Shown here in pieces: positions 1-33,081 of a stretch of 33,081 nucleotides of DNA. Numbering within the stretch: position 1 is the first letter of the stretch; each line of letters opens with the position of its first letter. The translations under genes and the position numbers were made by a program. The notes under the pieces were generated by a model. That model had not been told where the DNA came from. It did no database searches and saw nothing but the letters and a program-made list of their open reading frames with translations. This DNA is from Chitinophagales bacterium. Lineage in GTDB: Bacteria > Bacteroidota > Bacteroidia > Chitinophagales > S012-47. Where the stretch lies: contig WFPF01000128.1 of assembly GCA_015487695.1 (NCBI GenBank), positions 1 to 33,081 on the forward strand. Direction: 5' to 3'.

Positions 1-1048
1 CCTCATTGGGGCGCAGGCTGCAGACCATGTTTGACAACTTCTCGGGCAGCATCGGAAGCACCCGGTCAACCATGTAAACCGATGTCGACCTGCGAAAGGC
101 CTCCTTCTCGAGGGCCGAACCCGGCCGTATGTAGTGACTTACATCGGCAATGTGTACACCTACTTCGTAGTGTCCGTTGTCAAGCTTGCGAATGGAAAGG
201 GCATCATCAAAATCCTTGGCATCATCGGGGTCAATGGTAAATGTGGTGACCTCGCGGAAATCCCTGCGTCTGGCAATTTCTTCCTTCGGAATATCCATGC
301 CGATGCGGTCAGCCTCTTTCATCACCGACTGTGAAAACTCCAGCGGGAATCCCGACTCTACAAGAATCGATTTCATCTCCGCATCATTTTCGCCCAGATG
401 GCCGAGTGTTTCCACGATTTCGCCCTGTGGGTTTTTCATATTATCATTCCACTCCACGATGCGTACAATGACCCGGTCTCCTTCTTTGGCTTTGCCAAGT
501 TTGGCCGGTGGCACGAATATATCAATAGGTATTTTCCTGTGATCGGGCACCACAAATGCAAAGCCCTTGCCCATTTGTACGGTTCCAACGATTTCCCGCT
601 GGTGGCGATGGATGATTTCCCTGACCTTGCCTTCCGGCTTTTTCCCTCTGATCTTTGTCAGCTCCACTTTCACCTGATCCCCGTCAAACGCTTTGTTGAG
701 ATTGCCACGTGAAATAAAGACATCGCTGTCCATCCCGGGGCTCAGCAGATAGGCATTGCCTGTGGCTGTCATATCAATGGTACCGGTCACATAGCGACCC
801 TTGTCCATTTTATTGGCTTCGCTGAATTCCAGTCTGCCGTCTTTCAGTTCTTTTACTTCTCCCCGGGCCCTCAGATAATCGAGAGCATCATTAAATATGT
901 GGGGCATGGTGGCTGCGTCAAGCTTTCTTTTCAGCTGCCTTATGCTTAGCGCTTCATTGGCGTTCTTCAGTACTTTTCTGATTTCTTTTTGGGTGTGTTT
1001 GACTTCTTCGAGTCTCTTTTGTCTATTACTCGTCTTCTTCTTCGACAT
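1..1048 (-). CDS. rnr: Ribonuclease R (3' part missing, runs off window)
   Basis: This is the N-terminal 349 residues of a 3'-5' exoribonuclease of the RNase II/R family, which degrades structured RNA processively in the cytoplasm. Reverse translation from the ATG at 1048-1046 gives a lysine-rich start (MSKKKTSNRQKR), a helix-turn-helix-like segment, cold-shock-type OB domains, and from about residue 260 the RNB catalytic domain. The metal-binding signature DPDDAKDFDDA lies near residues 270-281, followed by EVGVHIADVSHYI and LPEKLSNMVCSLRPNE just before the edge. These motifs identify RNase R/VacB clearly. The gene has no stop codon in the window; full-length family members are typically over 700 residues. 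No perfect TAnnTTTG box is seen upstream. The nearest candidate, at 1099-1092 on the minus strand, ends in A instead of G. Confidence 0.95.
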   Translation of the reverse strand, partial: MSKKKTSNRQKRLEEVKHTQKEIRKVLKNANEALSIRQLKRKLDAATMPHIFNDALDYLRARGEVKELKDGRLEFSEANKMDKGRYVTGTIDMTATGNAYLLSPGMDSDVFISRGNLNKAFDGDQVKVELTKIRGKKPEGKVREIIHRHQREIVGTVQMGKGFAFVVPDHRKIPIDIFVPPAKLGKAKEGDRVIVRIVEWNDNMKNPQGEIVETLGHLGENDAEMKSILVESGFPLEFSQSVMKEADRIGMDIPKEEIARRRDFREVTTFTIDPDDAKDFDDALSIRKLDNGHYEVGVHIADVSHYIRPGSALEKEAFRRSTSVYMVDRVLPMLPEKLSNMVCSLRPNE

Positions 1049-1218
1049 ATATTTATTTACATTCTTTAATCAGCTGGATAACGTATAGCTGTAAAATTAA
1101 TTCATCTTCCACCCAATATGTAATAAGAAAGAGGAAGACATGACAGGGAAGAGCTGAGGCCGGCAATTATTTCAGTCCGGAATACCCGGAACACCTTCAT
1201 CAACGATAATATGTTTCC

Positions 1219-1953
1219 TTAAAGCTTCTGGTGAAAGCTCAGCTGCAATTGACCTTTGCTCCAGTCACTTGTGATTTGCTGCATGTAGCCCAGTTGAAAT
1301 TTCAGCTTTCCTGAGAGCTGATATCCCAGCGCAGCGTAGCTCCGATTGCGGTCAAAATAGCCAATTACACGATCTGCCACTATTCGTTCTCCATTGATAA
1401 ACAGCTCATTATACAAGGAGAGGTAGATGCAGCCCTTTTCGAAGCGCTTTTTATTGATCGCGATATTGGCAAAGAGATTATAGCGTCCGCGTGTACGAAT
1501 GATGCCCTCATCAAAAAATCGCTGCTCAAGGCGAAAACGGTGCATAAATTGTATGCGCTCCAGCCATTTGTGTAAAAAAAGTGCTTCCTGATAGATACGA
1601 TGCTCCACACGAATGGAGCTGCTCTCACCAAATACACCGCTGCGTATGTTGGCATAGCCTGCCGTCAGTCTCCATTTGCTGCCCGCCTCCTGGTAGTAGA
1701 TGCCTCCACGCAAGAGCAATTGCTCGAGATCGCCCATCAGATTCCAGTTCCGGTATTGAAAGTCACCCTGAACACCAAAGGGCCGCTCCCCTGCTTTCAT
1801 CTCCCAGAAATACATGTACCAGGCTCCGGTCTGCGATTCATTGACCTGCCCGCTGGCATTCATCGAAAAAAAAGGAGAAAGCAGGCAGATACCGATGAGG
1901 CTTTTCAGCCAGGCACCATGGTTCTTTTCACAGAGATAATATTGTCTTCTCAT
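1219..1953 (-). CDS. DUF2490 family outer-membrane beta-barrel protein
   Basis: An exported protein of 244 residues, probably a small outer-membrane beta-barrel of the DUF2490 family; its function is unknown. The N-terminus has a basic stretch and a hydrophobic segment (LKSLIGICLLSPFF) ending near NASGQ, consistent with a signal peptide. The mature part alternates aromatic and polar residues in short strands (GAWYMYFWEMK, FMHRFRLEQRFF, YAALGYQLSGKLKFQLGYM) with charged turns. It ends in a typical barrel-closing strand, QLQLSFHQKL. The frame stays open to 2013, but a perfect TAnnTTTG box lies inside that extension, so the ATG at 1953-1951 is the better start. It lies behind rnr on the same strand with 170 bases between, and the two need not be co-transcribed. 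Family assignment is by general pattern, not by a search. Confidence 0.7.
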   Translation of the reverse strand: MRRQYYLCEKNHGAWLKSLIGICLLSPFFSMNASGQVNESQTGAWYMYFWEMKAGERPFGVQGDFQYRNWNLMGDLEQLLLRGGIYYQEAGSKWRLTAGYANIRSGVFGESSSIRVEHRIYQEALFLHKWLERIQFMHRFRLEQRFFDEGIIRTRGRYNLFANIAINKKRFEKGCIYLSLYNELFINGERIVADRVIGYFDRNRSYAALGYQLSGKLKFQLGYMQQITSDWSKGQLQLSFHQKL

Positions 1954-1971
1954 GCTTTTGGGGATTTGCGC

Positions 1972-1979
1972 CAAAAATA
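1972..1979 (-). promoter_or_regulatory. -7 promoter box (TAnnTTTG) for the DUF2490 gene
   Basis: On the minus strand this reads TATTTTTG, a perfect match to the Bacteroidota -7 consensus. It ends 18 bases before the ATG at 1953. No clear TTTG -33 element is seen at the usual distance. Its position supports the shorter start for the gene. Confidence 0.5.
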
Positions 1980-2100
1980 GGAAGCGAGCCCCTGAATCAG
2001 GTGTCTTCAGCATGTGATCGGGGTAGTTCTAATTACATTTTAATATCGATATGCTCCATTACTCATTCTGCCACTCAGTTGACAAAAGGAAGCGCTGCAA

Positions 2101-2109
2101 GGGGGGGGG
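2101..2109. repeat. Run of nine G residues in a divergent intergenic region
   Basis: A homopolymer of nine G lies between the divergently transcribed DUF2490 and thioesterase genes, about 97 bases upstream of the thioesterase ATG. Runs this long are prone to slipped-strand length change. Nothing shows that it sits inside a promoter spacer or a coding frame. Confidence 0.8.
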
Positions 2110-2205
2110 CGATAAGAGTGGAAAAGGTGGAAAAGAAACCTTTTTGAGTATAAATTCGCTCTTCTATAAACGCGGGGCAGAATGCTCCTTCAAAAAACGT
2201 CACAT

Positions 2206-2604
2206 ATGAATTTCCACACACGCAAATGGGTCAAACCCGAAGATTTAAACCCCAACGGCACCCTCTTCGGTGGCCGGCTCCTGCAATGGATTGATGAAGA
2301 GGCCGCACTTTATGCGATCATCCAGCTTGAAAACCAGAAAGTGGTTACAAAATTTGTATCCGAGATCAATTTCAACAGTTCGGCCAAGACGGGCGACATA
2401 ATAGAGATTGGCCTTGAGCCGGTAAAATTCGGGAAAAGCTCACTCACTCTTCGCTGCGAAGTGCGCAATAAAATGACCTGGAAAAACATCATCACCATCG
2501 AGCGCATCGTGATGGTCAACCTGGGGCCTGACGGCAAACCCGCGGCACATGGAAAAACGCAGCTTGAATATGTAAAAGACCGCATGCCGGACGGTCTCGA
2601 CTGA
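2206..2604 (+). CDS. Acyl-CoA thioesterase (hotdog fold, YciA/BACH-like)
   Basis: A 132-residue single hotdog-domain protein predicted to hydrolyse acyl-CoA to free acid and CoA in the cytoplasm. The hallmark segment is at the N-terminus: NPNGTLFGGRLLQWIDEEAA, with the conserved Asn, Gly-Gly and the Asp expected to be the catalytic base. It is followed by the long helix and the strands KFVSEINFNSSAKTGDIIEIG, as in YciA/BACH enzymes that work as oligomers. The frame also has an ATG at 2182; the ATG at 2206 is preferred because the family-like sequence begins directly there (MNFHTRKWVKP). A possible weak promoter (TTTG at 2143-2146, TATAAACG at 2165-2172) lies upstream. The gene is followed 95 bases later by sucC, which has its own promoter box. 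Substrate chain length cannot be read from the sequence. Confidence 0.85.
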   Translation: MNFHTRKWVKPEDLNPNGTLFGGRLLQWIDEEAALYAIIQLENQKVVTKFVSEINFNSSAKTGDIIEIGLEPVKFGKSSLTLRCEVRNKMTWKNIITIERIVMVNLGPDGKPAAHGKTQLEYVKDRMPDGLD

Positions 2605-2674
2605 TTGTCAGCATGTGCCGGGAAGAGCTGAACATTCTTTGCCTTACAAATTTCCTTCCTATCCATTAAGCCTT

Positions 2675-2682
2675 TAATTTTG
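2675..2682 (+). promoter_or_regulatory. -7 promoter box (TAATTTTG) for sucC
   Basis: A perfect TAnnTTTG ends 17 bases before the sucC ATG. A TTTC at 2651-2654, 20 bases upstream, is a one-mismatch -33 TTTG element at the right spacing. This suggests sucC is transcribed from its own short-leader promoter rather than only from the thioesterase gene. Confidence 0.6.
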
Positions 2683-2699
2683 GCGCAAAATCAATCGCA

Positions 2700-3899
2700 A
2701 TGAACATACACGAATATCAGGGCAAGTCGATTATCAAGAAATACGGAGCACGCATTCAGGAAGGATATGTGGCCGAAAGTGTGGAAGAAGCCGTAGAAGC
2801 CGCCAAGCGCTTAAATATCGAAACCGGAACAAAATGGTGGGTGATAAAGGCACAGATTCATGCAGGCGGGCGAGGCAAAGGAGGCGGAGTAAAGCTGGCC
2901 AAGTCGCTGGACGAAGTACGCGAGCTGGCATCACAAATCCTGGGTATGCGCCTCGTGACACCCCAAACCGGGCCGGAAGGTAAAATCGTCCATAAAATCC
3001 TGATTGCCCAGGATGTGTATTATCCGGGCGAGTCGGAACCCGAAGAGTACTACATGAGCATCATGCTTGACCGCAGCAAGGACAGCAATGTAATTGTTTA
3101 TTCTCCGGAGGGAGGAATGGACATCGAAGAAGTAGCCGAGAAGTATCCCGATAAAATTTACAAAGAATGGGTCGATCCGGCTGTAGGGCTGATGCCTTTT
3201 CAAACAAGGAAAATCGCATTTGCTTTTGGCCTTAGCGGCACGGCTTTCAAGGAAATGAGCAAATTCGTGAGCAGCCTCTACCGGGCTTTCAGCGAATCGG
3301 ATGCATCGCTTCTTGAGATCAATCCGGTACTGAAAACAAGCGATGACAAGATATTGGCCGTTGACTGCAAAACGGCAATTGACGACAACGCCCTATACAG
3401 GCATCCCGACCTGGCCGATATGCGCGACCTCAGCGAAGAAGACCCGGCCGAAGTGGAAGCCGGAAAGTATAACCTCAATTTCATCAAACTGGATGGAAAC
3501 GTAGGCTGTATGGTCAACGGAGCAGGACTGGCCATGGCTACCATGGACATGATCAAGCTGGCCGGTGGCGCCCCTGCCAATTTTCTGGATGTAGGAGGCT
3601 CGGCCAATGCCGAAACCGTTGAAGCCGGTTTTCGCATTATCCTCAAGGACCCGAACGTGAAAGCCATTCTTGTGAATATTTTCGGAGGTATCGTTCGCTG
3701 CGACAGAGTGGCCGAAGGAATTGTACAGGCGTACCAGAAACTGGGAGAAATCAACGTGCCCATTATCGTACGGCTGCAGGGCACCAATGCCGAAGAAGGT
3801 AAAAAAATCATTGATGAAAGCGGTCTGAAAGTCTACTCCGCCATCCTGCTGAAAGAAGCAGCCGAGCTGGTTGCCGAACTGGTCCGCAAGGCGGGATAG
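2700..3899 (+). CDS. sucC: Succinate-CoA ligase (ADP-forming) subunit beta
   Basis: The beta subunit of succinyl-CoA synthetase, which interconverts succinyl-CoA and succinate with nucleotide triphosphate formation in the TCA cycle. It has 399 residues, the normal length. It begins MNIHEYQGKSIIKKYG, the standard N-terminus of the ATP-grasp domain, followed by the glycine-rich nucleotide loop HAGGRGKGGGVKLAK. EINPVLK near residue 206 and DCKTAIDDNALYRHPD lie in the metal/ATP region. From about residue 260 the CoA-ligase domain shows GNVGCMVNGAGLAMATMD, FLDVGGSA and NIFGGIVRCDRVAEGI. The alpha-subunit gene sucD is not next to it; the following gene is comEC-like, after a strong terminator. The two subunits must therefore be expressed from separate loci here. 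Confidence 0.97.
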   Translation: MNIHEYQGKSIIKKYGARIQEGYVAESVEEAVEAAKRLNIETGTKWWVIKAQIHAGGRGKGGGVKLAKSLDEVRELASQILGMRLVTPQTGPEGKIVHKILIAQDVYYPGESEPEEYYMSIMLDRSKDSNVIVYSPEGGMDIEEVAEKYPDKIYKEWVDPAVGLMPFQTRKIAFAFGLSGTAFKEMSKFVSSLYRAFSESDASLLEINPVLKTSDDKILAVDCKTAIDDNALYRHPDLADMRDLSEEDPAEVEAGKYNLNFIKLDGNVGCMVNGAGLAMATMDMIKLAGGAPANFLDVGGSANAETVEAGFRIILKDPNVKAILVNIFGGIVRCDRVAEGIVQAYQKLGEINVPIIVRLQGTNAEEGKKIIDESGLKVYSAILLKEAAELVAELVRKAG

Positions 3900-3925
3900 G
3901 AAATTCTTCCCTCATTTATTTTGTG

Positions 3926-3963
3926 TAGCCACACTTTCTTCGAAGTGTGGCTATTCTTTATTT
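3926..3963 (+). terminator. Rho-independent terminator after sucC
   Basis: A perfect 11-base-pair stem (TAGCCACACTT at 3926-3936 with AAGTGTGGCTA at 3943-3953) closes a six-base TCTTCG loop. It is followed by the T-rich tail TTCTTTATTT. It ends the sucC transcript before comEC. Confidence 0.9.
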
Positions 3964-4006
3964 CATAATTTATGCATAAATTAGAATTTAATCAGCGCAT
4001 GACATA

Positions 4007-6034
4007 GTGTATAATACACTCAAAGCACCAATCTTTCTTGCATTTCTGCCCTTTCTGGCAGGAATTGTTTACTTCGTAAACCGGCCTTCCGAAAGCATCC
4101 TGTCCTTAGCTCCTTTCATGGTGCTGTTTGCCCTGCTCTTTTTAATTCATCATCTGTACCGAAATCCCTCTCAAAGCTTTGCAAGGATTTTTACTCTGCT
4201 CATGGTCTGCCTCTTTTTTCTTCTGGGCCTGCTGCGCAGCCATCAGCAGACCCTTTGTTACCGCGAGGACTTTGCCGGACAGTATCTTGATTCAGCCCGT
4301 GCCTGGGTACTCGTCTTGAGCGAAGAGCCGCTTGAACGCGAACGCAGTTACAAAGTTACAGGCCGCATCACAGCGGTACTGCTACCATCCAGGCAGATAC
4401 CGGCCGAAGGACGCGTGCTGCTCTATTTTGCCAAAGACAGCAGCTCGGCCGGGCTCCGCTATGGTGATAAACTGCTGCTGCGACCGATGATAAGTGAACT
4501 GGATGGCCCTAAGAATCCCAATGAATTCAATTACCGCAAGTACCTTGGATTTCATCAAATCTATCACAGAGCCTTTGTAAAGGAAGGCGATTATAAAATC
4601 CTTGGAAATGAGGGTCGCCTCTTTTTCAAAAAGATTTATGCCCTGCGCAAATATCTTAGTGAGCTTCTTGAAGAAAAACTACCCTCCGAAAGTGCGCGTG
4701 CAGTTGCTTCGGCTTTGCTTCTCGGCCAGCGCGACCGGCTTGATGAAGCGACCATTCACAATTATTCGGCAAGCGGTGCCATGCATGTACTGGCGGTGTC
4801 AGGATTGCATGTCGGCATCATTTTTCTGATACTGCAGCTTCTCATTCCGGAGTTTTCCCGCTCAAGCATCTATAGCCGCTTTTTGCGCCCCTTTCTTTTT
4901 CTGGCCGGCATATGGTCATATGCTGCCCTCACCGGTCTCAGTCCCTCTGTTACCCGGGCAGCCACCATGTTTTCCTTTGTCATTGCCGGCTCTGTGCTCG
5001 ACCGGAAGCTCAACATCTACCATTCCATTGCAGCCAGTGCCTTTTTCCTCCTCTTCATACAGCCCTATCTCATTACCGAAATAGGCTTCCTTCTCTCCTA
5101 TTTTGCGGTCCTGGGAATCGTGTACATTCAGCCCAGACTGTATAGCCTTTTGTATTTCCGCAACCGTTTGCTCGACAAGGCCTGGGCTATTACAGCAGTC
5201 TCCATTGCCGCACAGCTGGCCACCTTTCCCATTGCCATTTTATTCTTTTATCAGTTTCCCGTTTTCTTTCTCATTTCCAACCTTCTTGTCATTCCGGCTG
5301 CCATGCTGATTGTGTCGGGTGGAGTCTTTCTCTTTCTCTTTTCTGCCATTCCTTCGCTTGGCAATGCCCTGGGGTATTTTCTTTCGGCTGTGATTGACCT
5401 ATTAAATGCCGGAATAGCCCTAATCAGCCGGATTCCGGGAGTGCTCGCGGAAGGTATAGTGATAGATATTCCCCAAACGGTATTGCTCTATTTATTCCTT
5501 CTCTTTCTGCTCCTGTATTTCGCGCGCAAGTCTTTTGCCCATCTGCGTATTGCCCTGCTTTTTCTGATGCTATTTGCGGCAATCACTCAATACAGAAGTA
5601 TCAAAAACCGGCAATACCAGGGCCTGACCATCTACCGTATTCGCGGACACAGTGCCGTTGCTTTTTTTAGCCACAAAAGCGCCTGGGTTCTGGCAGACAG
5701 CGCCCTCCTCTCCGACCGCAATGCGCTGCGCTTTCATATGCGGCATCACTGGTGGAACCGGGGTATCCGGCAAATACAGCGTATAGCACTGGACACGATG
5801 CCCGAAAGCTTTGCCATTCAATTCGGGAATCAGAAAATCGCACTACATCGCTTGCCGGCTCCGGGCAGGGGATACCTTATCCGAATTGGCAAGGCTGCCG
5901 GAAGCAATGCACTCTATGTGCTGGACGAAAGTATAGACCGAAGAAGAAGAGAAATGCTGCTCAAACGATTAGAGAAACTAAAGCTGCCCTATGTGGATTT
6001 AAGCCGGAGCAATGCCCTGAGCCAAACCTTCTGA
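4007..6034 (+). CDS. comEC: ComEC/Rec2-family competence channel protein
   Basis: A polytopic inner-membrane protein of the ComEC/Rec2 family, expected to pass single-stranded DNA across the cytoplasmic membrane during natural transformation. Of 675 residues, the first ~80 hold two or three membrane segments. Residues ~95-200 form the soluble DUF4131/OB-like region with the motif GPKNPNEFNYRKYLG. Residues ~225-505 are the Competence domain, with SGAMHVLAVSGLHVGI, GLSPSVTRAATMF and EIGFLLSYFAVLGI. After the last membrane segment about 130 residues remain, without the HxHxDH metallo-beta-lactamase motif found in longer ComEC proteins, so nuclease function is not encoded here. The start is GTG at 4007; no in-frame ATG is available upstream. 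A two-codon ATG-ACA-TAG frame at 3999-4007 overlaps the GTG by one base. Confidence 0.9.
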   Translation: MYNTLKAPIFLAFLPFLAGIVYFVNRPSESILSLAPFMVLFALLFLIHHLYRNPSQSFARIFTLLMVCLFFLLGLLRSHQQTLCYREDFAGQYLDSARAWVLVLSEEPLERERSYKVTGRITAVLLPSRQIPAEGRVLLYFAKDSSSAGLRYGDKLLLRPMISELDGPKNPNEFNYRKYLGFHQIYHRAFVKEGDYKILGNEGRLFFKKIYALRKYLSELLEEKLPSESARAVASALLLGQRDRLDEATIHNYSASGAMHVLAVSGLHVGIIFLILQLLIPEFSRSSIYSRFLRPFLFLAGIWSYAALTGLSPSVTRAATMFSFVIAGSVLDRKLNIYHSIAASAFFLLFIQPYLITEIGFLLSYFAVLGIVYIQPRLYSLLYFRNRLLDKAWAITAVSIAAQLATFPIAILFFYQFPVFFLISNLLVIPAAMLIVSGGVFLFLFSAIPSLGNALGYFLSAVIDLLNAGIALISRIPGVLAEGIVIDIPQTVLLYLFLLFLLLYFARKSFAHLRIALLFLMLFAAITQYRSIKNRQYQGLTIYRIRGHSAVAFFSHKSAWVLADSALLSDRNALRFHMRHHWWNRGIRQIQRIALDTMPESFAIQFGNQKIALHRLPAPGRGYLIRIGKAAGSNALYVLDESIDRRRREMLLKRLEKLKLPYVDLSRSNALSQTF

Positions 6035-6084
6035 TATGAAAGTGAAGCGGCCTAGGCTATTACTGCTCTGAAAAAAGATTGCTT

Positions 6085-6092
6085 TATCTTTA
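6085..6092 (+). promoter_or_regulatory. Possible -7 box (TATCTTTA) for the crotonase operon
   Basis: TATCTTTA matches TAnnTTTG except for the last base and ends 20 bases before the crotonase ATG. No convincing -33 element is visible. Kept as a weak candidate because an operon clearly starts here. Confidence 0.3.
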
Positions 6093-6112
6093 TTCCGACA
6101 TAATACAAGCGC

Positions 6113-6898
6113 ATGAACAATGAATTTGTAAGCCTCACAAAGGAAGGATCGAGCGGTCTCATCCACATGAAATGGGAAGAGAAAAGAAATGCACTGGGCC
6201 CGGAAATGATAGCGGCACTCAAAGAAGCTTTTCGTGAAGCAGCGGAAGACGAAAAGATAAGGGTAATTATACTGAGCGGAACGGCCAAAGCTTTCAGTGC
6301 CGGAGCCGATCTGGCCTACCTGAAAAAAATGCAGGGCTTTTCGCGGGAGGAGAATCTGAAAGACAGCCTCAGTCTGAAGGCCCTTTTCGAAGAGATCTAT
6401 GCATTGCCTAAACTCGTTATTGCTCAGGTGAAAGGCCCGGCCATTGCCGGTGGCTGCGGACTGGCTACGGTCTGCGACCTCCTCGTCAGCACACCGGAAA
6501 GCCTCTTCGGATATTCGGAGGTGCGCATCGGATTTGTTCCGGCCATCGTGATGGCTTTTCTCCTGCGCAAAATCGGGGAGTCGCATGCCAAGCGTTTATT
6601 GCTGACAGGCGAACGCATCACGGGTACGGAAGCCTATCGCATCGGACTGGTCAATTACCTCTTCCCTGCCGATCGCATCGAGTACGAAAGCAAAGCCCTG
6701 GCGGCAAAACTTGCAAGCCAATGCAGCGGAGAGGCCATTGCAATGACCAAAAAACTGATTGCCCGGGTGCAGGACCTCCCCCTCCCCGAAGCACTTAACC
6801 TGGCGGCTGCAAGCAATGCCGAAGCCCGTGCGGGCAAAGAGTGCAAGCGGGGTGTCGCGGCTTTTCTCAACAAAGAAAAAATCAACTGGGACCAATGA
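6113..6898 (+). CDS. Enoyl-CoA hydratase/isomerase (crotonase) family protein
   Basis: A 261-residue crotonase-fold enzyme acting on acyl-CoA esters in the cytoplasm. The oxyanion-hole strands are clear: AFSAGADL at 60-67 and GPAIAGGCGLA at 108-118. Of the two catalytic glutamates of rat enoyl-CoA hydratase, the second is kept (Glu136 in YSEVRIG). The first is replaced by Gly116 (GGCG instead of GGCE), with the family spacing of 20 residues preserved. This argues against a standard two-Glu enoyl-CoA hydratase. An isomerase or a methylglutaconyl-CoA hydratase-like role is possible, since such enzymes can have a non-Glu residue here. Its stop codon overlaps the start of the DUF1801 gene (ATGA at 6895-6898), so the two are probably translationally coupled. 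The substrate cannot be named from sequence. Confidence 0.85.
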   Translation: MNNEFVSLTKEGSSGLIHMKWEEKRNALGPEMIAALKEAFREAAEDEKIRVIILSGTAKAFSAGADLAYLKKMQGFSREENLKDSLSLKALFEEIYALPKLVIAQVKGPAIAGGCGLATVCDLLVSTPESLFGYSEVRIGFVPAIVMAFLLRKIGESHAKRLLLTGERITGTEAYRIGLVNYLFPADRIEYESKALAAKLASQCSGEAIAMTKKLIARVQDLPLPEALNLAAASNAEARAGKECKRGVAAFLNKEKINWDQ

Positions 6899-7359
6899 AA
6901 TATGATGCCAATACGGTCGAAGCCTATATTGAGATGCTTCCCTCCGATCGCCAGGTATCTTTTCAGCGCCTGCGGGAAATCGTAAAAACAAAGCTCCCTC
7001 CGGGATTTGAAGAGACCATGGCCTATGGCATGCCCGCCTATGTTGTGCCGCACGAAATATATCCGCCCGGTTATCATTGCAATCCACAGGAAGCACTGCC
7101 CTTTATCAGTCTGGCCAATCAGAAAAATTTTATTGCATTTTACCACATGGGCATTTATGCCCTGCCCAAACTATCTCAGTGGTTTCAAAGCGAATATCGC
7201 GCACTTTGTGGCAAAAAAGCAGACATGGGAAAAAGCTGCATTCGTTTCAGGAAAACAGCGGAAATCCCTTTTGATCTGATGGGCCGCCTGGCGGCAAAGA
7301 TGAGCCCGCTTGAATGGATACGCATATATGAGAAAGAAATAAAGAAAAATGCCGGATAG
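6895..7359 (+). CDS. DUF1801 domain-containing protein
   Basis: A 154-residue cytoplasmic protein of the DUF1801 (YdhG-like) family, whose function is not established. The pattern is typical: an N-terminal helix (VEAYIEMLPSDRQVSFQRLREIV), then GFEETMAYGMPAYVV, a strand with LPFISLANQKNFIAFYHMGIY, and near the end MGKSCIRFRK followed by a short helix. No signal peptide or membrane segment is present. The frame is open further upstream from a GTG at 6841, but that lies wholly inside the crotonase gene. The ATG at 6895, overlapping the crotonase TGA, gives the family-like N-terminus MKYDANTVEAYIE. It is the middle gene of a tightly packed operon and overlaps the sulfotransferase gene by 11 bases. 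Confidence 0.85.
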   Translation: MKYDANTVEAYIEMLPSDRQVSFQRLREIVKTKLPPGFEETMAYGMPAYVVPHEIYPPGYHCNPQEALPFISLANQKNFIAFYHMGIYALPKLSQWFQSEYRALCGKKADMGKSCIRFRKTAEIPFDLMGRLAAKMSPLEWIRIYEKEIKKNAG

Positions 7360-8185
7360 CCTGGAAAAGCATATTTTCTTGCATCTTGGCATGGGCAAAA
7401 CCGGCACCAAGTTCTTGCAGTACAAAGTCTTCCCCAAATTCAGGGGCATATGCTACGTACAAAGGACCCGTTACAGAAGGTGGGACCGGATCATTCCAAA
7501 GCTGGACTGTGAGCGCGTTCTGGCATCCAATGAATTTGACCGGCAAATGAAACGGGAATGCGAAAAACTGGCCCGCAGCTTTCCCGGAGCTGTTCCCATT
7601 CTTGTCGTAAGGCGCCATGGCAGTTATATTGCCTCTCAGTACCGAAGATTCGTGAAGAACGGATACCGTATGCCGTTTCAGGCATTTTTTGACCTTAAAA
7701 ATGACCGTGGCTATTTTTCCATTGCCGACCTTTCTTATGGCAGGCAGTTGGCCATGATCGGGAAAATATTCGGAACGCCTCCCCTTTTTTTTATTTACGA
7801 AGAGCTAAAGACCAATCCGAAAGCCTTCGTTAAGGAAATGGCGGATGCCATCGGAGCGGAAGTCGATCTCGAAAAAATTGATTTCAAACCCCGCCACCGC
7901 TCCTACAGTGAAAAACAACTGAAGGCCATGTTGGCGGCCGGCAAGTATCTTAATCTGAAAAAGAGAAGAGTGTTTAAGAATCCGGGCCTGCACCTTTTAT
8001 GGAGATTGTATATGGGAACCCTCCGCTACGGCATACTTTACGTTGCAAAATTTCTTCCTTACTCCCTTTTTCCCAGGTCACCCCTAATCGAACGCGAAGA
8101 TCTGAATTTGATAGACAAGTACTTTGAAGAGGATTGGCAATATTGTTTGGACTATCGAAAGAGGCAAAAAGTTACTCAGAAATAA
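7349..8185 (+). CDS. Sulfotransferase family protein
   Basis: A 278-residue protein with the two sites that bind 3'-phosphoadenylyl sulfate (PAPS). The 5'-phosphosulfate loop HLGMGKTGTKF is at residues 12-22. The 3'-phosphate-binding strand and helix RRHGSYIASQYRRF is at 88-101. Such enzymes transfer sulfate from PAPS to a hydroxyl or amine of a carbohydrate, lipid or protein; the acceptor cannot be told. A hydrophobic stretch near residues 215-240 (LLWRLYMGTLRYGILYVAKFLPYSLF) is more likely buried or peripheral than a true anchor. The gene overlaps the end of the DUF1801 gene by 11 bases and is the last of its operon. No PAPS-synthesis genes are nearby. It converges with the giant gene on the other strand; no strong terminator is seen in the 79 bases between. 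Confidence 0.8.
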   Translation: MPDSLEKHIFLHLGMGKTGTKFLQYKVFPKFRGICYVQRTRYRRWDRIIPKLDCERVLASNEFDRQMKRECEKLARSFPGAVPILVVRRHGSYIASQYRRFVKNGYRMPFQAFFDLKNDRGYFSIADLSYGRQLAMIGKIFGTPPLFFIYEELKTNPKAFVKEMADAIGAEVDLEKIDFKPRHRSYSEKQLKAMLAAGKYLNLKKRRVFKNPGLHLLWRLYMGTLRYGILYVAKFLPYSLFPRSPLIEREDLNLIDKYFEEDWQYCLDYRKRQKVTQK

Positions 8186-8264
8186 AACTCCGGGACAGAC
8201 TTTTACGAAGCCATAATAATTTGCCGATCAGAGGACCCCGGGGATTACCCGCCCGCCTGCTCTT

Positions 8265-11200
8265 TTATTGCTGAATAATGATCTTCCTGTTCACTTGTGT
8301 GTTTTTACTTCGAATAATAAGATTGTAGACTCCCGGCCTGAGTCCCGACAAATCCATGTGGTAGCTTTTTCTGTTAAGATTTGATTCTATTTTTTCCGCC
8401 AGCACTCTTCTTCCGGGCAGATCATAAATCTCAATATCCACGGCATCCATCAGAAGTCCCTCATCAGAGCGGATATTCAATGATCCCGAACTGGGTATGG
8501 GATAAACCTGAACAAAGGCACCCGAACATTCTGCAACGCTAAGGTTTGAATAGCTGAAATTGCCGTTATAATCATATTGCTTCAATCGATAATATCTTGG
8601 ACCGGGTATTTCTTCCGGGTCCGTATAACTGTATTGACGTATGTCGGAAGAATTTCCGGCTCCCTTCACTACGGCTATGGTTTCAAAATCAACGGCATTG
8701 ACACTTCGCTCCAAAATGAAATATGCATTATTCCATTCCTGTTCCGTTGTCCATTTTACCAATGTGCTCCGGCCCTGACATTCGGCTGAGAACGCACTTA
8801 AACTTATGGGCAAAATGCTGCTGACCGAACCGCTCAACGCGATCGTAAAGTCACAATCATTGTTGGCAAATCCATCCACAGTAATGTAATAGGTCGTATT
8901 GCCGGGAAGGACCACCGGCCCCCATTGAAAGCGGGCGGTATCTCCGGGATTGTTGCAGTATTCTTCAAAATAATTGGCCGTATCGCAAGCCGGGCCCAGG
9001 AGACGATTGATCGAAACCTGAATGCCATTGTTCGAAGGAGAGCATACGATGTCTTTAAACTCTACAGTCACTACTCCCCCGCTTGCATCCGTGGTAAACT
9101 TATACCACACTGTATTTTCTTTTGTCACAGCGGGACTGCAGCCTGCAAACGCAGGATCCTCTCCCGTTGTCACCGTGGCATGACTGTTTTGGCTGGCCGT
9201 ATTGTTTCCTATCGAAAGGCTTATGGCATTGCTACAATGATCGTTGCAATTGGCCCAGTTTGCCACATCTCCATAGCTCGTATCATTCTCTATCACATCA
9301 TCGGCTATTCCATTTGGATTTTTACACCAAACTTTGACCGTGCTTGTATTTGATGGAACATATACATTGGGAATTACCACACTCTCAGTGGCCCCGTTGA
9401 CGATATTGTAACCCGTGTAGGCTATGGGTCCGGTTACGACACCATCCAAGTCATAATAGAGATCAAAAGAGTTGATTGCCGGGCCGGCCGCACAAGCCAA
9501 TTCATTGTTTTTCAGAGTTATATCCAGCTGATATTGTGATCCATAGCAGCCATTAACGGAGACGGTTCGCAAATCGATATTGGCATCGCTGATACGGAAG
9601 TTATCGAAAGCAAAACGCCCGTATGGATAGCTCGACTGATTATAATACGCCCGGCCGTAGATTCTGAATTTAACGCAACTTTGGCCTGCCAATGAGCATA
9701 GGCTGTGCCTGCGGTTTATCCAGCTGCTTTGTGAGTCCGAAGCAGCCGGTTTGTTTTGCCAACCGTAGCTGCTATTGTACCACAATGAATCGCTTTGAGA
9801 TCCAAGCACACTCCATGTGCTCCCACCGTCAATGGAATATGTGATTCGGAAATAATCAGAAGTATTGAGTGAATACTTAATATCCAATGAGAGCAAAGGA
9901 TTGCTTACTGAGCTGAAATCAAATACCGGACTTTCGACCCAGATATAGGTAGAGGAATTGCTTGCATCTGTCACGGTTCGCCAGCTTTTTCCATGACCTT
10001 CCGGACCGCTTAAGTAAGATGACGGCAAGACGGCATGAACAAAATTTCGTCCATTGTTTAAAGGCGGGACTGAACCTGAGTCGATCCAATAGTCCTGTCC
10101 GCTGTTGAAATCGGCCAAATAGGGATAGCTGCTGATACGCACCTGCTTGACCGTGATCGTTTGACGCAACGTATCGTTGAGCCGGTTAATATCATTGCTC
10201 AAATTTGTGACTACCTCAAAATTGTAACTTCCCGTAGCCGTCATATTTATCGTGGAAGTGAAGGTAAAATGCACCGTATCATTGCTTGGAATATTCACGC
10301 GGATGGTATCGTAAAGAGTCGTATTTAGTGCTCCGCTGATATTGCACGAAACCGGAACATTGCCAATGGCATTGCAACTAAAATTGTACACCGCCACCGT
10401 AATTTTTTCATTTGAGGAATAGAGACAGGGGTCCGGCTGCGGTGAAATAAACACGGTAGGTGCAACCCCATCGCCTTCTTTTATTTGAATGTCATCCAAA
10501 GCCATGCGGGCATATTGCGGATAAGAACTTTGATCATAATACGCCTGGGCATATATCCTCAGCTTGACACAAGCCTGTCCTGCCAGGCTGCAGAGGCTAT
10601 GTTCCACTTTTTTCCACGTAGAAACCGGATTCGGATAGGAATATGACCAGCGATCATTAATATAATTATACCAGCTTGCGTCATTGGTGTTCCCGAGTCT
10701 GCTCCATGTGCTTCCCCCATCTATCGAATATTCCACATAGAAATAATCGCTGGAAGTAAGACTATGCTTGATGAAGAAACTCAAGTTGGGATTGCTCAAA
10801 GTACTGAAATCAAAGACCGGGCTTTCCAGCCATATTTTGGTAGAGCTGATTCCATTGGCGACCACATACCATGAATTCCCCTTGCCTTCCGGTCCATTAA
10901 GATAGCCAGATGGCAAGGCTCCGTAGGTCCAATTGCGCCCGTTGTTCAGCGGAGGGCTTGCACCCGTGTCAATCCAGTATCCGTTGCTGCTGTTAAAGTC
11001 TTCAAAATAAGGATAGCTCGTTATTTTGGGCCGGTCCACCACGATATTTTTCCGCAGCGTATCGTTGCCATTGTATGTATCCCCAAGCAAGGAGCTGTAG
11101 GATGTAAATTGATAGGTTCCCAAGGCAGTCATATCAAAAGTGCCGGGGAAAGTAAAGTGCAATGAGTCACCTGCCGGAATAGGACCTGCAAGCGTGCCGC

Positions 11201-14200
11201 TCAAAGTTACTGTAACCGGGCCGCTCACCTCGCAGCTAAGCGGTACATTTGAAACTGCATTGCAAGTCCAATTATATACCGCCACTTTTACCTGTTGAGC
11301 GGTAGAGAAAAGGCAACCCTGGTCTACGGGTTCAAGGTAGGCGATAACACCTACATCGTTGCCATCTTTTATCTCTATGTTATCAAATGCGATGCGGCTA
11401 TAATTGGGGTAACTTCCCTGATCGTAATAGGACTTCGCCTTAATGCGCAATTTAACACAACTCTGACCTGCCACTACGCAAAGGTTGTGATGCATCTTCG
11501 TCCATATCGTATCCGGATTTGAGTAGGTCAGGGACCAATAGCTGCTATTGTTATACCAATCCGGTTCCGAGCTGCTTCCCAATACAGTCCAGGTACTTCC
11601 CCCATCGGTTGAATATTCCACGCTGACCGGGTCAGACGATGTAAGACTGTGCTTCATATCGAAATAGAGCTGCGGACTGCTCAGCGCACTGAGATCAAAT
11701 ACGGGGCTTTCCACCCATATGTAGGATGACCCTGTGCTGAAATTTTTGGCATACCAGCTCTTGCCGTTGCCGTCACTTCCTCCCAAATACCCGGCCGGAA
11801 CCGTATCATACAGAAAAAGGCGCGTGCTCACCGGTGTGCGCGATACCCAGCCGCCATTGTCACTTTCAAAATCTTCGAGATACGGAAAAGTGGCTATCGG
11901 AATTTGATTAAAGCGGTTCCTTATGACCGTATCATTGCTTCGGTCTTTTTCATTTGACCACGAACTGTAGATTTTTAGAGTATGTGTACCGGTAGCACTC
12001 ATATCCACTCCTGTGGCAAAGGTGTGGATGATTTGGCCGAAGGATGGCAGCGGCCCGGGAATAGTATCATAAACAAAGACACTTCCGTTGAGAGAGAGAA
12101 CAAGAGGTATATTGTACAAATCCCGGCAGCTCTTGTTCAGGACTTCTACCGCAATACTTTCATTGCTACTATATGAAGTGCACGAGCCGGCATCATTGAG
12201 AATGATTTCAGCCATCTCGATGTCTTCATTCTCACCGGCACTAATTCTGAAATCATCAATCGCGGCACGGGAATAGTTTGGATATGCGTTTTGGTCGTAA
12301 TATGCCCGGCCTTCGATTCTGAAAATCACACAAGCTTCCCCTGACAATGAGCAAAGCTCATAATTCACACTGTCCCAAGTGGTTACTGGGCTCGTATAGG
12401 AAGATGCCCAATTGTAGGTCTGATTATACCAGTTGGGGTCGCTGTTGCTGCCCAACGTGCTCCATGTGCTTCCCCCGTCTATCGAATAAAGAACCCGGAC
12501 ATAATCCGAAGCCGTCAAGCTGTGTTTAATCCAAAAACTGAGATTTGGGTTCGTCACATTGCTAAGATCAAAGACCGGACTTTCTATATAGCCTGTCTGC
12601 GAGGAACCCGAAGTGTTGACCATCCTCCAGCTTTCGCCCCTTCCGTCCGGGCCATTTAAGTAGGAAGCAGGCAATGCAGCCCGTTGCCAGAGTTGAAATC
12701 CCGGATTGCTAATCCAACCCCCGTTGCTGGTATTGAAATTCTCATGATACGGGAACGAAATCACTTTGAGGCGGTCTACCAGAATACTTTTTTGAAGAGT
12801 GTCATTGCCCGTATTTACATCCCCCGTCAAAGCGCTCCAGGTGCTGAAGTTGTAGGTGCCGAGCGGAGTCATGTCAAAAGTACCCGGAAAGGTATAATGA
12901 ACCGAATCACCGGCCGGAATGGGGCCCCCAACCGTCCCGTTTAGTGTGGTCGAGGCTGCCCCGCTGACCACACAAGTTACGGGCACATTGCTCACCGGAG
13001 CACAACCCCAATTGTAAACCGCAATTTTTACCTTTTGAGAGGCTGAAAAAAGGCAACCCAGATTTACCGGTTCAATAAGCGCAATCACTCCCACATCCGG
13101 CCCATCCTTGATCTGAACATTGTCAAAGGCAAAGCGGCTGTAATCACTATAAACACTTTGATCATAGTATGCCCGGCCATAAATCCTCAGCTTCACACAC
13201 GAGTTACCTGCTAGTGCACAAAGGCTGTGCTGTACTGCCGTCCATGCACTATCCGGATTGGTATATGTGCTTGCCCAATAATTTGAAGTGTTATACCAGT
13301 TGGGTTCACTTCCGCTTCCCAGTTTTATCCAGCTTGTGCCTCCATCCGTAGAATATTCCACCCAGGTACCGTCCGATCCTGTCAGGCTGTGTTTGTAGTC
13401 AAAATACAACTGAGGGTTGCTCAAAGAAGAGAAATCAAAAACCGGACTTTCGACCCATATATATGAGGCGTTGTTGCCATTGTACGAACTGGCATACCAA
13501 CTCTTGCCTTCTCCCTGACTGCCCGCGAGATAAGGCAATACACCATATTGATAGTGACGGCTTGCGATCGAAGTTCGCGAGACCCATCCTCCGTTGTCCG
13601 TGTTAAAATCTTCTGAATAAGGAAAAGTGCTTATGGGGATCAGGTTGTATCGATTTCGCTCGGCCGTGTCATTGGCTGTATTGATTTCCGAAGCCAGTGA
13701 AGTATAGACCTTGAGGTTGTGTGTGCCGGCAGCACTCATATTAACGGTAGTGGCGAACTGATAAATTAAACGCCCGAATGCCGGAATGGGTCCCGGAATC
13801 GTCTCATCGATCACAGTTCCTCCGTTCAGCTGAAGATGAACAGGGGCATTAAAAATGGGCCGGCAGGTATTGTTTAATAGCAGGGCCGCAATGGTTTCGT
13901 TGCTGCCGTACGAAGCACAATCGCCCGCATCATTTAAAATAATTTCAGCCACCTCAAGGTCATCGCCCCGGCTGGCGCTGATTCGAAAATCATCAAATGC
14001 GGCACGCGAGTAGCCGGGGTAGATATTTTGATCGTAATAGGCCTTTCCGTTTATCCTGAAAATAACACAACTATCACCCGACAGTGAACATAGCTCGTAG
14101 TTCACACTGTCCCAAACGTTTACCGGACTGGTATACGAAGATTTCCACCCACCATTACTATTGTACCAATTCGGATCAGCATTGCTCCCCAGGGTTGCCC

Positions 14201-15428
14201 ATGTGCTGCCGCCATCCGTGGAATAGCTTACCCAAACCAGGTCCGAGTTTGTGAGGCTGTGTTTGATCCAAAAGCTGAGATTTGCCTTGGTTACATTGCG
14301 TAAATCAAATACCGGACTTTCGACCCAAAATACACCGGAGCTGTTGCCCGATTCCGTCCACATTCGCCAACTGCTTCCTCGTCCATCCGGGCCATTGAGA
14401 TACCCTGACGGAAGACTTCCGTATTTCCATTCTCTTTTCTGCCCTGCCATTACGTCATAAGCGCTGTCGTGCCAGCCCCCTTTATTGCTGTTGAAGTCCT
14501 GGTAGTAGGGAAAGGTTGTTACATTGCGTTGAATACTTGTCTCAAAGGTGTCATTGCCAAGATATTGATCTCCGGGGAGCGCAGAATATATTTTAAAGAC
14601 ATAAACGGCCTCTGCTGACATATCAAAACTGCCGCTAAAGGTAAAAACGACCGAGGCACCGCTTGCAATCGGACCGGATACATTTCCGGTCAGTGTAGCG
14701 CTTGTTCCGCCACTGATCTCACAGGTAACGGGAATATTTGAGATGGAACTTACACCTTCATTTTTAATCCTGATACTGACACTTTGTGTGCTGCTATACG
14801 AGTTGCTGCAATCCGGCCAGGATGGGGTCAACAGCCGGGTGACGCTCGCGTCATTGTCTGCATAAATTCGTATATCGTCCAGGTACCAGTATTTTCCCGT
14901 TTGCCCTCCGTCTGTGTAACGAAAACGTACTTTCACATCCGTTTGCCCCGCTGCCCAGCTGCTGATATCCAAGGTGGTATCCTGCGGAGCGGACAGGCTG
15001 CCTTTGCTAACCTTCTCATAGTCAAAAATGGTTGTCCAGGAACTGCCTCCATCGCTACTGACTTCTACATAGCCATGAGTAAACTCAACACCAAACCAAT
15101 GATGCACATAATTGAGATAGACACCCGTGCGTCCGCTGCAATTAAAAGAAGGTGTGATAAGATCGGATTCATTGGGGGTGGTGGCAGCCCCGAGGGATTC
15201 ATCGTCAAACACCGCATAATAGCCACCCGAGGTACTTGAAAATGCCGGAGTGTTTCGAATCAACCAGGTAGCCGAGCCCTGTATGGCTGTAGTGCTCCAA
15301 CCCGCTGGCATGCTTCCACCGGCAAAATCTTCATCAATCAATATGTCCGCAAAGAGATTGAATTGCAGAAAAAGAAGAACAGGAAGAAAACCTATTCGAA
15401 TAATGTACTTAATTCGGTTAAGAGGCAT
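8265..15428 (-). CDS. Giant modular T9SS-secreted protein (2387 residues)
   Basis: An exported multi-domain protein, probably attached to the surface or released through the type IX secretion system. A signal peptide (residues ~1-27, IRIGFLPVLLFLQFNLFA) is followed by a jelly-roll domain of choice-of-anchor J type (DEDFAGGSMPAGW) and a CARDB/Ig-like domain. Six tandem units of about 290 residues start near residues 303, 600, 889, 1178, 1469 and 1765. Each opens with (F/Y)PYxxxFN...W, contains WVESPVFD, YSxDGGSTW and YYDQxxYPxYSR, and ends in an Ig-like part rich in paired cysteines. The C-terminal third holds a domain with ENTVWYKFTTDASGG, then LPISLSAFSAECQG...TEQEWNNAYFILERS, and last a type A sorting domain: VQVYPIPSSGSLNIRS to NRKIIIQQ. 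Jelly-roll domains of this kind often bind carbohydrate or mediate adhesion; the ligand is unknown. It stands alone on its strand. Confidence 0.9.
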   Translation of the reverse strand: MPLNRIKYIIRIGFLPVLLFLQFNLFADILIDEDFAGGSMPAGWSTTAIQGSATWLIRNTPAFSSTSGGYYAVFDDESLGAATTPNESDLITPSFNCSGRTGVYLNYVHHWFGVEFTHGYVEVSSDGGSSWTTIFDYEKVSKGSLSAPQDTTLDISSWAAGQTDVKVRFRYTDGGQTGKYWYLDDIRIYADNDASVTRLLTPSWPDCSNSYSSTQSVSIRIKNEGVSSISNIPVTCEISGGTSATLTGNVSGPIASGASVVFTFSGSFDMSAEAVYVFKIYSALPGDQYLGNDTFETSIQRNVTTFPYYQDFNSNKGGWHDSAYDVMAGQKREWKYGSLPSGYLNGPDGRGSSWRMWTESGNSSGVFWVESPVFDLRNVTKANLSFWIKHSLTNSDLVWVSYSTDGGSTWATLGSNADPNWYNSNGGWKSSYTSPVNVWDSVNYELCSLSGDSCVIFRINGKAYYDQNIYPGYSRAAFDDFRISASRGDDLEVAEIILNDAGDCASYGSNETIAALLLNNTCRPIFNAPVHLQLNGGTVIDETIPGPIPAFGRLIYQFATTVNMSAAGTHNLKVYTSLASEINTANDTAERNRYNLIPISTFPYSEDFNTDNGGWVSRTSIASRHYQYGVLPYLAGSQGEGKSWYASSYNGNNASYIWVESPVFDFSSLSNPQLYFDYKHSLTGSDGTWVEYSTDGGTSWIKLGSGSEPNWYNTSNYWASTYTNPDSAWTAVQHSLCALAGNSCVKLRIYGRAYYDQSVYSDYSRFAFDNVQIKDGPDVGVIALIEPVNLGCLFSASQKVKIAVYNWGCAPVSNVPVTCVVSGAASTTLNGTVGGPIPAGDSVHYTFPGTFDMTPLGTYNFSTWSALTGDVNTGNDTLQKSILVDRLKVISFPYHENFNTSNGGWISNPGFQLWQRAALPASYLNGPDGRGESWRMVNTSGSSQTGYIESPVFDLSNVTNPNLSFWIKHSLTASDYVRVLYSIDGGSTWSTLGSNSDPNWYNQTYNWASSYTSPVTTWDSVNYELCSLSGEACVIFRIEGRAYYDQNAYPNYSRAAIDDFRISAGENEDIEMAEIILNDAGSCTSYSSNESIAVEVLNKSCRDLYNIPLVLSLNGSVFVYDTIPGPLPSFGQIIHTFATGVDMSATGTHTLKIYSSWSNEKDRSNDTVIRNRFNQIPIATFPYLEDFESDNGGWVSRTPVSTRLFLYDTVPAGYLGGSDGNGKSWYAKNFSTGSSYIWVESPVFDLSALSSPQLYFDMKHSLTSSDPVSVEYSTDGGSTWTVLGSSSEPDWYNNSSYWSLTYSNPDTIWTKMHHNLCVVAGQSCVKLRIKAKSYYDQGSYPNYSRIAFDNIEIKDGNDVGVIAYLEPVDQGCLFSTAQQVKVAVYNWTCNAVSNVPLSCEVSGPVTVTLSGTLAGPIPAGDSLHFTFPGTFDMTALGTYQFTSYSSLLGDTYNGNDTLRKNIVVDRPKITSYPYFEDFNSSNGYWIDTGASPPLNNGRNWTYGALPSGYLNGPEGKGNSWYVVANGISSTKIWLESPVFDFSTLSNPNLSFFIKHSLTSSDYFYVEYSIDGGSTWSRLGNTNDASWYNYINDRWSYSYPNPVSTWKKVEHSLCSLAGQACVKLRIYAQAYYDQSSYPQYARMALDDIQIKEGDGVAPTVFISPQPDPCLYSSNEKITVAVYNFSCNAIGNVPVSCNISGALNTTLYDTIRVNIPSNDTVHFTFTSTINMTATGSYNFEVVTNLSNDINRLNDTLRQTITVKQVRISSYPYLADFNSGQDYWIDSGSVPPLNNGRNFVHAVLPSSYLSGPEGHGKSWRTVTDASNSSTYIWVESPVFDFSSVSNPLLSLDIKYSLNTSDYFRITYSIDGGSTWSVLGSQSDSLWYNSSYGWQNKPAASDSQSSWINRRHSLCSLAGQSCVKFRIYGRAYYNQSSYPYGRFAFDNFRISDANIDLRTVSVNGCYGSQYQLDITLKNNELACAAGPAINSFDLYYDLDGVVTGPIAYTGYNIVNGATESVVIPNVYVPSNTSTVKVWCKNPNGIADDVIENDTSYGDVANWANCNDHCSNAISLSIGNNTASQNSHATVTTGEDPAFAGCSPAVTKENTVWYKFTTDASGGVVTVEFKDIVCSPSNNGIQVSINRLLGPACDTANYFEEYCNNPGDTARFQWGPVVLPGNTTYYITVDGFANNDCDFTIALSGSVSSILPISLSAFSAECQGRSTLVKWTTEQEWNNAYFILERSVNAVDFETIAVVKGAGNSSDIRQYSYTDPEEIPGPRYYRLKQYDYNGNFSYSNLSVAECSGAFVQVYPIPSSGSLNIRSDEGLLMDAVDIEIYDLPGRRVLAEKIESNLNRKSYHMDLSGLRPGVYNLIIRSKNTQVNRKIIIQQ
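9590..14523 (-). repeat. Six coding tandem repeats of about 870-890 bases
   Basis: Inside the giant gene, repeat units begin near 14520, 13631, 12762, 11895, 11022 and 10133 on the minus strand, with steps of 889, 869, 867, 873 and 889 bases. By protein sequence they fall in three types. Units 1 and 3 share VAEIILNDAG-like or MAEIILNDAG-like linkers. Units 2 and 4 share DVGVIA...EPV...GCLFS. Units 5 and 6 share PPLNNGRN near their start. The order is A-B-A-B-C-C, implying duplication of a two-unit block. Confidence 0.9.
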
Positions 15429-15506
15429 CAGCGGGAGTGATCTGTTAGTCAGGAGTATGCATAATCAAGCAGGCTCTTTAAATACCCCTGTGAGTTAAAC
15501 ATCTAA

Positions 15507-15514
15507 CAAATTTA
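15507..15514 (-). promoter_or_regulatory. Candidate -7 box (TAAATTTG) for the giant gene
   Basis: On the minus strand this reads TAAATTTG, a perfect TAnnTTTG, about 78 bases before the giant gene's ATG. No clear -33 TTTG lies upstream. The surrounding bases are AT-rich, so a chance match is possible. Confidence 0.4.
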
Positions 15515-15589
15515 ATAAAATTTGAATGCTTTGTCCATTTTTCCGGCCTTCCGGCAACAAAGCCATATCATATCCTGTCAATTTATCCG

Positions 15590-15597
15590 TACCTTTG
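15590..15597 (+). promoter_or_regulatory. -7 promoter box (TACCTTTG) directly before the helicase start
   Basis: A perfect TAnnTTTG with only five bases (tctta) before the ATG at 15603. The usual start point lies about five bases past the box, so transcription would begin at or next to the start codon and give a leaderless or almost leaderless mRNA. Confidence 0.6.
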
Positions 15598-15602
15598 TCT
15601 TA

Positions 15603-16817
15603 ATGAAATTTGAAGAATTTAAGCTCCATCCAAGGATCCTCGAAGCCCTTTCATACATGGGTTTTGAAAAAGCCACCCCCATACAGGAAAAAGCCATCCC
15701 CGCCATCATGGAGGGCCGTGATGTGCTCGGAACTGCCCAAACCGGTACGGGTAAAACGGCTGCCTTTATCCTCCCTGTATTGAACGAACAAATGCAGGAA
15801 CATAAGCGGGAAACCAATACCCTCATCATCGTACCTACCCGGGAACTGGCCCTGCAAATCGATCAGCAGATACAAGGTTTTGCCTACTTCCTGCCGGTCA
15901 CTTCGGCCGTGGTTTACGGAGGAGGCGACAAGCATGACTGGACACAGCAAAAGAAAGCCCTCACGGAAGGTGCGGACATTGTGGTGGCCACTCCCGGCAA
16001 ACTTCTCGCCCATATGAATATGGGTTATGTGAAGTTTAAAGGAATCAAGCACTTCATTCTTGACGAGGCCGACCGCATGCTCGATATGGGCTTCCTCGAT
16101 GACATCAAGCGCATCGAGCAGGCCATTCCTTCGGAGCGGCAGACACTGCTCTTCTCTGCCACCATGCCAAAAGATATTCGTAAGCTGGCCTCCAGCATTC
16201 TCAAAGACCCTGTGGAAATCAGTTTCGGACTGTCCAAACCGGCCGAAGGCGTCATGCAGGCTGCATATCTGACCTACGACCAGCAGAAGATAGCCTTTGT
16301 CAAACAGCTGATACGTGACAAAGACAATTACACGCGCATCCTCATCTTCACTTCAACCAAGAAAAAAGTAGGCGAGATTGTACGCGAGTTGCGCAATCCG
16401 AAGTACCGGGTAGAAGGCATTTCTTCGGACCTTGACCAGCGGGAGCGCGAGGAGGTACTGATGCGCTTCAGGGCGAAAAAAACCAAAGTGCTCGTGGCAA
16501 CGGATGTGCTCAGTCGCGGCATCGACATCAAAGACATCAATCTCGTGATCAATTTTGACGTGCCGCAGGATGCCGAAGATTATGTGCACCGTGTGGGCCG
16601 TACGGCCCGTGCCGAAACTACGGGTGTAGCCATTACGCTGATCAATCCGGCCGATATGCACAAGTTCTCACGCATTGAGAAACTCATTGAGCGCGATTTG
16701 CCCAAACTGCCCGTACCTCAGGAACTCGGGCCCTCGCCCGAGTGGGGTGCACGCTCGCAGGGGGGTGGCCGCAATTTCAGAAACAAAGGAAGAAGACCGG
16801 GGCACGGACGAAAATAA
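15603..16817 (+). CDS. RhlE-type DEAD-box ATP-dependent RNA helicase
   Basis: A 404-residue cytoplasmic ATP-dependent RNA helicase of the DEAD-box family, used in ribosome assembly or RNA remodelling. All core motifs are present: the Q motif (ATPIQEKAIP at 24-33), AQTGTGKT at 45-52, PTREL at 78-82, TPGKL at 130-134, DEAD at 154-157, SAT at 185-187, then RGIDI and HRVGRTAR. After the core comes a short basic Gly/Arg tail (GGGRNFRNKGRRPGHGRK), typical of RhlE-like proteins and likely to bind RNA. The frame can be extended to a TTG at 15522, but the -7 promoter box lies inside that extension and the family N-terminus begins at MKFEEFKLHP, so ATG 15603 is chosen. The yebC gene follows 44 bases later with its own promoter box. 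Confidence 0.95.
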   Translation: MKFEEFKLHPRILEALSYMGFEKATPIQEKAIPAIMEGRDVLGTAQTGTGKTAAFILPVLNEQMQEHKRETNTLIIVPTRELALQIDQQIQGFAYFLPVTSAVVYGGGDKHDWTQQKKALTEGADIVVATPGKLLAHMNMGYVKFKGIKHFILDEADRMLDMGFLDDIKRIEQAIPSERQTLLFSATMPKDIRKLASSILKDPVEISFGLSKPAEGVMQAAYLTYDQQKIAFVKQLIRDKDNYTRILIFTSTKKKVGEIVRELRNPKYRVEGISSDLDQREREEVLMRFRAKKTKVLVATDVLSRGIDIKDINLVINFDVPQDAEDYVHRVGRTARAETTGVAITLINPADMHKFSRIEKLIERDLPKLPVPQELGPSPEWGARSQGGGRNFRNKGRRPGHGRK

Positions 16818-16832
16818 TTCAAAGAGCCACCT

Positions 16833-16840
16833 TATTTTTG
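16833..16840 (+). promoter_or_regulatory. -7 promoter box (TATTTTTG) for yebC
   Basis: A perfect TAnnTTTG in the 44-base gap after the helicase gene, ending 21 bases before the yebC ATG. It indicates that yebC can be transcribed separately from the helicase. Confidence 0.55.
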
Positions 16841-16861
16841 TCCCGCATCAAAGAGTAAGCA

Positions 16862-17572
16862 ATGGGACGAGCATTTGAATACCGCAGAGCGGCCAAGGAA
16901 AAAAGGTGGGACAAAATGTCCAGGGTCTTTCCGAAACTTGCCAAAGCCATTACCATCGCTGCAAAAGAAGGCGGATCGGACCCGGAAATGAATGCTGCGC
17001 TGCGCCATGCCATACAGAATGCGAAGGCGCAGAACATGCCCAAAGACAATATTGAAGCAGCCATCAAACGAGCCGATGGCAAAGACGCAGAAAGCATCAC
17101 CGAGATTACCTATGAAGGAAAAGGCCCCCACGGAACCCTCTTTTTTGTAGAATGTGCTACCGACAATCCGACCCGCACGGTCGCCAATGTGAAATCCTAT
17201 TTCAACAAAGCCGGTGGCGGACTCGTCCCCTCCGGATCGCTCGAGTTCATGTTTTCACGCAAGGCGGTATTCCGTCTCGATAAGCCGGAGAATGTGGATC
17301 TGGAAGAACTGGAATTCGACCTTATCGATGCCGGAATGGAAGAACTGGAGGAAAATGATGGACTCCTTGTCATCTACGGAGACTATAAAAACTTCGGCAC
17401 TTTGGCCAAAGCACTGGAGGACCGGAATCTGGAAATCAAAGAAGCCCGGCTCGAACGCATAGCGACTTCTCCCATTGATCTGAGCGAAGAGCAGATGCAG
17501 GAAGTAGAAAAGATGCTCGACAAGATTGAGGAAGACGAAGACGTGCAGGCGGTGTATAGCAACATCAATTGA
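16862..17572 (+). CDS. YebC/PmpR family protein
   Basis: A 236-residue cytoplasmic protein of the YebC/TACO1 family. Members have been described as DNA-binding transcription regulators (PmpR) and as factors that help ribosomes through difficult stretches such as polyproline. The signature is clear: [30 protein letters not shown], then [35 protein letters not shown], and [31 protein letters not shown]. The C-terminal part is acidic ([18 protein letters not shown]), as usual. Length is normal. The variant start [15 protein letters not shown], where many homologues have a longer SGHSKWANIKHRK-like sequence, is a known subtype. It follows the helicase gene; both relate to RNA or translation. The next gene begins 147 bases later, with no convincing terminator between. 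Confidence 0.93.
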
Positions 17573-17706
17573 GAGTCTCACGCAAAGCGAACATCTACCG
17601 GGCACTTACTTCCAATGTCGGAAGGCAAGTATAAAAAACAGACATTTCACGGACAATTGCTTTTCACTTTGTCTCTTTCATGACAGAGGCACAAGACTGT
17701 AAATCA

Positions 17707-17714
17707 TATATTTA
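17707..17714 (+). promoter_or_regulatory. Possible -7 box (TATATTTA) before the barrel gene
   Basis: One mismatch (last base) to TAnnTTTG, five bases before the GTG at 17720. The spacing copies that seen before the helicase and guaA starts. On its own the match is weak. Confidence 0.3.
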
Positions 17715-17719
17715 CGATT

Positions 17720-18679
17720 GTGAAAAACGCTGTTCCTCTTATTGCATTTTTAATTCTTTCCCTCTTACTGCCAGCCAAAGCTGCTGCCCAGACCTGTTGT
17801 TCGGGCGGAGTGCCGCTGGCCGGGGGCGTTCGCCTCGGCATAGAATCTCCCGGGGATGTTCAACTGCAGATATCCTATGACCTCAACTATCTGAATACAT
17901 TGAGCAATATCAGCGAGAACCTGAATGACGGAGACCGCAGGCGCTATGTGAACGCCATTTTGCTGGAAGCGGCCTATCAACCCGGGCGAAAATTCCTGCT
18001 GGGCTTTATGCTCACAGGCGTTCAGCAATACCGGGAAATTTATCAAAACGGAACTTTGACAGACGCCACATCGGCAAGCGGTATGGGCGATGCGCTGCTT
18101 TATGGCCTGTACCGGTTTCTGAACCGAGACCGGCAGCAGGTCAGTGTGGAATGGGCCCTGAAATTCCCGACAGGCTCCGACCTAAAGCGATCCGGACAAG
18201 GTTTCATTCTGCCGGCCGATATGCAACCCGGCACCGGATCCTGGGATCAATTCCTGGGCATTAAAAGCAATTTAGAACATTTTCCGCTGACAGCTTGGGC
18301 TTCACAGGCCGGCATCCTCTTCCGCAGGAATGGTACAAATCCTGATTTCCGCGGCTCACAGGAATACCGTTTTGGTCATTCGCTTAATGCTTATTGGACA
18401 TTTGGCCGTCAATGGCTTTGGGGCAAACAGCTTATGGACCTGAGCTTCGGGCCCGCTCTTCGCTGGATGGCAAGAGACCGGGTCGATGCCGGCAATATCC
18501 CCAATACCGGTGGATTTTGGCTCGATGGCAGCCTCGGTCTCAGTTGGATATTCAACAACAGCAACAAAGTTACCTGGGGGCTTACCCTCCCGATTGCCCG
18601 GCAGCTCAACGGTATTCAGCTGAGCACCACAGCTTCCACTTTCCTCCGATTTCACCATGTATTTCATTCCGAAAAATAA
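17720..18679 (+). CDS. Outer-membrane beta-barrel protein, transporter-like
   Basis: A 319-residue exported protein, probably an outer-membrane barrel; no specific function can be given. A signal peptide (AVPLIAFLILSLLLPAKAAAQ) leads to the mature start TCCSGGVPLAGGVRLGI, with paired Cys26-Cys27. The rest alternates aromatic and polar residues in strand-length blocks with tight turns (GDVQLQISYDLNYLNTL, KFLLGFMLTGVQQYREIY, QVSVEWALKFPTGSDLKRSG, LMDLSFGPALRWMARDR, KVTWGLTLPIARQLNG) and ends near FLRFHHVFHSEK. The start is a GTG at 17720; an ATG in another frame at 17680 gives only a short unrelated peptide. The DUF3179 lipoprotein gene begins six bases after its stop, so the two are surely co-transcribed and probably work together at the outer membrane. 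Confidence 0.75.
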   Translation: MKNAVPLIAFLILSLLLPAKAAAQTCCSGGVPLAGGVRLGIESPGDVQLQISYDLNYLNTLSNISENLNDGDRRRYVNAILLEAAYQPGRKFLLGFMLTGVQQYREIYQNGTLTDATSASGMGDALLYGLYRFLNRDRQQVSVEWALKFPTGSDLKRSGQGFILPADMQPGTGSWDQFLGIKSNLEHFPLTAWASQAGILFRRNGTNPDFRGSQEYRFGHSLNAYWTFGRQWLWGKQLMDLSFGPALRWMARDRVDAGNIPNTGGFWLDGSLGLSWIFNNSNKVTWGLTLPIARQLNGIQLSTTASTFLRFHHVFHSEK

Positions 18680-18685
18680 ACCCCT

Positions 18686-19759
18686 ATGAAAACACTCCTT
18701 TATCTCTTGCCCGCCCTCTCAATTTTGCTCTGGACCTCATGCGTACCCAAAGAAACCGGACCGGGCGGAAATTATAAAAACGTACCCTACGACCCCGGGC
18801 GCTGGCTCGTGGATGTGGAAGATGTTTTTGACGGTGGGCCGGGAAAAGATGGCATTCCAGCGCTGGTTAATCCTCCGGCCGTGGTGGTCGACAGCATCGA
18901 TTTCCTAAAGAATAGCGACATGGTGATTGGTTTCCGCGTGGACAATGAATATATCGCCTATCCACAGGCCATTCTGGACTGGCATGAGATCATTAACGAC
19001 CAGCTGGGAAATGCGGAATATGCGGTGGTTTACTGCCCGCTGACCGGCACAACAGCCATCTGGAACAGGGTACTCAACGGGGAAACGACCACTTTCGGAG
19101 TCTCGGGCCTCCTCTATCAAAACAATATCATACCCTATGATCGGGCCAGCAACAGCAACTGGTCGCAAATGCTGCAACAGTGCATCAACGGCCCCCTCAT
19201 CGAATATATTCCCGAAACCCTGCCCTTTATCGAGTGCAGCTGGGAAACCTGGAAAAAGATGTATCCCGACTCGAAAGTGACCGGCAGGAATACGGGCATC
19301 ACAAGACCCTACGGCAATTATCCCTATGGCGATTACAAGGTGAATGACAAAGTCTATTTCCCGCTTGAAATCGAGAATACGGCCTATGAGCGCAAAGAAA
19401 GAATCCATGCCGTGCTCAACGGGCGAAGGATGATGATCTTCGATCCGAAAGTGTACAGTGACTCCCTGCGTCTCTTTGTAAATGAATATGAAGGAAGCGA
19501 CTACCTGACACTGATTGCTCCCCGCAAGCAGATTTTTAGCAGCTATGTGCTCAATGAAAGTCAGAAATCTCTGCAGTTTGAAGCCCTCAATGATGTGCTG
19601 CCACTTGCGTTTAAAGACAATGAAGGCAATAAATGGGATGTTTTCGGGCGTGCCGTGGAAGGGCCCCGACAGGGCGAACAGCTGGAATTTGCAAATCAAA
19701 TGACAGGCTATTGGTTTGCCCTTTCTTCTTTTTACCTGGTCACAAAGAAAGTACGCTGA
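18686..19759 (+). CDS. DUF3179 domain-containing lipoprotein
   Basis: A 357-residue protein of the DUF3179 family, function unknown. A lipoprotein signal peptide (LLYLLPALSILLWTSC) places the lipidated Cys at residue 19, so it is membrane-anchored outside the cytoplasm. The family signatures are well kept: IGFRVDNEYIAYPQAILDWHEIIND at ~81-105, VVYCPLTGT with Cys117, and FGVSGLLYQNNIIPYDRASNSNWSQ. Further on are conserved Cys-containing stretches (QQCINGP and FIECSWETW) and TGRNTGITRPYGNYPYGDY. The invariant CPLTGT cysteine suggests a redox, metal or covalent role, but this is inference. It directly follows the barrel protein gene (six-base gap) and converges with the minus-strand gene 18 bases downstream. 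Confidence 0.88.
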   Translation: MKTLLYLLPALSILLWTSCVPKETGPGGNYKNVPYDPGRWLVDVEDVFDGGPGKDGIPALVNPPAVVVDSIDFLKNSDMVIGFRVDNEYIAYPQAILDWHEIINDQLGNAEYAVVYCPLTGTTAIWNRVLNGETTTFGVSGLLYQNNIIPYDRASNSNWSQMLQQCINGPLIEYIPETLPFIECSWETWKKMYPDSKVTGRNTGITRPYGNYPYGDYKVNDKVYFPLEIENTAYERKERIHAVLNGRRMMIFDPKVYSDSLRLFVNEYEGSDYLTLIAPRKQIFSSYVLNESQKSLQFEALNDVLPLAFKDNEGNKWDVFGRAVEGPRQGEQLEFANQMTGYWFALSSFYLVTKKVR

Positions 19760-19777
19760 TTTCCGTTTTCGCTTTTA

Positions 19778-20374
19778 TTACTGCGGCCTTCTCTTAAATG
19801 TGACAGTTACGAGAGAACGATAGATATTGACTTTAACGAGTTTGCCGTCCTTATAAAAATACTCGTTGGTCTTGCCCTCCGGGGTATGATATTCGTACTC
19901 ATGAAGGCCGTCTTCCTCGATCCGGCACATCACCAGGTGGCTCTCCGAGAAAATTTCATCGATACCCAGCGGCTCTTCAAAGTAAAGCTGAATGGAAGAG
20001 GCCGTGATTATACCCTTATGCCAGGTCACATCCCCATCGCGATTGACCATGCGATAAGCACTCCCCCGCTGCTGAGCGATGCTGAGTTCCAGCACATCAT
20101 CGTATTCGGTGATCTTCGCCCAACTCTTTATCATCACACCATCCCTGAAATGGGCTTTTACATGGGTTGTTCGCTGGTAATCATAGAGCCATGAATCATA
20201 CTCGGCAAAGGAATAGACTTCATAGGTGGTCATCCCGTCCTCAATCCACTTGTCGGCTTTGATATGGCCAATGCGGCTGCCGGCAAAGTAGATATCAAAG
20301 TAGATACTTTCTTTGGGTATGGCTTCGTGGCCGCTGGGCAAAAAACTAAGAAGTAGAAAAAGGAATCCGGTCAT
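19778..20374 (-). CDS. Exported protein, DUF6134-like, unknown function
   Basis: A 198-residue protein with a signal peptide (MTGFLFLLLSFLPSGHEA) and a beta-rich mature part. It contains IYFDIYFAGSRIGHIKADKW, TTYEVYSFAEYDSWLYDYQRTTHVKAHFRDGVMIKS and YEYHTPEGKTNEYFYKDGKLVKVNIYRSLVTVTFKRR. This alternating pattern resembles the DUF6134 family of Bacteroidota and other periplasmic beta-sandwich proteins that read out side chains along a long strand ladder. The frame opens upstream to a TTG at 20404, but the ATG at 20374 gives a clean signal peptide and is chosen. On the minus strand CATCTTTG (20409-20402), one mismatch from TAnnTTTG, lies 27 bases before that ATG. It is transcribed toward the DUF3179 gene. 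Confidence 0.7.
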   Translation of the reverse strand: MTGFLFLLLSFLPSGHEAIPKESIYFDIYFAGSRIGHIKADKWIEDGMTTYEVYSFAEYDSWLYDYQRTTHVKAHFRDGVMIKSWAKITEYDDVLELSIAQQRGSAYRMVNRDGDVTWHKGIITASSIQLYFEEPLGIDEIFSESHLVMCRIEEDGLHEYEYHTPEGKTNEYFYKDGKLVKVNIYRSLVTVTFKRRPQ

Positions 20375-20459
20375 GGAATCTTGTACATTATTTATAGAGG
20401 CCAAAGATGGCCCGCAATCAATCTAACCGAAACTACGCTGAATTCGTATTCTCAGTGCA

Positions 20460-20924
20460 CTAAATTATTCCAAATTGTTGAAAATGGTGACTGAGGTGTT
20501 TTCTGTGAAACAGTACCCAGTCGTCATAGTCAAGCGGTCCGAAAACCGGATGCAGCGGGCGTTCCCTGTCAATTTCTTCTTTCCGGGATGCGAAGAGGTA
20601 AAGTTCATCAATCAACTTTTGCCGGGCCGTCTCCAAATCAGCAAAGCGCAGGGGCAAAGGCGCATTTTCGGGAATACCTTTAATTCGTATATCATGTGCA
20701 AAAGCTTCTTTTCCACGCAAAAAGGCAAGACGTTTCGGCAGGGTTTCTTCGCGTACGAGCAAAACAGTCCGGAGTTTTCCGTTTGATATGCGAAAAACAG
20801 TAAGCAGATGCTCCACCATGTGCTGCGCTCCCATCAGGCCCCACTGTGCCCTTGTATACTTCGATAGGCTATTGATCCGGTCGACAATTTCTTCGGGGTC
20901 GAATGCAATAAATTTTTGATCCAT
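20460..20924 (-). CDS. DinB-like / DUF1569-type four-helix protein
   Basis: A 154-residue cytoplasmic protein that looks like a DinB-superfamily four-helix bundle. The metal-site pattern is visible: His35 and His39 in AQWGLMGAQHMVEHLL, and a C-terminal cluster HRKHLSHHFQQFGI (His140 to His147), matching the HxxxH-type ends of DinB-like proteins. The sequence around GLMGAQHMVEHL also resembles DUF1569 proteins. Some relatives are thiol-dependent transferases; no substrate can be assigned here. The open frame extends to 21107, but that part is low-complexity and runs into the guaA region. The ATG at 20924 (MDQKFIAFDPEEIVDRI) is the natural start. It is divergent from guaA, with about 137 bases between starts. 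Confidence 0.65.
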   Translation of the reverse strand: MDQKFIAFDPEEIVDRINSLSKYTRAQWGLMGAQHMVEHLLTVFRISNGKLRTVLLVREETLPKRLAFLRGKEAFAHDIRIKGIPENAPLPLRFADLETARQKLIDELYLFASRKEEIDRERPLHPVFGPLDYDDWVLFHRKHLSHHFQQFGII

Positions 20925-21047
20925 AACTCCTTTTCTTATCTCCCTGCAATTAAGGAGCGTTTGCTGCCCCTTTTCTTTTTTCTTGCCTGCCCGCCTTTCT
21001 GTGCAAAAGAGCGTGGAAGGAAGTTCATCCTGCGCATTTAATTTCAG

Positions 21048-21055
21048 TATTTTTG
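21048..21055 (+). promoter_or_regulatory. -7 promoter box (TATTTTTG) directly before guaA
   Basis: A perfect TAnnTTTG with six bases (ccagcg) before the ATG at 21062. If transcription starts at the usual distance, the guaA mRNA has essentially no leader. It also rules out the TTG at 21053, which lies inside the box, as the start codon. Confidence 0.6.
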
Positions 21056-21061
21056 CCAGCG

Positions 21062-22597
21062 ATGCACGAAAAGATACTAATTCTCGATTTCGGTTCACAA
21101 TATACACAACTGATAGCCCGAAGAATCAGAGAACTGAATGTATACTCTGAGATTGTACCGTACAACAAAGCCGGAGAAATCGGTCCGCATATAAAAGGAG
21201 TCATCCTTTCGGGAAGCCCTTTTTCCGTTCTCGATAGCAATGCCCCCCGTCCCGATCTAGAGAAGATCATGGGCAAGGTGCCCCTCCTGGGCATTTGCTA
21301 CGGTGCCCAATGGATGGCCCGGCACTTTGGTGGCGAGGTAGCCCCTTCGGCCAAACGCGAATACGGACGGGCTCATCTGCGGGAGTTTGACCGCGATGAC
21401 CCGCTCTTTGAATTTATTCCCGAAGACTCGCAGGTATGGATGTCGCATGCCGACAGCATTCTCGGCCTGCCGGAAAATGCGCGCATCATTGCCCGCAGCG
21501 ACTCCATCCCGGTGGCGGCTTATCGCATGGAAGATTCCGGCCTTCCGGTCTACGGCATACAGTTCCACCCCGAAGTAACCCACAGTGTGGACGGAGCCAC
21601 CCTGCTTGAAAATTTTGTCATCCGCATTTGCGGCTGCCGGGGCGACTGGACTCCGGCATCCTTTGCACACGAGAGCATTGAAAGGCTGCGCGACACACTG
21701 GGCAGCGACAGTGTGGTCATGGGCCTTTCGGGCGGTGTCGACAGTACGGTAGCCGCAGAACTCATCCACCGGGCCATCGGAGACCGCCTTTACTGCATCT
21801 TTGTAGACAACGGCCTTCTGCGAAAAGACGAATTCAGCGAAGTACTGGAGTCGTACCGCCACATGGGACTCAATGTCAAAGGGGTCGATGCGAAAGAACT
21901 CTTCTATAAAGCATTGAAAGGTCTTCGCGATCCCGAAGAAAAAAGAAAAGCCATCGGCAAAGTATTTATCGATGTCTTCGAAGAAGAAGCCCGCCAGCTG
22001 AACAATGTGAAGTGGCTCGGGCAAGGCACCATTTATCCCGATGTGATTGAGTCGGTATCGGTGCACGGCCCTTCGGTCACGATTAAATCGCATCACAACG
22101 TGGGCGGGCTGCCGGACAAATTGCAACTTCGCGTGGTAGAACCCCTTCGAAGCCTCTTCAAAGACGAAGTGCGGAAAGTGGGTCATGAGATTCACATTCC
22201 ACCTGCCATTCTGATGCGTCATCCTTTTCCCGGTCCGGGGCTGGGAATCCGCATTCTGGGCGAGGTAACTCCCGAAAAAGTAGCTGTTCTGCAGGAAGCC
22301 GATGAACACTTCATTCGCGGCCTGCGCGAAGATGGACTTTATGATGAGGTATGGCAGGCCGCCACCATCCTCCTCCCCGTGCAATCGGTAGGTGTGATGG
22401 GTGATGAACGAAGCTATGAAAACGTGGTGGCTTTGCGGGCTGTCACTTCCCGCGATGGCATGACAGCCGACTGGGCCCGGCTCCCCTACGATTTCCTGGC
22501 AAAGGTCTCAACACGTATAATAAATCATGTCAAAGGCGTTAATCGTGTAGTCTACGACATCAGCACAAAACCTCCGTCAACCATTGAGTGGGAATAA
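21062..22597 (+). CDS. guaA: GMP synthase (glutamine-hydrolysing)
   Basis: GMP synthetase, which aminates XMP to GMP using glutamine and ATP in the last step of guanine nucleotide synthesis. It has 511 residues, the normal length. The class I glutamine amidotransferase domain comes first: [19 protein letters not shown], the nucleophile Cys79 in LLGICYGAQ, and His169/Glu171 in [11 protein letters not shown]. The ATP-pyrophosphatase domain carries SGGVDST at 223-229. The C-terminal dimerisation domain has [15 protein letters not shown] and ends in the typical [17 protein letters not shown]. The ATG at 21062 is chosen over the in-frame TTG at 21053. The next gene begins inside the last 14 bases of guaA, so translation of the two is probably coupled. 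Confidence 0.97.
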
Positions 22598-23984
22598 GTT
22601 AAATATCATCCTCCTCCTGCTGCTCATCGGAAGCTTGCAGGCATGCTCTCTTTTTGAGCAAATCAGCCGGACACCTGCGCCCCGTAAGCCGGTGCTGGTG
22701 AAAAATGACAGCAGCGGCCATGCCGTGGCTGCCAATACCGGTAATGCGGGCGATACGCTCCTGCCCGAAAAAGAAAAAAGCAAATATCTGAAGGAGGAAT
22801 ATCACCTGGCCGTATTGCTGCCGTTTTATCTGGACAACAGTTACCTGACAGCGCTTGACCCCGAAGAAAAGAAATATTCCTACCGGCCCATGGTGGCTAC
22901 CGAATATCTCCAGGGCCTGCTCATCGCCATCGAAGACCTGAAGAACAGTGGCATCAACCTGAAAGTCAGCATTTTCGATACGCGCAACGACTCAGCTACT
23001 GTCCGCGACATTCTGAGGCAGGAAGCACTAAAAGATGCAGATCTCATCATAGGGCCTCTTTTCCCGCGCAATCTGGCACTGGTGGCACCCTTTGCCGCGA
23101 AGCATCACATTCTGCTCATCTCTCCCCTCTCTTCAAAGGTGCCGCTGCGGGAGGCTACTCCTGAGTTTATCAAGGCCCGGCCGGGTGACGATGCACATGT
23201 CGAACGACTGGCGCGTTATGCCGCCATGCATTTCAGGCAATATCCCACTTATATTTTCCATACCGCGGATCCGGGCGAAAAGGCCCTGGCAAACTACATG
23301 GCCCGCATCTACCGCGAATCGCTTCCCTACGGAAATGAAGAAAAAGAACTGCACCTGGTCGAACTGGAAGAAGACGGGAGCTTTGAAAAAGACCTGCTCT
23401 CGGCCCATGACACCAACATTGTACTGGTACCGTCCAACAATGAAATATTTGTCACCAATATCCTGCGGGGGCTTAACAACGTTACCGAAGGCGAAGCCTT
23501 CAATCTGGGCTCAAACAGCAAAAAAGAAGATATCAAATACCTTGTCAGTCCCGAAGACATCTTTCTCTTCGGCATGCCCTCCTGGATCGAAAAGTTTGCT
23601 TCTTCCCGCTTCGACTATCTCAATACCCTGAACTTTTATACAACCCGGGAATTCTTCTACGACACGGCATCTGCTGCCTACCGGCACTTCCGGGGCGCTT
23701 TTATTGACACGTTTCACTATGCCCCTTCCCTCATTTCAATGAAAGCATACGACATATGCTTCTATATGGGTCACTTGCTTTCGCGCTACGGAAGCCGCAG
23801 CATGGACTATTTTGATTTTTACCACCATGCACCCATCAACGGGCAAATAGAAATTCGTCCGGTTTACCGCATCGACCCGAAGCACGGGAAAGAAATTTTA
23901 CATCATCATGAGAATCGTTATGTGCATATATTGCGATTTGATGCGTATAAATTGGAACTTGCACCCGGTTTCCTCTCGAAGTAG
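22584..23984 (+). CDS. Lipoprotein with type 1 periplasmic-binding fold
   Basis: A 466-residue membrane-anchored protein of the type 1 periplasmic-binding (amino-acid-binding-like) fold. The signal peptide [15 protein letters not shown] has a good lipobox with Cys21. It is followed by a ~45-residue linker and a two-lobed domain from about residue 73: [72 protein letters not shown], and later [20 protein letters not shown]. Without ABC transporter genes nearby it is unlikely to be simply a transporter receptor. Related folds also serve as cell-wall-synthesis activators (LpoA) or sensors; this is inference only. No in-frame ATG precedes the signal peptide. The likely start is TTG at 22584, overlapping the end of guaA by 14 bases. 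The T9SS protein gene follows after 24 bases. Confidence 0.8.
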
Positions 23985-24008
23985 GCTTAACTTACACAAA
24001 AGATTCAA

Positions 24009-26846
24009 ATGAAACATATTTTTACACTGATAATCTGCTTTTTATCTATTGCTATTTATGCGCAAGATTCTAAAAATGTCGAACTCGTCAGTCATGTTAC
24101 CTTTAGCGAAAACCTCAATGACATCTGGGGATATACCGCCCCTGACGGCACCGAGTATGCCCTGGTCGGAAGCACGGAAGGCACCTATATCTTCGACCTC
24201 AGCGATCCGGCAAAGCCCAAAGAAGTGGCTTATGTAGGAGGTGCCAGCAGCATCTGGCGCGACATTAAAGTGTGGGACCACTACGCCTACGTCAGCAATG
24301 AAAGTTCGGGGGGGCTTCTGATCATCGACCTGCAGCAATTGCCCAATTCGGTCACTTTCAAGCGATGGACCGGCAGCGGCAATGTAAGCTTCAGCAGCGC
24401 CCACAATGTCTTCATTGACGAAAAAGGATATGCCTACATCATCGGTGCCAACTACAGCCGCGGAGGGGCCATCATTGCGGACGTACACACAGACCCCTGG
24501 AATCCGGTGGTGGTCACTGTTTATGACGAAGGATACATCCACGACCTCTATGCCCATGGCGACACCATGTGGGCTGCCGAAATTTACAACGGCTGGTTCA
24601 GTGTGGTGGATGTGAGCGACAAGACTCCGGATTTCATCCCTGCCTCCAAAATCATGGCAACCCGGATGACTCCCAACACTTTTACCCACAATGTCTGGGT
24701 CAGCCCGGACAACCGCACCATCGTCACCACTGACGAGGTTTCGGACGGGAAAGTTGCCGCCTATGATGTGAGCGACCTCAGCAATATCGAAGAGCTGGAT
24801 CTCTATCGCTCCAATCCGGGGTCGTCTTCCATACCGCACAATGCTTTTTTTGACGGAGATTATGTAGCCGTCTCATGGTATCGAGACGGTATCCGTATTC
24901 TCGATGCGGCCAAACCGGGGACCCTGGTCGAAGTGGGTTTTTACGACACAACGCCCCTTTCCGGGAACGGTTTCAACGGGGTCTGGGGCATCTATCCCTA
25001 TTTTGCTTCAGGCCTTTACCTCGCTTCCGACATTGAAGGCGGACTTTTCGTCCTGCGCCCCACGCTTGTACGCGCGGCCTATCTCGAAGGGATTGTTCGC
25101 GACAAATCACAGGCCCGCCTCAGCAATGTGAAAGTCGAATTGCTCGGCCCGCAAAACGTGACGGAGTACAGCGATGGCTTTGGCAGCTACAATACCGGTG
25201 TGGCCGATCCGGGTATCTATGCCGTAAAATTCAGCAAAGCCGGCTATGCAAGTCGCACCATTAAAAGTGTACAGCTCAGCAGCGGGCAAACCACCACCCT
25301 CAACGTAGAGCTCGAGGCCCTGCCAAGCTATAGCGTCAGCGGTACTGTGATAGAAATGGGAACCGGCATTCCTGTTCCTTTTGCACGCGTACTGGCCAAA
25401 AATGAAGAAAGTGCATTTGAAGTCCTGGCCGATGCCAACGGAGCCTTCACCTTCAGCAGCCTCTATCAGGACACTTTTACCTTTTTTGCAGGCCAATGGG
25501 GATATCACGAAAATGACGGCCTTGAAATCTACATCGGCAGTGCCGGGGTCAGTCCGCAGATTGAACTCGCAAAAGGATATTATGACGATTTTCTCTTTGA
25601 CCTCGGATGGAGCGTTAGCGGAGATGCCAGCACAGGCATCTGGGTGAGAGATGTGCCCGTGGGTACTGAATTCAATGGTTTTCAGTTTAATCCTGACCGC
25701 GATGATTTTGATGATCTGGGAGAAAAAGCCTACATCACGGGCAACGGGGGCGGATCGGCCGGCTCGGATGACGTGGATAATGGTTACACGCTTCTCAGCT
25801 CTCCTTACATCAACGTCTCTTCCTACAATGAACCCATTTTAAAATTTAAAAAATGGTACATGACCGGAGGAGGAGGCAGCAGTGTCAACGACAGCCTGAA
25901 AGTCTACCTTCACAACGGACAAAAAACCGTTCTTGTGGACCTCAGTTCACCGGATGACATCGGCCCGTTCTGGAATCCCGTATCTGTTATTATTTCCGAT
26001 TACTGGGACATAAGCGACAGTTTTCAAATACAGGTTCAGGCAAGCGATTTCGCCCCCGGGCACCTCATTGAAGCCGGCCTCGATGTCTTTGAAATAATTG
26101 AAGGTTCCGGAGTAGCTCCGGTGGCTTACTTTAATATGGACAGCCTCCGGGGTTGCGCACCCTTTGAGTTCACACCGGTTGACAGTTCCAGCGGACAGAT
26201 TGACCAGTGGATATGGATCGTAAGCGGCACGGCAAGCGATACCTTCTACGGCAAGTCAGCCACAATCAGGCTGACACGGGCAGGCAGCTATGATCTGAAG
26301 CTTATCACCACCAATGCCTTCGGACAAAGCGAACACCTCGAAAAAGGACTCATTGAAGTCTATGAAGCACCGGTGCTTGTTACAGGCTCAAGTCCGGCCC
26401 ACACAGGCCAGAATGACGGCAAGGCCTACACCACGGCAAGTGGCGGGTTGCCGCCTTACAGCTATCAGTGGAGCGATCCGGCCGGACAAAACAGCGACAC
26501 GGCTGTGCAACTGGCTCCCGGCAGCTACCGCGTAACGGTGAGCGACAGCCGGGGCTGCACTAGCGTAGATACGGTGGAAGTAGGCCTCGCCACGGGTATT
26601 GAAAATGCGGATTTGAACATTGGCATCTACCCCAATCCCTTTAGTGATCACATTCGATTAGAAGCCACAATCTCCATCGAACGGATAGAGCTCAGGGATG
26701 TCACGGGGCGCCTGCTGCAAACAGAATGGATAAATGCAGGAAGTGCAACAATGAAGATGGACGAAAAGCTTCCTTCGGGCATCTATCTGCTCCGGATTTA
26801 TCCGGAAAGCGGAGGCCTCGTTGAGCGAAAGCTCGTCAAAGATTAA
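24009..26846 (+). CDS. T9SS-secreted choice-of-anchor B (LVIVD propeller) protein
   Basis: A 945-residue exported protein ending in a T9SS type A sorting domain. A signal peptide (MKHIFTLIICFLSIAIYAQ) precedes a beta-propeller of LVIVD/choice-of-anchor B type, residues ~25-350, with repeats such as GTYIFDLSDPAKPKEVAYV, GGLLIIDLQQLPNSV and FSVVDVSDKTPDF. Then come two carboxypeptidase-regulatory-like domains (~353-436 and ~437-520), a jelly-roll-like part (YYDDFLFDLGWSVSGDASTGIWVRD, ~523-700), and a PKD-like domain (~700-785). A SprB-type repeat follows (GLPPYSYQWSDPAG, LAPGSYRVTVSDSRGCTSVDTV). The last 75 residues (IGIYPNPFSDHIRL to GLVERKLVKD) are the sorting signal. No catalytic residues are evident; adhesion or binding is likely. 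It lies 24 bases behind the lipoprotein gene and may be read through from guaA. Confidence 0.9.
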   Translation: MKHIFTLIICFLSIAIYAQDSKNVELVSHVTFSENLNDIWGYTAPDGTEYALVGSTEGTYIFDLSDPAKPKEVAYVGGASSIWRDIKVWDHYAYVSNESSGGLLIIDLQQLPNSVTFKRWTGSGNVSFSSAHNVFIDEKGYAYIIGANYSRGGAIIADVHTDPWNPVVVTVYDEGYIHDLYAHGDTMWAAEIYNGWFSVVDVSDKTPDFIPASKIMATRMTPNTFTHNVWVSPDNRTIVTTDEVSDGKVAAYDVSDLSNIEELDLYRSNPGSSSIPHNAFFDGDYVAVSWYRDGIRILDAAKPGTLVEVGFYDTTPLSGNGFNGVWGIYPYFASGLYLASDIEGGLFVLRPTLVRAAYLEGIVRDKSQARLSNVKVELLGPQNVTEYSDGFGSYNTGVADPGIYAVKFSKAGYASRTIKSVQLSSGQTTTLNVELEALPSYSVSGTVIEMGTGIPVPFARVLAKNEESAFEVLADANGAFTFSSLYQDTFTFFAGQWGYHENDGLEIYIGSAGVSPQIELAKGYYDDFLFDLGWSVSGDASTGIWVRDVPVGTEFNGFQFNPDRDDFDDLGEKAYITGNGGGSAGSDDVDNGYTLLSSPYINVSSYNEPILKFKKWYMTGGGGSSVNDSLKVYLHNGQKTVLVDLSSPDDIGPFWNPVSVIISDYWDISDSFQIQVQASDFAPGHLIEAGLDVFEIIEGSGVAPVAYFNMDSLRGCAPFEFTPVDSSSGQIDQWIWIVSGTASDTFYGKSATIRLTRAGSYDLKLITTNAFGQSEHLEKGLIEVYEAPVLVTGSSPAHTGQNDGKAYTTASGGLPPYSYQWSDPAGQNSDTAVQLAPGSYRVTVSDSRGCTSVDTVEVGLATGIENADLNIGIYPNPFSDHIRLEATISIERIELRDVTGRLLQTEWINAGSATMKMDEKLPSGIYLLRIYPESGGLVERKLVKD

Positions 26847-26859
26847 TAAATACTGTGAA

Positions 26860-26923
26860 TGAAGGGGCTCTTTGCCCCCTTCACAAAGCATCTGTGAAAC
26901 GGGAAAGGCCTTTTGCCTTTCCC
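26860..26923 (+). terminator. Two consecutive hairpins after the T9SS gene
   Basis: Hairpin one pairs GAAGGGG (26861-26867) with CCCCTTC (26876-26882). Hairpin two has a perfect nine-pair stem, GGGAAAGGC (26901-26909) with GCCTTTCCC (26915-26923), and a CTTTT loop. Downstream is pyrimidine-rich (accttcctttctcccctt) rather than a pure T run. Together they probably end the guaA-to-T9SS transcript. Confidence 0.7.
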
Positions 26924-26992
26924 ACCTTCCTTTCTCCCCTTATGCACCCCCGATTAGGCAGATAATCGCTCCCGATTTCAGGAGATTTACAC

Positions 26993-27000
26993 TATATTTG
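26993..27000 (+). promoter_or_regulatory. -7 promoter box (TATATTTG) for secDF
   Basis: A perfect TAnnTTTG 51 bases before the secDF ATG, just downstream of the double hairpin. No convincing -33 element. It gives secDF its own transcript. Confidence 0.55.
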
Positions 27001-27051
27001 CCCCTCGATTTTTATCAAACCAGAATATAGGGATTTCAAAACGAAGAAGTA

Positions 27052-30000
27052 ATGCAAGGCAAAGGAATCATTAAGTTTTTCACGATCGTTCTGACCATCG
27101 TTTGTATCTACCAATTGTCATTTACGCTCAAGTCTTATCAGATAAAAAAGGAAGCCGAGCAATATGCCGAGACGAAGGTAGCACCGCTGGAAAACGAACT
27201 GGCACATTTAAAAGAAACACGACCGCTGGTCTACCTCGATACGGTCAACCTTCTGAAAAAGCGCTTCAAGCAAAAATTCCTGGATTCTTTGGCCAACGAG
27301 GAAGTATATAATCTGGGATTTGCCCAATACACCTACAACGAAGTAAAAGAAAACGAAATCAGCCTCGGACTTGACCTTCAGGGGGGCATGAGTGCCATCC
27401 TTCAGGTATCGCTCAAAGACCTACTGATCAACCTTGCCGGACCGAACAAAAACAACCCGCAATTCAGAAAGGCCCTCGAAGAAGCCGAGAAGATGGAACG
27501 CAACAGCGAGGCCGACTTCATTGAACTCTTCATTACGGCCTGGAGCAAGATCAACGACAATGCCCGCATGGCTCCCATTTTTGCCACCAGGCAGAATCAG
27601 GGCGTCATTGAGCCCGACTTCAGCAACGAAAGAGTAGCCGAGATTTTACGCGAACAGGGCCGCGATGCCATCGACCGTACCTACGACATCCTCTATGCAC
27701 GTATCGACCAGTTTGGTGTGGTTTCGCCCTATATCGCCAAACTCGAAAACTCCGACCGCATCATCGTGGAACTTCCGGGTGTCGACAATCCGGCTCGTGC
27801 CCGCAGACTCCTGCAGGCTCCGGCCGATCTCTCCTTTTGGGAAACCTACAAAACCAAAGAAATTGTCAACTACCTCATCGATGCTGACCGCGTAGTGCGT
27901 GACATCATGGGACTGGAAGATACCGGAACAGCGGAAGAGCCACCGGTAATCAATAACGAAGACAACTCTCAGGTAGAGGAAGTAGCAGGCGACAGCAACC
28001 TGATTTCACTGGAAAGTGACAGTGCCACGGCAGAAAGCGACTCCTTTGATTTCAATAACCTGGAAGCGGAAACACCGGGTGACACCACCGGAGACTTTGA
28101 TTTTGAGGCAGCCAAAAAGCAAAATCCGCTGCTCATCCTGCTCAACTTCAGCGAATCACTCTACGAAACACCCTTCATCGGATATGTGCGCACGCAGGAT
28201 ACTGCGGAAGTAAACCGATATCTGCGCATGGAGGAAGTTAAAACAGCACTTCCGCCCGACCTCCTTTTGCTTTGGGATGCCAAGCCGGCAGAGAACGGAT
28301 ACTGGAGGCTTTACGCGATTAAGAAAAACCCCCTTGATGACGAGCCTCCGCTGAGCGGAGATGTCATTGTGGATGCCCGCCAGGACTTCGATGAACTCGG
28401 ACGGCCTGACATTACCATGGTGATGAACTCCAGAGGAACCCAGGTATGGGCCGACCTGACGGCAAGCAACATCGGCCGTGAAGTAGCGATTGTTCTCGAT
28501 GGAAAAGTTTATTCGGCTCCGACCGTGCAGGGTGAAATACGGGGAGGAATCTCCCAGATCTCAGGAAACTTCACCGTAACCGAGGCAAAAGACCTTGCAA
28601 ACATCCTCAAAGCAGGTAAACTGCCGGCTCCCGCCCGCATCCTGCAGGAATCCATTGTCGGACCGACCCTTGGTAAAGAGTCCATCCGGGCAGGTGTTAT
28701 CTCTGTTGTCAGTGGTCTTCTGCTTGTGCTGCTCTTTATGGTCTTCTACTATTCCAAAGGCGGCCTCATTGCCGATGGAGCCCTGGTGATCAACATCTTC
28801 TTTATCTTCGGAATACTGGCCTCTCTCGGGGCCACCCTTACCCTGCCGGGTATTGCCGGTATCGTGCTTACCATCGGTATGGCGGTGGATGCCAACGTAA
28901 TTATTTTTGAACGGATAAGGGAGGAAATGCGCAAAGGCAAAGGTGACCGCCTGGCAGTCATCGATGGATACAAAAACTCTTATTCGGCCATTATTGACGG
29001 TAACGTGACGACTTTCATCACAGCTGCTATCCTCTTCTACTTCGGTTTGGGACCGGTACTCGGTTTTGCCACTACGCTGATGATCGGTATTCTTTCATCC
29101 CTCTTTACGGGCGTTTTGCTCACACGCATCGCCTACGACTGGATGCTGAAGAAAAACTGGAAAATCAGCATTGGCACGAAGTGGACCATGAACGCCTTCA
29201 CCAATTCGAAGATCAAATTTCTGGAAAAGAGAAAGCTCGCTTACATCCTTTCGGGCACCCTGATCCTTATCGGTCTGGTATCCATTTTTGCCCGAGGCTT
29301 TGAGCTGGGTGTCGATTTCAAAGGAGGTCGCTCCTATCATATCCGTTTCGACCAGCCGGTGCAGGCAGAAGCCGTTCGTGAATCGCTCATGCAAGCCTTC
29401 GAGGGAAGCGTACCGGTGGTAAAATCCGTAGGAAGCAGCAACGAGCTGAAAATCACGACTGCCTATCTGATCGACAGCACGGGCACGCAGGTTGACAGCA
29501 TTGTGGAGGCCCGGCTTATGCAGGGGCTGAAACCTTTCTTCCGCAATACGAAAGACCTCAATTACGACACCTTCATTTCCAACTTCGTGATGGAATCCAT
29601 GACGGTGAAGCCAACCATTGCCGATGATATTAAGAACACTTCGATCCTCGCCACTATTATCGCCCTGATTGGAATCTTCCTTTATATTCTGATCCGATTC
29701 CGGAAATGGCAATTCAGTACGGGAGCCATCGCAGCATTGGCGCATGATGTCCTGGTGGTGTTGGGAATATTTGCACTTTTCCACGGTATATTGCCGTTCT
29801 CCATGGAGGTCAATGAATCTTTCATTGCGGCTATATTGACGGTGATCGGTTACTCAATCAACGATACAGTGATTGTTTTTGACCGGATCAGGGAATACCT
29901 GGGATTGCATCCCAAAGCCGGATTCGAAGAAAATATCGACAATGCCCTCAACTCCACTTTGAGCCGGACGCTCATCACATCGGGAACCACTTTCCTCGTG

Positions 30001-30156
30001 TTGTTGGTGCTCTTTGTCTTCGGAGGTGAAGCCATCCGTGGGTTCTCCTTCGCCATCCTGCTCGGTGTGATTGTCGGTACCTACTCCTCTCTCTTCATTG
30101 CCAGTCCGGTGATGTACGACCTGAGTGGCGGATCGCTTGAAAAAATCAAGAAATAA
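27052..30156 (+). CDS. secDF: SecDF fused protein-export membrane protein
   Basis: SecD and SecF joined in one 1034-residue inner-membrane protein with about 12 membrane segments. It uses the proton gradient to help the SecYEG/SecA machine release exported proteins, including the precursors of the two T9SS proteins in this window. SecD part: first membrane segment near residues 5-25, SLGLDLQGGMSAILQV at ~104, a large periplasmic region, then membrane segments from ~546 with GMAVDANVIIFERIREE at ~609. SecF part: GVDFKGGRSYHIRFD at ~752 and GYSINDTVIVFDRIREY at ~930. The SecD periplasmic region holds an acidic, Ser/Thr-rich low-complexity insert (residues ~285-355), as commonly seen in fused Bacteroidota SecDF. 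It is monocistronic, between a promoter box and a terminator. Confidence 0.96.
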   Translation: MQGKGIIKFFTIVLTIVCIYQLSFTLKSYQIKKEAEQYAETKVAPLENELAHLKETRPLVYLDTVNLLKKRFKQKFLDSLANEEVYNLGFAQYTYNEVKENEISLGLDLQGGMSAILQVSLKDLLINLAGPNKNNPQFRKALEEAEKMERNSEADFIELFITAWSKINDNARMAPIFATRQNQGVIEPDFSNERVAEILREQGRDAIDRTYDILYARIDQFGVVSPYIAKLENSDRIIVELPGVDNPARARRLLQAPADLSFWETYKTKEIVNYLIDADRVVRDIMGLEDTGTAEEPPVINNEDNSQVEEVAGDSNLISLESDSATAESDSFDFNNLEAETPGDTTGDFDFEAAKKQNPLLILLNFSESLYETPFIGYVRTQDTAEVNRYLRMEEVKTALPPDLLLLWDAKPAENGYWRLYAIKKNPLDDEPPLSGDVIVDARQDFDELGRPDITMVMNSRGTQVWADLTASNIGREVAIVLDGKVYSAPTVQGEIRGGISQISGNFTVTEAKDLANILKAGKLPAPARILQESIVGPTLGKESIRAGVISVVSGLLLVLLFMVFYYSKGGLIADGALVINIFFIFGILASLGATLTLPGIAGIVLTIGMAVDANVIIFERIREEMRKGKGDRLAVIDGYKNSYSAIIDGNVTTFITAAILFYFGLGPVLGFATTLMIGILSSLFTGVLLTRIAYDWMLKKNWKISIGTKWTMNAFTNSKIKFLEKRKLAYILSGTLILIGLVSIFARGFELGVDFKGGRSYHIRFDQPVQAEAVRESLMQAFEGSVPVVKSVGSSNELKITTAYLIDSTGTQVDSIVEARLMQGLKPFFRNTKDLNYDTFISNFVMESMTVKPTIADDIKNTSILATIIALIGIFLYILIRFRKWQFSTGAIAALAHDVLVVLGIFALFHGILPFSMEVNESFIAAILTVIGYSINDTVIVFDRIREYLGLHPKAGFEENIDNALNSTLSRTLITSGTTFLVLLVLFVFGGEAIRGFSFAILLGVIVGTYSSLFIASPVMYDLSGGSLEKIKK

Positions 30157-30181
30157 GATAAGAATAAGACAACCCTGAACG

Positions 30182-30221
30182 GAAAAGGCTGCTTCTGCAA
30201 AGAGGCGGCCTTTTCATTTTT
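30182..30221 (+). terminator. Rho-independent terminator after secDF
   Basis: An 11-pair stem with one wobble, GAAAAGGCTGC (30182-30192) with GCGGCCTTTTC (30205-30215), then ATTTTT. The T tail fits the plus strand, so it ends secDF; no similar tail serves the convergent gene. Confidence 0.85.
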
Positions 30222-30232
30222 CAGTACAAATG

Positions 30233-31189
30233 TCAGCGGGCTGATGCTCTGCGCAGCCTGTCGTTGATGGCACGGCCGAGGCCTTTATCGGGCAGCCACT
30301 CGGCCAGAATATATTTGACAGGAAGGGCATCGAGGGTGCGAAGCCCCATAAAAAGGCGCTGGGCGGCCTCCTGTAAATCGCCCCGGGCCGAGAGGGTAAA
30401 TACTTCCAGAGCTCCCGTTTCCTTGTATCGCGAGCGGAAAGAAAGAATGGCAAAAGGAGCATCCACCTGTGCCGCCAGTGCAGCCGGATCACCGATAAGG
30501 ACTTTCTTCGAGGGACTGTAGTGTTTTTTCAGCATTCCCGGTGCCGAGGGATCGGATGCTGTGGCTGCCGCATAATTCAAAGGCCCGATGAGCGCCTCGA
30601 TGCACTCGCTTTCCAGTCCTCCGTAGCGATAGAGGGTCGCTCGCCCTTCAGGAAATCCTATGATGGTCGATTCCAGGCCCACACGGGTCACTCCGCCATC
30701 CAATATGGCATCAATGCGCTCGCCCAACTGTTCGGCTACATGGGCCGGTGAGGTGGGACTCACATATCCGAAAGGATTGGCACTCGGAGCCGCCAGCGGA
30801 AAATCGAGCATCGCCAGCAAGGTCCGTGTCAGCGGGTGATCGGGCACCCGTATGCCGACAGTGTCCAGTCCGGCTGTCACGAGGCCGGGAACGTTTTCTT
30901 TCCTGGGCAGGACAAGCGTAAGGGGCCCCGGCCAGAATTTTTCGGCCAGCAAACGGGCTTCCGGGTAAACGGTTCGGACCAGTTGATCGAGTGCAGCGGC
31001 ATCAGCGATGTGAACAATCAGGGGATCGTAGGACGGACGGCCTTTTGCCTCGAATATCCGGGCCACGGCTTTTTCGTCAAAAGCATTGGCTGCCAGACCG
31101 TAGACCGTCTCGGTGGGAATGGCCACCAGTCCGCCCCTTTTCAGGACGGATGCAGCTTCTGCGGGGCTCCGGGTGATCCGTGCAGCCAC
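30233..31189 (-). CDS. L-threonylcarbamoyladenylate synthase (Sua5 type)
   Basis: The enzyme that makes threonylcarbamoyl-AMP from threonine, bicarbonate and ATP, the first step of the universal t6A modification at position 37 of ANN-decoding tRNAs. It has 318 residues, the long Sua5 form. The YrdC/TsaC domain comes first: VAIPTETVYGLAANAF, KGRPSYDPL at 49-57 and SAN at 136-138, the residues that hold ATP and threonine. A linker with PGMLKKHYSPS (~217-227) leads to the C-terminal Sua5 domain. The start is a GTG at 31189, only seven bases after the transaldolase stop, so the two form an operon. The other t6A genes (tsaB, tsaD, tsaE) are not in the window. It converges with secDF. Confidence 0.95.
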   Translation of the reverse strand: MAARITRSPAEAASVLKRGGLVAIPTETVYGLAANAFDEKAVARIFEAKGRPSYDPLIVHIADAAALDQLVRTVYPEARLLAEKFWPGPLTLVLPRKENVPGLVTAGLDTVGIRVPDHPLTRTLLAMLDFPLAAPSANPFGYVSPTSPAHVAEQLGERIDAILDGGVTRVGLESTIIGFPEGRATLYRYGGLESECIEALIGPLNYAAATASDPSAPGMLKKHYSPSKKVLIGDPAALAAQVDAPFAILSFRSRYKETGALEVFTLSARGDLQEAAQRLFMGLRTLDALPVKYILAEWLPDKGLGRAINDRLRRASAR

Positions 31190-31196
31190 AGCCCTA

Positions 31197-31862
31197 TTAT
31201 TTTTCGGGATTGCCCTTGCGGTAATCCGCGAGGAATTTCTCCAATCCGATGTCCGTAAGCGGATGCTTGAAGAGGCCTTCGATGGTCTTCATCGGACAGG
31301 TCACCACATCGGCTCCGGCTTCGGCACATTGTACAATATGGAGCGAGGTGCGGATGGAAGCGGCCAGCACCTGGGTATCGAAGCCCTGTATGTCGTAAAT
31401 GCGTACAATGCGGTCGATCAACTCCAGCCCGTCCCAGTTGGTGTCGTCCAGGCGGCCGATAAAAGGCGAAAGAAGATAGGCCCCTGCCTTGGCCGCCAAA
31501 ATGGCCTGCCCGGCCGAAAAGACCAGCGTACAGTTGATCGGGATGCCTTTATCACTCAATGTGCGGATGGCTTTGATTCCGTCTCTTGTCATCGGAATTT
31601 TGACTACAATGTTCGGATGTATCTCCGCCAGCTCCTCGCCTTCTCTTATCATGCCGGCATAATCGGTCGATATAACTTCGGCACTTACGTCCCCGTCACC
31701 TACCGACTCGCAAATGGCCTTGTAGTGGTCTTTGATCGCTTGCTTGCCCGTGATGCCCTCTTTGGCCATGAGGCTGGGATTGGTTGTCACTCCGTCCAAT
31801 ATGCCCAGGTCATAGGCTTCTTTGATTTCTTTGAGACTGGCGGTATCGATGAAAATGCGCAT
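31197..31862 (-). CDS. Transaldolase, small (fsa/TalC-type) family
   Basis: A 221-residue class I aldolase of the small transaldolase/fructose-6-phosphate aldolase group, part of the non-oxidative pentose phosphate pathway. The Schiff-base lysine is Lys88 in NIVVKIPMTRDG. VTTNPSLMAKEG at ~25-36 is the N-terminal signature. Two residues separate true transaldolases from fructose-6-phosphate aldolases: here Glu62 (SAEVIST) and Phe115 (CTLVFSAGQA). Both are the transaldolase states, where E. coli FSA has Gln59 and Tyr131. It is therefore called a transaldolase despite its small size. ATG at 31862 is preceded by a perfect -7 box about 58 bases upstream. The Sua5-type gene follows after seven bases. 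Confidence 0.92.
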   Translation of the reverse strand: MRIFIDTASLKEIKEAYDLGILDGVTTNPSLMAKEGITGKQAIKDHYKAICESVGDGDVSAEVISTDYAGMIREGEELAEIHPNIVVKIPMTRDGIKAIRTLSDKGIPINCTLVFSAGQAILAAKAGAYLLSPFIGRLDDTNWDGLELIDRIVRIYDIQGFDTQVLAASIRTSLHIVQCAEAGADVVTCPMKTIEGLFKHPLTDIGLEKFLADYRKGNPEK

Positions 31863-31919
31863 TTCTTTTCGTTTTAGTTGAAGGAAAAACTCTTACCGGG
31901 TCCGGATGATTTCAAGATT

Positions 31920-31927
31920 CAAAAATA
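31920..31927 (-). promoter_or_regulatory. -7 promoter box (TATTTTTG) for the transaldolase operon
   Basis: On the minus strand this reads TATTTTTG, a perfect TAnnTTTG, giving a leader of about 50 bases before ATG 31862. It lies just downstream of the SRP RNA terminator tract. Confidence 0.5.
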
Positions 31928-31968
31928 AAAGCTGCGGGGCATATCATGCCACCCGGAAAGAAAAAAAA

Positions 31969-32063
31969 GGGCAAGAACCCACATCACACCGCTACGACCA
32001 CCTACCCTTGCTACCTTCCGGTCCTGGGGGATTCAGCAGGAGCTGGTTGCGTGAGCCTTGCCC
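31969..32063 (-). ncRNA. ffs: Signal recognition particle RNA (4.5S, small bacterial type)
   Basis: Read on the minus strand, this 95-base RNA starts GGGCAAGGCTCAC and ends GTGGGTTCTTGCCC, so its ends pair to form the long SRP hairpin. In the middle is the universally conserved apical part CAGGACCGGAAGGTAGCA, with the GGAA tetraloop and the asymmetric internal loop that bind Ffh; the E. coli 4.5S equivalent is CAGGTCCGGAAGGAAGCA. It lacks the Alu domain, as expected outside Firmicutes and similar groups. The 3' end runs straight into TTTTTTTTCTTT (minus strand 31968-31957), so the hairpin plus T-run acts as its own terminator. A perfect -7 box lies five bases before the first G. Confidence 0.95.
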
Positions 32064-32068
32064 GGCTG

Positions 32069-32076
32069 CAAAATTA
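32069..32076 (-). promoter_or_regulatory. -7 promoter box (TAATTTTG) for the SRP RNA
   Basis: On the minus strand TAATTTTG is a perfect -7 box ending five bases before the first paired base of the SRP RNA. A TTTC (32099-32096), 19 bases upstream, is a one-mismatch -33 element. This is the best-calibrated promoter in the window because the RNA 5' end can be judged from base pairing. Confidence 0.8.
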
Positions 32077-32132
32077 AGCATTGCTGCCTTCTAAAGAAAA
32101 ATTAAGGATGAAAGTTTCCCGGTGAATGGCAA

Positions 32133-32618
32133 TTAATGCGTAACAGTGCTTGCTTCGGGGCTTTCAGGCGCCTTTACTTCCAGCACTTCCCCTTCGAAGC
32201 AAAGGGTCTTGCCGGCCATCGCATGGTTGAAGTCCATGGTCACATCATCTTCTCCGGCTTCCAGCACTTTGCCGATGTGTTGCCTGCCGTTCTGATCGCT
32301 GAGCGTAAGAAAGTTGCCCTTTTTCAGCAATTTCTCTTTCTGATCTCCCGTGCGGTCAAAGAGTTCCATGGGCACCCTGATCACCTGATCGGGATTGTAG
32401 GCACCATAGGCCTCCTCAGGGCCCAGGCAGAAACGAAAACGGGCCCCCGCCTCCATTCCCTCAAGCGCGGCTTCAAAGGCAGGCAGCATGCGCCCCGTTC
32501 CGAATACGAACTCAAGGGGCTCTCCCGACCCCGTCTCCTGAATCAAAGGGCCTTCCGCACTTCCTTCGTGCAGGCGGTAGCTTACTTTTACTTGTGCTCC
32601 TTCTCTTATTTTCTCCAT
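32133..32618 (-). CDS. FKBP-type peptidyl-prolyl isomerase, SlyD-like
   Basis: A 161-residue cytoplasmic peptidyl-prolyl cis-trans isomerase and chaperone of the SlyD type. The FKBP domain is split by the insert-in-flap chaperone domain. The first part has VKVSYRLHEG and PLEFVFGTGRMLPAFEAALEGMEAGARFRF. The insert is LGPEEAYGAYNPDQVIRVPMELF up to the region TLSDQNGRQHIGKVLEAGEDDVTMDFNH. The FKBP end is DFNHAMAGKTLCFEGEVLEVK. The tail is short (APESPEASTVTH) and lacks the His/Cys-rich metal-binding extension of E. coli SlyD, so a nickel-delivery role is unlikely. No signal peptide. A perfect -7 box lies about 57 bases before the ATG. Confidence 0.93.
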   Translation of the reverse strand: MEKIREGAQVKVSYRLHEGSAEGPLIQETGSGEPLEFVFGTGRMLPAFEAALEGMEAGARFRFCLGPEEAYGAYNPDQVIRVPMELFDRTGDQKEKLLKKGNFLTLSDQNGRQHIGKVLEAGEDDVTMDFNHAMAGKTLCFEGEVLEVKAPESPEASTVTH

Positions 32619-32674
32619 TTTCTCTTACTTTCTTAATGAAAAGGCCGCGATTCCCTGACCGGCCGTGCGATGTG

Positions 32675-32682
32675 CAAACCTA
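32675..32682 (-). promoter_or_regulatory. -7 promoter box (TAGGTTTG) for the FKBP gene
   Basis: On the minus strand TAGGTTTG is a perfect TAnnTTTG, about 57 bases before ATG 32618. No clear -33 element. It marks the left boundary of the repeat-rich block. Confidence 0.5.
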
Positions 32683-32893
32683 ATTGTTTTGCCGGGGAAA
32701 AAGAATTGCACAGAGCAGCTTCTTAAACACTGCATGCCCGGAGACCGGGACGCTCATAGCAGCGTCATATGGCTTTTTTATCGGGATTTTTGAAAGGGTG
32801 TCAGCCTGAGCCCTGACGCTCGCTCCGGTCGGTCTGGACTTCGCCCTGACGCTCGCGATGCGCGCGCATCTTCGAAAGCTGTCATGCAGAGTA

Positions 32894-32918
32894 GTCCCGA
32901 TGATCCTTTCATCGGGAC
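32894..32918. repeat. Perfect 10-pair hairpin in the repeat block
   Basis: GTCCCGATGA (32894-32903) pairs perfectly with TCATCGGGAC (32909-32918) around a TCCTT loop. There is no T-run and no adjacent gene end, so it is not a normal terminator. It lies between the two ATCTTCGAAAGC copies. Confidence 0.85.
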
Positions 32919-32924
32919 GTATCG

Positions 32925-32952
32925 TCCCGGTGCTCATTCCACTCGACCGGGA
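32925..32952. repeat. Variable-stem element 1 (loop GCTCATTCCACTCG)
   Basis: TCCCGGT (32925-32931) pairs with ACCGGGA (32946-32952) around a 14-base loop. The loop closely matches that of the element at 33048-33075, although the stems differ. Confidence 0.8.
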
Positions 32953-33010
32953 TCTTCGAAAGCATGCTTGAACTACTATGTTTTTCTTGATTTGTCTATC
33001 CTTTGGAACA

Positions 33011-33038
33011 TTCCGAACGAGCACAGCGAGCTTCGGAA
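33011..33038. repeat. Variable-stem element 2 (inverted orientation)
   Basis: TTCCGAA (33011-33017) pairs with TTCGGAA (33032-33038). The 14-base loop is CGAGCACAGCGAGC, whose reverse complement GCTCGCTGTGCTCG fits the GCTC...CTCG pattern, so this copy points the other way. Confidence 0.75.
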
Positions 33039-33047
33039 CGATAAACT

Positions 33048-33075
33048 CCCTGACGCTCATTTCATTCGGTCAGGG
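33048..33075. repeat. Variable-stem element 3 (loop GCTCATTTCATTCG)
   Basis: CCCTGAC (33048-33054) pairs with GTCAGGG (33069-33075) around a 14-base loop that differs from that of element 1 at two positions. Its left arm and the start of its loop recur at 32811 and 32844. Confidence 0.8.
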
Positions 33076-33081
33076 CAAAGC

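Follow-up and report, generated by a model that had tools for sequence, protein, structure and literature searches.

An array of short hairpins in the last 300 bp of a contig raises the question of how inverted repeats can exchange their stems while their tip stays the same. The window analysed here is that whole contig (C128) of 33,081 nucleotides, which belongs to a 2.77-Mb, 137-contig Bacteroidota (Chitinophagales) MAG, coded G000. An FKBP-type isomerase is encoded on the minus strand, and the array lies upstream of its gene. What are these hairpins, do they occur elsewhere, and what could keep the tip fixed?

Hairpins and enclosing palindromes in the window

As a preliminary description of this DNA had claimed, three perfect hairpins with 7-bp stems and 14-nt loops are found at 32925-32952, 33011-33038 and 33048-33075. 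They share one loop pattern, and the middle one is inverted relative to the others, lying on the other strand. When 32641-33081 was shuffled 2000 times with dinucleotides preserved, the mean number of such hairpins was 0.03 and three were never reached. Loops of 14 nt are also over-represented in DNA fetched from G000: 27 hairpins have this loop length, while each other length has about 6. The motif had, however, guided the choice of these loci.

Read on the purine strand, copy 1 (TCCCGGT-CGAGTGGAATGAGC-ACCGGGA, triloop GGA) and copy 3 (CCCTGAC-CGAATGAAATGAGC-GTCAGGG, triloop GAA, inner pairs A-T/T-A) lie on the minus strand, and copy 2 (TTCCGAA-CGAGCACAGCGAGC-TTCGGAA, triloop ACA) on the plus strand. 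A covariance model, R1, was built from 25 distinct copies and then used for genome-wide searches; it scored copies 1, 2 and 3 at 38.7, 39.9 and 43.3 bits. Together with the tail TGGAACA, copy 2 forms a 35-bp unit at 33004-33038 (+), delimited by the filled and empty tips of paralogous outer hairpins. A fourth copy had been reported as degenerate at 32813-32832. It is present, but as a full-length 28-nt member at 32811-32838 on the minus strand (TCCAGAC-CGACCGGAGCGAGC-GTCAGGG; R1 38.1 bits, E 4e-8; recovered also in the genome-wide search), with two outer positions and one inner pair mispaired.

Larger palindromes surround these hairpins. A TGTC-tagged palindrome, TGTCATGC ... GCATGCTTGAAC, spans 32880-32973 (+) and encloses two hairpins; uninterrupted versions occur elsewhere in G000, for example TGTCATGTTGAGCCTGTCGAAACATGCTTGAAC in C44. 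The left arm (GATTTGTCTATCCTT) of a second TGTC-type palindrome and its enclosed hairpins occupy 32989-33081 (+), where the contig end cuts them off, and complete copies ending in ...GACAAATC are found in C46, C27 and C131. A simple 10-bp hairpin with a plain 5-nt loop, GTCCCGATGA-TCCTT-TCATCGGGAC, lies at 32894-32918 and matches R1 weakly on both strands (17.3 and 16.7 bits). Its arm is of the TCCCGAT type found in the family and the conserved apex is absent; judged by its sequence, it may be an apex-less relative or a degenerate form of the 28-nt unit.

No Rfam match to the hairpins was obtained. Rfam gave only the Bacteroidales small SRP RNA (RF04183, E 2.9e-20) upstream at 31965-32070 (-), between the transaldolase and FKBP genes. 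Elsewhere in the window, 8265-15428 (-) encodes a secreted protein of 2387 aa; it contains Reelin-like and MAM domains and carries a type IX sorting tail (Por_Secre_tail).

Pairing inside the conserved tip

On the purine strand, the unit reads arm7-C-GA-GC-GNA-GC-GA-G-C-arm7'. In the 25 distinct copies, 95.6% of cells are paired and eight of ten pairs have changed on both sides, counts that are only partly corrected for relatedness among the copies. The covariation score was reached by none of 500 shuffles. The seven outer pairs are nearly always paired, five of them having changed on both sides and two never varying. Changes on both sides were observed at three inner pairs as well, namely 8-20 (CG/UG/AU/UA), 11-17 (GC/AU/GU) and 12-16 (CG/UA/UG). 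Because these three pairs co-vary inside it, the 14-base loop is not open. Hence the earlier view of co-varying arms around a conserved tip is upheld by the pair counts, while that of an open loop of conserved sequence has to be given up. Compensatory changes keep the stem paired, as in REP-like repeats in the broad sense. An alternative inner register, with the bulge on the 5' side, is compatible with the sequence but shows no double changes at its inner pairs and was rejected.

The triloop is GNA in 20 of the 25 distinct copies, with A closing it in most, and the bulge position is C in 21. Both GA dinucleotides are invariant in the 25 aligned copies, which was partly a selection criterion of that set; two copies with one GA altered were found in the 14-nt-loop survey of fetched DNA. 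On either side of the core, 22 of 25 copies have a Py-GA-Pu step, a context in which tandem sheared G.A pairs are favoured in DNA. Some copies carry A-T or G-T inner pairs instead of the GC type. In a shorter variant, CCTGAC-CGAAGC-GTCAGG, the tandem GA and two pairs are gone, while C(GAA)G and the bulged C are retained. On the purine strand, the apex consistent with these features would have a bulged C and a single pair, then tandem G.A mismatches of putative sheared geometry and two further pairs, and would end in a GNA triloop.

The purine strand carries 11 G.T wobbles against 5 A.C, an excess that is a modest sign that this is the folding strand. Under standard DNA parameters, which may not credit sheared G.A pairs or GNA loops, the folds of the two strands are not clearly separated, with little advantage for the purine strand. 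The unit also folds well under RNA parameters; for a GC-type copy z is -3.3 and the purine strand is favoured.

The stems had been called unrelated, which proved wrong. Positions 3 and 5 do not vary among the 25 distinct copies. Seven arm types are fully paired; all share C3 and G5, and they form two chains in which each link is a single compensated step. One joins CCCTGAC to CCCTGAT and to TCCTGAC; the other runs TCCCGGT-TCCCGAT-TTCCGAT-TTCCGAA. Template switching in replication is known to homogenise inverted-repeat arms (PMC8604942) and to perfect inverted repeats (PMC8604942, PMC8794818). As this is a known cause of arms changing in step, no templating enzyme is needed. Of the proposal of a mobile or templated element, we retain that the element is repeated and probably mobile.

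A dispersed family restricted to one genus

The R1 search found 31 copies in G000 and 18 in the same-genus relative G001, and a further 118 genomes from the order had 0-1 apiece; copy counts derive from the genome searches and the fetched stretches. Related arrays were recovered by DNA search on many G000 contigs, mostly at contig ends. A contig end is no more than 810 bp away for 23 of 30 copies, where 8% would be expected (binomial p 7e-20, only indicative since the copies cluster and are not independent), so the arrays look like assembly breakers. Of the G000 copies checked, none falls within a convincing ORF. The only overlaps are with short frames open at a contig start and with a 126-aa frame spanning the window array, which is probably spurious. 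A genome-wide count of copies with complementary arms and an intergenic bias had both been named as ways to check the preliminary description, and both came out in its favour.

Dispersed, multi-copy and intergenic, these short palindromes are REP-like repeats in the broad sense. Their family, which includes the three hairpins of the window, is specific to the genus and consists of 28-nt hairpins in 35- or 38-bp units. At the window's own locus, the array was not found in G001, where homology beside the FKBP gene ends near 32646. At the C21/C23 locus, an array stands at the same position in both genomes with different content, which shows turnover in place, not movement. Within G000, the array stretch that includes 32989-33081 is 95% identical over about 238 bp between C128 and C131. 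The G001 arrays (L133, L134, L137, L138) are flanked by long near-tandem runs of ACCAACC/AATCACC (or GGTTGGTGATT).

Filled and empty tips

Outer palindromes of the form TGTC-AYNCT-GAGC-TTG-TCGA-AGNRT (e.g. GATTTGTC...GACAAATC and GCTGTCATGC...GCATGCTTGAAC) occur both empty and filled. The empty outer tip reads ATCCTT^CGACAAGCTCAGGAT in C44 and C50. The same tip is filled with exactly 35 nt by TGGAACA+28 (G001 C46, C94), by TGGCACA+28 (C50) and by TCGAAGA+28 (C96), so that at least three different 35-nt inserts stand against the empty CCTT^CGACAAGCTC. The unit itself can be filled as well: TCCCGA^TTGAGCGCAGCG is empty in C50 (TCCCGA^TTGAGCG), whereas C75 has TCCCGA-(CAAAACACTG+28)-TTGAGCGCAGCG, an insert of exactly 38 nt.

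At the compared paralogous sites, no target duplication was seen at the 35-nt and 38-nt inserts. Copies appear to have been cleanly inserted inside one another. For the 35- and 38-bp units we favour insertion over precise deletion, which could also have given these sites because the presence/absence pairs are paralogues.

Search for a linked Y1 transposase

The preliminary description had advised looking for a RAYT-like transposase elsewhere in the genome. One Y1 gene is present, but it is not linked to the hairpins. This sole PF01797 (Y1, HUH transposase-like) gene of G000 lies in C30 (L061 280-708, minus strand) and carries the motifs DHVH and YIRNQEEHH. Its flanking hairpins, CCCTGCCC-TTTA-GGGCAGGG and ACTCCGCCC-TGAA-GGGCGGAGT, are different from R1. 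The second motif is like that of subclass 1.2 and not the YIxxNP of the REP-linked classes, and TnpA-Y1 genes of subclass 1.2 generally have no flanking structures (PMC6006769).

The R1 model gave no match at 30 Y1 loci, and only one paired core was found near 60 Y1 loci. A GT[AG]G foot accompanies the hairpin in 1 of 36 contexts. PF01797 had no match in the congener G001, in G121 (one contig, 100% complete, about 200 cores) or in G124 (one contig, 99% complete, about 97 cores). A RAYT/REP system using G000's own Y1 gene was therefore rejected, since other hairpins flank that gene and no tested Y1 locus has R1 hairpins. Many Chitinophagales Y1 genes (e.g. L095, L097, L102, L103, L107, L108) have distinct hairpin families of their own on their flanks, often with 4-nt loops (such as TTAA, TGAA or ATGC), and the family differs from genome to genome.

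Proposed mechanism and rival explanations

The best reading of these data is a new, genus-specific variant of REP-like mobile palindromes, in which the apex would be the conserved recognition structure. The unit would work as single-stranded DNA. When exposed, for example in replication, the purine strand would fold into a stem capped by the fixed apex set out above, with the tandem G.A pairs sheared. This apex would be recognised by an enzyme acting in trans, a putative nuclease or transposase that is probably not a Y1 enzyme. By placing units in the apical loops of palindromes already present, the enzyme would build nested arrays. With recognition resting on the apex, all that the arms would have to do is remain complementary. 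They would drift, and template switching between them in replication would restore pairing, so that the arms would change in step while the tip stays fixed. We infer both that an enzyme reads the apex as single-stranded DNA and that it is not a Y1 transposase; for this model as a whole, we see the balance of belief and doubt as even, and the modest strand preference counts against it. The broader proposal, that Bacteroidota harbor a transposition system not based on a Y1 HUH enzyme, which reads the three-dimensional tip of a single-stranded hairpin (bulged C, tandem G.A, GNA cap), inserts small units into resident tips and so builds nested arrays, is offered as a speculation that is probably not correct.

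The main rival is passive spread by recombination and template switching, with no dedicated enzyme. Arrays would then multiply through recombination, through duplication of whole arrays and through replication slippage or template switching at hairpins; this last would create, homogenise and nest inverted repeats. The rival would fit with the missing Y1 linkage and with the single-contig, near-complete G121, which is rich in similar cores and has no PF01797 match, and array-level duplication predicts the 95% identity of C128 and C131. The effect of template switching on inverted repeats, described in the sources cited above, points the same way. However, slippage alone leaves unexplained why 31 dispersed copies have the same apex fold, and why clean 35-bp units with different arms and tails sit at one defined tip position. 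We regard passive spread as possible, though rather unlikely. Selection on a transcribed RNA, in which the purine strand would be a hairpin at mRNA ends serving stability, termination or protein binding, could also keep the apex. The good RNA fold and the excess of G.T wobbles agree with this, and REPs are often transcribed (PMC3733652). On the other hand, both orientations occur within one array, no Rfam family matches, and the congener yielded no array at the corresponding locus. In most copies no T-run directly follows the 3' arm in the flanks of the 28-nt units, so the hairpins are not intrinsic terminators, and overall an RNA element seems distinctly improbable.

Mobilisation by a RAYT/TnpA-Y1 transposase, as for GTAG-REPs, is very unlikely. 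The general likeness is there (a single-stranded hairpin with a bulge, intergenic position, tail plus hairpin, inverted pairs in the broader family), and so is the one Y1 gene in G000. That gene nevertheless has a subclass-1.2-like motif and different flanking hairpins, the congener has no Y1 match, and neither the Y1 loci surveyed nor the foot contexts tie the family to such an enzyme. Chance or a purely local duplication can draw on the facts that the window ends inside the array and that C131 has a 95% copy. The genome-wide count of 31 copies, on many contigs and with different arms, and the shuffles, which reach neither three hairpins nor the observed covariation, leave it with a negligible probability.

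Comparison with known repeat systems

Hairpins with a core GAGC-GNA-G(T)CGA, TGTC/CGTC tags and variable stems are abundant across Bacteroidota. In G186 the core pattern matches 326 times and its reversed form 15 times; in G121 the counts are 201 and 2. The G186 cores often form inverted pairs about 60-70 bp apart. By description, these phylum-wide hairpins, with the tagged core TGTC/CGTC-AYNCT-GAGC-GNA-G(T)CGA, match the CGTC/TGTC REP superfamily. According to Di Nocera, De Gregorio and Rocco (2013, PMC3733652), this superfamily consists of small intergenic palindromes with heterogeneous stems, reported also from Bacteroidetes and with no dedicated transposase. The preliminary description had contrasted the hairpins with REP elements as repeats that keep the stem and vary the loop. 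A difference does exist, but only of degree: the phylum-wide cores of TGTC/CGTC-REP type also keep the core and vary the stem.

The 28-nt unit carries an unpaired YGTC (CGTC/TGTC) tag in none of 36 contexts, on either strand, and the tag is present on the enclosing outer hairpins and the phylum-wide relatives. CGTC/TGTC-REPs have an 8-9 bp stem beginning with AT, a 4-5-nt loop and a CCA-like tail, whereas the 28-nt units have 7-bp arms beginning with C or T and a structured 14-nt apex. The units also cluster and nest, while clusters are rare for CGTC elements according to PMC3733652. As the tag and the 8-9 bp stem are absent, we file the 28-nt unit as REP-like and not as a CGTC-REP member. For neither is a dedicated transposase known, as judged for the 28-nt units on Y1 genes.

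GTAG-REPs and REPINs with their RAYT are likewise hairpin repeats, often in inverted pairs, that are read as single-stranded DNA in the accepted model. Unlike them, the 28-nt units have no GTAG foot and no linked Y1 gene, and their conserved part is the tip, not the foot. The Bacteroidetes TnpA-Y1 subclasses 2.6, with "atypical secondary structures", and 1.2 (PMC6006769) come from the same phylum, and the G000 Y1 protein resembles subclass 1.2 by motif; R1 hairpins, however, flank none of the Y1 genes examined. A search of the open-access literature for the core sequence, for nested repeats and for loop-conserved repeats gave nothing relevant. To our knowledge, neither integron attC sites nor CRISPR keeps the tip while the arms vary, and both were set aside on this general ground.

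CGTC-type REPs are an orphan class without a known mover. In the present family, what is conserved for recognition seems to be a structured tip and not a tag at the foot. This tip, the clean 35- and 38-bp boundaries with empty sites, and core-rich, near-complete genomes that have no Y1 match together make a search for the missing enzyme directly testable; with the same resources, proof that no enzyme is needed is directly testable as well. A conserved loop can thus be a folded DNA motif. As DNA, mini-hairpins of the d(GCGAAGC)/GNA type have exceptional stability (Hirao, Yoshizawa and co-workers; in PMC4686876), and the inner GC-GNA-GC of GC-type copies is exactly this motif. Known as a synthetic and structural motif, it would here cap a natural repeat family.
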